Shown here: positions 1 through 64,000 of the stretch, piece by piece | Layout of the letters: every line of letters begins with the position of its first letter | How positions within the stretch are numbered: position 1 is the stretch's first letter | DNA from: Engelhardtia mirabilis | GTDB taxonomy: Bacteria; Planctomycetota; UBA1135; GCA-002686595 | Direction: 5' to 3' | Assembly (NCBI GenBank): GCA_007751255.1 | Contig: CP036296.1 | Coordinates: 1,488,001-1,552,000, forward strand | DNA length: 64,000 nucleotides | Notes under the pieces: generated by a model | Database searches by the model: none | What the model was told of the DNA's origin: nothing | The model's input: the letters and a program-made list of their open reading frames with translations, nothing else | Program-made: the position numbers and the translations under genes

Positions 1-2
1 AC

Positions 3-341
3 GTGGACCGCGAGGACCTGGTGCTCTTCGCGCGCCTGATCGGTGCCGGCAGCCGCTTCGCGGACTTCGACGGCGACGGGCGAGTCGGACAGCTCGACGC
101 GCGCGGCTACATGGGGGCCTACGTCGCCGCCCAGACCGAGCTGCGACCGGGTGCTCGCGAGACCGCCGGGCGGGAGCGGCGCCCCGTCACGGCGGAGCGC
201 GACGAGCTGCGACGCGGGACCGAGCACCGGGTCGAGGAGCGCGCGACGCGCCATCGGACCGAGGTGCGACCCACGACCACCGAGCGCGCAGCTCGCCAGC
301 GCGACGCCGGCGAGCTGCGCGCTCGTCGCCGTGGCCGCTGA
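3..341 (+). CDS. C-terminal end of a protein with an EF-hand-like motif (5' partial)
   Basis: The reading frame is open to the left edge, so this is probably the end of a longer gene. Near the visible start is a calcium-binding EF-hand/dockerin-like loop (DFDGDGRVGQLD followed by an aromatic residue), of the kind found at the ends of secreted planctomycete proteins. The remaining 65 or so residues are an unusual tail made almost entirely of Arg, Glu, Thr and Ala, with no hydrophobic core. The third codon position is G/C-rich throughout, which supports coding. It ends about 105 bp before the convergent sulfatase-like gene. The function of the whole protein cannot be judged from this fragment. 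Confidence 0.45.
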   Translation: MDREDLVLFARLIGAGSRFADFDGDGRVGQLDARGYMGAYVAAQTELRPGARETAGRERRPVTAERDELRRGTEHRVEERATRHRTEVRPTTTERAARQRDAGELRARRRGR

Positions 342-446
342 GCCGGCCCGCGCCGAGCAGGCTCGCTCACGGGAGCCTGTTCTTCAGCGCGATCCGCGCG
401 AGCCCAGCAACCTGCGATCCCTGCAGCGTCGCGCTCATCCGCGCGG

Positions 447-1892
447 TCAGCGCAGGTAGCCGAGGGCCTCGAGTTCCTCGACCACATCCGAATCCAGTTC
501 GACCGGCGCGCCCGCGGTGCGCTGGCCCGAGCTGAGACGTTCGAGTTCTGCCGACAGTGCCTCGACGAGGGCCGGCTTCGCTTCCGCGAGGTCGGCCCGC
601 TCGCGTGGATCGGCGACTAGATCGAAGAGGGCAACGGTCCCGTCCTCCGAGTGGATCAACTTCATGCCGCCGCTGATCAGCGCGCGCCGCTCGACACCGT
701 AGAGGGTGTTGGTCACCAGAGCGGTGCCCGAGTGCGGCGCGCTGGCGACCTGCGCCAGGTCCCGGCCCGCCATGCCCGGCGGGGGCGGCACTCCGGCGGC
801 GGCCAAGAGGGTCGGTGCCAGGTCGATGTGGCGGGCCATGTCCGTGCGCACCGGGCCACCGCGCGGCGTTGCGCCGTTCGCGGGCCAGCGGATGATCAAC
901 GGCACGCGCACCAACTCGTCGTAGAGAGTGTGGCCGTGCTCGAAGCCGCCGTGGTCCCAGAACTCCTCGCCGTGGTCGCTGGTGAAGACCACGATCCATT
1001 CGCGGCCATCCTGTTCCAACGCTGCCAGGAGCCGACCCACCTGAGCGTCGGCGAAGGCTACCTCGCGGTCGTAGAGCTCGCGCACCCGCGCGCGGAACTC
1101 CGGCGGCGAGCTGGCCGAGCGCTCCCGATCCCACAGCTCGCGCAGCATCAGGTTGAGGGCGCGGTCGGGATCGTCCTCGTCCGCCAGCCACTGCGGGCGC
1201 AGCTCCCCCGGCGGGTCATAGCCCATGTGCGGGTCGAACAGGTGCACCAGCAGGAAGGTCGGGCCGTCGTCGCCGTCCGCCAGCCAGTCCAAGGCCGTGT
1301 CGACGATGCGATCGCCGCGCACCTTGCGCCCGCGGCCGGGCTCGCGCAGGTGCACGTAGTCGTCGAAGCCGCGACCCAGGCCGAAGGACGGTGCGAGGTA
1401 GGGGTTGGTGACCACGGCGCCGGTCCGGTAGCCGGCCTGGCCCAGGATCCCGGCCAGGGTCGGCAGGCCGGGATCGATCCCGGTCAGCTTGCCCTCGCCC
1501 GCGTTGCGCGCGCCGTGTTCCCGCGTCGGCCGGCCGGTGAGGATCGCGGCCACCGAGGGCAGGGTCCACGGCGCGGCGGAGAAGGCCGCGTCGAAGCGTT
1601 GGGCGCGGGTGGCGAGGTCGTCGATGTGGGGCGTGCCCGGTCGGGTCGCGGAGGCCGCAGTCGCGCCGTAGGCGCCGAGCGCGTCGCGCCGCAGGGTGTC
1701 GCAGACCACCAACAGGATCGAGGGCGGCGCGGCGTTCATCGGCGGGGACGCGCTCGGAGCGCAGCCGACGACCCCGAGCAGGACCAGGGCGATCCATTGA
1801 ACGACCCGCGCCCGCGGCTCGATCGCGCGTCGACCGTTCCCGCTGCACGCAGCTCCACTGCGAGAAAGTCGTCGGCGATCGCAGTGGTCCAT
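447..1892 (-). CDS. Sulfatase-like lipoprotein (alkaline phosphatase superfamily, Thr at nucleophile position)
   Basis: Metal-dependent hydrolase of the sulfatase/phosphatase fold, 481 residues from the ATG at 1892. That start is chosen because it keeps a hydrophobic segment ending in a lipobox (LGVVGC, Cys about 44), so the protein is probably membrane-anchored on the periplasmic side. The N-terminal metal site is seen in VVCDTLRRD. The residue normally modified to formylglycine (Cys/Ser) is Thr (about T110, in WTLPS). A second metal site is TSDHGEEFWDHG in the C-terminal half. It ends in ELEALGYLR, a tail seen in all sulfatase-like genes here. The Thr makes a classic FGly sulfatase unlikely; a phosphodiesterase or phosphotransferase-like role is possible. 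It is divergent from the next sulfatase-like gene. Confidence 0.9.
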   Translation of the reverse strand: MDHCDRRRLSRSGAACSGNGRRAIEPRARVVQWIALVLLGVVGCAPSASPPMNAAPPSILLVVCDTLRRDALGAYGATAASATRPGTPHIDDLATRAQRFDAAFSAAPWTLPSVAAILTGRPTREHGARNAGEGKLTGIDPGLPTLAGILGQAGYRTGAVVTNPYLAPSFGLGRGFDDYVHLREPGRGRKVRGDRIVDTALDWLADGDDGPTFLLVHLFDPHMGYDPPGELRPQWLADEDDPDRALNLMLRELWDRERSASSPPEFRARVRELYDREVAFADAQVGRLLAALEQDGREWIVVFTSDHGEEFWDHGGFEHGHTLYDELVRVPLIIRWPANGATPRGGPVRTDMARHIDLAPTLLAAAGVPPPPGMAGRDLAQVASAPHSGTALVTNTLYGVERRALISGGMKLIHSEDGTVALFDLVADPRERADLAEAKPALVEALSAELERLSSGQRTAGAPVELDSDVVEELEALGYLR

Positions 1893-1926
1893 GGGCTGAC
1901 TCGGAGGGACGGGCTTCTCGGGGCGA

Positions 1927-1932
1927 AGGTTA
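1927..1932 (-). promoter_or_regulatory. Putative -10 element TAACCT
   Basis: On the minus strand the hexamer TAACCT lies 34 nt upstream of the ATG at 1892, in the short gap between two divergent sulfatase-like genes. It matches the TA(G/A)NCT pattern that recurs upstream of starts in this window. No convincing -35 box is visible. Confidence 0.35.
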
Positions 1933-1934
1933 GC

Positions 1935-3509
1935 ATGTCGTCCTTCGCGGCCCGCGCCGGTGTCGCCGCTCTCGAGTTCATGTGCGACCGTCGACGATTC
2001 CCGATCCGCCCGTACCCGAGTTGGCCGGGGAGCCTGCTTCCAGCGGTCGATGTGCCCGAGCTCGCAGCGCCTGGGGCGCGGGTTCCCGCGGCGGCAACCA
2101 ACTCGGCAGTAGCTCCCGCATCTGGAGCCACTGCGGCCCGGTCGTCGACGCTGCTGCGGTGTGCGGCCCTGCTGGGTCTGGCCGGCGGCCTCGTGGCATG
2201 TGGCGCCGAGCCGTCGCCGCCGGCGTTGATCGTGATCACGATCGACACCCTGCGCGCGGACCACGTGGGCACCTACGGCTACTTCCGCGACACCACGCCG
2301 CGGCTCGACGAGTTCGCGGACCAGGCCCTGGTCTTCGACCAGGCCTTCAGCGGCATGGCCACGACCCTGCCGGCGCACACCTCGCTGTTCACGGGGCTCG
2401 CGCCCCTGGAGCACGGGGTCCTGGCCAACACGACCCGCGCGGCCGGCGGTAGCGCCTTCCGCTCGAGCGGGGACGTGCGGCTGTTCGCCGAGATGGCCCA
2501 CGATGCGGGCTGGGAGACGTCGGCCTTCGTCAGCGCGACACCGCTCGAGGAGCACTGCGGCCTGGCCGAGGGCTTCGACGTCTACGCGGCGCCGGAGGGC
2601 TTCGAGCGCCTGGGCGAAGAGACCGTCGACCTGGCCCTGGCCGAGCTCGCGCGTCCGGTGCGCGGGCCGCGTCTTTTGTGGCTGCACCTCTACGACCCCC
2701 ACGCGGACTACTCGCCGCCGGCGGGCTTCGACCTGTTCGAGACCGACGCCGAGTTCGAGCGCTGGTTGACGGAGCGCGCCATCCCCGACTCCGTGCTCGA
2801 CCGCGGCAGGCGCTTCCATACGCGCTCGGCCATCAACCGCTACAACGGCGAGGTGCGCTACGCCGACGCCCAGGTGGGCCGCTTCCTCGACGCCCTGCGC
2901 GCGTCGAGCTGGTGGGACTCGGCGGCGGTGGTGATCGTGGCGGACCACGGCGAGGGGCTGGGGCAGCACGACTGGCGCCAACACGGGGGCATCTTCCGCG
3001 AGCAGTTGCAGGTGCCCCTGATCGTGCGCTTCCCGGGCGAGGGTGGGCCGCGCGGACGCACCGCGGTGCCGACGGAGCTGCGCGACGTGCTGGCCACGGT
3101 GCTGCTGCGCCTGGATCCCGCCCTGGCGGAGCCGTTCGCGGCACAGGCGACCGGCATCGACGTGCTCGCCGGCCCGGTTGTGCCGCGCGCACTCGTCGGG
3201 CAGCGCACCGGCCGCGACCTGGGATCCGAGATTGGGCCCCTGTATGCGTTGACCAACGACCAGTGGCGTTTCCACCATCGGCCCGACGAGGGGGACGCGC
3301 TCTTCGCCCGCGACGCCGATCCCCACGAGCTGGCCAACTTGCTGGAGCAGCGCCCGGAGGTGGCGGACGAGCTGCGCGGCGAACTGCTGCGAATCCTGGG
3401 CGAGCAACGCACCTTGGCCGAGCAGTTGGGCTTCGGGGACGCGAGTCGCGCGAGCCTCGACGAGTCGATCCTGAGCGAGCTCGAGGCGCTGGGCTACACC
3501 GAGGAGTGA
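1935..3509 (+). CDS. Sulfatase-like lipoprotein (Thr at nucleophile position)
   Basis: Second member of the local sulfatase-like family. A hydrophobic stretch ends in a lipobox (LVAC, Cys about 89 from this start), so the mature protein is probably a lipoprotein. The ATG at 1935 has a weak GAAGG upstream, but it leaves an unusually long N-region. ATG 1980 or GTG 2051 are alternatives, and 2051 gives a more normal signal length. Motifs are ITIDTLRADH (metal site), TTLPAH with Thr about 144 at the formylglycine position, LYDPHADY, and VADHGEGLGQHD (second metal site). The end is ELEALGYTEE. It converges on the glycosyltransferase gene, with stop codons 14 bp apart. Family membership is certain; substrate is unknown. 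Confidence 0.9.
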   Translation: MSSFAARAGVAALEFMCDRRRFPIRPYPSWPGSLLPAVDVPELAAPGARVPAAATNSAVAPASGATAARSSTLLRCAALLGLAGGLVACGAEPSPPALIVITIDTLRADHVGTYGYFRDTTPRLDEFADQALVFDQAFSGMATTLPAHTSLFTGLAPLEHGVLANTTRAAGGSAFRSSGDVRLFAEMAHDAGWETSAFVSATPLEEHCGLAEGFDVYAAPEGFERLGEETVDLALAELARPVRGPRLLWLHLYDPHADYSPPAGFDLFETDAEFERWLTERAIPDSVLDRGRRFHTRSAINRYNGEVRYADAQVGRFLDALRASSWWDSAAVVIVADHGEGLGQHDWRQHGGIFREQLQVPLIVRFPGEGGPRGRTAVPTELRDVLATVLLRLDPALAEPFAAQATGIDVLAGPVVPRALVGQRTGRDLGSEIGPLYALTNDQWRFHHRPDEGDALFARDADPHELANLLEQRPEVADELRGELLRILGEQRTLAEQLGFGDASRASLDESILSELEALGYTEE

Positions 3510-3522
3510 GGCACCGGCGCGC

Positions 3523-5712
3523 TCAGCGCAGGTCGCCGGTGAACCAAGGCGTGACCGGGGCAGCGGCCCCCAGGTTCCAGGGGGCTTGCACGCGGTTGCG
3601 GAGGGTCGTGCCGTAGGCCGTGAAGGTCACGTAGAGCACCGCGGCGACGACCAGGCCCGCAGCGAGGGCTCGGCGCGCCGCGGCACCGGCGGGACGGCCC
3701 CAGCCCAGGCGCCCGAGCGCCACGTCGATGGCGTGTCCTGCGAGCACCGCCAGGGCCGGCACCCCGGGCACCAGGAAACGGTCGTGCATGAAGAACAGGA
3801 TCGGCACCACCAGGACCCCCGCAGCCATGGCGCTGACCGGCAGGGTCCGGCGGTTGCCGCGCGCACGGGCGGAGATCCAGCCGCAGAGCGCGAGGAGGAG
3901 CAGCGGCCAGAGTTGGCGCTCGGCCAGGAGCAGCTCGAGCTTGGTGCGCTCCAACGCCAGCCAATCACCGGTGTGCTCGAGGATGAACTCGCGGGCGATG
4001 GCCGTGAACTGGCTCGGATCGACGTCTTCGGGCGGATTCTGGTAGGTCCCGTCGGCGTCGGGGTTGTTGCCGATGTAGACGTTGACGGCGCCGTTGGAGG
4101 TGATCGGCACGAACTCGCCACTGACCGCGAAGTTGCGCACGGTGACCGGCAGGACCGTCAGCGACGCCGCCACCAGGAAGATCGCGGTCCGTCGCAGGCG
4201 CGTGGACCACTCCCCGCCGCGCAGGGCGAACCAGGCGGCGACTGCGAGCAGGAACAGGCCCAAGTTCGGGCGCGCGAGGATCGCCAGCGCCGCCGCGACT
4301 CCGGCCAGGGCCAGGTTGCGCGCTGACGGCAGGGCGCGCGCGGCCACGGCGCGGTCGATCGCGAGGGTGGCCAGGAAGGTGGCCAGGGCCGCGATGAAGG
4401 TCGTCCACTCGTAGTAGGCCAGGAACGGATAGAAGGCGCACACGAGCCCCGCTGCCCAGCCGGCGCGCGGCGAGAAGACGCGTTGCCCGATGCGGAAGGC
4501 GAGGCCACAGGTCAGGGCCCCCAGCACGTTCTGCACGAGCACCACGTGGCGGAAGTCCTCGCCCACGACCAACATCGTCAGGGCCAGGAAGTAGCGGTAG
4601 AGCGGCGCCCAGTAGTAGGCGTGGCCCGGGGCCATGGGATCCTCGAGCACGATCCGCAGGGCGTGGGAGAAGTGCAGGTAGTCGTCGTTGCCGAAGCCCT
4701 GCATGATCCCGCTGTGCGGCTGGCCGAAGTACACGGCGTGCACCGCGAGGCGCAGGGCCAGGGCGATGGCGGTCACGCCGAGGAAGCCGCGCACCGGAGC
4801 CGCGGCGCGGCGACTGACCAGCAGGCACGCCAGGGCTCCGACCAGGACCAGCGCGCGGGCGGGCACCAGCGCGAGCGCCAACCACGAGGCCAGGGCGTCG
4901 AGGGTGCGGCGACCGGGAATGGTGGGGCGCGGCGACAGGGATCGGCGCGGCACGGGCTCGAGCCCCTCCTCAGCGCTGCCCCACAAGAGCTCGAAGCGCG
5001 TCGGCTGGGCCGCACCCTGGGTGTTGCGGATCGACAGGTCGTAGCTCTGTCCGGCGACCAGGTCGACCGCCTGGGTCGCGTCGCGGCCCTTGGCCGCCTG
5101 CTGCCCCTCGAACTCGAAGCGCGAGCGCATCCCGCCCTCGGCCCGCAGCAGGAAGTGCCCCGTCTCCGGCGCCGTGAAGACACCGCGCCAGACCACCTCG
5201 AACTCCGGCCGCACCCGCGGCGAGGGCCGGAAGCGCTCGACCGCGTCCGGGTAGTCCAGGTGCACCGTGGGCCAGCGTCGATCCCAGGCGATCGCGAAGC
5301 GGCGGTGGTTGAGGAAGCTCAGGGGCCAGCGGCGTACGAAGGCGCCGCGGCTCTCCTCGTCGAAGGAGAGGAGTTCGTCGACTCGGGTCTGGCCCTCGAG
5401 TTGGCGGTAGGCGACGGAGCGCTCGCCGGCCTCGGGGGACTGGTCGGTGCGGTAGGTGGCCGCTAGCCCGTGCTCGAGGGCACCCAGGCGCGCCGCCGTG
5501 AGGGCCAGGGCCAGGGCTCCCAGGGCCAGGGCGACGCGCCGCGCCGCGATGACCTCGACCAGCCGCGCCCGATCCCCGACCAGCAGGCCGACCAACAGCA
5601 GGGGCAGGACCAGGCCCACGGCGTAGGGCCAGCCGTGCAGGCTCTCGACGAGAGCCCAGGCGTAGACGCACGCCGCCGCGGCGGGATGGACGGGGTGGGA
5701 GGGGGAGCGCAC
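3523..5712 (-). CDS. GT-C type membrane glycosyltransferase with a periplasmic PA14-like domain
   Basis: Polytopic membrane protein of about 729 residues resembling dolichyl-phosphate-mannose/ArnT-type (PMT_2) transferases, which move sugars from lipid carriers on the outer face of the membrane. Two or three N-terminal helices are followed by a soluble domain at about residues 85-235. That domain reads like PA14 (WRGVFTAPETGHFLL, then LVAGQSYDLSIR and a FELLWG strand), a carbohydrate-binding beta-barrel. The multi-helix transferase core follows and includes NDDYLHFSHA, plausibly the acidic first-loop motif. I prefer the GTG at 5712 over the TTG at 5766 because a TAGCCT -10-like hexamer sits 8 nt upstream of it. 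A PA14 insertion near the N-terminus is unusual for this family. Confidence 0.8.
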   Translation of the reverse strand: MRSPSHPVHPAAAACVYAWALVESLHGWPYAVGLVLPLLLVGLLVGDRARLVEVIAARRVALALGALALALTAARLGALEHGLAATYRTDQSPEAGERSVAYRQLEGQTRVDELLSFDEESRGAFVRRWPLSFLNHRRFAIAWDRRWPTVHLDYPDAVERFRPSPRVRPEFEVVWRGVFTAPETGHFLLRAEGGMRSRFEFEGQQAAKGRDATQAVDLVAGQSYDLSIRNTQGAAQPTRFELLWGSAEEGLEPVPRRSLSPRPTIPGRRTLDALASWLALALVPARALVLVGALACLLVSRRAAAPVRGFLGVTAIALALRLAVHAVYFGQPHSGIMQGFGNDDYLHFSHALRIVLEDPMAPGHAYYWAPLYRYFLALTMLVVGEDFRHVVLVQNVLGALTCGLAFRIGQRVFSPRAGWAAGLVCAFYPFLAYYEWTTFIAALATFLATLAIDRAVAARALPSARNLALAGVAAALAILARPNLGLFLLAVAAWFALRGGEWSTRLRRTAIFLVAASLTVLPVTVRNFAVSGEFVPITSNGAVNVYIGNNPDADGTYQNPPEDVDPSQFTAIAREFILEHTGDWLALERTKLELLLAERQLWPLLLLALCGWISARARGNRRTLPVSAMAAGVLVVPILFFMHDRFLVPGVPALAVLAGHAIDVALGRLGWGRPAGAAARRALAAGLVVAAVLYVTFTAYGTTLRNRVQAPWNLGAAAPVTPWFTGDLR

Positions 5713-5720
5713 CGGGCTAC

Positions 5721-5726
5721 AGGCTA
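5721..5726 (-). promoter_or_regulatory. Putative -10 element TAGCCT, leaderless start
   Basis: TAGCCT on the minus strand ends 8 nt before the GTG at 5712. That spacing would put the transcription start at or next to the start codon. It decides the proposed start of the glycosyltransferase gene. No -35 box is clear. Confidence 0.45.
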
Positions 5727-5863
5727 GCCCGCAGCGGTGCCCAGGATCCGCGGCCCTTGCGTCCAAGTCGTTCGATGTCGGCCCCGCGCGGCTCGGTCGC
5801 GCGTGTGCGGAGCATCACTCCCCGGGACTGTCCGATCCGGAGCTCGATCCGGTCGCCGCCGCG

Positions 5864-6577
5864 TCAGCGCAGCAGCGGGTACCAGATGCGCCCGTCGCGG
5901 CTCGGCCGCCCGTCGCCGGCCGGCCCACTCCACACGCTGCCGCCCGCCGAGCTGGCCGCGCCCGTGTCGGGTCCGCTGTCGAGGCCCTGGTAGTGGGGGC
6001 CGTGGTTCCAATCGGTGGCCCAGATCGTGCCCTCCACGCCGACGTAGTAAGCCGGCTGCTGGCCGGTCACCTCGCTCGCCGGCCAGGCGTAGGCGCACCA
6101 GCGTTGCTCGGCCTGGTCGGTCTGGATCGCGCCGGGCCCGGCGAACTCGATCGACACCGCGTCGGACAGCGGCGCTCCCCCGCGACCCGGGAGCCAGACC
6201 TGGAAGACGTAGTGCCCGTCCAGGGCGGCGCGGTGGCCGCGGGTGTTGACCACGGCGGACGTCAGCGCCGTCCCGATCAGCGACGGCCGCGGCCGGCCCG
6301 CGGCACCGCGCGTCAGGTTGCCCCCCAGCTCGCGCAGGAAGCCGTACTCGCCCAAGCCGTCGTGGTCCTCGTCGATCGTGCCGTCGGCGGCGAAGCGGGC
6401 CTGGGCGGCGGAGATCGTGCGCAGATTCTCGATCGCCTTCAGGGACAGTTGGTGCGCCTCGGCCTCGTCCACGGAGCTGGGCAGCTCCAGCAGCATCTGG
6501 GCCCCGAAGAAGGCCAGCGCCAGGCAGGAGCCCAGGCTGACGACGGGGAGCCAGAGGCGGTCGAGACCCGGGAGCAT
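5864..6577 (-). CDS. Single-pass membrane protein of unknown function, pseudopilin/DUF2950-like
   Basis: 237 residues from an ATG. One hydrophobic N-terminal segment (about residues 8-32) is followed by a periplasmic domain that starts with a helix rich in Ala and Glu. Blocks such as NLRTISAAQARF, HYVFQVWLPG, CAYAWPASE and YYVGVEGTIWATDWN resemble the type-IV-pilin-like and DUF2950-like proteins common in Planctomycetota. There is no pilin prepeptidase motif (G/FTLxE), so classic pilin processing is unlikely. It lies between a glycosyltransferase gene and a decayed sulfatase gene on the same strand. A link to cell-surface biosynthesis is only positional. Confidence 0.7.
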   Translation of the reverse strand: MLPGLDRLWLPVVSLGSCLALAFFGAQMLLELPSSVDEAEAHQLSLKAIENLRTISAAQARFAADGTIDEDHDGLGEYGFLRELGGNLTRGAAGRPRPSLIGTALTSAVVNTRGHRAALDGHYVFQVWLPGRGGAPLSDAVSIEFAGPGAIQTDQAEQRWCAYAWPASEVTGQQPAYYVGVEGTIWATDWNHGPHYQGLDSGPDTGAASSAGGSVWSGPAGDGRPSRDGRIWYPLLR

Positions 6578-6662
6578 CGTGGGGCCATCGGCGGCGCCCG
6601 TCGCGGCGCTGGAGCGATTCGCTCGGATCTAGGGCGCGCGTCCGCCCGCGGCGCGGACGGGC

Positions 6663-7882
6663 CTACTCGTCGCCGCCCGTGTAGCCCAACTCGATCAGGG
6701 CTCTGGACGGGGCCTCATCCAGCTCGGCGGGCGCGCCCACCTGGGCGTGGATCTGCGCCGTCGAGGCGAACTCGTCCCACACCCCGCGCAGCCGCTCGAC
6801 CTCGCTCGGGTAGTCCTCGGCGAGGTCGTCCAGCTCGCCCTAGTCCCGCTTCAGGTCGAACAGCCAGCGCACCTCGCCCCGTCCGTTCACGTCGGGATCG
6901 CGCTCGATCAGCTCGAGGTCGCCGCGGACCACCGCGCGCAGCTCGCCGCCGCCCAGCTCGTCCAGTCGCGTGCGCATCGAGAACACCGGCCGCTCCTCCG
7001 CGGGGGGGTGCGGGGCCGCGTCGTCGGGCACCCGACAGCGACGCACCTGGGCCTCGTCGAGGGTCTCGTCGCCGAGCAGGTCACGCAGGGTCGGCAGCAG
7101 GTCCACCGTGCTGACGTTGGCCTCGACGCGCGAGCGCAGCCGCGGCCGCGTCGGATCGACGATCACCAGGGGCACCCGCGTCAGCTCCGAGAAGAGCTTG
7201 AAGCCGTGCTGGGTCTGGTCGCTGCGCTGCAGCAGCTCTTCCCCGTGGTCGGAGGCGAAGATCACCACCGTCTCCTCGTCGACGTGCAGCAGCTCGAAGG
7301 CCTCGCGAATGCGCTCGTCGCAGTAGCGGATCTCGCTCGCGTGGGCCGCCTCCACGAAGGGCAGGGCCACCTCCCGCGCCGCGGTGCGGAGTTGCGCGGC
7401 TTGGGGCCCGGCGGCCGCTCGTAGTTGGGCTCGCGCTCCTGGTAGAGGTCGTGCGGGTCCATGTCGTGCAGGTACACGAAACCAACTGCCCTCGCCGAAC
7501 ACGACCTCCTCGGCCCAACTTGCGAGCTCGGCGTCGACCTGGTCGGAACCGGTGTTCTCGAAGGTCGTGAAGCGGTCGAAGCCCCGGTCGAGGCCGATCT
7601 GCCAGCCGATGTTGGGGTTGTCCGCGATGCCGAAGGTGCGGTAGCCCAGGCGTCCCATGGTCTCGGGCAGGGTCTCGAGCTCGTCGGGGATCCGCATCAC
7701 CTCGAGGCCGTCGACGGCGCCGTCCACGAGGACGCCGACCAGGCCCGCTCGAAGAGCACGCCGTGCCGAGCCAGGTTCGCGAGGAACGGCGCGGTGTCGC
7801 GCTCGTACCCGTAGAAGGGCAGGCGATCCGCGCGCAGGGTGTCGACCACTACCATCACCACGATGGGGCGCGCGCGGCCCAA
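6663..7882 (-). pseudogene. Decayed sulfatase-like gene with several lesions
   Basis: Recognisable sulfatase-like sequence spread over two reading frames. The 5' part (VVVDTLRADRLPFYGYERD to SSWTAPSTAS) is in one frame. Near 7695-7745 a deletion of roughly 25-30 codons (the usual LFTGLYPxxHG segment) shifts to a second frame (EVMRIPDELETLPE). Between about 7485 and 7385 the homologous sequence (YLHDMDPHDLY) returns to the first frame, then reverts. Near the 3' end an in-frame TAG at 6840-6842 interrupts FDLKRD/GELDDLAEDY, after which the frame runs on to the family tail ALIELGYTGGDE. There is no signal peptide and no good start (a TTG at 7882 is possible). Four lesions in one gene suggest real decay rather than read error, though assembly error is not excluded. 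Confidence 0.8.
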
Positions 7883-7929
7883 TCGGCCGAGTGCGCGTCG
7901 ACGGGAGCGGGGGCCGGCCGGGACTGAAC

Positions 7930-9333
7930 TCAGAGGTAGCCGAGCTCGCGCAGCATCTCGATGGTGTCGGCGTCGAGGTGCTCGGTGGAGCCCTCGACAC
8001 CGCGCACGGCGCCGCGCCGCTCCAACTCCGCGCGCAGGGCCCGCGCGACCGGTTGGTCGGGGGTGAACAGGTTGCGGGTCTCGCCCGGGTCCTGTTCCAG
8101 GTCGTAGAGCTCGTGGTTCTCGCCGTCCGGGCGGTGGACGTACTTCCACTTGCCGGCCGTCAAGGAGTAGAGCCGCGTGTCGCGTCCCTGCCCGTCGTTG
8201 GGCGCGTGGTGGGCTTCGGCGTAGACCTCCGCCGGTTCGTCGGGGACGGTGCCGTTCAACAGGGGCAGGATCGAGCGCCCGTCCGGAGCGAGGCCGTCGG
8301 GGAGGTCCACGCCCAACAGCTCGACCACGGTCGGGAACAGGTCGACCAGCCGCACCCGCTGCGCCAACCGCGCGCCCGCGGGCAGGCCCGGTCCGGCCAT
8401 CACCCATGGCACGTGCAACTGCTCGCCCCACAACAGGCCATGGGTCCAGAAGTCGTGTTGGCCGAGGCCCTCGCCGTGGTCGGCGATCAGACAAACGAGC
8501 GTGTCGTCGGCGCGCCCGGCCCGGTCGAGCGCCGCGATCAAGCGCGCGAGCTGCGCGTCCTGGAAGGCGATCTCGGCGTCGTAGAGCTCGATGCGGTCCT
8601 CGTCGCGACGCACCTCGCGCAGGTGCCCGCGCTGGTCCAGGTCGCCGGGGAGGTCGAAGCTGACCCGGGGCGCGAGGAACTCGCGCGGAGGGACCAGGGT
8701 CGCGTCGTGGGAGTCGAAGAAGTGCACCATCAGGGCGAAGGGCCGGTCCTCGCCGACGGCGCCATCCAGCCACTCCAGGGCCAGGTCGGCGGTGTCGTCC
8801 GCGCGGCGCTGGTACTCGTTGCCCAGGCCCATGGCGGCCCGCGCGCGGGCGCCCTTGCGCGTGTCGTCGTTCCAGGTCTGGAAACCGCGATCGAGCCCGT
8901 AGCGCGCGCCCATGGGCGGCGCGCTGACGAAGCCGGCGGTGCTCCAACCCTCGTCGGAGAGCAGCTCGGCCAGGGTCACGACCTCGCTCGAGAGCTCCTC
9001 GCGCCCGACCATGTAGAGGCTGCGGACGCCGGTCCGGTAGGGGTAGGCCCCGGTCAGGAAGCTGCTGGCCGAAACGGGCGTCAGCGACGCCTGGGACCAG
9101 ACCTGTTCGCAGACCAGCCCGCGCGCGCCCAGGGCGTCGACGGTGGGGCTGGTCTCGCGCCCGTAGCCGTAGGTCGACAGGTGGTCCGCGCGGGTCGTGT
9201 CGAAGACCACCAGCAAGAGGTTCGGACGCTGCGCCGGCGCCTCGCTGCCGCAGGAGCCGACCAGCGCGGCCAGCGCGGCCAGCAGCAGGCCCGCGGCGAG
9301 GTTGGCGGTGGAACGGCGTCGATCGGTGCTCAT
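7930..9333 (-). CDS. Sulfatase-like lipoprotein (Thr at nucleophile position)
   Basis: 467 residues with an N-terminal hydrophobic segment and lipobox (LVGSC, Cys 28), so a predicted lipoprotein. The metal site is LVVFDTTRADHLSTYGY. The nucleophile position, in SLTPVSASSFLTG, is Thr (about T85) instead of Cys/Ser. A second metal site is LIADHGEGLGQHD, and HFFDSHD lies between. The C-terminal half carries the usual LYDLEQDPGETRNLF segment and ends MLRELGYL. It lies upstream of the decayed sulfatase gene on the same strand, 47 bp away, and is divergent from a glycosyltransferase gene. The family call is firm; substrate specificity is open because the FGly residue is absent. Confidence 0.92.
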   Translation of the reverse strand: MSTDRRRSTANLAAGLLLAALAALVGSCGSEAPAQRPNLLLVVFDTTRADHLSTYGYGRETSPTVDALGARGLVCEQVWSQASLTPVSASSFLTGAYPYRTGVRSLYMVGREELSSEVVTLAELLSDEGWSTAGFVSAPPMGARYGLDRGFQTWNDDTRKGARARAAMGLGNEYQRRADDTADLALEWLDGAVGEDRPFALMVHFFDSHDATLVPPREFLAPRVSFDLPGDLDQRGHLREVRRDEDRIELYDAEIAFQDAQLARLIAALDRAGRADDTLVCLIADHGEGLGQHDFWTHGLLWGEQLHVPWVMAGPGLPAGARLAQRVRLVDLFPTVVELLGVDLPDGLAPDGRSILPLLNGTVPDEPAEVYAEAHHAPNDGQGRDTRLYSLTAGKWKYVHRPDGENHELYDLEQDPGETRNLFTPDQPVARALRAELERRGAVRGVEGSTEHLDADTIEMLRELGYL

Positions 9334-9371
9334 GGTCGGGATGCCACGCCGTGGGACGCGGATCGCCGCCG

Positions 9372-9377
9372 ATCATA
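9372..9377 (-). promoter_or_regulatory. Putative -10 element TATGAT
   Basis: Minus-strand TATGAT lies 38 nt upstream of the ATG at 9333. It is close to the sigma70 -10 consensus and is an AT-rich hexamer in a very GC-rich context. The expected -35 region shows no obvious match. Confidence 0.35.
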
Positions 9378-9437
9378 GCGGGCACCCCGCGCGCGACGTT
9401 GCGGGCGGCAGAGCGTGGCCGCAGACTGCCCGGGCCG

Positions 9438-10775
9438 ATGGGGGCCAACGACCACAGGGAAGCGGGCGCGGGGCCGCTGCGCAGTGCGGCGCTCGCCCTG
9501 GTGCTGTTCGCCCTGGCCCTGGCCTGGTTCCAACTGGGCTCCGCCGCGCCGCCGGATTCCTTCGACGTGGACGAGGCCGAGTGGGTCGCGATCGGCGTCC
9601 ACACCTGGCAGCTGGCCACCACGGGCGAATCCCGCGACGCGGGCGCCAGCGAGGCCGAGCTGGCCGAGGCGGCCGCCAGGCCCTGGCGCCTGGGCATCCA
9701 GGAGTCGACCTTCGGCTGGATGAACCCGCTCCTGCCGAAGCTCGCCTTCGGTGCGGCGGCGGCGGTGGCCGGGATGGACCAGTCCTCGCGGCGCGTCTAC
9801 CCGCGTTTCCACCCCGACGGCATCGACCGACCGAAGTCGGACGCCACCCGCGCGCGCCGGCGCTTCCTGCCCGCGGCCGACGCGGCGCGGCTGGTGACCT
9901 CGATCGTCGCCGCCGGTCTGGCCGCGGCCCTGTTCGCCGTGGCCCGCGCCCAGGCCGGGCTCGCGGCGGGGCTGGCGGCCTGGCTGCTGTTCGCGGCCTC
10001 GCCCACGGCTCGCACGGTGGCGGTCTACGTGCGGACCGACCTCTTCCCTCTGTTGTTCGGAGTGCTGGCGCTGCTCCTGGCGTTGACGCGGGCGCGCGAC
10101 CTCGGCGGAGCGCGCGGCTGGCGTCCACTCGTCGCTTGGGCCCTGGCCCTGGGAGCCCTGTGCGGCGCGGCCGTGGGCAGCAAGCTCAACGGCGCGCTCG
10201 TGTCGTTCGCGGTGCCCCTGTGGCTCGCGGCGGCCTGGTTGGCGATCCCGCGCGGCGAGCGCCCGTCCATCCTGCGTCCGCTGGCCGCGGCGGTGACGGC
10301 GGGCCTGGTCTGTGCGGGCCTGTTCTGGGTGACCCTGCCGGGGCTGTGGGGCGATCCGCCCCTCGAGGCCGTGGGCGAGTTGCTGCGGACCTGGAAGAAC
10401 TCCCTGGCGCAGATGTCGCGCTTCGGTCCCGCGGACCTGGCGGCGCCGAGGGACTTCTTGCCGCGCCTGGGGCTCTCGTTCCAGCGTCTGTTCTTCGGCA
10501 ACGAGCCGCTGTTCGAGCTGACCGGGGTGGCCCTGGGACTCGCGACCGTGCCCCTGGGACTCGCGGTTCTGGTTCGCTCCGCCTGGCGCGGTTCGATCGC
10601 CGCGCGGCAAGTGCTGGCCTTCGTCCTGGTGGTCGGCGCGGGCAGCTCGATCTGGGTGCCTCACGATCGCCCGCGCTTCTTCCTGCCGCTGCTGCTGGTG
10701 GCGGTCCTGGCCCAGGCGGCCCTGGTCGGCGCGTTGGCGCAACTCGCCGTGCGCCGGCGCGCCGCAGCTCAGTAG
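9438..10775 (+). CDS. GT-C type membrane glycosyltransferase
   Basis: Polytopic membrane protein of 445 residues with about nine hydrophobic segments. After the first helix comes FDVDEAEWVAIG, the acidic (D/E) first-loop motif expected for the catalytic site of GT-C (PMT_2/ArnT-like) lipid-linked sugar transferases. The loop after it is long and charged (about residues 60-140). The C-terminal part contains a conserved-looking PHDRPRFFLP motif before the last helix. Start ATG 9438 was chosen because the first helix follows directly. It lies between two sulfatase-like genes and overlaps the convergent one by 7 bp at the stop codons. Its substrate cannot be deduced. Confidence 0.8.
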   Translation: MGANDHREAGAGPLRSAALALVLFALALAWFQLGSAAPPDSFDVDEAEWVAIGVHTWQLATTGESRDAGASEAELAEAAARPWRLGIQESTFGWMNPLLPKLAFGAAAAVAGMDQSSRRVYPRFHPDGIDRPKSDATRARRRFLPAADAARLVTSIVAAGLAAALFAVARAQAGLAAGLAAWLLFAASPTARTVAVYVRTDLFPLLFGVLALLLALTRARDLGGARGWRPLVAWALALGALCGAAVGSKLNGALVSFAVPLWLAAAWLAIPRGERPSILRPLAAAVTAGLVCAGLFWVTLPGLWGDPPLEAVGELLRTWKNSLAQMSRFGPADLAAPRDFLPRLGLSFQRLFFGNEPLFELTGVALGLATVPLGLAVLVRSAWRGSIAARQVLAFVLVVGAGSSIWVPHDRPRFFLPLLLVAVLAQAALVGALAQLAVRRRAAAQ

Positions 10776-12142
10776 TAGCCCAGGGCCCCGAGCCGCTCGA
10801 GGTCGCCGGCGGACTCCTGCACCGCGCCGCCCTCGGCACCCAGGCGCGGCCAAGCGGTGACGATGGACTCGAGCGTGTCGCCGAAGACGTCCTCGTACCT
10901 TGCGAAGTCGCCGTACAGGTCGCGGGCCTCGGCGGGATCGGCGCGGACGTCGTACAGCTCGTGGTCGCCGTCGCTGGAGCGGATCAGCTTGAGGCCGTCG
11001 GCGTAGAGCACGCGCCGCACGCGCTGGAAACGGGCGCCGAAGCGCTCGTCGAACAGGTCCTTCGAGCGCGAGAGGTAGTTCTCGGCCACGACCAACCGCG
11101 CGCCGGCCTCGACCGGGCCCAGGAGCAGGGCCGGAGCGCGCTCGCGCGCCGTCGCGCGCAGCGCGTCGCCGAGCTGCTCGAAGATCAGCGCAGGCACGTG
11201 GGCGATGCTGATCGGGTCGGCGATCCTCGCGGGCACCCGTTGCCCCGGCGCCTTGAAGATCAACGGCACCCGCAGGGCCGGCTCGTAGACGTCCTTCGAG
11301 TGCTCGATCAGGTCGTGCTCGCCGAAGTACTCGCCGTGGTCCGACGTGAACACCAACACGGCGTCGTCGAACAGCTCCAGGCGCTCCAGCTCGTCGAACA
11401 GACGCCCCAGGGCCTCGTCGAGGTTGGCGATCGACGTGTCGTACTGGTCGATCAACTGCCGCAGGCGCTCGGAATCACGGGGCTCGGTGCCGGTCAAGAC
11501 GGGCCCGTACAGGTCGCGCAGCAGTTGGGCCGAGCGGCGCCCGACCGGCCGCGGCAGGAGCCCCGGACGCTCGACCGAGTTGTAGGGCCGGTGCGTGTCC
11601 ATGTAGTTGAGGAACAGCAGGAACGGCCCGTCCCCCGGCTGCGCCAGGAACTCGAAGACCTGGGCCTCCAACTGACCGGCGGGCTCTTCGCGCACCGTCC
11701 ACTCGTCGAAGCCCTGGGCCAGGCCGTACTTGGGCTTCAGGAAGGCGCCGTTGGCCGCGACGCCGAAGGTGCGGTAGCCCGCTTCGCCCAGGACCTCGGC
11801 CAGGGTCACGGCGCGCTCGTCCAGTCCGCGGGCGTTGCTGCCAGGCCGTTCGATCGCGACGGTGTGCGCCCCGTGCTGCAGGGGCAGGAGCCCGGTGAAG
11901 AGCGACGCGTGGGAGGGCAGGGTCCAGGGCGCCGTGGACCTGGCCGTCTCGTACACCGTCGCGCGCGCGGCCAGGGCGTCGAGGCGCGGACTGGTGGCGA
12001 CGTCGTAGCCATAGGTGGAGAGGTGGTCCGAGCGCAGGGTGTCGGCCACGATCACGATCACGTTCGGCGGCGACGGTTCGCTCGAGCCTCCGCAGGCGGC
12101 GAGCGCCGCAGCGGCCAAGCCCCAGGCGCCAAGGCCCCTCAA
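10769..12142 (-). CDS. Sulfatase-like lipoprotein (Thr at nucleophile position)
   Basis: 457 residues with a short signal peptide and lipobox (LAAC, Cys 17). Metal site VIVADTLRSDHLSTYGY; nucleophile position Thr (about T74) in WTLPSHASLFTG; LNYMDTHRPYN; second metal site FTSDHGEYFGEHD; C-terminal tail RLGALGYY. The ATG overlaps the last 4 bp of the upstream 914-residue PHP lipoprotein gene (ATGA), so the two are translationally coupled and probably act together. Like its neighbours it is an alkaline-phosphatase-superfamily hydrolase without the formylglycine residue. Confidence 0.92.
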   Translation of the reverse strand: MRGLGAWGLAAAALAACGGSSEPSPPNVIVIVADTLRSDHLSTYGYDVATSPRLDALAARATVYETARSTAPWTLPSHASLFTGLLPLQHGAHTVAIERPGSNARGLDERAVTLAEVLGEAGYRTFGVAANGAFLKPKYGLAQGFDEWTVREEPAGQLEAQVFEFLAQPGDGPFLLFLNYMDTHRPYNSVERPGLLPRPVGRRSAQLLRDLYGPVLTGTEPRDSERLRQLIDQYDTSIANLDEALGRLFDELERLELFDDAVLVFTSDHGEYFGEHDLIEHSKDVYEPALRVPLIFKAPGQRVPARIADPISIAHVPALIFEQLGDALRATARERAPALLLGPVEAGARLVVAENYLSRSKDLFDERFGARFQRVRRVLYADGLKLIRSSDGDHELYDVRADPAEARDLYGDFARYEDVFGDTLESIVTAWPRLGAEGGAVQESAGDLERLGALGYY

Positions 12143-14883
12143 TCGATGACCTCGTCGATCCGGATCGGGCTGGTCCAGACCACGTTGCCGTCGCGGAAGA
12201 CGATGCGCGCGTAGACGGCATCGCCGGCGGCGAGCTCCAGTCCCTCGATGGTGGTCACCGGCTGGGGATCAGCCAGGGGCACGCCGATGCGCCAGACTGA
12301 CTCGAGGCCGTTCTGCAGGTCCGCGAGGCGGTAGGCCCGCCCCGGGTCCAGGAACTTGAACAGCACCCGCTCGCGGTGCTCGTTGAAGCGCATCGTCACC
12401 GCGCGCGCCTCCTCGTCCCACTGCACGGCGAGCACCACGTCCGCGCGCTGGCGGTTGGACCACAGGCGCAGGGTCTGCGGATCGACGATCTCGAAGCCCG
12501 CGCCCTCGCGCTCGCCGCGGCGCAGGGCGCCGGACAGGATGCGCCCGCCCTTGAAGTTCGCGAGCAGGGGCATCTCCTCCCGCGCCGGCCGGTTCTGGGT
12601 GCCGATCACGATCAGCTCGGCGCCGCCGCCCTGGCTGCCGTCCTGGTTGCCGTCGAGTCGCCGCACCACCTGGCCCCCGACGACGAGCTCGATCGTCGCC
12701 ACCGGAGCCGCGCTCGAGACCACCTCGACCACCGCGGTCGCCAGGGCCGGCGCGGCACCCATCTCGCCCCCGCGCAAGTCGCCGATCGAGAGGCTCGCGG
12801 CGCAGCGCGCGGTCGAGGCGATGGTGCTGCGATCCACGAGCGCGCCGATCACCCCTTCGCGCGTGGGCTCGGCCCCGATCAGGGCGCAGTAGCCGTCGCC
12901 GCTCTCGCCGTGGTCCGACGAGCCGATGAAGCCCAGGGGCCCGCCGACCGCGAGGAAGTGCTCCACGAACGGCCCGGCCGGGTGCATGTCCCGCGCGCCG
13001 TAGGGCAGTTGCGGCCCCTCGTAGGACCCGCGCGTGGCCTGGTACAGCTCGATCACCGGGTGCAGGGCCGAGTCCATGAAGGCCGGCAGGAAGCGGTTGC
13101 TGGCCGAGGACAGCATGTGCGGGATGGCGACCACGCGCCCGGGCTCGAGCGAGCTGGCGTGCTGCGCTTCCATGTTCCACCCGTCCTCGTCCACGCGCGC
13201 CTCCTGCGGGTCGAGGTAGACCAGATTCTGGTGACCCCAGCCCGAGACGTTGCGCTCGATGCCGGGCAGCACCACCAGACCCGGGGGCGCGTGGAAGCGC
13301 TCCACATCCCGCAACGAGCGCCACCAGGACCACTGGGTCAGGTGTTGGAAGTGATCGTTGATCGAGACGAAGTCGAGCCCGCCCGGACCGCGCGCGTAGC
13401 GGTAGTTGTCGAGGCCGGTGCCGTCCGAGGGGCCGGCGCAGCGCGACAGGTGCGTGTGGCGGTGCAAGTCGCCGAACAGCCAGCCGTCGACCTTCGGCCT
13501 GCGTCCCGTGGCGGTCGGGCCCGCCAGGGGCGCGGGGTCCAACGCCTCTCCCAGCTCGGGCCAGCCCGTCGGCGCGCCGAGCTCGGTCACGCCAACCCGC
13601 CAGGGCTGCTCGATCGGCACGTTCCACAGCTCGATCGCGTCGAAGAAGCGCTCGCGGTCGTCGCTGGCCTGGACGCAGAACACTCGACCGTCAACCGACA
13701 CCATGCGATTGGTGGCCTCGTTGTCGCCGATCGAGCAGGGCACCGGCTCGGGCCCGGCGGCCGCGTCGCCGAACCGAATGGCCCAGGTCCGCCAGGAGTG
13801 GTGGGTGCCCGACAGGTTCTGGCTGCCCTTGCCCTCGCGCGGCCGGTAGGGCGGGTCCAGGCGACGCACGGTCATGACCAGTCCCTCCGCGCAGGCGAAC
13901 AGGTGCGGGAACTGGCTGCGCGCCGCAGTGTTGTCGGGGAGGGGGACCGAGCGCACGCGGCCGTCCGGGTCGACGCGGGCGAGGTTCGTGGTGCGGCTGT
14001 CGCGCAGGGGCCCGGCGTGGCCGAAGTCGCGGAAGGACTCCCAGGCGACCCACGGCTGCCCGTGGCCGTCGACGACCAGGGACGGGTAGCCCTGGTACTC
14101 GGGACCGCCCGCCAGGCACAGGGTCCGGGATTCGGCCGCGCCCAACGGCCCGGCACAGAACACGTCGAAGGTGTCGTCGACGAAGGCGTCCCAGGCCAAC
14201 CAAGTTTGGCCGCCCGGTCCGCTGGCCACGCGCGGGGACCACTCGTCCCAGGGCGTGTCGGTGGCGTTGACCGCCGCGGACCAGGCGCCCCCCGGCGCGC
14301 GCCGACGCCAGTGGATGTCGTACTGGCCGTCCACGATCGCCTGCCAAGCGAGGGTCAGGCGGCCGTCGGGCGCGACCGCGAGCTGCGGCTCGAGCCCGCC
14401 CGGTGCGAGCTCCTCGGCGGGGCCCAGGGCGATGCGATCGCCGTCCAGCTCGAGGCTGCGGCCGACGACGGACGTCCCGCCGTCGACGCGGGTCTCGAAA
14501 ACGCAGAAGGCCCCGTCGCCGAGGGCCGCGAGGCTCGCCAGGCCCAGGCCGCGGTTGCCGTCGGCCACGGTCGCGCTGGCCAGGCTTCGCCAACCCTCGG
14601 CGACACGCTCCAGGCACTGGACCTCGAGCCGCGGCCCGTCGTCGGTCCAGGCCATCCACGAAGCCCACAGCCGACCGGCGCCGTCGACGCAGGCCGCCGG
14701 CTCGCCGGCCGTCTGACCGACCGGGGTCAGCCAGTGGTGACCTGGCACGGGGCCGGGCGCCGGCGACTCGGGCGGCGGCTCGACCACCGCCGGCCGATCG
14801 TCTGCTCCGCCTCCGCAGGCGCCTAGAGCGAGGGCGACGGCCAGGACCCTGCTCGGTCGTTGAGGAAGACTGCGAGGGCACAT
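12139..14883 (-). CDS. Beta-propeller lipoprotein fused to a PHP-type metallohydrolase domain
   Basis: 914 residues. The signal peptide has a lipobox (LGAC, Cys 23). Residues about 50-430 form repeated blades with patterns such as GRLWASWMAW, GRLTLAWQAI, QTWLAWDAF and QPWVAWESF, i.e. a sialidase-like propeller. From about 465 a PHP/DUF3604-like domain starts with GDLHRHTHLS (metal ligands H474 and H476), followed by DFVSINDHFQH, GIERN, VVAIPHM and GSSDHGES. This makes it a probable exported phosphoesterase-like metalloenzyme. It is the first gene of a two-gene operon with the sulfatase-like gene, overlapping by 4 bp. A TAGGCT hexamer lies 13 nt upstream of the ATG. The substrate is unknown; a phosphate or sulfate ester on a surface glycan fits the context but is inference. 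Confidence 0.8.
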   Translation of the reverse strand: MCPRSLPQRPSRVLAVALALGACGGGADDRPAVVEPPPESPAPGPVPGHHWLTPVGQTAGEPAACVDGAGRLWASWMAWTDDGPRLEVQCLERVAEGWRSLASATVADGNRGLGLASLAALGDGAFCVFETRVDGGTSVVGRSLELDGDRIALGPAEELAPGGLEPQLAVAPDGRLTLAWQAIVDGQYDIHWRRRAPGGAWSAAVNATDTPWDEWSPRVASGPGGQTWLAWDAFVDDTFDVFCAGPLGAAESRTLCLAGGPEYQGYPSLVVDGHGQPWVAWESFRDFGHAGPLRDSRTTNLARVDPDGRVRSVPLPDNTAARSQFPHLFACAEGLVMTVRRLDPPYRPREGKGSQNLSGTHHSWRTWAIRFGDAAAGPEPVPCSIGDNEATNRMVSVDGRVFCVQASDDRERFFDAIELWNVPIEQPWRVGVTELGAPTGWPELGEALDPAPLAGPTATGRRPKVDGWLFGDLHRHTHLSRCAGPSDGTGLDNYRYARGPGGLDFVSINDHFQHLTQWSWWRSLRDVERFHAPPGLVVLPGIERNVSGWGHQNLVYLDPQEARVDEDGWNMEAQHASSLEPGRVVAIPHMLSSASNRFLPAFMDSALHPVIELYQATRGSYEGPQLPYGARDMHPAGPFVEHFLAVGGPLGFIGSSDHGESGDGYCALIGAEPTREGVIGALVDRSTIASTARCAASLSIGDLRGGEMGAAPALATAVVEVVSSAAPVATIELVVGGQVVRRLDGNQDGSQGGGAELIVIGTQNRPAREEMPLLANFKGGRILSGALRRGEREGAGFEIVDPQTLRLWSNRQRADVVLAVQWDEEARAVTMRFNEHRERVLFKFLDPGRAYRLADLQNGLESVWRIGVPLADPQPVTTIEGLELAAGDAVYARIVFRDGNVVWTSPIRIDEVID

Positions 14884-14896
14884 GGCGAGGCCACCC

Positions 14897-14902
14897 AGCC
14901 TA
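14897..14902 (-). promoter_or_regulatory. Putative -10 element TAGGCT
   Basis: Minus-strand TAGGCT ends 13 nt before the ATG at 14883. A start site about 7 nt downstream would give an almost leaderless mRNA for the PHP lipoprotein/sulfatase-like operon. Confidence 0.4.
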
Positions 14903-14983
14903 CGGCGCCGCGCGCTCGGACGGAGGGGGGCGGGGGGCGGAACAGCCGCTCGGCGACCCAGGGCCGGCGACGCAGCGCCGAAC

Positions 14984-16306
14984 TCAGTCGAGGGAGAAGG
15001 TGATGAACCAGGGCGGCGCCAGTTGCAGGTTCACGCCGTCGTACTCGAGCGACTGGTAGGACAGCATCAGCCCACCCAGCACCGGGTCGGCCGGCGAGCT
15101 CGCGACGTCGCTGCCCAGGCCGTCCTGGTTCAGGACGATCGGCGCGTGGTTCACGATCAGGATCAGGTCGAGCAGCAGCACGCCCTCGATCCCGGGCAGG
15201 GGGATCGGCGTGCCGGTGTAGAGGGCCAGCCACCAGAAGTGGATCGCGCCGGGATCGCCCTCGAGGAAGACGCCCTGGTCGACGCCGACCTTCGGCGTGG
15301 GGTCGGCGATCCACATGGACGGCAAGCGATCGGGACGCGGGTTGGTCTGTGCGCCCGACTGGGCGACCACGGCGATCTGCGTCGCGCTGTTCGGTCCTTC
15401 GCCGGGGGCGAAGACGACGTCCGATCCCCAGCGGGCGGAGCTGGTGCCGTCGAGGAAGAGGGCCGCGCCCGCCAACAACTGACCTGCGGGGCCGTCGGCG
15501 TCCGCGTCGCCCCCGGCTAGACGATTGGTCTTGCCGCCGTGCAGATCGAGGGTGCTGGCGACCAGGTGCAGGCCGTCCCCACCCGTGAGCGCGCCGGGGG
15601 GGCCGCTGCGGTTGCCGGCCTGCACGTCGCACAGGGCCAGGGTGAACTTGGAGCCGATCAGCTCGATGGCGTGGGCACCGGGGACCTCCAGGGCGCCCGC
15701 GTCGGTCGGCGCGCGGCTCGCCTCGAGGCGGCCGTCGCTGAACCAGACGTTGCTGCTCTGGGCGCGCAGGGCACTGAGGGGAAGGCCTCCGAGGTCGCTG
15801 CCCGCGGGCCCGGCGGTGGTCACCACGCGCACCGAGGAGAGGAAGGTGCGCGTGCAGCCCGCAAAGTCCAGGTACGCGCCACCGGTCGGGTGGGCGTCGT
15901 GCTCGGCGCGCACGATCTTGAGGTCGCAGAACTCCATCGGGCCGAGCACGCCCGTCGCACGCACGAAGGCCGGGGGCGAGGCGTCGACTCCGGCGACGGT
16001 GCCGAGCTCGAAGTTGCTGAGGCGCACGAGCAGGCCACTGCCGTTGCCGACGATCTCGATCGGGATCGAACCGGCCGGCGCGAGGATTCGCGTCTGGCTC
16101 GAGCCGCGGCCGCTGAGTTGGAGCGGCTTGTCGATCAGCACCGGACCGTAGTCACCGGACTCGACGAAGACGCGGTCCCCGGGCTGCGCGGCGTCGACAG
16201 CGGCCTGGATCGTCTGGTACGGGTGTCCGCTGCCCGGGGGGCCGACCCAGTGGTCTGCAAAGGGTGCCGGAGCGAGGGCGAGTGCGAGGCAGGCGATGGG
16301 GAGCAT
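14984..16306 (-). CDS. Secreted parallel beta-helix protein
   Basis: 440 residues. A signal peptide (MLPIACLALALAPAPFA) is followed by DHWVGPPGSG, YQTIQAAVDAAQPGD and VFVESGDYGPVLIDKPLQLSG. These are the typical opening of right-handed beta-helix (pectate-lyase-like, NosD-like) domains: N-terminal amphipathic IQAAVDAA helix, then stacked short strands. Stacked turns continue to about residue 290. The last 110 residues form a different, probably beta-sandwich, domain. There are no clear catalytic residues. The ATG at 16306 begins the signal peptide directly, with TAGGCT 37 nt upstream. The next gene is divergent. It is likely a cell-surface or secreted protein that binds or cleaves polysaccharide. 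Confidence 0.75.
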   Translation of the reverse strand: MLPIACLALALAPAPFADHWVGPPGSGHPYQTIQAAVDAAQPGDRVFVESGDYGPVLIDKPLQLSGRGSSQTRILAPAGSIPIEIVGNGSGLLVRLSNFELGTVAGVDASPPAFVRATGVLGPMEFCDLKIVRAEHDAHPTGGAYLDFAGCTRTFLSSVRVVTTAGPAGSDLGGLPLSALRAQSSNVWFSDGRLEASRAPTDAGALEVPGAHAIELIGSKFTLALCDVQAGNRSGPPGALTGGDGLHLVASTLDLHGGKTNRLAGGDADADGPAGQLLAGAALFLDGTSSARWGSDVVFAPGEGPNSATQIAVVAQSGAQTNPRPDRLPSMWIADPTPKVGVDQGVFLEGDPGAIHFWWLALYTGTPIPLPGIEGVLLLDLILIVNHAPIVLNQDGLGSDVASSPADPVLGGLMLSYQSLEYDGVNLQLAPPWFITFSLD

Positions 16307-16343
16307 GGAAAGTTCGTTGTCGCTGGCGGAGAGGGCCGCTCCG

Positions 16344-16349
16344 AGCCTA
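16344..16349 (-). promoter_or_regulatory. Putative -10 element TAGGCT
   Basis: Minus-strand TAGGCT lies 37 nt upstream of the ATG of the beta-helix gene, in the 282-bp divergent intergenic region. The rest of that region (16350-16588) is GC-rich and shows no other recognisable element. Confidence 0.4.
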
Positions 16350-16588
16350 GAGCACTTGCCCCTGGGCGCAACGGCGTGGCAGCCGCGATCCCTGCAGCGC
16401 CGACCGCGAGGGGTCGACTCGCCTTGCCCGCGTCCGGTCACCCGAGCGTCTCCGACCCACGGTGGCGACCGCCCGCGCGCGGGTCGGGGCAGTAGGTCAG
16501 GAAACGGCGGGGGACCGACGCCCGCCGTCTCACTCCGAGCCCCCGGGGATTGCGCCGCCCGCTCGCAGCCCGCAACCTGACCCCGACC

Positions 16589-17635
16589 ATGGACCAACGA
16601 GGCCAGTTCGTAGCCGGCTTGATCGACGCTTCGCGGCGCGCGCTCGCGGCCGGGGCGGCGGCGCGACTCGCCGACGAAGGGGGTGGCGTCGCGGTCCAGG
16701 ATTGGGGCTTCCAGCGTCTGGTGAGCGACTTGCAGGCACGGCTGCACGCCCTGGCGGAGGCCCTCGCGAGCGGCCGGCCGGAACTCTTGGAGTTGGATCT
16801 CTCCTGGCTGGCCGCGGGACTTTGCGGCCGTGGCCTCGAGCTCGACACGCCGCGCGCCGCCCTGAACGTGCTCGTCGACGAGTTGCGCGAGGGCCTGCCG
16901 GACGGCGCCGGTGACCTGGCGGCCGACTGCCTCGCCCAGGGCCTGCCGGCCCTGCGGGTGGTCGATTGCGTCGAGCCCGTCGCCCTGGACGGTAGCGGTC
17001 CCCACGACGACCTCTTGCGACGGTTCGTGCTCGCACTCCTGGAGGCGCGACGTGAGGACGCGGAGCGGCTGATCCTCGACGCTCTCGACCAAGGGGTGTC
17101 GGTGGCCGAGATCCACGGCCAAGTGCTGACCACCACCCAGCGCGAACTCGGTCGCATGTGGGTCGCCGGCGAGGTCAACGTGGCCGAGGAGCACTACGCC
17201 TCGCGAGTGGTGGAGGGGATCCTGACGCTCCTGCGCCACCGTGCGCCCTCGGCGCCGGCGTCGGGGCGAACGGTCCTGTTGGCGTCGGTCGAGGGCAACC
17301 TGCACGACCTCGGCGGCCAGATCATCGCCGACCAGCTCGAACTGGCCGGCTACCGCACCGTCTTCTTGGGATCCAGCGTGCCCACCCCGGATCTGGTCGA
17401 GGCCCTGGGTCACTTCGGGGCCGACGTGTTGGGCCTCTCCGCTGGCCTCGGGCTGCACGTGCGTGCCACCGCGAAGCTGGTCAAGTCGGCGCGGGCCGCG
17501 CACCCCGACTTGCCGATCCTGGTCGGAGGCGGCCCGTTCAACCTCGTGCCCGGCCTGTGGCGCACGGTTGGTGCCGATGGTTGGGCGCAGGATGCACCGG
17601 GGGCCGTCGACGAGGTGCGCCGACTCCTGGGGTGA
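16589..17635 (+). CDS. Cobalamin-binding regulatory protein with a CarH-type sensor module and no DNA-binding domain
   Basis: 348 residues. Residues about 1-130 are a helical region I do not recognise. Residues 135-215 match the B12-binding helical cap, including W191 and then E201-H202. This is the W-x9-EH spacing characteristic of CarH/LitR adenosylcobalamin photoreceptors. Residues 225-345 are a Rossmann-like B12-binding domain with GNLHDLGG (H239, the expected lower cobalt ligand). No MerR-type helix-turn-helix is present, so any signal must pass through a protein partner. The HDOD gene starts 114 bp downstream on the same strand. From motifs it is a B12-dependent sensor, plausibly light-responsive. 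Light sensing is inference from family knowledge. Confidence 0.8.
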   Translation: MDQRGQFVAGLIDASRRALAAGAAARLADEGGGVAVQDWGFQRLVSDLQARLHALAEALASGRPELLELDLSWLAAGLCGRGLELDTPRAALNVLVDELREGLPDGAGDLAADCLAQGLPALRVVDCVEPVALDGSGPHDDLLRRFVLALLEARREDAERLILDALDQGVSVAEIHGQVLTTTQRELGRMWVAGEVNVAEEHYASRVVEGILTLLRHRAPSAPASGRTVLLASVEGNLHDLGGQIIADQLELAGYRTVFLGSSVPTPDLVEALGHFGADVLGLSAGLGLHVRATAKLVKSARAAHPDLPILVGGGPFNLVPGLWRTVGADGWAQDAPGAVDEVRRLLG

Positions 17636-17689
17636 GCGGCGCGGGCCAACTCCAGAGGAAGCCTCGAGGCGTCGACCGGGAGAGATTCC

Positions 17690-17708
17690 GTTCAAACGTC
17701 GATTGAAC
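17690..17708. promoter_or_regulatory. Operator-like inverted repeat upstream of the HDOD gene
   Basis: A perfect 6-bp inverted repeat, GTTCAA and TTGAAC separated by 7 bp, lies about 40 bp upstream of the HDOD start codon. The AT-rich arms stand out in this GC-rich DNA. It could be a binding site for a dimeric regulator. No regulator is identified. Confidence 0.25.
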
Positions 17709-17749
17709 TCAGACCGGCCCCGGCCCGCGGCCGATCCTCTCACATCAGG

Positions 17750-18802
17750 ATGCCGGCCTATCTGCAAACACTCTGGAGCTCCCTCGTGGGGCTGTTCGGT
17801 GCCAAGTCCGCGCCCCCCGCGGTGGCCAGGCCCAGGCCGTCGTCGATCGCGCCTCGCGCCACGGCCGTCGACGAGGCGGCCGCGGAGCAGTCGACCCAGC
17901 GGGGCGTCGGCAACCTCGACGACCTGAGCGGCAAGAACGCGTCCTTCGGTGCCAAGGACGTGGCCATCGTGCGGCGCATCGAGCTGCGCATGCGGAACGG
18001 GGACCTCGAGGTCCCGCAACTCTCGTCGACGGCGATGACCCTGCTCGAGATTCTCAACCGGCCGACGGCGGAGATGAGCGAGATCGCCGACGTCTTCGCC
18101 ACGGACCCGTCCTTGTCGGGTCAGTTGCTGTCGGCCGCCAACTCGGTCATGGGTGGCAGCCGCGTGGGGCAGACTTCGATCAAGGCCTGCGTGGTGCGCG
18201 TGGGCATGCGCGGACTGCGGGGCATGATCCTGGCGGCTTCGATGCGCTCGCATCTGTTCAACGGCCGGGTGGCGAACATCTTCGCCGAGATGGCGTGGCG
18301 ACAGGCCCTGTCGGTGGCCGGCATCGCGCGGGCCATCGCGCCCCAGTTGGGCGAGGATCCGGACACAGCCTTCACCGTGGGGCTCTTGCACGACATCGGC
18401 AAGATGCCGCTGCTCTCGATGTTGGCCACCGAGGCCGGGGAGCGATCCATCGACCAGGCTCTGGTGGGGCTGTTGTTCATGCGGCTGCACGAGGCCGCGG
18501 GCGCGGCGGTGGCCGAGGAATGGCAGCTCGGTAGGGACCTGATCTCGGTCTGCGGACGTCACCATCAGTTCCAGAAGAACCTCGAGTTCACCCGCCAGGC
18601 GACCATGGCGTCCCTGGCGCACCAGCTCGACCTGTACCTGTCCCTGGCCGACGAGGTGGGCTTCCGGGCCCTCAAGCGCGCCCAACAGATGGAGACCCTG
18701 GGCCTGTCCGACGGCCAACGCGAGGCCGTGCTCGCCGCGGCGCGCAAGGCCTTCGTGGCCGTGACGGATAGCGACGCCCCGGCCGCGAAGCGCGCGGCCT
18801 GA
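17750..18802 (+). CDS. HDOD-domain signalling protein
   Basis: 350 residues, no signal peptide, so cytoplasmic. Residues about 1-70 are a variable low-complexity linker. Residues 75-275 form an HDOD domain, related to HD phosphohydrolases but often catalytically inactive. It shows VPQLSSTAMTLLEILN, ADVFATDPSLSGQLLSAANS, and GLLHDIGKMPLL with an HD pair at H214-D215. HDOD proteins act in signalling, often with GGDEF, kinase or chemotaxis partners. The ATG has a weak CAGG just upstream. An inverted repeat GTTCAA-N7-TTGAAC lies in the leader. It follows the B12-binding gene and could be its output partner, which is a positional inference. Confidence 0.85.
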   Translation: MPAYLQTLWSSLVGLFGAKSAPPAVARPRPSSIAPRATAVDEAAAEQSTQRGVGNLDDLSGKNASFGAKDVAIVRRIELRMRNGDLEVPQLSSTAMTLLEILNRPTAEMSEIADVFATDPSLSGQLLSAANSVMGGSRVGQTSIKACVVRVGMRGLRGMILAASMRSHLFNGRVANIFAEMAWRQALSVAGIARAIAPQLGEDPDTAFTVGLLHDIGKMPLLSMLATEAGERSIDQALVGLLFMRLHEAAGAAVAEEWQLGRDLISVCGRHHQFQKNLEFTRQATMASLAHQLDLYLSLADEVGFRALKRAQQMETLGLSDGQREAVLAAARKAFVAVTDSDAPAAKRAA

Positions 18803-18828
18803 GTCGGGTACCGGCGCCCGGTCGTCCT

Positions 18829-20520
18829 TCAGTCGAACTCGACCCGCAGCGGCTCGTCGCCGACCGCTATCGTGCGCGACTCGACCAACTCACCGTCGAT
18901 CGAGACCTCGATGGTGTAGTCCCCGGGGGGCAGGCGCACGGGGCGTTCGGCACCCCAGCGGCCGAGGGTCGTCGCGGTCACCTGCAGGCCGGCCGCGTCG
19001 AGGACATCGGCCCGTGGCCAGGGCTCCCGCTCGACCTGGGACACCAGCATCACGTTGGTGGTCTTCTGCATGGAGAGCTCGACGCCGTCCACCGACTCGA
19101 CGCTGGCGTCCGCCACCACTGGCCGGGCCACCAGGGCGTCATCGGCCCACTTCGGGCCGCGCGCGTCCAGACCCGGCGAGCGCACCAGGTAGCGACCGGG
19201 AATCAGGCTGCCGATCAGGAAGCGGCCGTCGGCGCCGCTCACGTACCTGCGGTTCGGCGGCCAGGCGATCGAACCGTCGGCCGGGTCGATCCGTCCGCAC
19301 TCGATCAGCGCCACGATGGGATCGCCATCGGGGTCGCGGATCGTCCCTTTGATCGACACGGCGAGGGGTAGCTCCACGTCCCCGAGGTCCAGGACCTCGC
19401 CCGGGCCCAGCTCGATCCGCCGCACCAGGAAGGCCCGCCCCGGGGCCCGGGCCAGGAAGTAGCGCCGGCCGACTTGGACCTCGCTCAGGTCGAAGGTGCC
19501 GTCCTCGCCAACGGCCGTCATCCGGCCTCGGGGGAAGCCCTCCTCGCTCACGTCCACCTCGGCCACGACGCCGGCGCCCGTGGTGGGGTCGATCAACCGG
19601 CCGCGCACGCGACCCACTTGCGAAGTGAAGACATCCGGCGCGAGCTCGAAGGTGATGCGCTCGGTCTCTTCGTCGAAAGGCTGGGAGGCGACGACCTGGT
19701 GGGCGATCACGTAGCTCATCCAACCGCCGCCGCGATCGGTGATGGTTACGGTTCCGATGTGCCCCGGACCCAACGAGGGTGAGCGCCAGCCGGACTCCCA
19801 GAAGTTGCCGATCCCGAAGGTGTTGTTGAGGCTGCCCACGACGCCGTCGAAGGTCGGCCCGGGATGCTCCCGCGTCGCGACGGGTACCGCTTGGATGCGG
19901 CCCTTCGAGGAGAACGTCTGCACCTGGGACAGGGTCGGCTCGCCACTCGGCGTCAGGAGGAAGATGGCGATCTGCTGCTGGGGGACCAGCACGAAGTCCT
20001 GGCGCAGGGCGTCGTTCGCCAGCTCGAGCACGGCGCTGTCGTCGTCGAAGTCCATGGCGCCGGCGGTGACGGTCCAGGTGCCCGGATCCAGGGGACCGAG
20101 CACGTAGCGACCCTGTGAGTCCGCGCGCGCGGCCATGCGATCGCCCTCGGGGAGCTGCGTGCTGATGTAGGCGTCGGGCAACGGCGAACCGTCGGGCAGG
20201 GTCGCGAGGCCCCACACGACGGAGCCGGGGCGCGGCGCTTCCGGAGCGGGTGGGGTGGGCGCCAGGTCGCTTCGCAAGCTGCCCGTGTCTTTGGAAGGGA
20301 CGATCGCAATGGCGGCCGGCTCGGGTTCGGCGACGGGCGCTGCTTCGGGGACCTGGGGCGCGCCCAGCTCGGCCACCTGCTCGGCTTCGACGCCCGGCGC
20401 CGGCTCCGCCTGAAGGGCTGCGCCGGCATCTACGCCGTGGTCGGGGAGGGCGATCCACAGGAGGGCGAAGCCGGCCGCGAAGCCGAGGGCTGCGCCGATC
20501 GCGTTGCTGGTCCTGCTCAT
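18829..20520 (-). CDS. Membrane-anchored protein with carboxypeptidase-regulatory-like domains
   Basis: 563 residues. An N-terminal hydrophobic helix (about residues 8-26, no lipobox) anchors a Pro/Ala/Glu-rich stalk (to about 95). Repeated beta-sandwich domains of the CarboxypepD_reg type follow, e.g. GLATLPDGSPLPDAYI with DSQGRYVLGPLDPGTWTV; GRLIDPTTGAGVVAEV with EDGTFDLSEV; and GTIRDPDGDPIVAL with ADGRFLIGSLIPGRYLV. There is no catalytic motif. Its ATG overlaps the stop of the upstream 533-residue gene by 4 bp, so the two are co-translated. It is probably a cell-envelope scaffold or binding protein; the actual role is unknown. Confidence 0.8.
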   Translation of the reverse strand: MSRTSNAIGAALGFAAGFALLWIALPDHGVDAGAALQAEPAPGVEAEQVAELGAPQVPEAAPVAEPEPAAIAIVPSKDTGSLRSDLAPTPPAPEAPRPGSVVWGLATLPDGSPLPDAYISTQLPEGDRMAARADSQGRYVLGPLDPGTWTVTAGAMDFDDDSAVLELANDALRQDFVLVPQQQIAIFLLTPSGEPTLSQVQTFSSKGRIQAVPVATREHPGPTFDGVVGSLNNTFGIGNFWESGWRSPSLGPGHIGTVTITDRGGGWMSYVIAHQVVASQPFDEETERITFELAPDVFTSQVGRVRGRLIDPTTGAGVVAEVDVSEEGFPRGRMTAVGEDGTFDLSEVQVGRRYFLARAPGRAFLVRRIELGPGEVLDLGDVELPLAVSIKGTIRDPDGDPIVALIECGRIDPADGSIAWPPNRRYVSGADGRFLIGSLIPGRYLVRSPGLDARGPKWADDALVARPVVADASVESVDGVELSMQKTTNVMLVSQVEREPWPRADVLDAAGLQVTATTLGRWGAERPVRLPPGDYTIEVSIDGELVESRTIAVGDEPLRVEFD

Positions 20521-22118
20521 CGCTGCTCCCAGCGCACCACGGTGCGATCCGTTCCCACGTTGAACGGCTGTGCGGTCGACACCCCGTCCGCACCCCTGCG
20601 GGTCAGGGTGTAGCGGCCCGGGACGAGCCAGGTCTGACGTCGCAGGTAGGAGCCCGCTAGCAGCGGCAGGCCGTCCTCACCCGCGACGACGTAGGTTTCG
20701 CCGGGAGCCAACAGGAACGGGAAGACGACCTCGGTGCCGCGCGGAACGACGAGCTCGATCTCGGACTGAGCGGAGGTCTCGACCTCGCGCGCGATGCGCG
20801 CCCAGCCGTCCTTGCCGCCGACGCGGAGCAGCGTGCGCCCTGCTCCCAGGTGGTTGAAAGTCGAGCGACCGTCGGCGTCCGGGCGGGTGGACACGCGCTG
20901 GTCGAGGTCGCCGACGCCCGCCAGGATCTGTGGCCGGGCCGCTTCGACCTGTAGGTCGAGGGGCTCGCCGCTGGTGTCGACGACGCGCGCCGTCCATTCG
21001 ATCCTCGGTCGCACCTCGATCGTGCCCAGGTCGACGAGACTGCGGGGGGGGATCTGAACGGACCGCTCGATCCACTCGAAGTCGCCGGCCCCGACGAGGC
21101 CGCCGCCGACCAGGTCCAGGGTGCCGGGGGGCACGTCCGTGAAGACCATCTGGTTCCCGCGCCGCGCGGCCTCGATGGAACGACCACCGGAGGGGTGGGC
21201 CAGGGCGACCTCTTCCAAGAGCGCGCCGGTCGTGGCGTCGACGACTCGGACTCGCACTTCGCTGCACTGATCGGCGAGGGTCTGGAGGTCGACCACGAAG
21301 ACCAACTCGCTCTCGTCGCCGACGAGCTCGCGAGTCTCGAGCACCACGTCGCGATAGACGAGGCTGGCCCACAGGGGGGGGGCCGCGTTCAGTCGAAGCA
21401 GGCCCTGGTGGCGTTCGCCCAGGTCGGGGGGCGCGCGATCGTCGCCGCGTCCCTCGAAGGTCCCAGCCCCGTAGCGCGACGCCGTGCGGGAACGGACGCC
21501 AGGCAGCACCGCTCGCGGGGGATCGTCGGTCCCCACGACGCAGAGGAAGCTCGCGGGGTCCTCCGAGAAGGGCGCGACCTCCAGGGCCACGCCCTCTGCA
21601 TCCTCGAAGCGCACGGGGATCGAAAGCGCCCTCGCGAGCACGAAGTCACGCTGCCATTGCGCGCGCGCGGGCAGCTCGATCGACTCCTCGAGACCCACGA
21701 AGCCCTTGGCGGTGACCGAGAGGCGATGGGGCCCGGGTGCGAGTCCGAGCAGGGCCCAGCCTCCGTCGGCTGCGCTGTCGGTCGACTTCAGGTTGGCGTC
21801 GTCGTCCTCCAGGACCAACCGCGCCTGGATCGGCCGACAGTCGGGGTCCGAGATCCGGCCGAAGGCGATCAGCCCCGCGAGGGGGTCCGCGGCGGGTTCG
21901 ACCTCCACCGTCGCCCGCGCTGTCGACGCGTCGTGGACGAGGTCGAGCTGCGGCGTCGCGGCGGGTGCCACGTGGTCCGCGGCGATGGTGGAGCGGGGCG
22001 GGGTCGGACTCGCCGCCGCTGCCGACGCGGGGGCCGAGCTCGGTCGCTCCGCGAACCACATTCCGAGCGCAACCAGGGCGCCGCACACGGCGCCCCCGAG
22101 TGTCCAAGGCAGACTCAT
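20517..22118 (-). CDS. Membrane-anchored protein with carboxypeptidase-regulatory-like domains
   Basis: 533 residues from the ATG at 22118, where the hydrophobic anchor starts at once (MSLPWTLGGAVCGALVALG). A Ser/Ala/Pro-rich stalk to about residue 75 is followed by CarboxypepD_reg-like modules: GRISDPDCRPIQARLVLEDD with GWALLGLAPGPHRLSV, then more divergent modules (VRVVDATTGALLEEV; ARVVDTSGEPLDLQV). It has the same layout as the downstream gene, with which it overlaps by 4 bp, and the upstream 1191-residue gene. A strong hairpin lies just upstream (22148-22181), so expression may depend on readthrough or on a separate promoter that I cannot locate. Confidence 0.75.
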   Translation of the reverse strand: MSLPWTLGGAVCGALVALGMWFAERPSSAPASAAAASPTPPRSTIAADHVAPAATPQLDLVHDASTARATVEVEPAADPLAGLIAFGRISDPDCRPIQARLVLEDDDANLKSTDSAADGGWALLGLAPGPHRLSVTAKGFVGLEESIELPARAQWQRDFVLARALSIPVRFEDAEGVALEVAPFSEDPASFLCVVGTDDPPRAVLPGVRSRTASRYGAGTFEGRGDDRAPPDLGERHQGLLRLNAAPPLWASLVYRDVVLETRELVGDESELVFVVDLQTLADQCSEVRVRVVDATTGALLEEVALAHPSGGRSIEAARRGNQMVFTDVPPGTLDLVGGGLVGAGDFEWIERSVQIPPRSLVDLGTIEVRPRIEWTARVVDTSGEPLDLQVEAARPQILAGVGDLDQRVSTRPDADGRSTFNHLGAGRTLLRVGGKDGWARIAREVETSAQSEIELVVPRGTEVVFPFLLAPGETYVVAGEDGLPLLAGSYLRRQTWLVPGRYTLTRRGADGVSTAQPFNVGTDRTVVRWEQR

Positions 22119-22147
22119 CCTCAAACTCCGGGTCCGGGAAATCGATC

Positions 22148-22181
22148 GGGGCCGCCGCGCTGATCCCAGCGCGGCGGCCCC
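22148..22181 (-). terminator. 15-bp perfect GC-rich hairpin
   Basis: Arms GGGGCCGCCGCGCTG (22148-22162) and its exact complement (22167-22181) are separated by a 4-nt loop (ATCC). It lies 47 bp past the stop of the 1191-residue gene and 29 bp before the start of the next gene on the same strand. There is no T-run after it, so it is either a U-tract-less terminator or an attenuator/RNA stabiliser. Confidence 0.6.
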
Positions 22182-22227
22182 GACCATAGTCCCTCGCGCG
22201 GCGAGCGCGAGGACCGACTTCGACTGG

Positions 22228-25200
22228 CTACTTCAGGCGCAGGCGCACGCGCCGCTCCTCCTGGCCGTCGAGGGTCAGGCTCTTCTTGGCGCTGAGCCCG
22301 TCCGCGGAGGTGGCCACGAGTTGGTAGGTACCCGGGGCCAGGGGGCCGACGCGCGTCTCCCGGCTCGAGATCCCTCCGCCGGTGAGGGCGGTCATCAGGT
22401 CGCTCATCGACCACAGGCCGTTGACCTGACGCCCGTCGGGCCCGGTGACCTCCACGTTGCAGCGCACGTCCTCGCCCTGCTTGTCGGTCAGGGTCACGAC
22501 GACCATCGTGCCCGCCGCGACGGAGACGGTGACTTGCGTGTCGTTGCCAGCGGCAATCGAGGCGCTGACGGGCTCGGAGGTGACCTGGCCGCTCGTGCGC
22601 GCGGTGACGCGGTAGTTGCCGGGATCGAGGCCGCCGTAGACGAACTTGCCGGCTGCGTCCGACTGCACCATCGTGATGCGGTCGATCGAGTTCCCGGCGG
22701 CGTCGCGCAGGAAGATCGCGGCGTCGCGCACGGGTTGACCTGAGGCGTCGACCACGTTGCCGGTCAGTCGCCCGGCCTCGTTCAGCTCGAAGTCGATGCC
22801 CGAGAGCCACTGACCCTCGCTGATGTTCAGGTCGCGCCGCACCTGGCGTCCGAGTACCTCGCCGCCGATGTCCCCGAACATCCCGCCGAGGAACGAGCCT
22901 CCGGCGGCGACGGTGTAGTCACCGGGACGCAGCCACTTGAGCGAGTACTCGCCCTTGGCGTCGGTCCAGACCTCGGAGTAGTTGCCGCCGGTGAACGAGC
23001 CATTCGGGATCGGGCCCTCGATGCCGAGGGTCACGCGCGCGTTGACCGCCGGCTCGCCGTCGGAGCCCGTGACGCGGCCGGAGATGCCGCCCACCGGCAG
23101 GTCGATCTCGAGCGCGTGGGTCTCGACCTCGGGGATGACCTCGAAGAACTCCACCGACTGCTGCTGGCCAGTGCCGTTGACCTGCTGCACGTTGATCATG
23201 TAGCCGCCCGGCTTGTTCAGCTCGGTCTTGAAGCGCCCGTCCTTGTCGGTGCTCATCAGCTTCATCGACTCGAAGCCTCCGCCGCCGTCGGCGAAGAAGG
23301 TCAGCATCGCGCCGGCGACGGGCTCGTCGCCGATCAGCACCCGTCCGGTGACCTTGACCGCAGCCTCGGGCTTGGCGCCCAGGGCGACCTCGGTGTCCTC
23401 GCCCTCCACGACCGTGGCCATGGTGAACTTCATCTGCTCCATCATCGCGGCGAAGTCGCCGGCACCGTCGTCGCCGGTGCCGCCACCGCCGGTGGGCAGG
23501 GTCATGACCTGGTACTGCCCCGGCGCGAGGTCGGCGAAGGTGAACTCGCCGTCGTCGTCGCTGTTGGCCCAGAGTTGCGAGGAGGGATCGATCGGGTTCT
23601 GGCACATGATCGACTGCCCCGGCATCACCTCGCCTTCCTTGTCGAAGATCTTGCCGAGGATCCGTCCACCGACCCGCAGGGTCAGGACGATGTCCGTGGC
23701 CACGCCGGCCGGAGCGACCTCCGTGGAGACCGACTCGCTGGGAGCGTGCCCCTCGGCCTTGGCCACCAGCAGCACGGTGCCCGGGGTCAGACCCTCGAGG
23801 GTGAAGCGACCTGCGGCGTCCGTCGTGGTCGAGGGGCGAGTGAAGTCGCCACTCGCCATGCGGCCGAAGTCCTTCAGGGTCTGGGGCTGCGACACCTTGG
23901 CCCCGGCCATGGCGCGTCCGTTGGAGGCGACAACTGTCCCCGAAACCGACGCCGTGCGCTCGAGCGTCAGGGTCACGGTCGCGTCCTCGTCCATGGGCAG
24001 CTCGACGAGCAGGGGCTCGGCGAGGCCGTAGCCTTCCGCGGCGGCGAAGAGCTCCCACTCGCAGGCCCGTAGGCCGCCGAGGAAGAAGACGCCGGCCTCA
24101 TCCGTGAAGCTGTCGCTGTGGGACTCGGCGCCCAGGCCCGAGAGCATCCCGCCGGTGACGGTGCGCGCGTGGACCTTGAACTTGGCGACCGGTTCGCCGA
24201 GGTCGTCGACGACACGGCCGACCACGCCCAGAGGGCGCTCGAGAATCAGCTCGAGGGGGTCGGAGGTCGGTCGAACGCCATCGGCCCGGGCGCGCCAGGG
24301 AGCGTTCTGCCCGAGGGAGCTCGAGTCCACGCTCTCGGCGAAGGGGTCAAAGTCCTCGAGGTCCGCCGCCTCCGCGGCGGCGCGCGACGGGTCCTCGCCG
24401 TCCTCCTGACCCTCGACCTTCGACTCACAGCGCACGGTGAACGGGCCCTTGCCCAATCCGGTGACCACGAACCGGCCTTCCGCGTCGGTCCTGGCCTCGC
24501 CATCGGCACCGCGCATGGCGTTGAAGGCCTCCATGCCGCCCAGGAACGAAGCGTCGAAGCCCACGTTGACCTCGACGTCCACCGCGGGGCGGCCGTCGGG
24601 CCAGATCACGCGGCCGGTGATGCTGTTGCCCGAGTCCAGGACGATCTCGAGCCCCTCTCGGAACTCGCCCTCGCCGAGGTCGAACTCCTGGCTGGAGTCC
24701 AGGTAGCCGTCGCGCTTCACCCGCATCGACAGGTGCCCGGCAGCAACCGCGCCGAGGACGAAGCTGCCATCGGCCTCGGACTTGCCCTCGCGCACTTCGA
24801 AGCCACCGGCGCCGAAGACCATCGGGTCCTGCTCGATCTCGATCTCGGCGCCCGCGATGCCGACCCCGTTCCCGTCGACGACCACGCCCGCGAGGACTGC
24901 ACCCCGCGTGACCGGCAGGTCCAGGACCACGTGCTGGCCGGCCGTGACCTCGAACGGCGTGCTGCTGAAGGCGGCCAGGTGCTTCGGGCCCACCCGCAGC
25001 TTGTAGCCCTGGGAGGGCCGCACACCGCGGAACTCGAAGCGGTGCTGGTCGAGCTCGTCGGCCGACGCCTCGCGTCGGCGCGGCCCCTCGTAGTCGAGGG
25101 CACCCATACCCATGGCGCGGGTCAGATCAGGGTCGAGGCGGATGTTCTCGCCCAGGCCTTCGAGCTCGCTGGCGGTGGCGCTCTTCGGCGGCCGAACGTT

Positions 25201-25803
25201 GCCGGTGACCCAGGCCCCGAGCTTCGCCGGGAGTTCGACGGGTTGCTCGGCTCCCGGAAGGGCGTGAACGGCCTCGCTGACGTAGATGTAGCGACCGCGC
25301 AGCAGCAGCCAGACCTCGGCGGTGTCCGCCGGGACCCGCGCCAGGAACCGACCGCGGGCGTCGACCTCGGTCGCGCCCAGGGCCAATTCGTCGTCGATCA
25401 GGTCCTCGGTGGAGTCCCCGAGCAGGGCGCGCTCTTGCCAGGGAGAGGGCTCGGAGCGCAGCACCACCACCTCGAGCAGCTCGTCCCCGGGCAGGTTCGC
25501 GGGCAGGTTCACGAAGCCCTCGATGGCAAGGCCGAGCTCCTCGATCGAGCGTCGCGCGGAGGCGGGGGCCTCGGTGACCTCGACGGTGTCCGCCTCGACG
25601 ACCGGTGCTTCGGGGGCCTGCGCCTCGGGGGGCCGGACCTCGCGGGGCGCGGCAGTCTCGGCCGGGGACTGACTCGGGGCCGAGGCTGCCGGGGGCGGAG
25701 TCGTCGAGCTGTCAGAGTGGATCGAGGCCGGCTTGAACCACAGGACTGCGGCCATGCCGCCGAGAATGAGCGCGGCCAGCAGGCCGAGTGCGAATCGTTG
25801 CAT
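22228..25803 (-). CDS. Very large membrane-anchored protein of tandem carboxypeptidase-regulatory-like repeats
   Basis: 1191 residues from the ATG at 25803, which opens a hydrophobic anchor (QRFALGLLAALILGGMAAVLWF). A Pro/Ser/Glu-rich stalk to about residue 85 is followed by about nine or ten beta-sandwich repeats. Each repeat carries the family signature G-x-V-x(5)-G-x-P-V/A-x-A-x-V followed by T/D-x-x-G-x-F-x-L-x-G-L-x-x-G (e.g. GRVIWPDGRPAVDVEV with TDAEGRFVVTGLGKG; GTVVASNGRAMAGAKV with DAAGRFTLEGLTPG; GRVTGSDGEPAVNARV with DAKGEYSLKWLRPG). No enzymatic motif is present. An upstream start at 25911 is possible but would bury the anchor. Such proteins are common in Planctomycetota; function unknown. 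Confidence 0.85.
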   Translation of the reverse strand: MQRFALGLLAALILGGMAAVLWFKPASIHSDSSTTPPPAASAPSQSPAETAAPREVRPPEAQAPEAPVVEADTVEVTEAPASARRSIEELGLAIEGFVNLPANLPGDELLEVVVLRSEPSPWQERALLGDSTEDLIDDELALGATEVDARGRFLARVPADTAEVWLLLRGRYIYVSEAVHALPGAEQPVELPAKLGAWVTGNVRPPKSATASELEGLGENIRLDPDLTRAMGMGALDYEGPRRREASADELDQHRFEFRGVRPSQGYKLRVGPKHLAAFSSTPFEVTAGQHVVLDLPVTRGAVLAGVVVDGNGVGIAGAEIEIEQDPMVFGAGGFEVREGKSEADGSFVLGAVAAGHLSMRVKRDGYLDSSQEFDLGEGEFREGLEIVLDSGNSITGRVIWPDGRPAVDVEVNVGFDASFLGGMEAFNAMRGADGEARTDAEGRFVVTGLGKGPFTVRCESKVEGQEDGEDPSRAAAEAADLEDFDPFAESVDSSSLGQNAPWRARADGVRPTSDPLELILERPLGVVGRVVDDLGEPVAKFKVHARTVTGGMLSGLGAESHSDSFTDEAGVFFLGGLRACEWELFAAAEGYGLAEPLLVELPMDEDATVTLTLERTASVSGTVVASNGRAMAGAKVSQPQTLKDFGRMASGDFTRPSTTTDAAGRFTLEGLTPGTVLLVAKAEGHAPSESVSTEVAPAGVATDIVLTLRVGGRILGKIFDKEGEVMPGQSIMCQNPIDPSSQLWANSDDDGEFTFADLAPGQYQVMTLPTGGGGTGDDGAGDFAAMMEQMKFTMATVVEGEDTEVALGAKPEAAVKVTGRVLIGDEPVAGAMLTFFADGGGGFESMKLMSTDKDGRFKTELNKPGGYMINVQQVNGTGQQQSVEFFEVIPEVETHALEIDLPVGGISGRVTGSDGEPAVNARVTLGIEGPIPNGSFTGGNYSEVWTDAKGEYSLKWLRPGDYTVAAGGSFLGGMFGDIGGEVLGRQVRRDLNISEGQWLSGIDFELNEAGRLTGNVVDASGQPVRDAAIFLRDAAGNSIDRITMVQSDAAGKFVYGGLDPGNYRVTARTSGQVTSEPVSASIAAGNDTQVTVSVAAGTMVVVTLTDKQGEDVRCNVEVTGPDGRQVNGLWSMSDLMTALTGGGISSRETRVGPLAPGTYQLVATSADGLSAKKSLTLDGQEERRVRLRLK

Positions 25804-26040
25804 CGTGTCGACTCCGGGGGCGCGAAGCCCCAGGGGGGAGGAGGAGTCGGCGGCGGGACTGGGTGCCGCGCGCGCCTGGGCCTTACACGAAGCAAGACCC
25901 CAATTATTCATGGACGGGGCGATGCGCGCCGGGCGCGCGTTCGGCGCTCGCCCGCGGTCCGCCCGGGCGAACGCCGGCGAACGCCGGCGGACGCCCAGCG
26001 TCAGCGGAAGCCCTGCGCTCCGAGCCCCACGCCGAACGAC

Positions 26041-26076
26041 GCGCGGCGCGACCGGATTCGTCCGATCGCGCCGCGC
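26041..26076 (-). terminator. Long hairpin with a TTCG loop after the parvulin gene
   Basis: Arms GCGCGGCGCGA (26041-26051) and TCGCGCCGCGC (26066-26076) pair perfectly. Inside, CGGA-TTCG-TCCG extends the stem after one C/A mismatch, giving about 15 bp capped by a UUCG tetraloop. It lies 22 bp past the stop of the minus-strand parvulin gene. No U-tract follows. The rest of the 294-bp gap (25804-26097) holds short GAACGCCGGC direct repeats at about 25970-25990 and an AT-rich stretch at 25895-25912 but no gene. Confidence 0.55.
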
Positions 26077-26097
26077 GGCCCTCGGGGCAGACTCCCG

Positions 26098-26376
26098 TCA
26101 GGAGCGGCTGGTGACCTCGAGCAGGTGGTAGCCGAACTGGGTCTTGACCGGGCCCTGCACCTCGCCGACCGGCGCACTGAACACGACCTGGTCGAACTCC
26201 TTGACCATCTGGCCCGGGCCGAACTCGCCCAGCGCGCCACCCTTGGCGCTGGAGGGGCAGGTCGAGTGGGCCTTGGCGAGGGACTCGAACTCGGCGCCGT
26301 TCTCGAGCTTGGCCTTGAGGTCGAGGCACTCGGATTCGGAGGAGACGAGGATGTGGCGAGCGGAGGCGCGGGGCAT
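26098..26376 (-). CDS. ppiC: Parvulin-type peptidyl-prolyl cis-trans isomerase
   Basis: Ninety-two residues from the ATG at 26376, essentially a bare parvulin domain like E. coli PpiC (93 residues). Signature blocks are ARHILVSSE at the N-terminus, FESLAKAHSTCPSSAKGGALGEFGPGQM (split here only by reading) in the middle, and VFSAPVGEVQGPVKTQFGYHLLEV at the end. No signal peptide is seen from this start, so it is cytoplasmic and catalyses prolyl isomerisation during protein folding. An A/G-rich GAAGAAAG lies upstream as a ribosome-binding site. A GTG at 26430 would add 18 residues but looks unnecessary. It follows the Uup-like gene on the same strand. Confidence 0.9.
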   Translation of the reverse strand: MPRASARHILVSSESECLDLKAKLENGAEFESLAKAHSTCPSSAKGGALGEFGPGQMVKEFDQVVFSAPVGEVQGPVKTQFGYHLLEVTSRS

Positions 26377-26426
26377 GGTCGTTTCTTTCTTCGGGTGCGG
26401 GATTCGGTGGAAGGGCGATCTCTGAC

Positions 26427-28214
<1,788 letters not shown>

Positions 28215-28224
28215 AGGGGCGGGG

Positions 28225-28230
28225 AGTCTA
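28225..28230 (-). promoter_or_regulatory. Putative -10 element TAGACT for uup
   Basis: Minus-strand TAGACT ends 10 nt before the uup ATG (28214). It is arranged back to back with TAGTCT of the divergent kinase gene 33 bp away, so the two promoters share a compact region. Confidence 0.4.
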
Positions 28231-28263
28231 TCCGCTGCGGCGGGGTGGCCGCGGCCGGTCGGC

Positions 28264-28269
28264 TAGTCT
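28264..28269 (+). promoter_or_regulatory. Putative -10 element TAGTCT, leaderless start
   Basis: TAGTCT ends 8 nt before the ATG at 28278 of the kinase-like gene. This is the spacing expected for a leaderless transcript. No Shine-Dalgarno sequence lies in between. Confidence 0.45.
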
Positions 28270-28277
28270 CTGCGCCG

Positions 28278-28802
28278 ATGCGACTGGCGATCCTCAGCAA
28301 CTCCGGCTCCAGCAAGTCGACCCTGGCGCGGCGGCTGGGCGCCGAGCACGGGCTCGACGTGCTCGACCTCGACACGGTCGCCTGGGAGCCCGGGCTCGAA
28401 CCCGTCCTGCGCCCGACGGCAGATGCCGCGCGCCGCGTGCTCGAGTTCTGCGCCGCCCGCGAGGGCTGGATCGTCGAGGGCTGCTACGCAGGCCTGGTCG
28501 AGGCGACCCTGCACCTCGGGCCCGAGCTGGTGTTCCTGGACCCCGGCCTCGAGGTCTGCCTGGCCCATTGCCGCGCGCGCCCCTGGGAGCCCCACAAGTA
28601 CCCCACCAAGGCCGCCCAGGACACTAGCCCTGTTCGCGGACTACGCCGGTCCGAAGCGTCGGCTCGCCGGGCCGGATCGCCACGGATCCGAGCCGCTCCT
28701 CCGGCGCCCAGCGACCCCCCGGGTGGGCCTCGGCGATCCCGCTTCGCCCGACTTGCCGCGAGCCGAATAGGCTTTCCTTGGCCGCCAGCGGTCGCGAAGT
28801 GA
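28278..28802 (+). pseudogene. P-loop kinase-like gene (adenylate/shikimate-kinase-like), deleted and frameshifted
   Basis: The first 115 residues match small P-loop kinases: ILSNSGSSKSTLARRLG (Walker A), LDVLDLDTVAWEPG, EGWIVEGCYAGLVE, and CRARPWEPHKYPTKAAQD. In that family a helix of about 25-30 residues and an LFxxYxGPKR-like end should follow. Here, right after AAQD (about 28620), the matching end (ALFADYAGPKRRLAG) appears in another frame. The gene has therefore lost an internal segment and shifted frame. The remaining 57 residues of the open frame, to the stop at 28802, are Arg/Pro/Ser-rich and unlike any domain. The Walker A motif has Ser where Gly is usual (GSSKST). It is probably inactive. 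Confidence 0.6.
28768..28773 (+). promoter_or_regulatory. Putative -10 element TAGGCT
   Basis: TAGGCT lies in the out-of-frame tail of the damaged kinase gene, 100 nt upstream of the ATG at 28874. It could start the mRNA of the FG-GAP-like secreted protein with a leader of about 90 nt. Confidence 0.25.
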
Positions 28803-28873
28803 CTGACCGGCCTCGACTTCAGTGACCAGCCGCAGCAGCCGTAGCGGGCCGACCCCTATCCAATGTTCCGCCA

Positions 28874-30430
28874 ATGGTCCTCAGCTCCCGATTGATCCCG
28901 CTCATTGCTCTGCCCGCTCTCGCCGCCGCCCAGGCCCAACAGTGCCTGCCGACGGACGTCCTCGATCCCGACGGGACCAACCTCAACGACGACTTCGGCT
29001 TCGGCGTCGCCGTCGACGGAGCGCGAGCCTTCGTCGGCGCGCCGGGCGATCAGAACCTCCAGGGGACCAGCTCCGGGGCCGCCTACCTGATCGACCTCGT
29101 CTCCGGTGAGGTCGAGCTCGTGCTCTCGATCTTCGGCGCGCAGACCGGAGATCGTTTCGGGGAGTCCGTCGACATCTGCGGACCGCGAGCGGTGGTCGGG
29201 ACCAAGTGGGGTGGGGCCACCTCGTTCATCGGGGCCGCACACCTCTACGACCTCGAGGCCGGCACCAAGATCGCCAAGCTCTCCGCCATCGCGCCGGTCG
29301 TCGTCGACCACGGCTTCGGGCGGGTCGTGGCCATCACGCCGACCCGGGTTCTCGTCGCTCGACCCTTGGACAGCGTCCCCGGCGGCGCCTGTGGGGCGGT
29401 CGACGTGTTCGACGCCCTGACCGGGGCGCCGCTCCAGACCCTGCTGCCGGACGATCCGGGCGGCCTCGGCGCACTCGGCCAGTTCGGCTCCGCCATGGCC
29501 GTGGACGGAGAGCTGGTCGTGATCGGTGCGCCCCGTGACGGAAGCCAGGGCGTCGCCGAAGCCGGCGCGGCCTACGTCTTCGACCTCACGACCGGCCAAC
29601 GCCTGACCAAGCTGTTCCCCCCCGCGCCCGGAGCGGGTGACCGATTCGGCACCTCGGTCGCCATCGAGGGAGGGCTGGTCGCGGTCGGTGCACCCCTGGC
29701 CGACGTGGTCTTCCCGGACACCGGACGGGCCTGGACCTTCGACGCCGCCACCGGGGCGCCGCTGGCCGAGCTGATTCGTCCCGGCGCGGATGCCGGCGAG
29801 GAGTTCGGCACGGCGGTGGGGATCACCGCCGGCGTGGCCCTGGTCGGCGCGCCGAAGGCCTACGGCTACCGTGGCGTGGTCCAGCGCTTCGATGCGGTCA
29901 CCGGCGCGGCTGCCGACGCCCTGGTTCCTTGTGACTCCGACGGGGGCGACCGGGTGGGCTCGGCGATCTCCACGTGCAGCTCGACCGTCGTGGTCAGCGC
30001 GCCCACGGGAGGGCCTGGACCGGGCACGGGGGTGCTGCACGAGTTCGCCCTCGATCTCGGTCACTGGAGCAGCCTGGGCAGCGGCCTCGCCGGCATCAGC
30101 GGCGTTCCGAGCCTCTCCGGCACCGGCGCCCTGGAGCCGGAGTGCTTGGTTCAACTGGTCGTCTCGAATGCCGCGCCGAGCGCGCCGGCGGTGTTGGTGC
30201 TCGGCAGCTCCGCGCTCTCCCTGGCCCTGCTCGGCGGGCAGTTGATCCCGTCGCCCGACGCGGTGGTCGCAGGCCTCGTAACGGAGCCGGACGGGACGCT
30301 CGAACTCGGCTTCCAGCTCGTTTCGGCGATCCCGAGCGGGCTCGACCTCTACGTCCAGGCCTGGGTCCTCGACGCTGGCGGACCCCAGGGCTTCGCCGCG
30401 ACGGCGGGCCTCACGGCGACGGCTCCGTAG
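28874..30430 (+). CDS. Secreted FG-GAP/integrin-like repeat protein with the shared C-terminal domain
   Basis: 518 residues. The signal peptide is cleaved near LAAAQAQ. Residues about 35-385 hold about six repeats of the form DxFGxxVAVDGxxAFVGAPxD ... GAAYxFDLxTGxxLxKL (e.g. NDDFGFGVAVDG, DRFGTSVAIEG, EEFGTAVGITAG), an FG-GAP/beta-propeller array. Residues about 395-518 are a separate beta-sandwich domain (GLAGISGVPSLSGTGALEPE ... LVVSNAAPSAPAVLVLG ... DLYVQAWVLDAGGPQGFAA) that recurs in other secreted proteins here. The ATG lacks a strong ribosome site. It is likely exported to the surface or medium; the role is unknown, and adhesion or display is a guess from the fold. Confidence 0.85.
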   Translation: MVLSSRLIPLIALPALAAAQAQQCLPTDVLDPDGTNLNDDFGFGVAVDGARAFVGAPGDQNLQGTSSGAAYLIDLVSGEVELVLSIFGAQTGDRFGESVDICGPRAVVGTKWGGATSFIGAAHLYDLEAGTKIAKLSAIAPVVVDHGFGRVVAITPTRVLVARPLDSVPGGACGAVDVFDALTGAPLQTLLPDDPGGLGALGQFGSAMAVDGELVVIGAPRDGSQGVAEAGAAYVFDLTTGQRLTKLFPPAPGAGDRFGTSVAIEGGLVAVGAPLADVVFPDTGRAWTFDAATGAPLAELIRPGADAGEEFGTAVGITAGVALVGAPKAYGYRGVVQRFDAVTGAAADALVPCDSDGGDRVGSAISTCSSTVVVSAPTGGPGPGTGVLHEFALDLGHWSSLGSGLAGISGVPSLSGTGALEPECLVQLVVSNAAPSAPAVLVLGSSALSLALLGGQLIPSPDAVVAGLVTEPDGTLELGFQLVSAIPSGLDLYVQAWVLDAGGPQGFAATAGLTATAP

Positions 30431-30454
30431 CGTTCGGCCCGATGCGCTACGGCC

Positions 30455-30919
30455 TCAGCCGCCCGGCGCCAGCTCGTACATGCCGTCGCGACCGCCCTTG
30501 AGGCGGCCGAGGCGGACCAGCTCGTCCCAGGTGGCGCGGGGGTAGCGCTCGGGCGGCGTGATGGCGACGATCGACGAGCTGCGGCCGCTGCTGAAGGCGC
30601 CGCCGCCCAGGGACGACTCGTCGTCGAGCAGGGTCACCTTGAGGCGCTTGCGGAAGGCCTTGATGGCGCGCTTGAGCACGGCCTTGTCGTGCTCGAGCGC
30701 ATTGCGCTTGCCGGCGCGCCATTGGCCGAGGATGTCGCGCAGCATGTCGGCGTCCTCCTCCTCGAGCACCAGGCTCAGCTCTTCGTCCTCGATCTCGCCG
30801 CAGGCCGCGGCGGCGGCGCGCGCCTCGGCCCAGGTGGCCGCGGGCTTGCCGGTGGTGGCGGGGTCCTCGACGACGGCGTGGAGGACGGTGGACAGGAGCT
30901 CCATCTGAGGGTCGAACAC
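30455..30919 (-). CDS. Small acidic cytoplasmic protein of unknown function
   Basis: 154 residues from a GTG. There is no signal or membrane segment. The N-terminal half is helical and acidic (EIEDEELSLVLEEEDADMLRD, split only by reading), the middle is Lys/Arg-rich (DKAVLKRAIKAFRKRLKVTLLDDES), and the C-terminus has a compact block (PPERYPRATWDELVRLGRLKGG). I recognise no named family. A TAACCT hexamer 6 nt upstream of the GTG supports this start and a leaderless mRNA. It converges with the FG-GAP-like gene (25 bp between stops) and is divergent from an unknown exported protein. Confidence 0.65.
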   Translation of the reverse strand: MFDPQMELLSTVLHAVVEDPATTGKPAATWAEARAAAAACGEIEDEELSLVLEEEDADMLRDILGQWRAGKRNALEHDKAVLKRAIKAFRKRLKVTLLDDESSLGGGAFSSGRSSSIVAITPPERYPRATWDELVRLGRLKGGRDGMYELAPGG

Positions 30920-30925
30920 GGGCGG

Positions 30926-30931
30926 AGGTTA
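30926..30931 (-). promoter_or_regulatory. Putative -10 element TAACCT, leaderless start
   Basis: Minus-strand TAACCT ends 6 nt before the GTG at 30919, spacing expected for transcription to begin on the start codon itself. It supports GTG as the start. Confidence 0.45.
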
Positions 30932-31061
30932 GCACCGCGGCGTCCGCGTCGCGCGGTCCTGATTCCGGCTCGGGGGCGCTCGCGACCGGCACGGGCGATC
31001 CGGACCGAGCGGGCGCGCCGCCGATGTCCGACTCCGCGTGGTCATGAATGATCCAGGACAC

Positions 31062-31067
31062 TAGCCT
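31062..31067 (+). promoter_or_regulatory. Putative -10 element TAGCCT, leaderless start
   Basis: TAGCCT ends 6 nt before the GTG at 31074. It lies in the 154-bp gap between two divergent genes; the opposite gene has the same arrangement at 30926-30931. Confidence 0.45.
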
Positions 31068-31073
31068 GGGGGC

Positions 31074-31892
31074 GTGAGGTCCTTGCCTTTCATTGGTGCC
31101 GTCGCGCTTGCAGCGGCCGCCCTGTGGAGTTGGAACGAGCAGCGACGGCCGTTGAGAGTGGCGCCAGCCGCAGCGCCTGTTCCGGGAGCCTTCGACGACG
31201 ACCATTTCGAAGGCTTGCGTCGACCGGACGAGGTAGCGGACCGCCGGGACTCCTCCATCGCGGGGCCCCAGCTCGGCGCAACCGCTAGCGTCGCTCCGAT
31301 CGAGACATTCGGTGACTACCTGGCCGCCGAGTATCCGCAGCTCGACCCCACTGCGGTGATGGACCGGATTTGGCTGACCCAGCCCTTGCCCGAGCTGCAA
31401 CCGTGGGAGGAGGTTCGCGAGGAGTTGGAGGCGGACCTCTTGCGCGGCGCGACCGGGCGCGCGCTGGCCACGGACGATCAGCTCGTGGCCATGGCGCTCA
31501 CGAACTCCACCAACGGTGACATCCGCCGTGCCCTGCTCAGGCTCGCCGACGGGCGCGTCCCCGACCGCTGGGACCTGCAGGGTCCCGAGTTGATGCGGCG
31601 GGCGATGCGGACCTCGGTGTCGGTGGCGCGCACCCAGAAGCAGATCGAGCACGCCCGCCTCGCAGCGCTGACCGCGAAGGTCCGTGAGGGGCGCTACGAG
31701 CAGGAGAAGTACGTCCTGACGGACTCGGGGGCCCCGCGACGATCCGGGCGGTCGCTCGAATCGAAGTCTGCCGTCCGGGGCGGCTGGGCAGCGCGGGCGG
31801 ACCTCTACGACTCCGACGTGCCCGATCTGGCGGGGCTCGAGGCTCGGCGCAACGAGGCCATCGCGGCCTGGGTCGACGCCCTGTTCGACTGA
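31074..31892 (+). CDS. Exported or membrane-anchored protein of unknown function
   Basis: 272 residues from a GTG chosen because TAGCCT lies 6 nt upstream. An N-terminal hydrophobic segment (about residues 5-20: FIGAVALAAAALWSW) is a signal anchor. The rest is soluble, mostly helical and charged, with EYPQLDPTAVMDRIW, PWEEVREELEADLLRG, and RTQKQIEHARLAALTAKVREGRYEQ. I recognise no domain. Just after the stop are two direct copies of CCGTATTGCTG (within 31910-31936). It begins a roughly 9-kb stretch of genes without clear homologues, so it may belong to an accessory block. Confidence 0.6.
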   Translation: MRSLPFIGAVALAAAALWSWNEQRRPLRVAPAAAPVPGAFDDDHFEGLRRPDEVADRRDSSIAGPQLGATASVAPIETFGDYLAAEYPQLDPTAVMDRIWLTQPLPELQPWEEVREELEADLLRGATGRALATDDQLVAMALTNSTNGDIRRALLRLADGRVPDRWDLQGPELMRRAMRTSVSVARTQKQIEHARLAALTAKVREGRYEQEKYVLTDSGAPRRSGRSLESKSAVRGGWAARADLYDSDVPDLAGLEARRNEAIAAWVDALFD

Positions 31893-32045
31893 GCAAGACG
31901 GTGCGCGGCGCCGTATTGCTGCGTCACCGTATTGCTGAGGCTTGAATCGCGCCCCCGCGATCACGGAATGGAGCTAGATCCCACTCGCAGGGACGGGCGC
32001 GGTCCCCAGTCGCACCTCGCCATCCAGATCCATCGAGACCCCGGC

Positions 32046-33170
32046 ATGACCCTGACGAGCGCCTTGAACCCCTCTCGCCGCACCCTCCTGACCGCGGCCG
32101 CCGCTTCCGCCGGATTGGCCCTGCCCGGCGCTCTCGACGCCCTCGCGCGACCGCTGTCCGCCGGCGCGCCCAAGCGCCTCTTGGTCCTGGGCGGCACGCG
32201 CTTCCTCGGGCCCGCGGTGGTCGACGCGGCCCTTGCGCGGGGCTGGGAGGTGACCCTGTTCAACCGCGGTCAGTCCGACCCCGAGCGCTACGCGCAGCTC
32301 GAGACTCGCATCGGCGATCGCGACACCGGGGACATCGCAGCCCTGGCCGAGGGCCAGTGGGACGCGGTGGTCGACACCTCCGGCTACGTCCCTGGCCACG
32401 TTCGCAGCGCCGTCGAGCTGCTGCGCGATCGGGTCGGTCAATACGTGTTCGTCTCGACCGTTTCGGTCTACGCCGACACGGCGGGAGAGATGATCGGTGA
32501 GGACACCGCGGTGGCCACCGTCGAGCCCGAGGTCGTCGAGCAGGTGACGACGATTCGCGAGTCCTTCCCCTACTACGGCGCCATGAAGGCCCTGTGCGAG
32601 CAGGCGGCGGAGGCGGCCATGCCCGGGCGCGTCCTCAACCTGCGCCCGGGCCTGATCGTCGGCCCGGAGGACAGCTCCGACCGCTTCACCTACTGGCCGG
32701 TGCGCGTTGCCCGCGGGGGCGAGGTGCTCGCGCCCGGAGATCCGAATGCGGAGGTCCAATACATCGACGTGCGCGACCTGGGCGAGTGGATCGTGCGCAC
32801 GGTCGCGGACGGCACCACCGGCGTGTTCAACGCCGTCGGCTTCGACTACCGCCAGTCGTTCCAGGAGCTCTTGCACGCGGCCAAGCTGACCCTGGGGGCG
32901 GACGCCTCGTTCACGTGGGTGGGGGAGGAGTTCCTGCTGGAGCGCGAGGTCGCGCCCTACCGCGACCTGCCCCTGTGGCTGCCCGCGGGGATGCGCGGGC
33001 ACTTCGACGTGAGCCGGGCCCTGGCCGCGGGCCTGGAGCTGCGCCCGGCCACGGACACGATCCGCGATACCTGGACCTGGGCCGCCGCGCGGCCCGCGGA
33101 CCACGTCTGGCGCTCGGGGATCGACGCCGCCCGCGAGGCGGAGCTGCTGGCCGCCTGGCACGCACGCTGA
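32046..33170 (+). CDS. Tat-exported NAD-dependent epimerase/dehydratase-like protein
   Basis: 374 residues. The ATG at 32046 gives a twin-arginine signal (NPSRRTLLTAAAASAGLALPGALDALA cut to its key SRRTLL motif), so the folded protein is probably exported by Tat. The mature part is an extended short-chain dehydrogenase (SDR): nucleotide-binding GGTRFLGPAV, VDTSGYVPGHV, FVSTVSVYAD, and YYGAMKALCEQ in the catalytic region (Y-x3-K as YGAMK). The lower part resembles nucleoside-sugar epimerases and chloroplast RNA-binding CSP41-like SDRs. An exported SDR with an NAD-binding site is uncommon but seen in Planctomycetota. It is upstream of the Bax inhibitor-like gene, separated by a TAGGCT promoter-like site. 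Confidence 0.85.
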   Translation: MTLTSALNPSRRTLLTAAAASAGLALPGALDALARPLSAGAPKRLLVLGGTRFLGPAVVDAALARGWEVTLFNRGQSDPERYAQLETRIGDRDTGDIAALAEGQWDAVVDTSGYVPGHVRSAVELLRDRVGQYVFVSTVSVYADTAGEMIGEDTAVATVEPEVVEQVTTIRESFPYYGAMKALCEQAAEAAMPGRVLNLRPGLIVGPEDSSDRFTYWPVRVARGGEVLAPGDPNAEVQYIDVRDLGEWIVRTVADGTTGVFNAVGFDYRQSFQELLHAAKLTLGADASFTWVGEEFLLEREVAPYRDLPLWLPAGMRGHFDVSRALAAGLELRPATDTIRDTWTWAAARPADHVWRSGIDAAREAELLAAWHAR

Positions 33171-33189
33171 GTCGGGGGCGGCTTTGGGT

Positions 33190-33195
33190 TAGGCT
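33190..33195 (+). promoter_or_regulatory. Putative -10 element TAGGCT
   Basis: TAGGCT lies 39 nt upstream of the ATG at 33235. A good Shine-Dalgarno (GAGGAG, 33223-33228) follows, so this transcript would have a normal leader, unlike the leaderless cases in the window. Confidence 0.4.
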
Positions 33196-33234
33196 CCCCG
33201 GCCAACTTCTTGCCCCGACCCCGAGGAGCCCGCC

Positions 33235-33936
33235 ATGTCCGACGCCTACGTCTCGACCTTCGACCGCCCGATCATCGAGCAGAGCGAGCAGGTTCGCGCC
33301 CGCTTCATCGTGCGCACCTACGGCCACCTGTTCGGGGCCATCGCCGCCTTCGTGTTGATCGAGGTCGGCCTGTTCCAGTCCGGAATGGCCAGGCAAATCG
33401 CCGAGGCCATGCTCGGCACGAGCTGGCTGCTTGTGCTGGGCGCCTTCATGGTCGTCTCCTGGCTCGCCAGCCGCTTCGCAGGCACGTCGAACTCGATGCC
33501 GGTCCAGTACGCGGCCCTTGGCGGCTTCGTCCTGGCCGAGGCCCTGATCTTCGTACCGCTGCTCTACATCGCGGACGCGACCGCCCCGGGCGTGATCGCC
33601 AGCGCCGCCGTCGTGACCCTGGCCGGCTTCGGCGGCCTGACCACGATCGTGTTCTGGACCCGCAAGGACTTCTCCTTCATGGGCGCCGCGATCAAGTTCG
33701 CCATGGTCGGCGCCCTCCTCGCCATCCTCGGCGGAGCCCTGTTCGGCTTCCACCTCGGCACCTGGTTCAGCGTCGGCATGGTCGTGGTCGCCGGCATGGC
33801 GATCCTGCACGACACCTCGAACGTCCTGCACCACTTCCCCGCCAACCGCCACGTGGCCGCCTCGCTGCAGCTGTTCGCCAGCGTCGCCCTGATGTTCTGG
33901 TACGTGCTGCGCCTGTTCATGTCCTCGCGCGACTGA
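33235..33936 (+). CDS. Bax inhibitor-1/YccA family membrane protein
   Basis: 233 residues with seven predicted transmembrane helices. The N-terminal cytoplasmic segment ends in FIVRTYGHLFGAIAAF, where the first helix begins. Typical family features are GFVLAEALIFVPLL, AVVTLAGFGGLTTIVFWTRKDFSFMG in the middle, and SNVLHHFPANRHVAASLQLFASVALMF at the end (residues in the last two quoted in part). The Asp residues of the C-terminal pore region (LHDTSNV) are kept. Bacterial members act as pH-sensitive calcium leak channels or interact with FtsH. The ATG has GAGGAG 6 nt upstream, one of the best ribosome sites here. Confidence 0.9.
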   Translation: MSDAYVSTFDRPIIEQSEQVRARFIVRTYGHLFGAIAAFVLIEVGLFQSGMARQIAEAMLGTSWLLVLGAFMVVSWLASRFAGTSNSMPVQYAALGGFVLAEALIFVPLLYIADATAPGVIASAAVVTLAGFGGLTTIVFWTRKDFSFMGAAIKFAMVGALLAILGGALFGFHLGTWFSVGMVVVAGMAILHDTSNVLHHFPANRHVAASLQLFASVALMFWYVLRLFMSSRD

Positions 33937-33953
33937 GCGCGACCCAGTTCCAG

Positions 33954-34841
33954 ATGGCGAACACGTGCCGAGCCTGGTGGAGACGGATCGCGCCGCTCGC
34001 GCTGCTGGTCGTTCCTGCTGTGGCGGTCGCCGCGCAGGGAGGCGGCACGGACGGACCCTCCAGCCAGGAGTCGACGCGTCGTCCGATCGACGCGGGAGTC
34101 CCGGTCTCCGTGCGCGACGATTGGTTCGGCTACCCGGCGCCGGGCGTCGAGGTGACCTACTTCGACACCGCGGACCTGGACGAGGACGACGCGGCCAAGG
34201 TGGTGACGTCGAAGCTGCGCCGCAAGCGCCTCTGGCGCGAGGCCACGACGGTCCTGACGAATCTGGACGGCCAGGTGCAGCTCCCGGCTGCGCGGGGCGA
34301 GCTGTACGTGCAGGTCGGGACTGGACCGCGGTCGGGTTGGGCCGCGACTAGCGGTGATCCGCTCGAGTTCGCCCTCGAGCTCGACGTTCCGATTCCCGTT
34401 CGCCTGGTCGGCCCTGACGGGCGTCCTGTGGCCGGCGTGCGCTTCGGCAGGCTGATCGACGCCGAGGGTATGGCCCTCGACGACTTCGTGGGCTCGATGC
34501 CCGACTGGGCCACCGATCCGGTGACCGGTCGGCCCGTGTCCGGCGAGTTCTCCACGGGTACCGGTCCGGACGGCCGCTGCCTGTTGAGCGAGTTCCAGAT
34601 GTTGTCCATGCGCCAGATGCGCGCCATGGTTCCGGAGCTCGGGACCTCCCTCGAGCGACTCGGCGGTGGATCGGCGCAGGAGTTTGATCAGGCGAAGCTC
34701 GATCAGCTCGTCGCGAAGCTGTCGGCGGCCCATTCGCCGTCGATGCCGTTGGACTGGACGGCAAGCCACTGCTCCTGTCGCCGGCCGACGCGAACGGCGT
34801 CGAGCAGGTCTTCGTGCTTCCGCCCCACGGTTCGATCTTGA
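33954..34841 (+). CDS. 5' part of a frameshifted large secreted protein
   Basis: Signal peptide (IAPLALLVVPAVAVAAQ), then a beta-sandwich module with DTADLDEDDAAKVV directly followed by TSKLRRKRLWRE and LPAARGELYVQV. The same motifs occur in the 869-residue protein at 37531. The frame continues in register with the family to LDQLVAKLSA (about 34720). After that, the remaining codons to the stop at 34841 are Ser/Arg/Cys-rich nonsense. The downstream frame instead reads AVDAVGLDGKPLLLSPADANGVEQVFVLPPHGS, so a single-base change near 34716-34740 separates the two halves. It may be a real inactivating mutation or a sequencing error. Confidence 0.75.
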   Translation: MANTCRAWWRRIAPLALLVVPAVAVAAQGGGTDGPSSQESTRRPIDAGVPVSVRDDWFGYPAPGVEVTYFDTADLDEDDAAKVVTSKLRRKRLWREATTVLTNLDGQVQLPAARGELYVQVGTGPRSGWAATSGDPLEFALELDVPIPVRLVGPDGRPVAGVRFGRLIDAEGMALDDFVGSMPDWATDPVTGRPVSGEFSTGTGPDGRCLLSEFQMLSMRQMRAMVPELGTSLERLGGGSAQEFDQAKLDQLVAKLSAAHSPSMPLDWTASHCSCRRPTRTASSRSSCFRPTVRS

Positions 34842-36520
34842 TCCGGATGGCGGATGTCGCTGGAGGTCCGGCGGCCGCCGGCGCCGGAGTCTACGTGGTG
34901 CCCGAGGGCGACGAGCTCGACCCCCGCGACGAACGCATTCACGACGGCAGTGGCGAGCTGCGGATTCCCGTCGTCGGCTTGTCGCAGCGTTTCGACGTCC
35001 ACAGCTCCGTGGGCACGATCACAGTCGACGGACCCACCGTGGACGGCGGCGAGGTGGTCGTGGAGCTCGTTCAGCCAGCGGCTGCGGTGACCCTCTCGGG
35101 CAGGTTGGTGGACACGGCGGGGGCGCCGGTTGCGGGCGAGTTCTTCGCTGGTTACGCCTGGCGGCAGGGCGGCGAGTGGCGCGAGGTCACGGACGTCGAT
35201 GCGATCCTCGTCGCGGCGGATGGCCGCTTCAGCGTCGACGGGGCCTGGAGGTCAGGGGCTACAGCAGAGGCTCGCGAGCTGCGCTTGCGTGGTCCCCTGA
35301 CGGCCGAGGCCGACGGTGGTTGGCGATACGCCGCGGGATCGCTGCCCCTGGATCTGAGCCCCTCCGGTGTCGGCGCGGCGAACGTCGACGTCGGGGAGCT
35401 GGTGGTCGTCGGCGCGAGCGAGAGGACCGAGGGCTCGGTTCTCGAAGCTGGAGGGCGGCCGCTCAGCGGGATGTGGGTCGAGCTTCGCAACGCCGATTCG
35501 GTCGGATTCACGATCGATCAGCGCCGCGACCTACTCGGCGTCGCGGTCACCGACGAGCTCGGTCACTTCAGCATCCTCCACGTCCCACACGTCGCCGGGT
35601 CGGAGTACTTCTTCGCCGCGGCCTCACCGACGCGGACGGTGGGGTACGACCGATCGATCCTCGCCGAGGTCGGCTCGGGCGGCAATCGGCTGGAGCTGCC
35701 TGACAGCGCCTGGGTCGCGATGCAGATCGAAGCCGTCGGCGACGTCGATCTCGCCGGTGCGACGCTAATGGTCGTGCAGGGCGACGGTGCAAGCAGCCAT
35801 CTGGTCCTGCCCGAGGTCGGCCGCCGCGTTCGGCTTGATCTGGAGCTCGAGGGGGAGGTCGACTTCCGGGTGCTCAACGCGGATCGAAATGCGATCCTGG
35901 CCCAGGTTCACGGGGTCCAACTCGTCCGCGGCGAGTCGACCCTCGACGGCCGGCTGATCCCCCTCGTTCTCGGACAGGGGATCGGCCGCACCCGTGTGAC
36001 GATCGCGGCGGCAGAGGGGCGCCGGGCGTGGCCCCGCATCAGCTTCAGCTACTCCGACGGAGCCGGCGGCGAGTTCGAGGTCGGCATGGGGATGACCAGC
36101 CCCGAAACAACGGCGAACGTGCTCCATGGGCCCGATGCCGTCGCCTTGATCGTCCGGGCGCCGGGCTTCTTCGACCGACGCCTGGAGCCGATCGAGCCCG
36201 ACATGCGGGTCGAGCTCTCGCCTGCAGGGAAGATCGAGTTCGGCGCGGGCGAACTACCGAGCGTCGACGGACTCATGCTCGCGCCCTGGCTGCGGTACCC
36301 GGGGACGAACGAATCGGGCCCGTGGGTCAAGCGCGACGGGGATCGGTTCGAGTTCTCACCCAATCGGCCCGGCTGGTTGGAAGTCGTCTGGCGTTGGTCG
36401 GAGGCGGAGACCGGTGAGCTCGTGGCCGAATTCGTCGGCGGCGAGCTCTTGGTCGCGGAGACAGCCGAGGACCAGGCCTTCGAACTGCCACCGGTCAAGG
36501 TCCCCGTGTGGCCGCGCTAG
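34814..36520 (+). CDS. 3' part of the frameshifted large secreted protein
   Basis: Open frame of 568 codons from a GTG that is only nominal. Homology to the 869-residue neighbour begins upstream of it, in the overlap with the 5' part. Matching blocks are LPPHGSILIRM (LPPHGSLRIRL in the neighbour), SGELRIPVVGLSQRF, VTLSGRLVDTAGAPVAGEF, ARELRLRGPL, GHFSILHVPHVAGSEY, and LVAETAEDQAFELPPVKVP at the end. It is a chain of beta-sandwich (CarboxypepD_reg-like) modules without enzymatic motifs. If the frame were restored the whole protein would be about 855 residues, close to the paralogue's 869, which supports a recent single frameshift. Confidence 0.75.
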   Translation: MLPPHGSILIRMADVAGGPAAAGAGVYVVPEGDELDPRDERIHDGSGELRIPVVGLSQRFDVHSSVGTITVDGPTVDGGEVVVELVQPAAAVTLSGRLVDTAGAPVAGEFFAGYAWRQGGEWREVTDVDAILVAADGRFSVDGAWRSGATAEARELRLRGPLTAEADGGWRYAAGSLPLDLSPSGVGAANVDVGELVVVGASERTEGSVLEAGGRPLSGMWVELRNADSVGFTIDQRRDLLGVAVTDELGHFSILHVPHVAGSEYFFAAASPTRTVGYDRSILAEVGSGGNRLELPDSAWVAMQIEAVGDVDLAGATLMVVQGDGASSHLVLPEVGRRVRLDLELEGEVDFRVLNADRNAILAQVHGVQLVRGESTLDGRLIPLVLGQGIGRTRVTIAAAEGRRAWPRISFSYSDGAGGEFEVGMGMTSPETTANVLHGPDAVALIVRAPGFFDRRLEPIEPDMRVELSPAGKIEFGAGELPSVDGLMLAPWLRYPGTNESGPWVKRDGDRFEFSPNRPGWLEVVWRWSEAETGELVAEFVGGELLVAETAEDQAFELPPVKVPVWPR

Positions 36521-36541
36521 GGGTAATGTCGTGGCAATGCG

Positions 36542-36588
36542 GTGCGGCACCGGCCTGTTGCCTAGCAACAACGTGGCGTGCGGCACCG
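36542..36588. repeat. 11-bp direct repeat with a hairpin between the copies
   Basis: GTGCGGCACCG occurs at 36542-36552 and 36578-36588. Between them lies the small hairpin TGTTGC-CTA-GCAACA (about 36556-36570). It sits in the 87-bp gap before a small membrane protein gene. It could be an operator or a mobile-element footprint; too short to decide. Confidence 0.3.
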
Positions 36589-36607
36589 AATTGCTAGCTG
36601 AATCGCA

Positions 36608-37315
36608 ATGACGACGAAGACCACCCCGGGGCTCTCCCACGGAGCGACCATTCTCGTGTTCGGCGTCGCGTTGCCGCTGGTGCTGCTCCGCTTCGACCCA
36701 GGGCTGTTCGACGGGCGAGTCGATGGCTCGATGACAGGCTTCCTCCGGGTCGGCGGCATCACGGCCATGGTCCTGGGCATGGTCTCGGCGGTCGCATCGG
36801 TCCTGGGCGGAGGGCGGTCGAGTCTGGTATCGGGCGGCTTGCTCGGCGGTGCGATCTTCTCGTTCACCTTGGGGACGGGGCTGTTCTTCGTCGTCGTGGG
36901 CCTCAGCGTGTTCAGCTCGAGTCTGGCGATGTTCGCCTTCACCCTGCTCGGCCTCGCCCCGCTCGCGGTGGGGCCCGTTTACCTGTCTCGATCCAGGCTG
37001 GTGCAGAGCCGCGCCGCGGCCCTGGGACGACACCGCGGTCGGGCCCTGGCTTGCAACGCGTTCGTCGTCGTGTGCCTGGCCGTGCCGACGGCCGCGCTCT
37101 GGGCCCTCGGCCGAGGCATGGCCGACATCCGCGAGGGGCGCACCGACGACGGAGTCGAGGCCCTGCGCCGTTGGGCGCTGGTGGTCGACTCCGATGCGCT
37201 GGTGCGAGAGTGGATCCGCGAGCGGGACGAGATGGTGCAGGACCGTATCGAGCGCGCCCACTGGTCGTTGACGGGGAAGTCCGTCATGGAGCGGCGCTCG
37301 GAATTCGCGGACTGA
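36608..37315 (+). CDS. Membrane protein of unknown function, five or so helices
   Basis: 235 residues from an ATG. Hydrophobic segments lie at about residues 13-27, 45-65, 72-100, 105-125 and 145-165. They are followed by a charged cytoplasmic tail of about 65 residues (REGRTDDGVEALRRWALVVDS, RERDEMVQDRIERAHWSLTG). I recognise no family. The gene sits between two paralogous large secreted proteins (33954-36520 and 37531-40140) on the same strand, so it may be part of their duplicated unit. A 215-bp gap follows (37316-37530) in which I see only the CAGGAA ribosome-site-like sequence before the next gene. Confidence 0.65.
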   Translation: MTTKTTPGLSHGATILVFGVALPLVLLRFDPGLFDGRVDGSMTGFLRVGGITAMVLGMVSAVASVLGGGRSSLVSGGLLGGAIFSFTLGTGLFFVVVGLSVFSSSLAMFAFTLLGLAPLAVGPVYLSRSRLVQSRAAALGRHRGRALACNAFVVVCLAVPTAALWALGRGMADIREGRTDDGVEALRRWALVVDSDALVREWIRERDEMVQDRIERAHWSLTGKSVMERRSEFAD

Positions 37316-37530
37316 TGGCGACGGGGGCTGATCCAGCTCGCTCTGGCTGGCTCGCGGGCGCTCTCCGGGGCGGTTGCTCACGGCTGGCGTCGACGAGCTG
37401 ACTTGGGAATGGTCGGATCGCAGCGGCGCTAAGCCTCCTCGACTACAGCCCGCCGGCTGCATCGAGCTCCGCCGCGTCCGCCGCGACCGGCGCTTCGAGG
37501 TCGAGCCGCCGCCAGCTCAGGAATGACGCC

Positions 37531-40140
37531 ATGCGACTTGCCGCAATGTTCGTGACCCTCGTCCTCTCGCTGAGCGTCGCTGCTTGCGGAAGTGGGGAGG
37601 CGGAGAGCACTGACGCCGCGCTGCCGGCCCTCCCGGGTGACAGGGCGCCCGCGGCTGCCAACGCCGAGCTGGCCAAGATCGCGGAGGACGGGGACGCTTC
37701 GGCCGTCCCGTCGATCGCGGGCGCTTCGGTCCAGCCCGCGATCGCGGCGGTAGCCGAGGGCGCCGACGCCGGTCGCGCCGTCGTCGACACCTCGTCGGTC
37801 TTCGTGACCGTTGTCGACGCGACCCTGGGCCTGCCGCTCGCCGGCGTGGAGGTGCGCGCCTTCGACGTGGCGGACCTCGACGAGAGCGATGCGGAGAAGG
37901 TCGTCGACTCCAAGCTGCGTCGCAAGCGCTTGTGGCGCGACCTCGCGCCGAAGCTCACCGGCGAAGACGGCACGGTCCACCTTCCCGCGGCACGCGCGGA
38001 GCTCTACGTCGTCGCGGAGCTGGACAACCGCGAAGCCTGGGCGCGCACCCGCGGCGCTGACCTGTCGCTCGAGCTCGACGTCCCGCGCCCCGTGCCGCTG
38101 CGGCTGATGGGGCTCGACGGGCGCGTCGTCGCCGGGCTCCAACTCGAGCTGGAGACCGATCCGGACCGTCGCGTGCTCTTCGCCTCGCCGGACCGCGACC
38201 TCTCGCTGGAGCCCACCGACGAGCGCGGTCGCACCGAGGTCACGCAGTTGCAGGACTATCGCAGGCGTGTGGCCGAGCGCACCCTCGAGTCCAGCGCGGA
38301 CCCGGACTCGGACGACACCCGGCCCGAGGGCCTGGGCCTGGATCTGTTGCTGCTGAAGCCCCTCGCGCCCGGGCTCGACGGCCCCCCCCTCGAGGTGCGG
38401 TTGTCGGACTTCACGCCGCCGGCGCTGGACGTCGTCCTGCCACCCCACGGCTCGCTCCGCATCCGTCTGGGCGGCGCCGGCGGTCGAGACGCCGCCAGCG
38501 GTCAGGACATCGAGATCCTGTCGGTGGGGGACCGGTCTTCCGATGCAACGTCGTTTGCCGCGGACGATCGAGGCGTGGTCTCGATCCCGGTGGTCGGACT
38601 GGGCCGACACTTCCAGGTCTCGTCGGTCCACGAGACGGTGACGGTCGCGGGGCCCATCGCGGATGGCCAGGTCGTGGCCGTCGAGTTGACCGGCGCCACA
38701 GCAGCCGTAGTCATCGATGGTCGGGTCGTCGACGGCGACGGGGCCGCGGTTCAAGGGGAGTTCGCCGTGAGCTTCGCGGCACAGGTTGGCGGGGTCTGGA
38801 CCGAGGCCGCTGCCAAGGACTCGGTGCGCTCCGACGAGAACGGCCGCGTCGAGATCGCCCAAGCCTGGGTCGCGGGGCTCGAGGCGGAAGCGCGCGAGCT
38901 GCGACTGCGCTCGGCGTCGGAGATCTGGAAGCCGGAGAGTGGGGTCTACGGCCGCGCCGCCCTGCCCGTCGACCTGTCGGCCGGGGGCTACGAGAAGGGG
39001 CGACTGGACGTCGGCGACATCGTCGTGGCCGGGCCTGCCTCGATCACGGCCGGCTTGGTGGTCGAGGAGAGTGGGACCCCGATCGTGGGCCAGGACCTGG
39101 ACCTGGTCCGACTGCTGGAGCCTTCGGAGGCAGTGGATTACTGGAGCACTCAGACGGTGGGTAGCTCGACCACCGATGCCTCCGGCCACTTCAGCTTCAC
39201 GCACCTGCCGCGTCGGGCGGGCGCGAAGTACGAGCTGCGCCCGGCAGGGCGCTCGGGTCCACTGAGCGAGGGCTCCTGGGCCGTGCGGGTGGGCGCGCAG
39301 GACAACCGCATCGAAGTGCCTGACAGCGGAGGGATTGCCCTGCGACTGGAGGCCGTCGAGGGCTTCGAGCTCGGTTCGTGCTACCTGACCGTCTCAGCGG
39401 GCGGCCGCGACGTTTGGAGCGGCATGCTCGGACAGCCGATGACCGAGACGGTCATCCGCGTGCCCTACGAGGGCGAAGTCTCGCTCGGGCTGATGGACAT
39501 CGCCAATCGTCTGATCGTCGCCAACGTGCAGGGGGTCGAGGTGCGCAGGGGCGCGACCACACGCGATCCGCGACTCTTGCCGCTGCGGGTCGGAGGCGGC
39601 CTCGAGTGGATGACCGTCACCGTCGTCGACCCCCTGGGCGCGCCGATCCGGGGGGTCAACGTCACCCTGCTGGTGCCCACCGGCGACTCGGGGGGGATGA
39701 CCGGTGTCGCAGCAGAGACCGACCGCGACGGCCGGGCCGAGCTGCTCTGGTCTCCGGATGCCGTGTCGCTGTTCGTCAACAAGGCAGGCTACTTCCGCCA
39801 TGAGGCGGCCGACCTGCAGGCGCAGATGCAGGTCACGCTGCGGCCTGGCGGGGCGCTACGGATCGAGGTCGATGGCGACCTCGACGAGAGCGGGGGGCGC
39901 TTCCAGGCCTATTGTGCTCGAGCATCGATCGAGAGCTTGGGGCTGAGACTCGAGCGCAGCGGCAACGCCTTCGAAGGCGCCTTGTACGGTCCTGGCGACT
40001 ACACGATTTCCTGGAGCTGGCAGGAGCAGGGCGTCGACGCGATCACCCTGATCGAGGGCGAGTCCACGATCGAGATGCTCGACGTGCCCGGGCAGCAGAC
40101 CTTCGTCGTCCCCGCGCCCCAGCCCCCGTCGGGCAACTGA
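37531..40140 (+). CDS. Large lipoprotein of carboxypeptidase-regulatory-like modules
   Basis: 869 residues. The signal peptide ends in a lipobox (SVAAC, Cys about 15), so it is membrane-anchored. An Ala-rich spacer to about residue 85 is followed by beta-sandwich modules beginning with VFVTVVDATLGLPLAGVEV. This first module contains FDVADLDESDAEKVV and DSKLRRKRLWRD, a motif shared almost unchanged with the frameshifted gene at 33954. Later modules include PVVGLGRHFQV, GRVVDGDGAAVQGEF, VTVVDPLGAPIRGVNV and TDRDGRAELLWSP. No catalytic residues are recognised. CAGGAA sits upstream of the ATG. The strictly conserved basic SKLRRKRLWR segment is unusual inside a secreted beta-sandwich and may bind a partner. 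Confidence 0.8.
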   Translation: MRLAAMFVTLVLSLSVAACGSGEAESTDAALPALPGDRAPAAANAELAKIAEDGDASAVPSIAGASVQPAIAAVAEGADAGRAVVDTSSVFVTVVDATLGLPLAGVEVRAFDVADLDESDAEKVVDSKLRRKRLWRDLAPKLTGEDGTVHLPAARAELYVVAELDNREAWARTRGADLSLELDVPRPVPLRLMGLDGRVVAGLQLELETDPDRRVLFASPDRDLSLEPTDERGRTEVTQLQDYRRRVAERTLESSADPDSDDTRPEGLGLDLLLLKPLAPGLDGPPLEVRLSDFTPPALDVVLPPHGSLRIRLGGAGGRDAASGQDIEILSVGDRSSDATSFAADDRGVVSIPVVGLGRHFQVSSVHETVTVAGPIADGQVVAVELTGATAAVVIDGRVVDGDGAAVQGEFAVSFAAQVGGVWTEAAAKDSVRSDENGRVEIAQAWVAGLEAEARELRLRSASEIWKPESGVYGRAALPVDLSAGGYEKGRLDVGDIVVAGPASITAGLVVEESGTPIVGQDLDLVRLLEPSEAVDYWSTQTVGSSTTDASGHFSFTHLPRRAGAKYELRPAGRSGPLSEGSWAVRVGAQDNRIEVPDSGGIALRLEAVEGFELGSCYLTVSAGGRDVWSGMLGQPMTETVIRVPYEGEVSLGLMDIANRLIVANVQGVEVRRGATTRDPRLLPLRVGGGLEWMTVTVVDPLGAPIRGVNVTLLVPTGDSGGMTGVAAETDRDGRAELLWSPDAVSLFVNKAGYFRHEAADLQAQMQVTLRPGGALRIEVDGDLDESGGRFQAYCARASIESLGLRLERSGNAFEGALYGPGDYTISWSWQEQGVDAITLIEGESTIEMLDVPGQQTFVVPAPQPPSGN

Positions 40141-40205
40141 GCGATCGGGAGCAATACAGTGCTCTTCACCTTTCACGCTCTGGCAGGCGGGGCGTCCGCC
40201 CGAGC

Positions 40206-41678
40206 ATGCGCCATTTCATCGCCCCCGCCGTGGTCGCCGCCGCGCTCTTGGCCCCCGACGTCGCCGCCCAGATCGGGCTGACCGTCGCCGATCCGCACCT
40301 GGGGACCAGCTCCGGCCTCGGCGCCACCCTGGACGCCTGCATTGGCTCCGAGCTCGACTTCCAGCTCCAGGGCCCCTTCGGCCAAGTGGGCCTGCTCGCC
40401 ATCTCGGGCAACCCGGCGGCACCCGGCGGCGGCATCCCCGGCGGCTTCCCGCTGGTCGTCGATCCGACCACGGCCATCTTCCCGGTGGCCGGGCCCTTCA
40501 ACGCCCTGGGCCACCTGAACTGGTCGACGCCCCTGCCCGTGAGCCTGCCGGCCGGGGCCAACCTCTACTGCCAGGGCGCGGGGATCGAGCCCGCGACCGG
40601 CGCGCTGTCCCTCAGCAACCCGGTGGTGCTGACCACCTTCCTGCCCGAGCCCGGCGACCTGCCGCTGCTCTCGCCGGGCACCCACGTGGGCCTGATCTAC
40701 AGCGATCCGCCCCTCTCGGCCTTGGCCGTGATGGACGCCGCCTGGAGCGAGTGCCTGGCCGCCGGCGTCGACGGGTTCGAGCTCGCGATCTCCTGGTCCG
40801 ACATCGAGGTCGCGCCCGGCATCTACGACACGACCTACCTCGACACCCTCTTGATCCTGCTGCAGATCGCGGGGCTCGAGACCTTCCTGAACGTCGCCAC
40901 GATCGACACGGTCAACTTGTCCCTGCCCGCGGACCTGGTCGACCCGAGCGATCCCCAGGAACTCGCGCCTGGCCTGACCTGGGACCACCCCCTGGTCGTG
41001 CTGCGCTTCCGCGAGGTGCTCGACCGCGTGGCGCCGCTCTTGGTGGAGCGCGACGGCTTCTTCCTGTCGGTCGGCAACGAGGTCGACACCTATTTGGGCT
41101 CGAGGCCGGAGCAACAAGTGCCCTACGCCAGCTTCGTGGCGGCGGCGGCGGACTACACCCACCAGCTCGAGCCCAAGCTCGGCGTCGGCTCGACCGTGAC
41201 CCTGAACGCACTGTTCCAGACCCCCGCGCTGTTCGAGCTGCTGCGCCAGGTGGGCGACAACGTGCCCTTCACCTACTACCCGGTGAATGGCGACGGCACC
41301 GTGATGGACCCCTCGGTCGTGCCCGGCCACATCGCGGCCATGGCCGCCGCCGTGGCGCCGCGTCCGCTGATCCTGCAGGAGCTCGGCTACCCCTCGGGCT
41401 GGCAGCAGTTGGGGGGGATCGGCTCGTCACTCGAGAGGCAGCGCCAGTTCGTCGAGAACGCCTTTGCGGCATTCGCGAGCGCGGGCAACGTGCGCTTCGC
41501 GTCGTTCCTGCAGCTCGGCGATTGGGGCCCGGCCGAGCTGGCCCTGTTCCAGCTCTACTACGGCATCACCGACCCCCTGTTCCTCGAGTTCCTGGGCAGC
41601 CTCGGCTTCCGAGAGCACTTCACCGGCGCCCCCAAGCCCGCCTACGACCAGTTCCTGTTCGGCCTGGCCGGGCTGTAG
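40206..41678 (+). CDS. Secreted (beta/alpha)8-barrel glycosidase-like protein with an N-terminal shared domain
   Basis: 490 residues. The signal peptide is cleaved near DVAAQ. Residues about 25-150 resemble the beta-sandwich domain seen at the C-terminus of other secreted proteins here (FQLQGPFGQVGLLAISGNPA, PLPVSLPAGANLYCQG). Residues about 155-490 look like a clan GH-A barrel: VDGFELAISWSDIEVAPGIYD (as in helices/strands 2-3), FLSVGNEVDTYLG with N291-E292 (candidate acid/base after strand 4), FTYYPVNGDG, and LILQELGYPSGW with E392 (candidate nucleophile at strand 7). It probably cleaves a beta-linked polysaccharide outside the cell. The exact GH family is not assigned. TACAGT and a small GAGCA/TGCTC hairpin lie upstream. 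Confidence 0.75.
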   Translation: MRHFIAPAVVAAALLAPDVAAQIGLTVADPHLGTSSGLGATLDACIGSELDFQLQGPFGQVGLLAISGNPAAPGGGIPGGFPLVVDPTTAIFPVAGPFNALGHLNWSTPLPVSLPAGANLYCQGAGIEPATGALSLSNPVVLTTFLPEPGDLPLLSPGTHVGLIYSDPPLSALAVMDAAWSECLAAGVDGFELAISWSDIEVAPGIYDTTYLDTLLILLQIAGLETFLNVATIDTVNLSLPADLVDPSDPQELAPGLTWDHPLVVLRFREVLDRVAPLLVERDGFFLSVGNEVDTYLGSRPEQQVPYASFVAAAADYTHQLEPKLGVGSTVTLNALFQTPALFELLRQVGDNVPFTYYPVNGDGTVMDPSVVPGHIAAMAAAVAPRPLILQELGYPSGWQQLGGIGSSLERQRQFVENAFAAFASAGNVRFASFLQLGDWGPAELALFQLYYGITDPLFLEFLGSLGFREHFTGAPKPAYDQFLFGLAGL

Positions 41679-41687
41679 CGCCCGGTC

Positions 41688-41693
41688 TAGGCT
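41688..41693 (+). promoter_or_regulatory. Putative -10 element TAGGCT, leaderless start
   Basis: TAGGCT ends 7 nt before the ATG at 41701, just after the stop of the preceding gene. It gives the aldolase-family gene its own, apparently leaderless, promoter. Confidence 0.45.
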
Positions 41694-41700
41694 GCGGCCC

Positions 41701-42807
41701 ATGCCCACCGACGAAGCGCAAGGGATCCTCGATCGCCGCGCACAGCTACGCACCTCCGCCCGGCGCCTGCACGGCCAGGGACGCACCCGTCCCCACGAGC
41801 TGCTCGAGGCCGCCGCCGCCTGGTGCCGCGAGCACGAGGTCGAGTGGGACCACTACGGCCGCGGCGCGATCCTGCAGGACTTCGAGGCCAAGGTCGCGGA
41901 CCTGCTCGGCTTCGAGGCGGCGCGCTTCATGCCCTCGGGCACCATGGCCCAGCAGATCGCCCTGCGGATCTGGGCCGACCGGGCGGGGAGCTCTCACGTC
42001 GGCATGCACCCGACCGCCCACGTGGAGCTGCACGAGGAGCGCGGCTACGCCCACCTGCACGGGTTGCGGGTGAGTCTGGTGGGGCCCGAGCGCACGCCGC
42101 TGTTGGCCGAGCACCTGCGCGGCCTGTCCGAGCCGATCGCGGCGCTGCTGGTCGAGCTGCCGATCCGCGAGGCGGGCGGTCAACTGCCGACCTGGGACGA
42201 GCTCGAGCAGCTCAAGTTCGCCGCCGCGGAGCTCTCGGTGCCCCTGCACCTGGACGGCGCGCGCCTGTGGGAGTGCGGGCCGGCCTACGGCCGCGCCCTG
42301 TCCGAGATCACGCGCGGCTTCGCCTCCTGCTACGTGTCCTTCTACAAGGGCATCGGCGCCCTGCCGGGCTCGATGCTGCTGGGAGCCAAGGACTTCGTCG
42401 ACCAGGCCGCGGTCTGGCAGAAGCGCCACGGCGGCAACCTGTTCAGCCTGGCGCCCAACGCGGCGACGGCGGCGATGCGCCTCGACGAGCGCCTGGCGCG
42501 CATGCCCCTGTGGCTCGAGCGGGCGCGCTCCATGGCGGCGACCCTGAATGCCATCGACGGTGTGCGCACCCTGCCCGACGTGCCGCACACGAACCTGTTC
42601 CACCTCTACCTCGACCTCGACGCGGAGCGCGCCCTCGCCGCCCGCGACGCCGTCGCCGAGCAGTGCGGCATCTGGCTCTACGAGTCGATCGAGCCCGCCG
42701 ACCGGCCCGGTACCTCGCGCTTCGAACTCTACGTGGGCGACGCGGCGATGGCGCTGAGTGACGAGGAAGTGGGCGAGGCCTTCGCGATGCTGTTGCAGCG
42801 CGACTGA
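41701..42807 (+). CDS. Threonine aldolase/beta-eliminating lyase family PLP enzyme
   Basis: 368 residues, cytoplasmic, fold type I PLP enzyme. Visible features are ARFMPSGTMAQQIAL (cofactor phosphate-binding region), the conserved Asp of the PLP ring (LHLDGARLWE, D185), and the Schiff-base lysine in VSFYKGIGALPGS (K216). Close relatives are low-specificity L-threonine aldolases, which split L-threonine/allo-threonine into glycine and acetaldehyde, and related beta-eliminating lyases. The N-terminus is somewhat longer than usual (residues 1-45: RRLHGQGRTRPHELLEAAAAW). A leaderless-type promoter is 7 nt upstream. It converges with the next gene. Exact substrate is uncertain. Confidence 0.85.
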   Translation: MPTDEAQGILDRRAQLRTSARRLHGQGRTRPHELLEAAAAWCREHEVEWDHYGRGAILQDFEAKVADLLGFEAARFMPSGTMAQQIALRIWADRAGSSHVGMHPTAHVELHEERGYAHLHGLRVSLVGPERTPLLAEHLRGLSEPIAALLVELPIREAGGQLPTWDELEQLKFAAAELSVPLHLDGARLWECGPAYGRALSEITRGFASCYVSFYKGIGALPGSMLLGAKDFVDQAAVWQKRHGGNLFSLAPNAATAAMRLDERLARMPLWLERARSMAATLNAIDGVRTLPDVPHTNLFHLYLDLDAERALAARDAVAEQCGIWLYESIEPADRPGTSRFELYVGDAAMALSDEEVGEAFAMLLQRD

Positions 42808-42865
42808 GGCCCCGCCCATTTGACATCCAGGGCACGGCGCTCAGGCGACGGTGCCCGAGCGTCGA

Positions 42866-43768
42866 TCACGGCGAAACCGCGCGCAGGCCGTTGCTGGCGG
42901 CGACGCCGAAGGCACTCGCCGGATCGACGACCCAGGCTTGCACGAACAGCTCGGACCCCGGCGCAAGGGCCGCGGGCCAGACGAAGGGCGTCGACGCCGC
43001 GCCGCTCCCGTCGACGGTCGCCGGCGGCAAGAGGAGCTGCGGCGTCGGCACCAACAGCCCGCCGAACAGGGGCAGGGACAGCTCCGCCGTGCCCACGACC
43101 ATCACCGCTGGCGCGCCGGGCAGGGCGCCGGTGAGCGTGACCGCGCCGGGCTCCGCCGGGCATAGGCTGCCGGTCCCCGCGAGCAGGGGCGTGCCGACGC
43201 TGCCGGGGACCGCACCGCCCAGGTCACTCCAGGGAGCTGCGGGGTCGCCGAAGGGACAGTCCGCGAAGAACAGGGTCAGGCGCAGGTCGGTGAACTCCCC
43301 GTCGAGGGGGCCGTAGCCGTCGCCTCCGCCGGGCAGGCTGAAGGGCGAGCCGCCGGTCCAGTGCAGGAACCACGACCACAGGGGCGTGCCCGGCGGCGGC
43401 GTCACGAGCCCGTTCAGGGCGCTGGTGTGGAACGACTTGGTGAAGGTGCCGGGACCGCTCCAGCCTTCGAGATCGCTCGAGAAGCCGTCGAGCCCGGTGG
43501 GCAGATCGAAGGTCAGCCCCATGGACCAGGGCCCGGTCTCGTGGACCACCAAGGTCGCGTCGATGCGCGCGTCGACGATCTCGCCGACTTCGCTGGAGAC
43601 CACCCAGACCTCGCCCGCCACGGCGAAGGGGGTGAAGGGGGAGAGGTCGAAGACCAACTCCTTGCCGGCCGCGTCTGCCACGGCGGGTAGCAGGGCGACG
43701 GCGGCGGCGGCCGTGAGTAGGCGCGCGGTGGAGGACTGAACGAGGCTGGCGTTGCGGCGATTCGACAC
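42866..43768 (-). CDS. Secreted protein with the shared C-terminal beta-sandwich domain
   Basis: 300 residues from a GTG at 43768, which has a strong AGGAGAG ribosome site 4 nt upstream. The signal peptide is ARLLTAAAAVALLPAVADA. Residues about 35-185 form a beta-rich domain (ELVFDLSPFTPFAVAGEVWV, DARIDATLVVHETG) that I do not recognise. Residues about 190-300 match the domain found in the FG-GAP-like protein at 28874: GTPLLAGTGSLCPAEPG, LPGAPAVMVVGTAELSLPLFGG, SELFVQAWVVDPASAFGVAASNG. It is likely exported to the cell surface; the function is unknown. It converges with the aldolase-family gene. Confidence 0.8.
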   Translation of the reverse strand: MSNRRNASLVQSSTARLLTAAAAVALLPAVADAAGKELVFDLSPFTPFAVAGEVWVVSSEVGEIVDARIDATLVVHETGPWSMGLTFDLPTGLDGFSSDLEGWSGPGTFTKSFHTSALNGLVTPPPGTPLWSWFLHWTGGSPFSLPGGGDGYGPLDGEFTDLRLTLFFADCPFGDPAAPWSDLGGAVPGSVGTPLLAGTGSLCPAEPGAVTLTGALPGAPAVMVVGTAELSLPLFGGLLVPTPQLLLPPATVDGSGAASTPFVWPAALAPGSELFVQAWVVDPASAFGVAASNGLRAVSP

Positions 43769-43890
43769 GTTGCTCTCCTGGGCTGGGATCCGGGTCCGGT
43801 CAGGTGGCCGGACGACGACCCTTGTTAGCGCGCCGAGGGGCGAATGTTTCGCGAATGCGTCGTCCTGTTCGCGTGCCGCCCGCGGGGCGA

Positions 43891-46089
43891 TCAGGGTGCG
43901 TCGAAGCGCACCAGGGTCTGCTCGCCCACGGTCGTCTCGATCTCGATCTCCTCCAACTGCTCGCCCAGGGACTCGAGGCGGACGATCAGAAGTCCGGGCG
44001 GTACGGCGACGGTGCGCGGAGACTCCGCGGAGACCGGCAAGCGGCAGTAGAGTCCGCCATCGGGTAGTTCGACGAAGACTCGTAGGCCCTCCGCGTCGCC
44101 CGCCTCGACGCGCAACTGTGCCGCGGGCAGGATCTCGACGCGTTGGTCGGTCAGCTCGTGACCACCGGCGATCAACACGCCGCGGCGCAGGCCGTACCAC
44201 TGGTGGTCGAGCGAGTCGAAGCGCAGGGAGTAGCTGGAGGGGGCGAGGGTGGCGACGGCGAACTCGTCGCCAGCGAAGAGCGGGAGCACCACGCCAGCCG
44301 CCGGCTGGAGCCCATGCTCGTCCTGCAGGACATGCAACCAACCCTCCATCGACGTCTCGCTTCGCGGTTCGATCACGCTGCCCGAAAGGGACCCGCCGAC
44401 GTCGAGGATCAACTCCACGTCGCGCGCCCCGGTCGCGACCCGCAGCGCTCTGAAGAGGCCGAACCCCGCGGGGGCTGCCACGGTAGTCAGGACGTACTCG
44501 CCGGGAGCCATGGCCTCGAGGCGAAAGCTGCCGTCTTCCCCGGTCTCGGTGGTGAAGCTTCCGGCGAGGTCGTCGCGCTTGGCCATCAAGGCGACGTCCG
44601 CCGCGGGGCTCCCGTCTGGAAACAGCACGCGCCCCGTGATCTCGTGGCCCTGGAACACTCGAACCGTGGTCTCGACCAGCGCGCTGCCGATGGGTACGTC
44701 GAGTGACTCGAGCACGGTCGCGGCCGGATGACGGATCCGCAGCCGATAGGGGGTGCCGTCGTCGCGGTACATGTCTTCGAAGATCCTCCCGCTTGGTCCG
44801 ACCAAGTAGCGTCCCGGCTCGATCGGCTCGAACTCGAAGCGACCCTCGACGTCCGCGCTGCAGAGGATCGAACCATCGCCCTCGATCGCCCGACGCGCGA
44901 TCTCGCTCGAATGCCGACCCCGTGGGCGGATCATCAGCTCCGCGTCGGGAACCGGTCGCCCGCTCGCGTCGACGGCGACACCCCGCACCGTGCAGTGCAA
45001 CTGGACCTGCCAGCGAAGGGGGCCGTTCTCGCCAGCCGCGAGGCGCAGGGGTGCGGGCTCCGTCCGCCACAGCTCATCTCCGCGCCACAGGGCCAACTCC
45101 AAATCGCGGCCGGCGGGCAGCCCGGCGAGGGCGACGCGACCGTCCTCAGTGCTCGGGGCCGACCACTGGCGTCCAGACCCGTCGCGCAAGCGCAGCTCGA
45201 AGCCCGGTACCGGGTTCTCGCTCTCGTCGACGATCGTGCCCTCCAGTGTGGCGCGCGGAGTCGCGTCGGGCGTTGCCGGCGCGCCTGCGGTCCGCTCGGC
45301 CGGTCCGGGCTCAGCGATTGGCGCCAACTCGGACCCTGGCCGCTGGGGGACCATGATCGCGACGACGGTCGCGGAATCGGTTTCAGGGCGAAGCGACGAG
45401 GTAGGGCGATCCTGAGTCAGGAGCACCAGCCCGAGGACGACGACGGAGGTCAGGACTGCGGCACCGACGAGGATCTTCATCGCAAGAATGGGGAACAGGG
45501 GCGGGGACACCGACGCGACCCACGACGGTCGCCGAATCCCGGGGGATACCAATGGCGCGAACGCCCCGAGCCAACCCGCTTCGCCCCCGTCGCGTTCGAG
45601 CCGTTCGCGCAGGGCGGCGTGGGCTCGGTTGAGGCGACGACTGACGGTCTCGGGCGAGGTGCCTTCCCGGCGCGCGATCTCGCGCGGCGTGAGCCCCTCG
45701 AAGTAGCGCTGCAACAGCACGAGCCGGTGCCCCTCGCCGAGGGCCAGCACGTGCACCACCAAGTTGCGGTGGGCCTCGGCCTGGTCGAGCAGGTCGGCGT
45801 GGGTGGCGACGCGCTCTTCTCGCGCGACTTGCTCCTCGCGCCAGCGGCGGCGGTTGTCGGCGCGCAGACGCGAGCGCAGCTTGTTGCGAACGATCGCCGC
45901 CAGCCGCGCGCTGGGCAGGAGCTGCCCGCTCCAACCCTGGCGCAGGGCGTCCAGCAGCGTGTCCTGGGTCGCGTCCTCGGCCAGGGCGGGATCGTCGACC
46001 ATGCGGCGCGCCAGGCGCAGGATCCACTCGCGCTGGCCGAGCAGGTCCAGGTCGGAGGGGTCGAAGGCGGCGGAGTGGGGTCCGTTCAC
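43891..46089 (-). CDS. ECF sigma factor fused to a transmembrane helix and periplasmic carboxypeptidase-regulatory-like domains
   Basis: 732 residues from a GTG in one uninterrupted frame. Residues about 14-80 are sigma region 2 (WILRLARRMVDDPALAEDATQDT) and 105-160 are sigma region 4 (HRLVLLQRYFEGLTPREIARREG, helix-turn-helix TSPETVSRRLNRAHAALRERL, shown in part). Residues about 198-224 form one transmembrane helix (LFPILAMKILVGAAVLTSVVV). The rest is a periplasmic stalk and CarboxypepD_reg-like modules (GTIVDESENPVPGFEL, GVAVDASGRPVPDAELM, GRVLFPDGSPAADVAL). It would direct RNA polymerase while tethered to the membrane, so it may sense envelope signals directly or by proteolytic release. 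An internal ATG at 45480 could alternatively start a separate membrane protein. Confidence 0.85.
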   Translation of the reverse strand: MNGPHSAAFDPSDLDLLGQREWILRLARRMVDDPALAEDATQDTLLDALRQGWSGQLLPSARLAAIVRNKLRSRLRADNRRRWREEQVAREERVATHADLLDQAEAHRNLVVHVLALGEGHRLVLLQRYFEGLTPREIARREGTSPETVSRRLNRAHAALRERLERDGGEAGWLGAFAPLVSPGIRRPSWVASVSPPLFPILAMKILVGAAVLTSVVVLGLVLLTQDRPTSSLRPETDSATVVAIMVPQRPGSELAPIAEPGPAERTAGAPATPDATPRATLEGTIVDESENPVPGFELRLRDGSGRQWSAPSTEDGRVALAGLPAGRDLELALWRGDELWRTEPAPLRLAAGENGPLRWQVQLHCTVRGVAVDASGRPVPDAELMIRPRGRHSSEIARRAIEGDGSILCSADVEGRFEFEPIEPGRYLVGPSGRIFEDMYRDDGTPYRLRIRHPAATVLESLDVPIGSALVETTVRVFQGHEITGRVLFPDGSPAADVALMAKRDDLAGSFTTETGEDGSFRLEAMAPGEYVLTTVAAPAGFGLFRALRVATGARDVELILDVGGSLSGSVIEPRSETSMEGWLHVLQDEHGLQPAAGVVLPLFAGDEFAVATLAPSSYSLRFDSLDHQWYGLRRGVLIAGGHELTDQRVEILPAAQLRVEAGDAEGLRVFVELPDGGLYCRLPVSAESPRTVAVPPGLLIVRLESLGEQLEEIEIETTVGEQTLVRFDAP

Positions 46090-46183
46090 GGGGAGTCTCT
46101 CGCCGCCGGGCGCGCAGACTGGACGGTGTATTCGCCGAAACTCGACGGGTCGCGGCGCAACGTCCCGCCCGCGCGGGCGGCTC

Positions 46184-46651
46184 TCAGTCCACCGCCGCGT
46201 ACTCGCCGCGCATCAGCGTCGTCCACTCCCCGCCCTCGGGGGCCATGGCCATCTCGAACACGGTCAAGCCGTCCTCGAATGTGTAGGCGTAGCGGTGCTT
46301 GCCCATGGGCGAGGAGTTCTCGAACACCAACCGGTTGCCGTCGAACCCACCGCGTGCCGTGCCGCCCTTGCCGCCCATCGAATCGAACCAGTACATCAGG
46401 CACTCGTCCGTCTCCGGGTCGACCGAGTAGACCCCGTGGCCGCGGAAGGTGACCGCGCCCGAGTCGTCGGTCTGTTCGTACTCGGTGATGACGAAGAAGC
46501 CGTCGAGCATCCGTCCGCGGATCGCGCCGCGGCGGGTCTGGGGCTCCGGGCTCCAGGGCGAGGGCTGCATGTGCTCCGGTCCGGCCCAGTGGCCGGTCAG
46601 GGCGCCGAGGCGTTGGTGGAGCGGGCCGGGCGCGGGCATGTGGCTGTCCAT
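46184..46651 (-). CDS. DUF1579 family protein
   Basis: 155 residues, no signal peptide. Typical DUF1579 blocks: LGALTGHWAGPEHMQP near the start, RRGAIRGRMLDGFFVITEYEQ, HGVYSVDPETDECLMYWFDSMG, and YTFEDGLTVFEMAM. This is a lipocalin/FABP-like beta-barrel family of unknown function common in Planctomycetota and other soil bacteria. The ATG at 46651 has GGAG about 8 nt upstream; a second in-frame ATG 4 codons on is possible. TAGACT lies 34 nt upstream. It is just downstream of the sigma-fusion gene on the same strand in orientation but transcribed before it, with a 94-bp gap. Confidence 0.85.
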   Translation of the reverse strand: MDSHMPAPGPLHQRLGALTGHWAGPEHMQPSPWSPEPQTRRGAIRGRMLDGFFVITEYEQTDDSGAVTFRGHGVYSVDPETDECLMYWFDSMGGKGGTARGGFDGNRLVFENSSPMGKHRYAYTFEDGLTVFEMAMAPEGGEWTTLMRGEYAAVD

Positions 46652-46685
46652 GGGGATCTCCGGAGGTCGGGTGGGTGGAGTTCCG

Positions 46686-46691
46686 AGTCTA
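46686..46691 (-). promoter_or_regulatory. Putative -10 element TAGACT
   Basis: Minus-strand TAGACT, 34 nt upstream of the DUF1579 gene start, followed by a GGAG ribosome site. No clear -35 box. Confidence 0.35.
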
Positions 46692-46827
46692 GTCCGGGGT
46701 CGAGGCGCGGGATCCAGATTGGGGCGCAGGGGCGCCTGGCGACCCGGGAGCGGACCCCGCGCCGCGCGGGCGCCGCTAAACAGGGGCGTGACCCTGCCGA
46801 TCGATGCAAGCTAGGACGGTAATCCTT

Positions 46828-46847
46828 GCGGCCCGGTCCCGGGCCGC
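46828..46847. other. GC-rich hairpin in the leader of the interrupted CxxC gene
   Basis: GCGGCCCG (46828-46835), a 4-nt loop (GTCC) and the complementary CGGGCCGC (46840-46847). It lies 25 nt upstream of the ATG at 46873 and before its GGAGAG ribosome site. It could be an attenuator or the terminator of an upstream transcript. Confidence 0.35.
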
Positions 46848-46872
46848 CTTCCACTGGCATTCGGAGAGAACG

Positions 46873-47886
46873 ATGCTCACCAAGAAGATCACGGCCCTGG
46901 GCCTCAGCGCCGCCCTGATCGGCATGCTCGGCGCCCCGCCGACGCTCGCCGCGCCCGGGTGATGAACACCCCCCTCCAAGGGACCGAGTTCGGCTCCCAA
47001 ACCTGCTCCCGGCAAGGGCCCGGTCGTCTCCGGTGGCGGGACACGACCCACGCCCGGACTCACCGGATCGACGCCTCCCGCTGCCACCACCCCGGCCCCG
47101 GTGCCCCTGCCCGTCACCGCGCGCGGACCCTCGGCCCGCACGGTGCTCAACATCGACTGGCAGTTCCCGGTCTGGAAGGCCCCCGAGGTCGCCGACGACG
47201 GTGACACGGTCGCGCGCCAGGTGCGGCGCGCGCTGACGCGCGAGGAGGCGCTGGCCTACATCGCCGGCGACGACCCGCGGCCGCTCTTGGTCCTGCGCGA
47301 GTGCAAGGTCTGCAACGGCACCGACGCCGCGCTCCTGAAGTTCGGCGCCGAGAACGAGAAGACCTTCCTGCTGTCGACCTGGTTCCACTGCGTGAAGCTG
47401 CCGGTCGACGTGATGGAGCAGGACCATCCCTTCCACAACCTGTTCCAGGTCGAGCCCACCGAGCACCTGTTCGTGGCGACTCGGGACGGTGCGACGCACA
47501 GGGCGCTCGAGTCCGAGACGTCGCGTACGGAACTGTGGAAGTCGATGGGCGAGGTCATGAAGCTGACCTACGACGACAAGTCGGACTCTGCCCTGAAGGC
47601 CGTCGGCAAGCTGCTCGACAAGCTCGACGCCGCCGATGAGCGGTGGAACGAGTTGTCGGATCGGCGCGACGAGATCCTCGAAGAGGACGGCCCCGGATCG
47701 CGCAAGCTGCCGAAGCTCGAGGCCAAGATCGCCGAGCTCGATGCGGAGCGCGGCGAGGTCTTGAAAGAGATCGCCGAGGCCATGAAGCTGAAGCTGAAGG
47801 CGGTCGAGTTGGACGAGGCGGCGTCGAGTGCGGGCCCCGGGCCCGCGGACCCGCCGGGACCGAGTCCGCCCGGCGGCGCTCGCTAG
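46873..47886 (+). pseudogene. Exported CxxC protein interrupted by tandem in-frame stop codons
   Basis: From an ATG with GGAGAG 5 nt upstream, a 29-codon signal peptide (MLTKKITALGLSAALIGMLG and onward to APPTLAAPG) is followed by two consecutive TGA stops (46960-46965). The same frame then continues without interruption as a Pro/Ser/Gly linker. It leads into a soluble domain (TVLNIDWQFPVWKAPEV, LLVLRECKVCNGTD with a C-x-x-C, STWFHCVKLPVDVMEQDHPF) and a C-terminal coiled coil (EEDGPGSRKLPKLEAKIAELD, MKLKLKAVELDEA). Without the stops this is a normal secreted thioredoxin-like protein of about 337 residues. A GTG at 47101 could start the remainder, but without the export signal. Mutation or sequence error is most likely; recoding of both stops is improbable. 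Confidence 0.65.
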
Positions 47887-47906
47887 CCGAATGACTCGCC
47901 ACTGAA

Positions 47907-47936
47907 GGGGCGGCGGGCGCATGCGCTCGCCGCCCC
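47907..47936 (+). terminator. Hairpin after the interrupted CxxC gene
   Basis: GGGGCGGCG (47907-47915) pairs with CGCCGCCCC (47928-47936). The stem continues through a G/T wobble into GCG-CATG-CGC, giving about 13 pairs. It starts 20 bp after the stop at 47886 and has no U-tract. Confidence 0.55.
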
Positions 47937-48011
47937 GAGTCGTAGCGGGGAGCCGCGTGGTGCGTCCCTGCCCCTTCGGAACCTGCACTTGGATCGACAC
48001 AGCCGCACGCG

Positions 48012-49265
48012 ATGACCGCGACCATGCCCCGCCACCGCTCGAACAACTACCTCCGGCTCGCTCTCGGTCTGGGCCTGGCCTTGGTACTGCACGCGCCGCT
48101 GGCGCCAGCGCAAGACGATGAAGGCGACGAAGAGGGGCGCGAGAAGTTCGCGCAAGTCGACCCCTACACCGAGGGCCAGCCGGAGGCCATGCAGGCCCTG
48201 GGTTATCGCTCCTTCGGGCCGTTCCTGTTCCTCGGCAACGACCGTACGGACTTCGTCCAGCGCGAGATGGGGGGCAGCCAGATGCTCTTCGTCGAGACCG
48301 AGCACTTCAAGCTCGGCTCGAGCCTGACGTCCTACGCCTACTCGGACGATCGCGAGGAGAAGAAGAAGCTCGCCGCGGAGGTCAAGGCCCTCGGCGAGCT
48401 GCTGGGCAGCAAGCTCAAGGCACCGCGCAAGAAGATCGACGGCTGGCTGCGCCTGCACCTCTTCGCCCGCAGGTTGGAGGCTTCCTACCAGCGCTTCCAC
48501 GAGCTCTTCGGCATCGAGCCCGCGGACTACGAGGCCCAGGGGACCTACCTGGGCCAACCGAACAAGTTCGTGGTGGTGCTGTGTCAGCGCTCGAGCGAGT
48601 TCGGTCGCTTCGAGCGCCACTACCTGCAGGTCGAGACCCCGGTCAGCTACCGCTGGTACCTGGAGGGTGGCGGCATGGGCGTCGTCCTCGACGTCGAGGG
48701 TCTGGCCCAGCAGATGTGGGCCGACGACGAGACGCCCCTGGACACCGTCCTGCACTGCTTCGCGATCCAGGCCCTGGCGGGCAACTTCGCCAACGCTTAC
48801 CGCCGCAACAACGGCGCCGGACCCTACTGGTTGGAGGCCGCCCTGGGGCACTTCGTGGTGCGCGAGGTCGATCCGCGCTGGGTCGCGTCCTTCGGGTTGC
48901 GCGAAGGTGGAACGATCGACGACGACGACCACGAGTGGTCGCAGCGAGTGTTGAACCTGGTCGGCAACGACTTCTACGCGTCGCTCGAGGACATGTTCGC
49001 CTGGCGCGAATACGCTGAGCTGAACCACCGCGACCACATGGTCGCCTGGTCGAAGCTGGAGTTCCTCTTGACGGAGCTGCAGGGCGACCGGCGCGGATTC
49101 CTCAACGCCGTCAGCGCGGCGGCGCCGGTGGGGGACGAGGCCCAGGCCCGCGCGGCCGCGATCGAGCGCCAGGTGGTGGCCCTCGAGGATTGCTTCGAGT
49201 TGACCCCGGCCGAGTTCGACGAGGCCTGGGCGAGCTGGGTCGAGAGGACCTACAAGAAGCGTTGA
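48012..49265 (+). CDS. Secreted peptidase-MA-like protein with a degenerate zinc motif
   Basis: 417 residues with a signal peptide (YLRLALGLGLALVLHAPLAPAQ) and an acidic N-terminal segment of the mature protein (DDEGDEEG). The middle contains ETEHFKLGSSL and AYRRNNGAGPYWLEAALGHFVVRE. This resembles the WLxEGLAHYx helix of gluzincin (MA clan) peptidases, but the HExxH zinc motif is missing: in the expected place the sequence reads LDTVLHCFAIQA. It is therefore probably a non-catalytic relative. The stop overlaps the TTG start of the enolase-superfamily gene (TTGA), so the two are co-translated. The role is unknown. Confidence 0.7.
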   Translation: MTATMPRHRSNNYLRLALGLGLALVLHAPLAPAQDDEGDEEGREKFAQVDPYTEGQPEAMQALGYRSFGPFLFLGNDRTDFVQREMGGSQMLFVETEHFKLGSSLTSYAYSDDREEKKKLAAEVKALGELLGSKLKAPRKKIDGWLRLHLFARRLEASYQRFHELFGIEPADYEAQGTYLGQPNKFVVVLCQRSSEFGRFERHYLQVETPVSYRWYLEGGGMGVVLDVEGLAQQMWADDETPLDTVLHCFAIQALAGNFANAYRRNNGAGPYWLEAALGHFVVREVDPRWVASFGLREGGTIDDDDHEWSQRVLNLVGNDFYASLEDMFAWREYAELNHRDHMVAWSKLEFLLTELQGDRRGFLNAVSAAAPVGDEAQARAAAIERQVVALEDCFELTPAEFDEAWASWVERTYKKR

Positions 49266-50299
49266 TCGAGCGCGTCCTGCAACTGCCGCTCGAGCTCGAG
49301 CGCATCGACCTGGCTCCGCTCGAGATGCTGACGCCGTCCGGCTGGACCCGCCGCTCGACGGTCGTGCGGCTGCGCGGCGGCGGCGCGACGGGCGAGGGCG
49401 AGGACGTCACCTACGACGCCGCGGCCCAGGGCACCTTCCAGTCCGGCGGACTCGAGGCCCTGGGGGCCCTGGTCGGGAGTCGAACGGTGGGGGAGTTCTC
49501 GGAGCGCCTCACGCAGGTCGACCTGCACCCCGGTCCGGCCCGCGATCAGTGGTCGCGCCACTACCGCATCTGGGCCCTGGAGAGCGCGGCCCTGGCATTG
49601 GCCCTGACCCAGGCGGAGGTCGACCTGGGCCAGCTGCTCGGCCGGGAACCGCAGCCGGTGCGCTTCGCCATCTCGACCGGACTGGGCACGCCCCCGAGCC
49701 TGGCGACCCTCGAGCGCTTCCTGGACGCCTATCCCGAGGCGCGCTTCAAGGTCGACCTGGGGGCCGATTGGACCCGTGCAACGGTCGCGGACCTGGCGGC
49801 GCTCGGGCGCGTCGACGTGGTCGACCTCAAGGGCCTCTACCGCGCCGACTTCGCGGGGCCGCCCGCCGACGCCGAGCAGTACCGCTGGGTGGCCGAGTTG
49901 CTGCCGGACTGCTGGCTCGAGGATCCCGAGCTGACGCCGCGCACCCGCGCGGTGCTCGAGCCGCACATGGATCGCGTGACCTGGGACGGGGCGATCCACG
50001 GGCTCGCGGATCTGGACGGCCTCGAGCGCGCGCCGCGCTGCGTGAACCTCAAGCCCTCGCGCAGCGGCACCATCGCCGAGTACCTGCGGGTGGTGCAGGC
50101 CTGCGAGTCGCGTGGCATCGCCATGTACGGCGGCGGGCAGTTCGAGCTGGGGCCCGGTCGGCGGCAGATCCAGGCCCTGGCTGCGATCTTCCATCCGCGC
50201 GGCCCGAACGACGTGGCGCCGGGCGGCTTCAACCGCGCCGAGCTGCCGCGCGACCTGGGGCGCAGTCCCCTCGCGCCGCCGCGCTTCGCCGGCGCTTGA
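49262..50299 (+). CDS. Enolase-superfamily enzyme (muconate cycloisomerase/OSBS-like)
   Basis: 345 residues from a TTG that overlaps the upstream stop. Longer forms upstream would run into the preceding gene. The capping domain is N-terminal (IERVLQLPLELERIDLAPLE). The barrel contains catalytic-type residues in order: RFKVDLGADW (K163), VDVVDLKGLY (D188), CWLEDPEL (E220), WDGAIHG (D242), and NLKPSRSG (K264). This K-D-E-D-K layout is that of o-succinylbenzoate synthase/muconate-cycloisomerase-type enzymes, which abstract a proton next to a carboxylate. Substrate cannot be fixed; dipeptide epimerase and OSBS are the main alternatives. No menaquinone genes are nearby. Confidence 0.8.
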   Translation: MIERVLQLPLELERIDLAPLEMLTPSGWTRRSTVVRLRGGGATGEGEDVTYDAAAQGTFQSGGLEALGALVGSRTVGEFSERLTQVDLHPGPARDQWSRHYRIWALESAALALALTQAEVDLGQLLGREPQPVRFAISTGLGTPPSLATLERFLDAYPEARFKVDLGADWTRATVADLAALGRVDVVDLKGLYRADFAGPPADAEQYRWVAELLPDCWLEDPELTPRTRAVLEPHMDRVTWDGAIHGLADLDGLERAPRCVNLKPSRSGTIAEYLRVVQACESRGIAMYGGGQFELGPGRRQIQALAAIFHPRGPNDVAPGGFNRAELPRDLGRSPLAPPRFAGA

Positions 50300-50454
50300 G
50301 GCTTCCTTTGCGCGGCCTTGAGGTTCGCGTTCGCGGTCGGGTCGAGAGCGCTTGAAGTCGTTGGTCGGCGCCGACTTCGGTCGTGTCGTGAGGGGGGGCG
50401 CAGGTCGTCACGGAAGCCTTGGGCGCGCTTGACCTTCGGTTGAGAAAGCGCCCC

Positions 50455-50460
50455 TAACCT
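50455..50460 (+). promoter_or_regulatory. Putative -10 element TAACCT of the TonB locus
   Basis: TAACCT lies 105 nt upstream of the GTG at 50566, with TTGACC at 50429-50434 as a possible -35 (20-bp spacing, longer than ideal). The 266-bp gap 50300-50565 shows nothing else clear. Confidence 0.3.
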
Positions 50461-50565
50461 GCCGCGCCAACGAGACGGGATCGGGCTCCGACCGAACCCG
50501 CCGAAGGAGGCCCAAGCGGCCCCCGCTCTGCTTCCCAACCCACGACTCCCCTGCCCCAAGCACAC

Positions 50566-52503
50566 GTGAAGACCCTCACCACCATCTCCGCAGCCCTCGC
50601 GCTCGCCGGCGTCGCCAACGCCGCCGACGTCCAGGTCACGGCCGACATCACCACGTCGACCGTCTGGACCGCCAACAACAAGTACGAGCTGGTCGGCCAG
50701 ATCTACGTCCGCAACGGCGCGACGCTGACCATCGAAGCCGGCACCGTGATCGCCAGCAACGACGGTGGCAGCCTCGCCATCACCCGCGGCTCCCAGATCT
50801 TCGCCAACGGCACGGCCACCGACCCGGTGATCATGACCTCGACCGAGGACGTGGCCACCTGGACCGGCGGCAACCCGAAGTCCGGCCAGTGGCGCGAAGG
50901 CGCCAACGAGTGGGGCAACCTCACCATCATGGGTGACGCCTACATCGCCGAGGACGCGGTCGGTGCGAACACCGCCACGCCGAACGCCAACAACGTCGCC
51001 AACATGGAGGGCCTCGTCCTCCAGCCCGGCCAGAACGCCCAGGACGTCCAGTACGGCGGCGGCGACGACGACTACGACGCGGGCACCCTCAGCTACGTGT
51101 CCCTGCGTTACGGCGGGCGCGTGGTCGGCCTCAACAACGAGCTCAACGGTCTCTCCCTGGGTGGCCTCGGTCGCGGCACCGACATCCACCACATCGAGAT
51201 CATGAACAACGTCGACGACGGCATCGAATGCTGGGGCGGCACGGTCAACTTCAAGCACATCTCGATCTGGAACGTCGGTGACGACAGCTTCGACATCGAC
51301 CAGGGCTGGCGCGGCCAGGCCCAGTTCGGCCTGATCGTCCAGGGCTTCAGCCTGGACGCCTCCCAGGGCTCGGGCGTCGGCGACAACGCCATCGAGCACG
51401 ACGGCGCCGAGGACTCCGACTACCAGCCGGTGACCACGGGCCAGATCTACAACTTCACCGTGATCGGCCAGCCCGTCGACGGTGACGGCCTCACGGCCTG
51501 GCGCGACAACGCCCGCATGCAGTACCGCAACTGCATCTTCATGGACTGCGGCGAGAAGGTCGTGCGCTTCGACGGCGACGACGGCGACGGCGCCAGCGGC
51601 TACGGCCACAACGGCACCCTCGACTGGCTCTCCACCTGGAGCACCGCGGACACGGTCACCTCGACCGTCAACGCTCCGGCCAACCCGGCCGCGTTCTACC
51701 AGGCCCAAGAGGGCGGCAACCTGGCCGAGATCTCGGACTCGGTCTTCTTCCGGAACTTCAACTCGGACGCCTACACCGAGGCGATCAACGTCGGCGCCGT
51801 GACCAACGGCTCCGTCGGCGCCCAGGCCAACAACAACGTGATCGCCGACCTCTCGGCCTCGCCGATCGCCTCGATCGTGCGCCACAGCCCGCAGACCAAG
51901 GGCGGCAAGATCATGGTCCGCGTGGTCAAGCTCGACCCCCGCGCCACCAACGACGCCCTGGTCAGCGCTGGCTCCGCGCCCGCCGACGGCTTCTACACCC
52001 CCGCCAACTACCGTGGCGCCTTCGACTCGACGACGAACTGGGCGGAGGGTTGGACGGCCGCTGACGCCTACGGCTTCTTCGACGTCACCTCGGCCCAGGT
52101 CGCCCAGCGCACCAGCCCGAACAACGTCGCCGACAGCATGAACCTGACCCCGGCGCCGGTCCTCGGCGCGTCGGTCGCGTTCACCTTCGACCCCGCCGGC
52201 AACTGCGGCGTCTCGGCCGGCCAGCTGTACTTCCTGTACTACGGCCTGCCCGGTGCGGCGACCCCGCTGCCCTTCTTCTCGGGCTGCTCGGCCTTCCCCT
52301 TCGGCGACCTGCTGATCGGCCTGGTCGGCTCCAGCAACCTGGCCAGCGGCGCCTACACCGGCATCCCCGGCTCGGTGCCGGTGACCCTGCCCCTTGCCGG
52401 TGAACTCTGCGGCGCGACCCTGTCGGCCCAGAACATCTACGTCAGCCTGACGACCTTCGGCACCACGGCCGGCAACGCGGTCGACTTCACCTTCGGCATC
52501 TGA
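50566..52503 (+). CDS. Secreted beta-helix-like protein next to a TonB-dependent receptor
   Basis: 645 residues from a GTG, signal peptide ISAALALAGVANA. The mature part begins with GQIYVRNGATLTIEAGTVI (cap of a right-handed beta-helix, as in many secreted repeat proteins). It continues with turns rich in Asn, Asp and Gly: GNLTIMGDAYI, LSYVSLRYGGRVVG, IHHIEIMNNVDDGIECWGGTV, FKHISIWNVGDDSFDID. Several calcium-like acidic clusters (GDDDYD, DGDDGDG) are visible. The last 120 residues resemble the shared C-terminal domain (GIPGSVPVTLPLAGELCGATL). Its position just before a TonB-dependent receptor suggests a secreted substrate-binding partner. Codon use is strongly biased to C-ending codons, hinting at high expression. 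Confidence 0.8.
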   Translation: MKTLTTISAALALAGVANAADVQVTADITTSTVWTANNKYELVGQIYVRNGATLTIEAGTVIASNDGGSLAITRGSQIFANGTATDPVIMTSTEDVATWTGGNPKSGQWREGANEWGNLTIMGDAYIAEDAVGANTATPNANNVANMEGLVLQPGQNAQDVQYGGGDDDYDAGTLSYVSLRYGGRVVGLNNELNGLSLGGLGRGTDIHHIEIMNNVDDGIECWGGTVNFKHISIWNVGDDSFDIDQGWRGQAQFGLIVQGFSLDASQGSGVGDNAIEHDGAEDSDYQPVTTGQIYNFTVIGQPVDGDGLTAWRDNARMQYRNCIFMDCGEKVVRFDGDDGDGASGYGHNGTLDWLSTWSTADTVTSTVNAPANPAAFYQAQEGGNLAEISDSVFFRNFNSDAYTEAINVGAVTNGSVGAQANNNVIADLSASPIASIVRHSPQTKGGKIMVRVVKLDPRATNDALVSAGSAPADGFYTPANYRGAFDSTTNWAEGWTAADAYGFFDVTSAQVAQRTSPNNVADSMNLTPAPVLGASVAFTFDPAGNCGVSAGQLYFLYYGLPGAATPLPFFSGCSAFPFGDLLIGLVGSSNLASGAYTGIPGSVPVTLPLAGELCGATLSAQNIYVSLTTFGTTAGNAVDFTFGI

Positions 52504-52521
52504 TTCCGAGCCTTTGAAGAC

Positions 52522-52549
52522 GGCCCGCGGGGGTGAACACCCGCGGGCC
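52522..52549 (+). terminator. 10-bp GC hairpin after the beta-helix gene
   Basis: GGCCCGCGGG (52522-52531) and CCCGCGGGCC (52540-52549) with an 8-nt loop, 18 bp past the stop. No U-run. It may terminate a highly expressed monocistronic mRNA or attenuate readthrough into the downstream locus. Confidence 0.6.
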
Positions 52550-52670
52550 GATCCGGTTGCGCGGTCCTCGGCTCCTTGCCGCCGAGGACCGCGTCGGCCG
52601 TTGCCGGACCCTGACGAACATCCCTGGCCGAAACCCGCCGGGGCAACCGACTCCCAGCGACTCGATCGAC

Positions 52671-53957
52671 ATGCTGTCCCTGATTCACGGTTCGACCGCC
52701 CTCCTGCGCACGTGCGGCGCCGCCGCCCTGTTCCTGCCCCTCTTCGCCGGCCTCGCCCTGGGCGGGGTCCAGGATGGCGACGAGGTCCCGGAGTTCGCGA
52801 GCCTGGCCACCCCCGCGGTGGTGCTCGACGCGGACCTGCCGGTGGACGCCGAGCTGGCGCCGTTCCAGCTCGAGCTGCTCGGCATGGCCTTCAATGCCGT
52901 GTCCCAGCTCCCGCTCCAGCCGCACATCAAGAACCGCGCACTGGGGCAGCAGGCCGTGGTCGAGACCTGCCTGGAGCTGGGGCTGCCCCAGCGCGCCCTG
53001 CGCTACTCGCGCGAGATCCCCAACTGGCGCAGGGGCTTCGGCTTCGCGTCGCTGGCCTACTGGTGCGCCGAGCGGGACCTGCGCTCCGCCTTCGAGCGCT
53101 ACGAGGACCTGGCCCTCGAGGTGGCCGAGACCGATCAGGACTGGCGCCGCGACCGTATTCGCGTGCAGGTGGCGCGGGCCCACGAGCTGCTGGGTGACTC
53201 GGCCCTGGCCGAGGCCTTGAGCGCCGACGCCATCGACGCCGAGGCGGGCAAGCTGCGCGCCGAGCGGGCCGCGAAGGCCGGCGGCGAGGAGTTCGAAGAG
53301 ATCCTGGCCTTCCTCGAGGAATCCGCCCGGGTGCAGTCCTTCGACCTGACCGGGGCCGGGATCGAGGCCTGTCTGCGGCTCTTCGATCGCTTCTACGACG
53401 ACGAGGAGCGCCGTGAGCAGGTGGTCGACGCGATCGTGGCCTCCTGGCGCGGCGTGCCGCTCGATCGGCGCATCGATGCCCTGGTGTCCCTGGCCGATGC
53501 ATCCGTCGCCCACGGTGACGAGCAGCGTGCCCGCGCCTTCGTCGAAGAGGCCCTGGCCATCGTCGACGGCGGCAGGTGGACCCTCGAGCACGAGGTGCCC
53601 CTGCGCGCGCAGCTCGCCGCGGCGCGCTACCGTGCCGGCGAAGGCGACCGCGCCCGTGCGGAGGCCGCCGACACCCTCTCGCGCTACAAGGCCGGCCGCG
53701 AGGAGCTGGCGACCATGTTCCGCGCGCGAACCCTGCGCCCCTTGGCGGAGGCCCTGGCCGAGATGGGGGACGGGCCCGCCGCTGCGACGGTGTTCGAGCT
53801 GACCATCGAGGACGGCGCGCTCAACGCCAACTCGCGCCCGCGCGCCCTCGACCTGGCGGACACATGCCTGGCCATGGCTCGTCACGGTGTGGAGCCGAAC
53901 GAGGAGTTGTGGCTGCGATTGCGCGCGATCCACGCGGGACTCGGCGATCCGTGGTGA
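52671..53957 (+). CDS. Secreted alpha-helical repeat protein, TPR-like
   Basis: 428 residues. Signal peptide STALLRTCGAAALFLPLFAGLA (cleaved before the GGVQDGDE region). The rest is almost entirely helical with degenerate TPR/SEL-like units: QAVVETCLELGLPQRALRYSREIP, ASLAYWCAERDLRSAFERYEDLA, RVQVARAHELLGDSALAEALS, LVSLADASVAHGDEQRARAFVEEALA, AQLAAARYRAGEGDRARAEAADTL, and RTLRPLAEALAEMGDGPAAATVFEL (each quoted in part). No enzymatic motif. Such proteins scaffold complexes, so it may work with the receptor and TonB machinery that follow. The ATG at 52671 gives the signal peptide directly. Confidence 0.75.
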   Translation: MLSLIHGSTALLRTCGAAALFLPLFAGLALGGVQDGDEVPEFASLATPAVVLDADLPVDAELAPFQLELLGMAFNAVSQLPLQPHIKNRALGQQAVVETCLELGLPQRALRYSREIPNWRRGFGFASLAYWCAERDLRSAFERYEDLALEVAETDQDWRRDRIRVQVARAHELLGDSALAEALSADAIDAEAGKLRAERAAKAGGEEFEEILAFLEESARVQSFDLTGAGIEACLRLFDRFYDDEERREQVVDAIVASWRGVPLDRRIDALVSLADASVAHGDEQRARAFVEEALAIVDGGRWTLEHEVPLRAQLAAARYRAGEGDRARAEAADTLSRYKAGREELATMFRARTLRPLAEALAEMGDGPAAATVFELTIEDGALNANSRPRALDLADTCLAMARHGVEPNEELWLRLRAIHAGLGDPW

Positions 53958-54361
53958 TCGGCAGTCCTTCGCCGTCGACTCGGAACACGAACTGCTGATC
54001 CAGGACACTCGATCGAGTCGCCGACCGCCCCGCGGCCCGTTGTCGAGATCCTCGACAGCGGGCCGCTCGCATGTGCGAGGCGTGTTCGCGCGCGCTGGCT
54101 TGACCCACTCTGCAAGGCCCATTGATCTGCGCTTGATCCGGCGTCTTTACAGTCCGCGCCCGATCGATGGAGAGGCCTTCATCGAGTCGACGAAACGCGC
54201 GCGACCCCAGCTCTTGACGAGAGCGACGCGCCGCCCTGGATCCACCCGGATCCCCCGAGCCCGGGACCTCCGCGCGCGCCGCGAGCGCTGCGAACAGGGT
54301 CCGGGGTCCGTCCCGGGTGGGCCGAAATCCGCCCGCCCCCCCAAACGTCCTCCCCCTAGGC
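53958..54361. other. 404-bp intergenic region before the TonB-dependent receptor
   Basis: It holds a strong terminator-like hairpin (54032-54066) and then sequence with possible promoter pieces (TTGACC at 54100-54105, TTGATC at 54133-54138, TACAGT at 54148-54153). None has ideal spacing. No gene or RNA is recognised. The receptor gene probably starts its own transcript here. Confidence 0.4.
54032..54066 (+). terminator. 15-pair hairpin after the helical-repeat gene
   Basis: GCGGCCCG-T-TGTCGA (54032-54046) pairs with TCGACA-G-CGGGCCGC (54052-54066); the T-G step can wobble. Loop GATCC. It lies 75 bp past the stop at 53957 without a U-tract. Confidence 0.6.
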
Positions 54362-57300
54362 GTGCATTCACGAACCGTGTTCGTTCGGCTGTCCACCTGC
54401 GTCCAGCGCAGCAAAGGAACGGCCCTGTGGAGCCTCGGCCTCGCGCTCTTGGCCGCCGTGGAGCTGACCGCGCCGCTCTCGGCCGCCAGTCAGGACGGCG
54501 CCGGCTCGGTGCGCGGCACGGTCCTCGACCGCGACTTCGAGGCGCCGTTGCAGGGAGCCACCGTGCTGGTGGTGGAGACGGGCGCCCAGGCCGAGACCAG
54601 TAGCCAGGGCACCTACCTGCTGTCGGAGCTGCCGGCGGGGACCTACACCCTGGTGTTCTCCAAGGACGGCTACGTGCGCCAGGTCAGTACGGTCGCGGTC
54701 GGCGCCGGTGCCCTGACCGAGGCCGACACCGCGCTCAAGGGCGACTTCACCGAGATGGAGGAGTTCATCGTCCAGGACGTTCTTCAACTGGGCGGCGGCG
54801 CGGAGCTGGTGCTGCTCGGCCTGCGCTTCGAGAGCTCGTCGCTGATGGACTCGATCGGCTCGGAGCTGATGAGCCGCGCCGGCGCCAGCGACGCCGCCAG
54901 CGCCTTGCGACTGGTCCCCGGCGCCACCGTCAAGGATGGCAAGTCGGCGGTCATCCGCGGCCTGCCCGACCGCTACATCAGCTCCCAGCTGAACGGAGTG
55001 CGACTGCCCTCCGCCGACGCGGAGAAGCGCGCCGTCGACCTGGACCAGTTCCCCTCCGCGGCGATCGAGAGCATCCAGGTCTCCAAGACCTTCACCCCCG
55101 ACCAGCAGGGTGATGCCTCCGGCGGCGCGGTCAACGTGGTCCTGAAGGGCGTCCCGGACGAGTCGATCCTGCAGTTCAAGGCCCAGGTCTCGAGCAACAC
55201 CAACGTCTACGGTCGCGACGACTTCCTGACCTACGCGGGCGGCGGGGTCGACGCCTTCGGCGTCAACGCCGGCAACGACGTGCAGGGCGAGAACATCGGC
55301 GGCGACTGGGACGGGGCCGTCGGTACCTCACGCGGCAGCGCGCCGGCCCAGTACAAGCTCGGCGCGGCCATGGGCGGCAGCCGCGACCTGGACTCCGACT
55401 GGCGCATCGGCGGCTTCCTGGGCCTGTTCTACGAACGCGACAGCAGCTTCTACGACAACGGCATCAACGACTCCTACTGGATCGACGGCGGTCCGGGTAC
55501 GCCCCTGACCCCCGAGGCCAAGCAGGGCTCGGTGGGGGACGGCGACTTCAAGACCGCCCTGTTCGACGTGACCAAGGGCTCGGAATCCGTGCGCTGGGGC
55601 GGCCTGGCGACCTTCGGCGTGACGTCCGAGCTGAACACCATCGGCCTGTCCTACCTGTACTCCCGCACGGCCGACGACACCGCGACCCTGGCGGTCGACA
55701 CGCGCGGCAAGGAGTACTACGTCAAGGACGTCCTGGGCCAGCCGGACTACGACCCGAACGATCCCATGGATCCGGGGCACAACACGAACAACATCGATGC
55801 CGCGCCCTACCTGCGTAGCCAGACCCTGACCTACACCGAGCGCTGGACCGGCTCGCTGCAGCTCTCCGGTCAGCACTCCCTGGGTCGCGACGAGCTGGGC
55901 GAGGCCGCTGGCGCGTCCTTCGGACCGCCCGAGCTGGAGTGGTCTGCGGCCCTGAGCTCGGCCAACCTGAACCAGCCGGACAGCCGCCAGTTCGGCACCT
56001 TGTGGAAGCCGGCCTCCTTCAAGCCGGGGATCCCGGGGATCATCCCGGACATCACCACCGACCCGGTCTACGCCCCCTTCAAGCCCGGGGCGAACATCAA
56101 CTTCGGCAACTTGCAGCGGGTCTTCCGGCGCATCGAGGAGAACAGCGAGCAGCTCGCCCTCGAGCTGCGCTTCCCCTTCGAGCGCGGCCAGGGGATGGAC
56201 GGCTTCATCGAGTTCGGCGCCTACGACGACAGCGTCGAGCGCAAGTACGACCAGGACACCTTCACCAACCCCGGCGACTCCGGTGACGAGTTCGTGGCCG
56301 GCTTCGACGAGTTCTGGAGTGACGCCTGGCCCGACGAGATCGACCACGCGATCATCGCCTCGGATACCGACGTCGACTACGACGGCCAACAGGACATCTT
56401 CGCCTGGTACGGGATGGTCGACTTTCCGCTGGACGACCACTGGAGCCTGATCGGCGGCGCGCGCTTCGAGTCGACGCAGATCGGAATCCAGAACCTCCCC
56501 GAGGCGGACGTCTTCTGGGTTCCGCCCGGCAAGGACGCGCTCGAGGTCCTGACGCCCGGCGCGGCGGACGTGGACTTCCAGCGGGACGACATCCTGCCCG
56601 CCCTGGCCCTGGTCTGGGAGCCGTCGGACCGCTGGACCCTGCGCGGATCCTGGTCCCAGACGATCGCGCGCCAGACCTTCCGCGAGCTGACTCCGATCAT
56701 CCAACAGGAGTTCGTCGGCGGTCCGATCTTCATCGGCAACCCGAACCTGGGCATGAGCTCGCTCGAGAACTGGGACCTGCGCGCGGACTTCCGGCCCTAC
56801 GAGGGCGGCCTGCTGTCGGCTTCGTGGTTCTACAAGGACATCGACGACGCGATCGAGTTGATCCAGGACCTGTCGCCCAACGGCTTCAGCTTCACCACGC
56901 CGGTCAACTACCCGAAGGGGACGCTCAGTGGCTTCGAGTTCGAGGCGCGCCAGGACCTTGGTCGCTACGACCGCGACCTGAACGGCCTGACCGTGGGCGC
57001 CAACGCGACCTTCATCGAGTCCAACGTGATCCTGCCCAGCGAGGATGCGGCGGAGTTCGCGGACCTGGGTTTCCCCACCGAGCAGCGCGACCTCCTGAGC
57101 GCTCCCGAGTACCTCTACAACCTGTTCCTGACCTACGACGTCGAGGGGCACGGCACCCAGATCGGCCTGTTCTACACGGTGCAGGGCGACACGTTGGTGG
57201 CGGGCGCGGGCATCAGCAACAACAACTACGTGCCCGACGTCTACGCCAAGCAGGTGGGAACCCTGAACCTGAGTCTGCAGCAGCCGATCTCGAAGTCGGG

Positions 57301-57442
57301 CGTGCTGCGGATCCAACTCAAGAACCTGACCGACCCGGCGATCCAGGAGGTCTACCGCTCGCAGTACATCGAGGGCGAGCAGGTCAAGACCTCCTACACC
57401 CGCGGCATCGAGGTCTCCCTGGGCCTCAGCTTCTCCTTCTAG
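54362..57442 (+). CDS. TonB-dependent outer-membrane receptor
   Basis: 1026 residues from a GTG (54377 is also possible); signal peptide LWSLGLALLAAVELTAPLSAA. Residues about 45-125 are a CarboxypepD_reg-like domain (GTVLDRDFEAPLQGATVLVV, GTYLLSELPAGTYTLVFSKDG). The plug follows: LRLVPGATVKDGKSAVIRG, PDRYISSQLNGVRLPS, and IESIQVSKTFTPDQQGDASGG. The large beta-barrel ends in SFSF with a terminal Phe, as needed for outer-membrane assembly. It imports a large or scarce substrate using energy from the TonB-ExbB-ExbD genes directly downstream. The N-terminal extension is typical of receptors for glycans or proteins; the substrate is unknown. Confidence 0.9.
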   Translation: MHSRTVFVRLSTCVQRSKGTALWSLGLALLAAVELTAPLSAASQDGAGSVRGTVLDRDFEAPLQGATVLVVETGAQAETSSQGTYLLSELPAGTYTLVFSKDGYVRQVSTVAVGAGALTEADTALKGDFTEMEEFIVQDVLQLGGGAELVLLGLRFESSSLMDSIGSELMSRAGASDAASALRLVPGATVKDGKSAVIRGLPDRYISSQLNGVRLPSADAEKRAVDLDQFPSAAIESIQVSKTFTPDQQGDASGGAVNVVLKGVPDESILQFKAQVSSNTNVYGRDDFLTYAGGGVDAFGVNAGNDVQGENIGGDWDGAVGTSRGSAPAQYKLGAAMGGSRDLDSDWRIGGFLGLFYERDSSFYDNGINDSYWIDGGPGTPLTPEAKQGSVGDGDFKTALFDVTKGSESVRWGGLATFGVTSELNTIGLSYLYSRTADDTATLAVDTRGKEYYVKDVLGQPDYDPNDPMDPGHNTNNIDAAPYLRSQTLTYTERWTGSLQLSGQHSLGRDELGEAAGASFGPPELEWSAALSSANLNQPDSRQFGTLWKPASFKPGIPGIIPDITTDPVYAPFKPGANINFGNLQRVFRRIEENSEQLALELRFPFERGQGMDGFIEFGAYDDSVERKYDQDTFTNPGDSGDEFVAGFDEFWSDAWPDEIDHAIIASDTDVDYDGQQDIFAWYGMVDFPLDDHWSLIGGARFESTQIGIQNLPEADVFWVPPGKDALEVLTPGAADVDFQRDDILPALALVWEPSDRWTLRGSWSQTIARQTFRELTPIIQQEFVGGPIFIGNPNLGMSSLENWDLRADFRPYEGGLLSASWFYKDIDDAIELIQDLSPNGFSFTTPVNYPKGTLSGFEFEARQDLGRYDRDLNGLTVGANATFIESNVILPSEDAAEFADLGFPTEQRDLLSAPEYLYNLFLTYDVEGHGTQIGLFYTVQGDTLVAGAGISNNNYVPDVYAKQVGTLNLSLQQPISKSGVLRIQLKNLTDPAIQEVYRSQYIEGEQVKTSYTRGIEVSLGLSFSF

Positions 57443-57492
57443 CTAGCCCTGAGAACACAGAGAGCTCCGCGCCAGGCGCGCGGACCACGACC

Positions 57493-58302
57493 ATGAACAA
57501 CACCACACAACAACGCCCCGGTTTCCGCAGGATCACGATCGCCTCGGCGGTCGTGACCGGCTTGGCCGCCGCCGCCCTCGTGGGCGCCGCGGTGCCCGTG
57601 CAGGACGGCTCTCAGCTGGAGAGCACGCGCACGGCCCTGGAGAGCTGGGTCCAGACCCGCCGGCTGATCTCGTCCGAGCGCGAGCAGTGGCGTCTGGGTC
57701 GCGAGCTGCTCACCAGCGAGGTCGAGCTGATGCGCGACTCGATCGCGTCGCTGGACGAGGATATCGCCGCCGGTCGGGCGCAGATCTCGGAGACCGACAC
57801 CAAGCGCGAGGAGCTGGTGGCGACCCACGAGCGGCTGAAGGAGTCCTCCGCCGGGCTCGCGGCCGGCGTGGAAGCTCTGGAGGGCCGCGTGCGTGAGCTG
57901 CTCGTGCGCCTGCCCGATCCGGTCCTCGAGCGGGTGCGGCCCCTGATCCAACAGCTCCCCGAGGCGGGGGCCGAGACCAAGCTGGGCCTGGCCGAGCGCT
58001 ACCGCAACGTGGTCGGGATCCTCGACCAGGTGGGCAAGTTCAACCGCGAGATCTCCGTCACCAGCGAGGTGCGCGAGCTCTCGAGCGGCAACAGCGCCGA
58101 GGTCTCCGCCATGTACCTGGGTCTGGGCCAGGCCTACTTCGTCACCGGCGACGGCAAGTCGGCGGGCGTCGGGCGGCCGACCGCTCAGGGCTGGGTCTGG
58201 ACGCCGCGCGACGACGCGGCCCCCGAGATCGCGGCAGCGATCGAGGTCTACAAGCAAGAGCGGCCGGCGTCCTTCGTGCGCTTGCCGATCCAGGTCGACT
58301 GA
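57493..58302 (+). CDS. DUF3450 family periplasmic coiled-coil protein
   Basis: 269 residues. Signal segment ITIASAVVTGLAAAALVGAAV. Residues about 40-145 are a long coiled coil (ESTRTALESWVQTRRLISSE, LMRDSIASLDEDIAAGRAQIS, VATHERLKESSAGLAAGVEAL). A compact C-terminal region follows: ILDQVGKFNREISVTSEVREL, MYLGLGQAYFVT, GWVWTPRDD. This matches DUF3450, a family regularly found before a long ExbB, ExbB, ExbD and TonB in TtpC-type TonB systems. It is probably a periplasmic accessory subunit of the motor. It begins 50 bp after the receptor gene and is separated from the next gene by 20 bp, so it is part of the operon. Confidence 0.9.
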   Translation: MNNTTQQRPGFRRITIASAVVTGLAAAALVGAAVPVQDGSQLESTRTALESWVQTRRLISSEREQWRLGRELLTSEVELMRDSIASLDEDIAAGRAQISETDTKREELVATHERLKESSAGLAAGVEALEGRVRELLVRLPDPVLERVRPLIQQLPEAGAETKLGLAERYRNVVGILDQVGKFNREISVTSEVRELSSGNSAEVSAMYLGLGQAYFVTGDGKSAGVGRPTAQGWVWTPRDDAAPEIAAAIEVYKQERPASFVRLPIQVD

Positions 58303-58322
58303 CGCGCGCGGAGCCAAGCACC

Positions 58323-59954
58323 ATGGACATGCAACACAACGTGGGCGTCCTCGCCCTGACCCTTGCCGCGCTGCTGGCGCAGGGCCCCCGGGCCACGGCC
58401 CAGGTCGACCTCACCACGGACGCTCCGCCGGTGGGCGGCTTCGTGGAGGCCGCCGAGTCGATTCAAGCGGAGCTCGAGTCGAGCGTCGCCGAGTTGGAGG
58501 CCCTGCAGACGCGGATCGTCGATGAGAAGCTGCCGCTCAGCCGTGAGCTGGCCGAGCTCGAGCAGCGACGCCGCGACGCCCGCGCCGAGTTCGACCAGGT
58601 CTCGCGTACCCTGGCCACCCGCGCCCTGGACCTGACCCGGCTGACCGGGCAGATCGAGGACCTGGAGGACGAGACGGCCTTCCTGTCGACGCTGCTGGTC
58701 GACTACATCCGCAATTTCAAGGCCTCGCTCCACATCGCCGAGCGCCAGCGCTACGAGGAGGTCCTCGAGGCCGCGGGCCTGGCGCCGGAGAACGACGCGC
58801 TGACCAAGCAAGAGGTCTTCCTCGAGCAGTCGCGACTGCTCGACGAATCCATCGATCGGCTGATGGAGGCGGCCGGCGGCACGCGTTTCGACGGTCGCGC
58901 GGTGGGTAGCGACGGGCTGGTCGAGAACGGCACCTTCCTGCTGGCCGGGCCCCTGGCCCTGTTCCGCTCGCGCGACGGGCGTCAGGTGGGGACGGTCGAG
59001 GACCTCGCCAAGTCGACGCAGCCGCGGGTGGTTGCCTTCGAGGAGCGCGAGGATGCGGCTGCGGCCGAGGCTCTGGTCACCGCTGGCGGCGGCCTGTTCC
59101 CGGTCGACACGACCCTCGGCAACGCGCACAAGATCGCGGCCACCGAGGAGACCTTCATCGGGGAGCTCGAGAAGGGCGGCACGGTGATCTGGCCGATCCT
59201 GGGCATGGCCACCGTGGCCCTGGTGGTCGCGATCTTCAAATGGCTGTCGCTCTCCTTCGTGCGGCGTCCGTCGAAGGCGCAGCTCGCGGGGCTGCTCGAC
59301 GCAGTGCGCTCGCGCGACGTCGAGGCCGCCGAGCGCCAGGCCCGCAAGATGCGCGGCCCGGTCGGTCGCATGTTGGCAGCCGGCGTGGAGCACCTGCGCC
59401 AGCCGCGGGAGCTGATCGAGGAGGTCATGTACGAGACCGTGCTGACCACGCGCCTGCGCCTGAACCGCATGCTGCCCTTCATCGCGATCTGCGCCGCCTC
59501 GGCGCCGCTGCTCGGTCTGCTGGGCACCGTGACCGGCATCATCAACACCTTCAAGCAGATCACGCTGTTCGGATCCGGCGACGTGAAGATGCTCTCGGGC
59601 GGCATCTCCGAGGCGCTGATCACGACCAAGTACGGCCTGATCGTCGCGATCCCGTCGCTGATGTTGCACGCGTTCCTCTCGCGCAAGGCGCGAGGGATCG
59701 TGGGTGAGATGGAGACCTCGGCCGTGGCCTTCATGAACGAGGTCAGCCGCATGCCGTCGAAGCGCCGCGGCGGTTCGTCGGGCGGCGACGGCGAGGACTC
59801 GGTGACTCTGATGCCCTCGGACCCCGAGCTGGTCCGGCGTCAGGTGAGCGAGGTGCTGAACGACCTGCTCGGCCCCCTCGTGGACGAGAGCGAGGCCGCG
59901 GGCCGCTCGTCCGGCGCAGGTCGCGTCGTGCCCCCGGCCTCGAGTCGTAGCTGA
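58323..59954 (+). CDS. Long MotA/TolQ/ExbB-family protein, TtpC-like
   Basis: 543 residues. Signal peptide to about residue 26, then a periplasmic coiled coil (residues about 40-125 and 140-185), a linker domain, and a membrane part. The first helix is at about 287-310 (VIWPILGMATVALVVAIF). The proton-channel signature APLLGLLGTVTGIINTF lies at 394-410 and ISEALITTKYGLIVAIP at 428-444. The C-terminal 75 residues are a cytoplasmic tail. A periplasmic domain before an ExbB core is the design of TtpC in Vibrio TonB2 systems, which links the ExbB/ExbD motor to TonB function. The gene ends 5 bp before the second exbB. Confidence 0.9.
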   Translation: MDMQHNVGVLALTLAALLAQGPRATAQVDLTTDAPPVGGFVEAAESIQAELESSVAELEALQTRIVDEKLPLSRELAELEQRRRDARAEFDQVSRTLATRALDLTRLTGQIEDLEDETAFLSTLLVDYIRNFKASLHIAERQRYEEVLEAAGLAPENDALTKQEVFLEQSRLLDESIDRLMEAAGGTRFDGRAVGSDGLVENGTFLLAGPLALFRSRDGRQVGTVEDLAKSTQPRVVAFEEREDAAAAEALVTAGGGLFPVDTTLGNAHKIAATEETFIGELEKGGTVIWPILGMATVALVVAIFKWLSLSFVRRPSKAQLAGLLDAVRSRDVEAAERQARKMRGPVGRMLAAGVEHLRQPRELIEEVMYETVLTTRLRLNRMLPFIAICAASAPLLGLLGTVTGIINTFKQITLFGSGDVKMLSGGISEALITTKYGLIVAIPSLMLHAFLSRKARGIVGEMETSAVAFMNEVSRMPSKRRGGSSGGDGEDSVTLMPSDPELVRRQVSEVLNDLLGPLVDESEAAGRSSGAGRVVPPASSRS

Positions 59955-59959
59955 GCGCC

Positions 59960-60715
59960 ATGGACGAGTTCTTCCAACGCGCACTCGGTCAACTGGGCCT
60001 GATCTGGCAACAGGCGATCGACATCTGGACCCAGGGCGGGCTGGCCATGATCGCCATCGCGGTGATCGCGCTGGTGATGTTCGCCATGGGGGTGCACGTG
60101 CACCTGCGCCTCGAGGAGACCGGCTTCCAGTCGGTTCCCGAGCGCACCTGGCGCGACTGGATCGACCACCCGGCCCAGCGTCGGGGTCCGATCGGCGACC
60201 TGCTCGACCTGGTCACCGGGGGGTCTTCGATCGAGGAGACCGCGGTGTTCTTCAAGCACATGCGCGCCACCGAGACGATCCCCTTCGAGCGCGACTTGAA
60301 GGTGATGAAGATCTGTGTCAGCGCCGCGCCGCTCGTGGGCCTGCTCGGGACGGTCACCGGGATGCTCTCGACCTTCGGCGCCCTCTCCTCGGGCGGCGGC
60401 GGCGACAAGACCATGGGCATGGTCGCCGCCGGCATCTCCGAGGCTCTGATCACGACCGAGACGGGACTCGTGATCGCCCTGCCCGGGCTCTTCTTCCAGT
60501 ACCAACTGCGGCGCCGCTTCGAGGGCTACAAGGCCTTCCTGGCGCACTTGGAGACGGTCTGCACCCAATCCGTCTACCAGCGTACGCACCGGAAGGTGAA
60601 GCAGCGCGCCCGTCGCGAGGCCCTGGCGCGCGTGGCCCAGACCCTGCGGAACAGCCTGTCCGCGCGTGCGGCCGCTGGGAGCGCCGCCGGGACCGGTGGC
60701 GAGGCCGCGGGCTGA
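59960..60715 (+). CDS. exbB: ExbB-family proton channel subunit
   Basis: 251 residues. First helix at about 27-47 (LAMIAIAVIALVMFAMGVHV), a cytoplasmic loop, then APLVGLLGTVTGMLSTF (123-139) and ISEALITTETGLVIALP (159-176) with the conserved Thr residues of the proton path. The C-terminal tail is basic then Ala/Gly-rich. Together with ExbD it forms the proton-driven motor that energises TonB. It starts 5 bp after the TtpC-like gene and precedes exbD by 42 bp. Being short and lacking the periplasmic extension, it is the canonical ExbB of the pair. Confidence 0.9.
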   Translation: MDEFFQRALGQLGLIWQQAIDIWTQGGLAMIAIAVIALVMFAMGVHVHLRLEETGFQSVPERTWRDWIDHPAQRRGPIGDLLDLVTGGSSIEETAVFFKHMRATETIPFERDLKVMKICVSAAPLVGLLGTVTGMLSTFGALSSGGGGDKTMGMVAAGISEALITTETGLVIALPGLFFQYQLRRRFEGYKAFLAHLETVCTQSVYQRTHRKVKQRARREALARVAQTLRNSLSARAAAGSAAGTGGEAAG

Positions 60716-60757
60716 GCGCCCTCCGAGACACCAACGACCAACCAACGAGCACTGACC

Positions 60758-61171
60758 ATGGGACGTTTCAGCGAATCCATCGCGGACGACGAGGGCGAGA
60801 CCGGCATCGACATGTCGCCGCTGATCGACTGCGTCTTCATCCTCCTGATCTTCTTCATCGTGACCACGGTCTTCGTGGAGGAGACGGGGGTCGAGGTCGA
60901 TCGCCCGGAGGCGGCTTCGGCCTCGCAGCTCGAGAAGACCAGCCTCTTGATCGCTCTCACCGCCGCAGGCGAGATCGTCTACGACGGGCGCAACATCGGG
61001 ATCGGCGGCGTACAGCCCCTGGTGCGTCAGATGCTGCAGAAGGATCCGGTGCCGATCATCGTCCAGGCGGACAAGAACTCCGGTTCGGGCCTTCTGGTGC
61101 AGATCATCGGCGAGGCCAAGGCGGCGGGCGCCGAGAAGGTCAGCGTCGCGGCTCTGGCCACGGGGGGCTGA
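60758..61171 (+). CDS. exbD: ExbD/TolR-family motor subunit
   Basis: 137 residues, usual ExbD length. One transmembrane helix (about 20-40) starts with IDMSPLIDCVFILLIFFIV (quoted in part); Asp24 matches the protonatable Asp of E. coli ExbD (D25). The periplasmic domain has SQLEKTSLLIALTAAGEIVYDG and PVPIIVQADKNSGSGLLVQII, the typical ExbD fold. It sits between exbB and tonB in the operon. It converts proton flow through ExbB into motion transmitted to TonB. Confidence 0.92.
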   Translation: MGRFSESIADDEGETGIDMSPLIDCVFILLIFFIVTTVFVEETGVEVDRPEAASASQLEKTSLLIALTAAGEIVYDGRNIGIGGVQPLVRQMLQKDPVPIIVQADKNSGSGLLVQIIGEAKAAGAEKVSVAALATGG

Positions 61172-61178
61172 GGGCGCC

Positions 61179-61847
61179 ATGGTCACGGAATCCCGCGACG
61201 TACCCCTGCGCGAGCGCCTGTCCCATGGCGTCCAGGTCCTGATCGGAGCCGTGGTCTCGACCACGGCGATCTTCTTCGTGCTGCCGCTGCTGCAGGCGAT
61301 CACCGACCGCGCGCCGCGCGAGAGTCGCATCGAGGCCTTCGAGGTGGCCGAGGTGCCGCCGCCCCCGGCACCCGAGGAGGAGCCGCCGCCGCCGGAGGAG
61401 GAACCGGAGGAAGAGCCGCCGGAGCTCGAGCCCGAGCGGCAGCTGCTGGATCTCTCGCAGCTCGAGCTGGCGCTCAACCCGAGCTTCGGCGACGGGCTGC
61501 TGCAGGGCGACTTCGAGATCAAGCTCGGCGGCTTCGGCCAGGGCGGCGCCGACGTGGCTGAGCTCTTCTCCCTGGCCGACCTCGACCAACGTCCCCGCGC
61601 CGTCTACCAGACCCAGCCGGTGCAGGACGCCAAGACGCGGCGCCTGGCGCCCGCCACCGTCTACATCATCTTCATCGTCGACGAGCAGGGGCGCGTGGAG
61701 AACCCGCGCGTGCAGTCGTCGCCGGACCCGGCCTTCGAACGGCCTGCGCTCGCGGCCGTGCGCCAGTGGCGCTTCGAGCCGGGCAAGCGCGGCGGCCAGC
61801 CGGTGCGCTTCCGCATGCGCGTCCCGATCACCTTCCCCAAGTCCTGA
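61179..61847 (+). CDS. tonB: TonB-family energy transducer
   Basis: 222 residues. N-terminal helix (about 20-42: VLIGAVVSTTAIFFVLPLL), a Pro/Glu-rich stretch (58-85) that spans the periplasm, and a C-terminal TonB domain (about 138-222) with TVYIIFIVDEQGRVENPRVQ and AVRQWRFEPGKRGGQPVRF followed by MRVPITF. The spacer is short compared with E. coli TonB, fitting TonB2-type proteins that rely on TtpC. The gene begins 7 bp after exbD and ends 11 bp before the TPR lipoprotein gene. It would contact the TonB box of the receptor at 54362. Confidence 0.9.
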   Translation: MVTESRDVPLRERLSHGVQVLIGAVVSTTAIFFVLPLLQAITDRAPRESRIEAFEVAEVPPPPAPEEEPPPPEEEPEEEPPELEPERQLLDLSQLELALNPSFGDGLLQGDFEIKLGGFGQGGADVAELFSLADLDQRPRAVYQTQPVQDAKTRRLAPATVYIIFIVDEQGRVENPRVQSSPDPAFERPALAAVRQWRFEPGKRGGQPVRFRMRVPITFPKS

Positions 61848-61858
61848 GGCCAAAGACC

Positions 61859-63403
61859 ATGCAACGACTCCAAACGACCGTCTCGCGCAGCGCCGCGGGG
61901 CAGACCGCGACCTCGGGGCAGGGGCGCCTGGTGGGCATCGCCGCGGGACTCGCCTGCCTGCTCGCCTCCTGCGCGGGGACCTCGACCCAGGTGCGCGACT
62001 TCGCGCCCCTGGCCCAGGCTGCTCCGCGCGGGACCGCCGCGGCCTCGGTTCCGACCGCGGCGGCACTGACCCGCGCTTCCGTCGGAAGCGCGGTGGCCGC
62101 GATGCCCCAGCGCCGTCTGGAGCTGCCCCTGTGGACCGACCCGAAGTTCCAGCGGCGCTTCACCGAGAGCTACATGGCCCAGACCGAGGTCGAACCCCGG
62201 CTGACCGAGCTCGAGCGCGAGACCATGCAAGAGTTCCTCGACCTGATGAGCGCCGACAAGGTCGACCAGGCGGCGACCTTGATGCGCGAACAGCGTGGTG
62301 ACGCCTCGAGCGCGGTGTTCGACTTCTCCCTGGCGAACATCCACTTCCAGGCGGACGAGCTGAATCAGGCGGCGTCGGCCTACGAGGCCGCGGTCGAGAA
62401 GTTCCCCAAGTTCCTGCGGGCCTGGAAGAACCTGGGCCTGGTGCGCGCGCGCCAGAGCGAGTTCTCCCACGCGGCGGCGGCCTTCACCGAGGTGCTGGAG
62501 CTGGGCGGCGGGGACGCCACGACCTACGGCCTCTTGGGCATCGCCCGCATGAACCTGGGCCAGGACATGGCCGCGGAGTCGGCCTTCCGCATGGCCACCA
62601 TGCTCGATCCGGTCACGCCCGACTGGCGCATGGGGCTGGCGCGCTGCTTCTTCAACCAGAAGCGCTTCGCCGAGGCCGTTTCCCTGACCGAGTCGATGAT
62701 CGCGGAGGACCCCGATCGCGCCGAGCTCTGGCTCTTGCAGGCCAATGCCTTCATCGGCCAGGGGGACGCCGGCCACGCCGCCGAGAACTACGAGCTCGTC
62801 GACCGTCTGGGCGGGTCGACCGTCGGTAGCCTGACCACCCTGGGCGACATCTACGTCAACGAGAAGCTGTTCGACATGGCAGCGGACGCCTACGCCCGGG
62901 CCCTCGACATGGACCTGTCCGGTGAACTCGCCCGACCCATGCGAGCGGCGGGCATCCTCGCCGCCCGCGGAGCCCTGGAGCCCACCCGCGAGCTGATCGG
63001 GCGCATCGAGTGGCGCTTCGGCGATGCATTGGACGACGCGGGCCGCGTCGAGCTGCTCAAGTTGAAGGCACGCCTGTCCCTGATCGAAGGCGCAGGCGAC
63101 GAGGAAGCGGCGATCCTCGAACAGGTCGTGGCCCTGGACCCCTTCGACGGCGACGCGCTGCTGCTGCTCGGCGACCACGCGCGCCGCAACGACGATCCGC
63201 AGAAGGCGATCTACTACTACGAACGCGCCTCGAACTTGGAAGAGTTCGAGGCCGAGGCCAAGGTGCGCCACGCCCAGGTCTTGGTGGACAGTGGCGACTA
63301 CGCGCCGGCCCTGCGCCTCTTGGAGCGGGCCCAGACCCTGCGCCCCCTCAGCAGCGTCCAGGACTACTTGGAGCGCGTGGACCGCGTCGCGAAGAACCGC
63401 TGA
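61859..63403 (+). CDS. TPR-repeat lipoprotein of the TonB locus
   Basis: 514 residues from the ATG at 61859; signal with lipobox (LLASC, Cys about 40). After a linker to about residue 125 there are ten or so TPR units, e.g. VFDFSLANIHFQADELNQAAS, AWKNLGLVRARQSEFSHAAAAF, YGLLGIARMNLGQDMAAESAF, MGLARCFFNQKRFAEAVSL, ELWLLQANAFIGQGDAGHAAE and LGDIYVNEKLFDMAADAYARA (each in part). TPR lipoproteins of this type end TtpC-type TonB operons and may organise the complex. The preceding tonB gene is 11 bp away; it converges with the Sel1-repeat gene, 30 bp apart. Confidence 0.85.
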   Translation: MQRLQTTVSRSAAGQTATSGQGRLVGIAAGLACLLASCAGTSTQVRDFAPLAQAAPRGTAAASVPTAAALTRASVGSAVAAMPQRRLELPLWTDPKFQRRFTESYMAQTEVEPRLTELERETMQEFLDLMSADKVDQAATLMREQRGDASSAVFDFSLANIHFQADELNQAASAYEAAVEKFPKFLRAWKNLGLVRARQSEFSHAAAAFTEVLELGGGDATTYGLLGIARMNLGQDMAAESAFRMATMLDPVTPDWRMGLARCFFNQKRFAEAVSLTESMIAEDPDRAELWLLQANAFIGQGDAGHAAENYELVDRLGGSTVGSLTTLGDIYVNEKLFDMAADAYARALDMDLSGELARPMRAAGILAARGALEPTRELIGRIEWRFGDALDDAGRVELLKLKARLSLIEGAGDEEAAILEQVVALDPFDGDALLLLGDHARRNDDPQKAIYYYERASNLEEFEAEAKVRHAQVLVDSGDYAPALRLLERAQTLRPLSSVQDYLERVDRVAKNR

Positions 63404-63433
63404 GCGGCCGAGTCGTGCACGCCCGCCCGCGCG

Positions 63434-64000
63434 TCATCTCCCGGCGCGCGGGCGCCAGTTCGATGCGAAGTACTCGCCGTCGATGATCTGGTCGGCCGCG
63501 ATCCGGGCGCGTAGTGAGTCGCGCCGCTCAGCCGCATCCGCGTCGCCAGCGTGGGTCGCGACGGTGTACCAGCCATAGGCGGCGATCGGGTCCTGTTCGA
63601 CGCCGCGGCCGAGCTCGTACATGGAGCCGAGCTTGGTCTGGGCCTCGACCAGTCCGATGTCGGCGGCGGACCCGATCCAGCGCGCGGCGAGCTGCTCGTC
63701 CCGCTCGAGGAAGCGGCCCTGCAGGCACATCAGTCCGAGGTTGTACTGGGCCACGGGCTGGCCGCTGGCCGCCGCCAGCTCGAGCCAAGCCGCAGCCGCG
63801 CCGTCATCGGGGGACGCGGTGCGACCCGCGAGGTGCATCAGACCGAGGTAGGTCTGGGCCGTGGTCAGGTCTGCCTCGGCAGCGACCGTGAACCAGTGTT
63901 CGGCCGCGGCGTCGTCGGGATCGGTGCCCTGACCGAGGTAGGCCATGCGACCGGCCTCGAGGGCGGCTTCCGGCGAGCCGGCGTCAGCGGCGCGGGAGAA
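63434..64000 (-). CDS. Sel1-repeat protein (5' partial)
   Basis: The frame is open to the right edge, so the N-terminus lies outside the window. Sel1-like repeats (about 36 residues each) are visible: AALEAGRMAYLGQGTDPDD, AQTYLGLMHLAGRTASPDD, AQYNLGLMCLQGRFLERDE, AQTKLGSMYELGRGVEQDP, each preceded by a helix such as AAAAWLELAAASGQPV. They end with AAYGWYTVATHAGDADAAERRD and a short tail. Sel1 proteins are helical scaffolds in signalling or envelope complexes. Nothing shows a signal peptide in the visible part. Confidence 0.8.
   Translation of the reverse strand, partial: FSRAADAGSPEAALEAGRMAYLGQGTDPDDAAAEHWFTVAAEADLTTAQTYLGLMHLAGRTASPDDGAAAAWLELAAASGQPVAQYNLGLMCLQGRFLERDEQLAARWIGSAADIGLVEAQTKLGSMYELGRGVEQDPIAAYGWYTVATHAGDADAAERRDSLRARIAADQIIDGEYFASNWRPRAGR

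Follow-up and report, generated by a model that had tools for sequence, protein, structure and literature searches.

The TonB2 system of Vibrio, with the proteins TtpB2, TtpC2 and TtpD2, is known to serve iron uptake (PMC6957404). In Caulobacter, the surface lipoprotein ElpS (CC0170) is made under phosphate starvation and encoded beside the TonB-dependent receptor CC0171, and both proteins have been found in low-phosphate stalks. The same study reports that iron-depleted medium does not raise ElpS, that the receptor is constitutive, that its deletion left ElpS production going, and that no change in intracellular phosphate was observed (PMC2996285). The Caulobacter PhoB regulon, as described in PMC11208175, includes the type II secretion system (T2SS) and several receptors. 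The Oar-PopC system of Myxococcus has a receptor with a PF13620 domain, plug and barrel together with a clustered Ton system, and its cargo is a protease (PMC6434023); its likeness to the present locus is in the receptor domains and the clustered Ton system.

The window, i.e. the whole stretch of 64,000 nucleotides of Engelhardtia mirabilis DNA that was analysed, carries the nine genes of the locus on the plus strand, for which likely starts were placed. The first gene (50566..52503) encodes a secreted protein of 645 residues, bh, with a core at about residues 21-505 (50626-52080) and a C-terminal domain at residues 506-645. Between it and the TonB-dependent receptor lies hr (52671..53957), a helical-repeat, TPR-like solenoid protein of 428 residues with Pro-Trp at its end. 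The receptor (54401..57442, start codon uncertain, ORF from 54317) has by Pfam an N-terminal CarboxypepD_reg domain (PF13620), a plug and a barrel, as in Oar-type receptors. It is followed by a TtpB-like DUF3450 protein (57493..58302), which is the genome's only copy and scores 113 bits against a Pfam cut-off of 32.6, and by a TtpC-like protein (58323..59954) of 543 residues. The latter has an N-terminal coiled-coil region (weak match at residues 41-129, weak DUF3450 match with E 0.0034), for which a periplasmic topology is putative, and a MotA/ExbB domain at residues 345-464; its pore threonines are kept. A second ExbB-family protein follows (59960..60715), the MotA_ExbB scores in the two window proteins being 107 and 75.7 bits. 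ExbD (60758..61171, 91.1 bits) has its membrane aspartate, TonB (61179..61847) matches TonB_C with 55.7 bits, and the last gene (61859..63403) encodes a TtpD-like protein with many TPRs and a possible lipobox (ASCAG). ExbB, ExbD, TonB and the TPR protein form a single run of genes, and the gaps from the receptor to the TPR gene are 50, 20, 5, 42, 7 and 11 bp. The ORF coordinates and Pfam matches thus confirm the nine positions given in the earlier note, as well as its 5-50 bp spacing of the last six genes. None of the nine proteins matched a SusD-type partner.

The motor genes and the Vibrio TonB2 set have in common a DUF3450 protein, whose gene comes first, a TtpC-type ExbB-family protein, ExbB, ExbD, TonB and a TPR protein, but the Vibrio set is for iron (PMC6957404), while the one in the window has bh, hr and a single receptor at its side. 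The likeness to ElpS-CC0171, which lie by type II secretion genes in Caulobacter, is that a probably homologous surface protein adjoins a TonB-dependent receptor (PMC2996285). Unlike ElpS, bh in the window lacks a lipobox and carries a C-terminal domain; it is also accompanied by hr and a Ttp motor, with no gsp genes among the nine. A profile of bh matches syntenic proteins of Sphingomonas (1.5e-50) and Indioceanicola (4e-76), in which the synteny is the same as for ElpS-CC0171-gsp in Caulobacter. Judged by homology and synteny, bh probably belongs with ElpS, a relation reached through these two proteins.

The combination of bh, receptor and Ttp motor was present in all 11 Alteromonadales records examined. 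Their motor genes have the same order as the full gene set of Vibrio TonB2. The Alteromonas and Pseudoalteromonas loci share with the window bh, the receptor, DUF3450, TtpC, ExbB, ExbD, TonB and the TPR protein, although in one locus (L161) DUF3450 falls outside the stretch examined. Their bh differs in being a lipoprotein where the start could be read, in containing as many as three tandem cores, and in having no hr; hr was absent from all 19 plasmid records, in 17 of which the receptor gene adjoins bh. A tblastn search with the DUF3450 of the window gave no match in the plasmids even though DUF3450 genes are annotated there, because the query is too diverged. The earlier note saw here a candidate for an undescribed uptake system, which does not hold for the whole of it: going by sequence, the motor resembles Vibrio TonB2, the bh-receptor pair resembles the ElpS/CC0171 family as presented in PMC2996285, and Alteromonadales already combine the two.

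In a survey of 392 planctomycete genomes, hr was present in all 51 genomes with a strong bh (Fisher p ~1e-63), and bh was at most about 7 kb from DUF3450 in 51 of 58 cases (p ~4e-44), both tests ignoring the kinship of the genomes. For 41 relatives the available sequence reached 20 kb or more; every one of them has bh, hr, receptor, TtpB, TtpC, ExbD, TonB and TtpD together, and the linkage holds through five arrangements of the gene order. The nine-gene surface system is real and conserved, and chance adjacency of surface and motor genes is ruled out by these counts, the rearranged loci included. The co-occurrence check named in the earlier note therefore came out in its favour, as did its picture of a TonB set of the DUF3450/TtpC type that is complete and has a receptor of its own as well as two secreted partners. 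Such sets are, contrary to what it implied, not out of place in planctomycetes, since 81 of the 392 genomes have a DUF3450 match that exceeds the cut-off.

The two secreted partners have no match to a Pfam family at E 0.1 or to an NCBIfam family at E 0.01. Protein bh has a signal peptide without a lipobox cysteine, and eight acidic residues (Asp217, Asp218, Glu221, Asp239, Asp240, Asp243, Glu277 and Asp279) are invariant in alignments from planctomycetes to Bacteroidota. The strand pattern of the predicted model (mean pLDDT 80.9) makes the beta-helix fold proposed earlier plausible, yet Foldseek gave nothing with E < 0.001 for this model, and a sequence search for a related solved structure gave a best E of 0.61. 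The C-terminal domain had been called shared, but a search of the other ORFs of the window did not find it (best E 0.17), and it is replaced or absent in relatives and thus not conserved. These exchangeable C-termini look new, and so does hr as a fixed partner of bh. The fold comparison of hr gave one match below E 0.001 and pointed to TPR and designed repeat proteins, with a TM to the query of at most 0.49 among the best 50 matches listed. We infer both the role and the location of hr, and bh is presumably located at the surface. No sigma-70-like site was found in a promoter scan upstream of bh.

The motor genes are of two deep types, TtpC with ExbB or TtpC alone, and these types disagree with the trees of bh, hr and the receptor. 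In 13 of the 41 long relatives the motor block lacks a separate ExbB, and blocks of the second type encode no ExbB-family protein other than TtpC. It seems that the motor was swapped as one unit and the surface parts were retained, a split history which looks new.

We give even confidence to the explanation that the locus encodes one TonB-energised outer-membrane system of two modules, which captures and imports a ligand. The surface module would consist of the ElpS-family protein bh, its helical-repeat partner hr and the TonB-dependent receptor, and the motor module of TtpB, TtpC, ExbB, ExbD, TonB and TtpD. The proton gradient would act through the ExbB-family proteins and ExbD to move TonB, with TtpB and TtpD coupling or scaffolding the motor, and TonB would open the receptor, which would import the ligand. 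Protein bh may capture or free the ligand close to the cell surface and may be kept there by its exchangeable C-terminus; capture of the substrate by bh, also suggested in the earlier note, is only a reasonable guess.

By analogy with other phyla, the ligand is most likely phosphate or a phosphorylated compound. The findings on Caulobacter that speak for this are the production of ElpS under phosphate starvation and not in response to iron depletion, its presence with CC0171 in low-phosphate stalks, the synteny shared with Sphingomonas and Indioceanicola, and the T2SS and receptors of the PhoB regulon; the constitutive CC0171, the ElpS production after its deletion, the lack of an observed change in intracellular phosphate and the iron served by Vibrio TonB2 speak against it. 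On the Alteromonas plasmid, unlike in the planctomycete loci, Pho genes lie alongside: phoB, phoR and the gene of a phosphate-binding protein precede bh, as does a single oxygenase gene. Six of eight Pseudoalteromonas upstreams have PHO-like sites at positions -142 to -147 relative to bh (single-site p 0.007-0.163, not independent), although the same test did not single out phoB of Alteromonas (p 0.14) or its gene for the phosphate-binding protein (p 0.61). Planctomycetes and their allies showed no PHO box above chance: of 80 upstreams, with bh starts chosen by alignment, 7 scored at least 10 of 14 as compared to 10.7 expected from shuffles. Nor was a Pho gene set found when the surroundings of 79 loci were searched with PhoB, PhoR and the phosphate-binding protein of Alteromonas; PhoB-like matches occurred in six, exceeding 200 residues in two (L134 and L091), there was one PhoR-like match, and the phosphate-binding query found nothing. 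A Pfam scan of ten ORFs of L134 and L091 showed no Pst protein.

This missing Pho signal near the planctomycete copies leaves room for the same import machine with another ligand, which may be a metal, alone or in a complex, or else a glycan; the acidic residues that are invariant in bh would then bind a cation. Their conservation from planctomycetes to Bacteroidota and the iron uptake served by the Vibrio motor (PMC6957404) speak for such a ligand, which we regard as possible but rather doubtful, as the Pho linkage in Alteromonas and the lack of response of ElpS to iron depletion (PMC2996285) speak against it.

It is also conceivable, if unlikely, that transport goes the other way, and that the receptor and a private Ttp motor pass bh outward or seat it at the surface, like Oar/PopC in Myxococcus, with hr as a periplasmic carrier or ring; handling a protein would then demand the TtpB, TtpC, TtpD motor of either type. 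ElpS is reported to take an unknown route across the outer membrane that does not depend on the T2SS (PMC2996285), and bh and hr are a fixed pair in planctomycetes, but hr is missing from the plasmid records outside them. The Oar-type architecture of the receptor says little on export because it is common, being found in 28% of TonB-dependent receptors (PMC6434023). That separate functions are merely side by side is very improbable: DUF3450 does occur without bh in 24 genomes of the survey, but the linkage is kept throughout the long loci in all their arrangements, hr accompanies every strong bh, and Alteromonadales have the same bh-receptor-motor set. Import would be the direction of the system that we prefer.

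The locus unites in one machine, found in distant phyla, two families that are still poorly understood: ElpS, for which a single study of phosphate starvation is the source here, and the TtpBCD motor of Vibrio iron uptake. The two motor types on the same kind of surface module are a natural experiment on the role of TtpC, because TtpC is the sole ExbB-family protein in the motor block of the second type. If the ligand is phosphorus, planctomycetes, among them anammox bacteria, would have an energised route for scavenging it through the outer membrane.

The run of nine genes at 50566-63403 of the window, all on the forward strand, had been described in the earlier note, and the ORFs and Pfam domains confirm it. 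It encodes a secreted ElpS-family protein (bh), a helical-repeat protein (hr), a TonB-dependent receptor, a DUF3450 protein (TtpB), a coiled-coil ExbB-family protein (TtpC), ExbB, ExbD, TonB and a TPR protein (TtpD), with gaps of 50, 20, 5, 42, 7 and 11 bp from the receptor on. The window, with a G+C content of 71%, covers bases 1,488,001-1,552,000 of the larger of two contigs in a genome of 6.95 Mb. Neither bh nor hr matched a Pfam or NCBIfam family. Both bh and DUF3450 are single copies in the genome, which has seven MotA/ExbB matches, three receptors and three TonB C-termini. Another receptor, at 2.885 Mb (G000:C1 2885417-2892713), has its own MotA/ExbB match and TonB within about 7 kb, and the motors of E. 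mirabilis may therefore cross-talk. On the reverse strand of the window (43891-46089) a 732 aa ORF has a putative ECF sigma factor-like start and, after a likely membrane helix, a long region resembling carboxypeptidase-regulatory repeats.

The linkage of bh and hr with the TonB genes, for which the earlier note had proposed a co-occurrence check, is beyond chance and stronger than the note could know. In a set of 392 planctomycete genomes, bh was matched at E 0.001 in 76 and below 1e-20 in 58. DUF3450 was matched in 55 of these 58, counting two (G043 and G298) where it falls under the family cut-off. In 51 of the 58 the two genes share a contig at a distance of about 7 kb or less, with DUF3450 downstream on the same strand in 35, upstream on the same strand in 11 and on the opposite strand in 5; of the remaining seven, four have it on another contig and three (G316, G035, G143) have no listed DUF3450. 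Searched independently of bh, a strong hr match (E below 1e-30) was found wherever the E value of bh was under 1e-60 (51 of 51 genomes) and in none of the seven with weaker bh, and the distance between bh and hr was within 0.7 kb in 50 of 51 pairs and 10 kb in one. One genome (G140) holds a further strong hr, a fragment with an internal stop. Among the genomes with a listed DUF3450, 24 lack bh, and the motor is therefore not confined to this system.

A scan of a GTDB-based genome collection with the bh alignment A1 gave 196 relatives, and the best 79, biased to close ones, were taken as loci. Most are planctomycetes, and the others include records whose titles name Brocadia, Kuenenia, Omnitrophota, Sumerlaeota and Verrucomicrobia. 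Searches with profiles built from the proteins of the window found hr in 76 of the 79, the receptor in 66, TtpB in 62, TtpC, ExbD and TonB in 61 each, TtpD in 59 and ExbB in 46, many of the contigs being short. The 41 loci with 20 kb or more of sequence all carry the eight families other than ExbB, each locus with a Ttp-type motor. Their marker genes follow five arrangements, a sixth being distinct solely by an extra TPR match, and in two loci the blocks are divergent. ORF clustering gave no family beyond the nine in more than 17 of 80 loci. The cluster of that size (BLAST, seed L093 3669-4850) takes in the Sel1-like ORF at 63437-64000 on the reverse strand of the window and is perhaps repeat-driven.

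A second ExbB was not found in 12 of the 41 long loci, and there TtpC abuts or overlaps ExbD. A thirteenth locus, L097, groups with these in the TtpC tree, its ExbB match lying in a separate divergent cluster. In these solo loci (L085, L097, L106, L110, L115, L116, L123, L125, L136, L137, L140, L146 and L149) TtpC is the sole ExbB-family protein of the motor block. Three of the genomes carry additional MotA/ExbB genes away from the locus (3, 3 and 5 matches per genome in total), so that "solo" describes the locus and not the cell. The Asn196 of E. coli is found in 12 of 12 solo TtpC as against 1 of 30 from motors where TtpC is paired with ExbB, and Arg128 in 12 of 12 as against 15 of 30. The TtpC of Alteromonadales score higher against the paired type.

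Trees were built for 42 loci, the 41 long ones and the window. In them the two types are split with one change in TtpB, ExbD, TonB and TtpD (support 100), and in TtpC by a 100/100 fork and, with 13 labelled rows, one change. To judge from these trees, the solo motor block is a deeply separate type as a whole. The bh tree needs nine changes, of which well-supported branches force at least six (12 labelled rows; as low in 76 of 500 shuffles), the receptor tree six and the hr tree seven, four forced in each (13 rows). Keeping the 13 solo loci as one group was rejected for bh (p 6e-74), the receptor (6e-5) and hr (0.001), in quick trees and with the group fixed after the TtpC tree was seen. Since the motor trees split once and the others need several changes, it appears that several times either the motor was exchanged as one block or one or the other of two old copies was lost, with bh, hr and the receptor staying in place.

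In strong planctomycete matches the bh core (about residues 21-505) mostly shares 54-69% identity with that of the window, and 47-48% in two; the C-terminus is swapped or missing among relatives. Both alignments keep Asp217, Asp218, Glu221, Asp239, Asp240, Asp243, Glu277, Asp279 and Arg313 without exception. The beta-helix fold put forward in the earlier note is likely from the model, which has many short strands (mean pLDDT 80.9), though a search with it gave no confident solved-structure relative. The hr model is an all-helical TPR-like solenoid of 19 helices (mean pLDDT 91.5), and 68 of 74 hr ORFs (window 52671-53957 and relatives L071-L149) end in Pro-Trp, several others being cut by contig ends. 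In the motor the ExbD membrane Asp is kept in 46 of 46 rows and both TtpC pore threonines in 42 of 42, while E. coli ExbB Glu176 is kept in planctomycete TtpC and not in four from Alteromonadales.

More distant relatives of bh, with 26.5-40% identity, were found in 21 plasmid records, of which 19 were searched with the planctomycete profiles. The receptor adjoins bh in 17, the exceptions being Marinobacter and Hymenobacter volaticus, where the bh match itself is weak. All 11 Alteromonadales records carry the Ttp set (TtpB of L161 lies outside the stretch examined); these profiles found it in none of the eight others, and hr in none of the 19. The three long Alteromonas and Pseudoalteromonas proteins analysed have three tandem bh cores each and Indioceanicola has two. 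The two tandem copies inside one long open frame in L103 (strain Pla163), G311 and G380 resemble the tandem cores of Alteromonadales. The relative on a Bacteroides finegoldii plasmid (L164 6782-8074) is split by a stop into two consecutive ORFs. In Sphingomonas and Indioceanicola the order is bh, receptor and then gsp, the same as Caulobacter CC0170 (ElpS), CC0171 and gspC-N (PMC2996285).

ElpS is reported as a surface lipoprotein produced on phosphate starvation, with no rise on iron depletion; its overproduction was accompanied by more secreted alkaline phosphatase, and low-phosphate stalks contain both ElpS and CC0171 (PMC2996285). The Caulobacter PhoB regulon includes the T2SS and several receptors (PMC11208175), and in Bacteroides fragilis the MotA/TolQ/ExbB gene BF4134 and the phosphate-binding gene BF4130 are both up in low phosphate (PMC3547664). 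On the Alteromonas plasmid bh is preceded by phoB, phoR, a phosphate-binding protein gene and one oxygenase gene. PHO-like sites lie upstream of bh in Alteromonas (p 0.020) and Sphingomonas (p 0.007), and similar ones at -142 to -147 in six of eight Pseudoalteromonas upstreams (p 0.007-0.163 each, non-independent); none were found in Indioceanicola, Marinobacter, Parabacteroides or Hymenobacter. The test is weak, because two Alteromonas genes expected to be positive gave p 0.14 (phoB) and 0.61 (the phosphate-binding gene). What speaks against a simple importer of phosphate is that CC0171 was reported to be constitutive and intracellular phosphate unchanged (PMC2996285). PHO-box scores upstream of 80 bh genes from planctomycetes and allies were the same as in shuffles, and single Alteromonas queries found no Pho gene set near planctomycete bh copies. 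The case for phosphate as the ligand therefore draws on homology and on other phyla, and we would give it an even chance.

A wording-dependent search of the open-licence literature found no description of an ElpS-type pair combined with hr and a TtpBCD motor. In the nine-gene system a TtpBCD motor powers a surface pair of ElpS type, both of known kinds, and what appears new is the helical partner, seen so far solely in planctomycetes and their allies, and the exchangeable motor.
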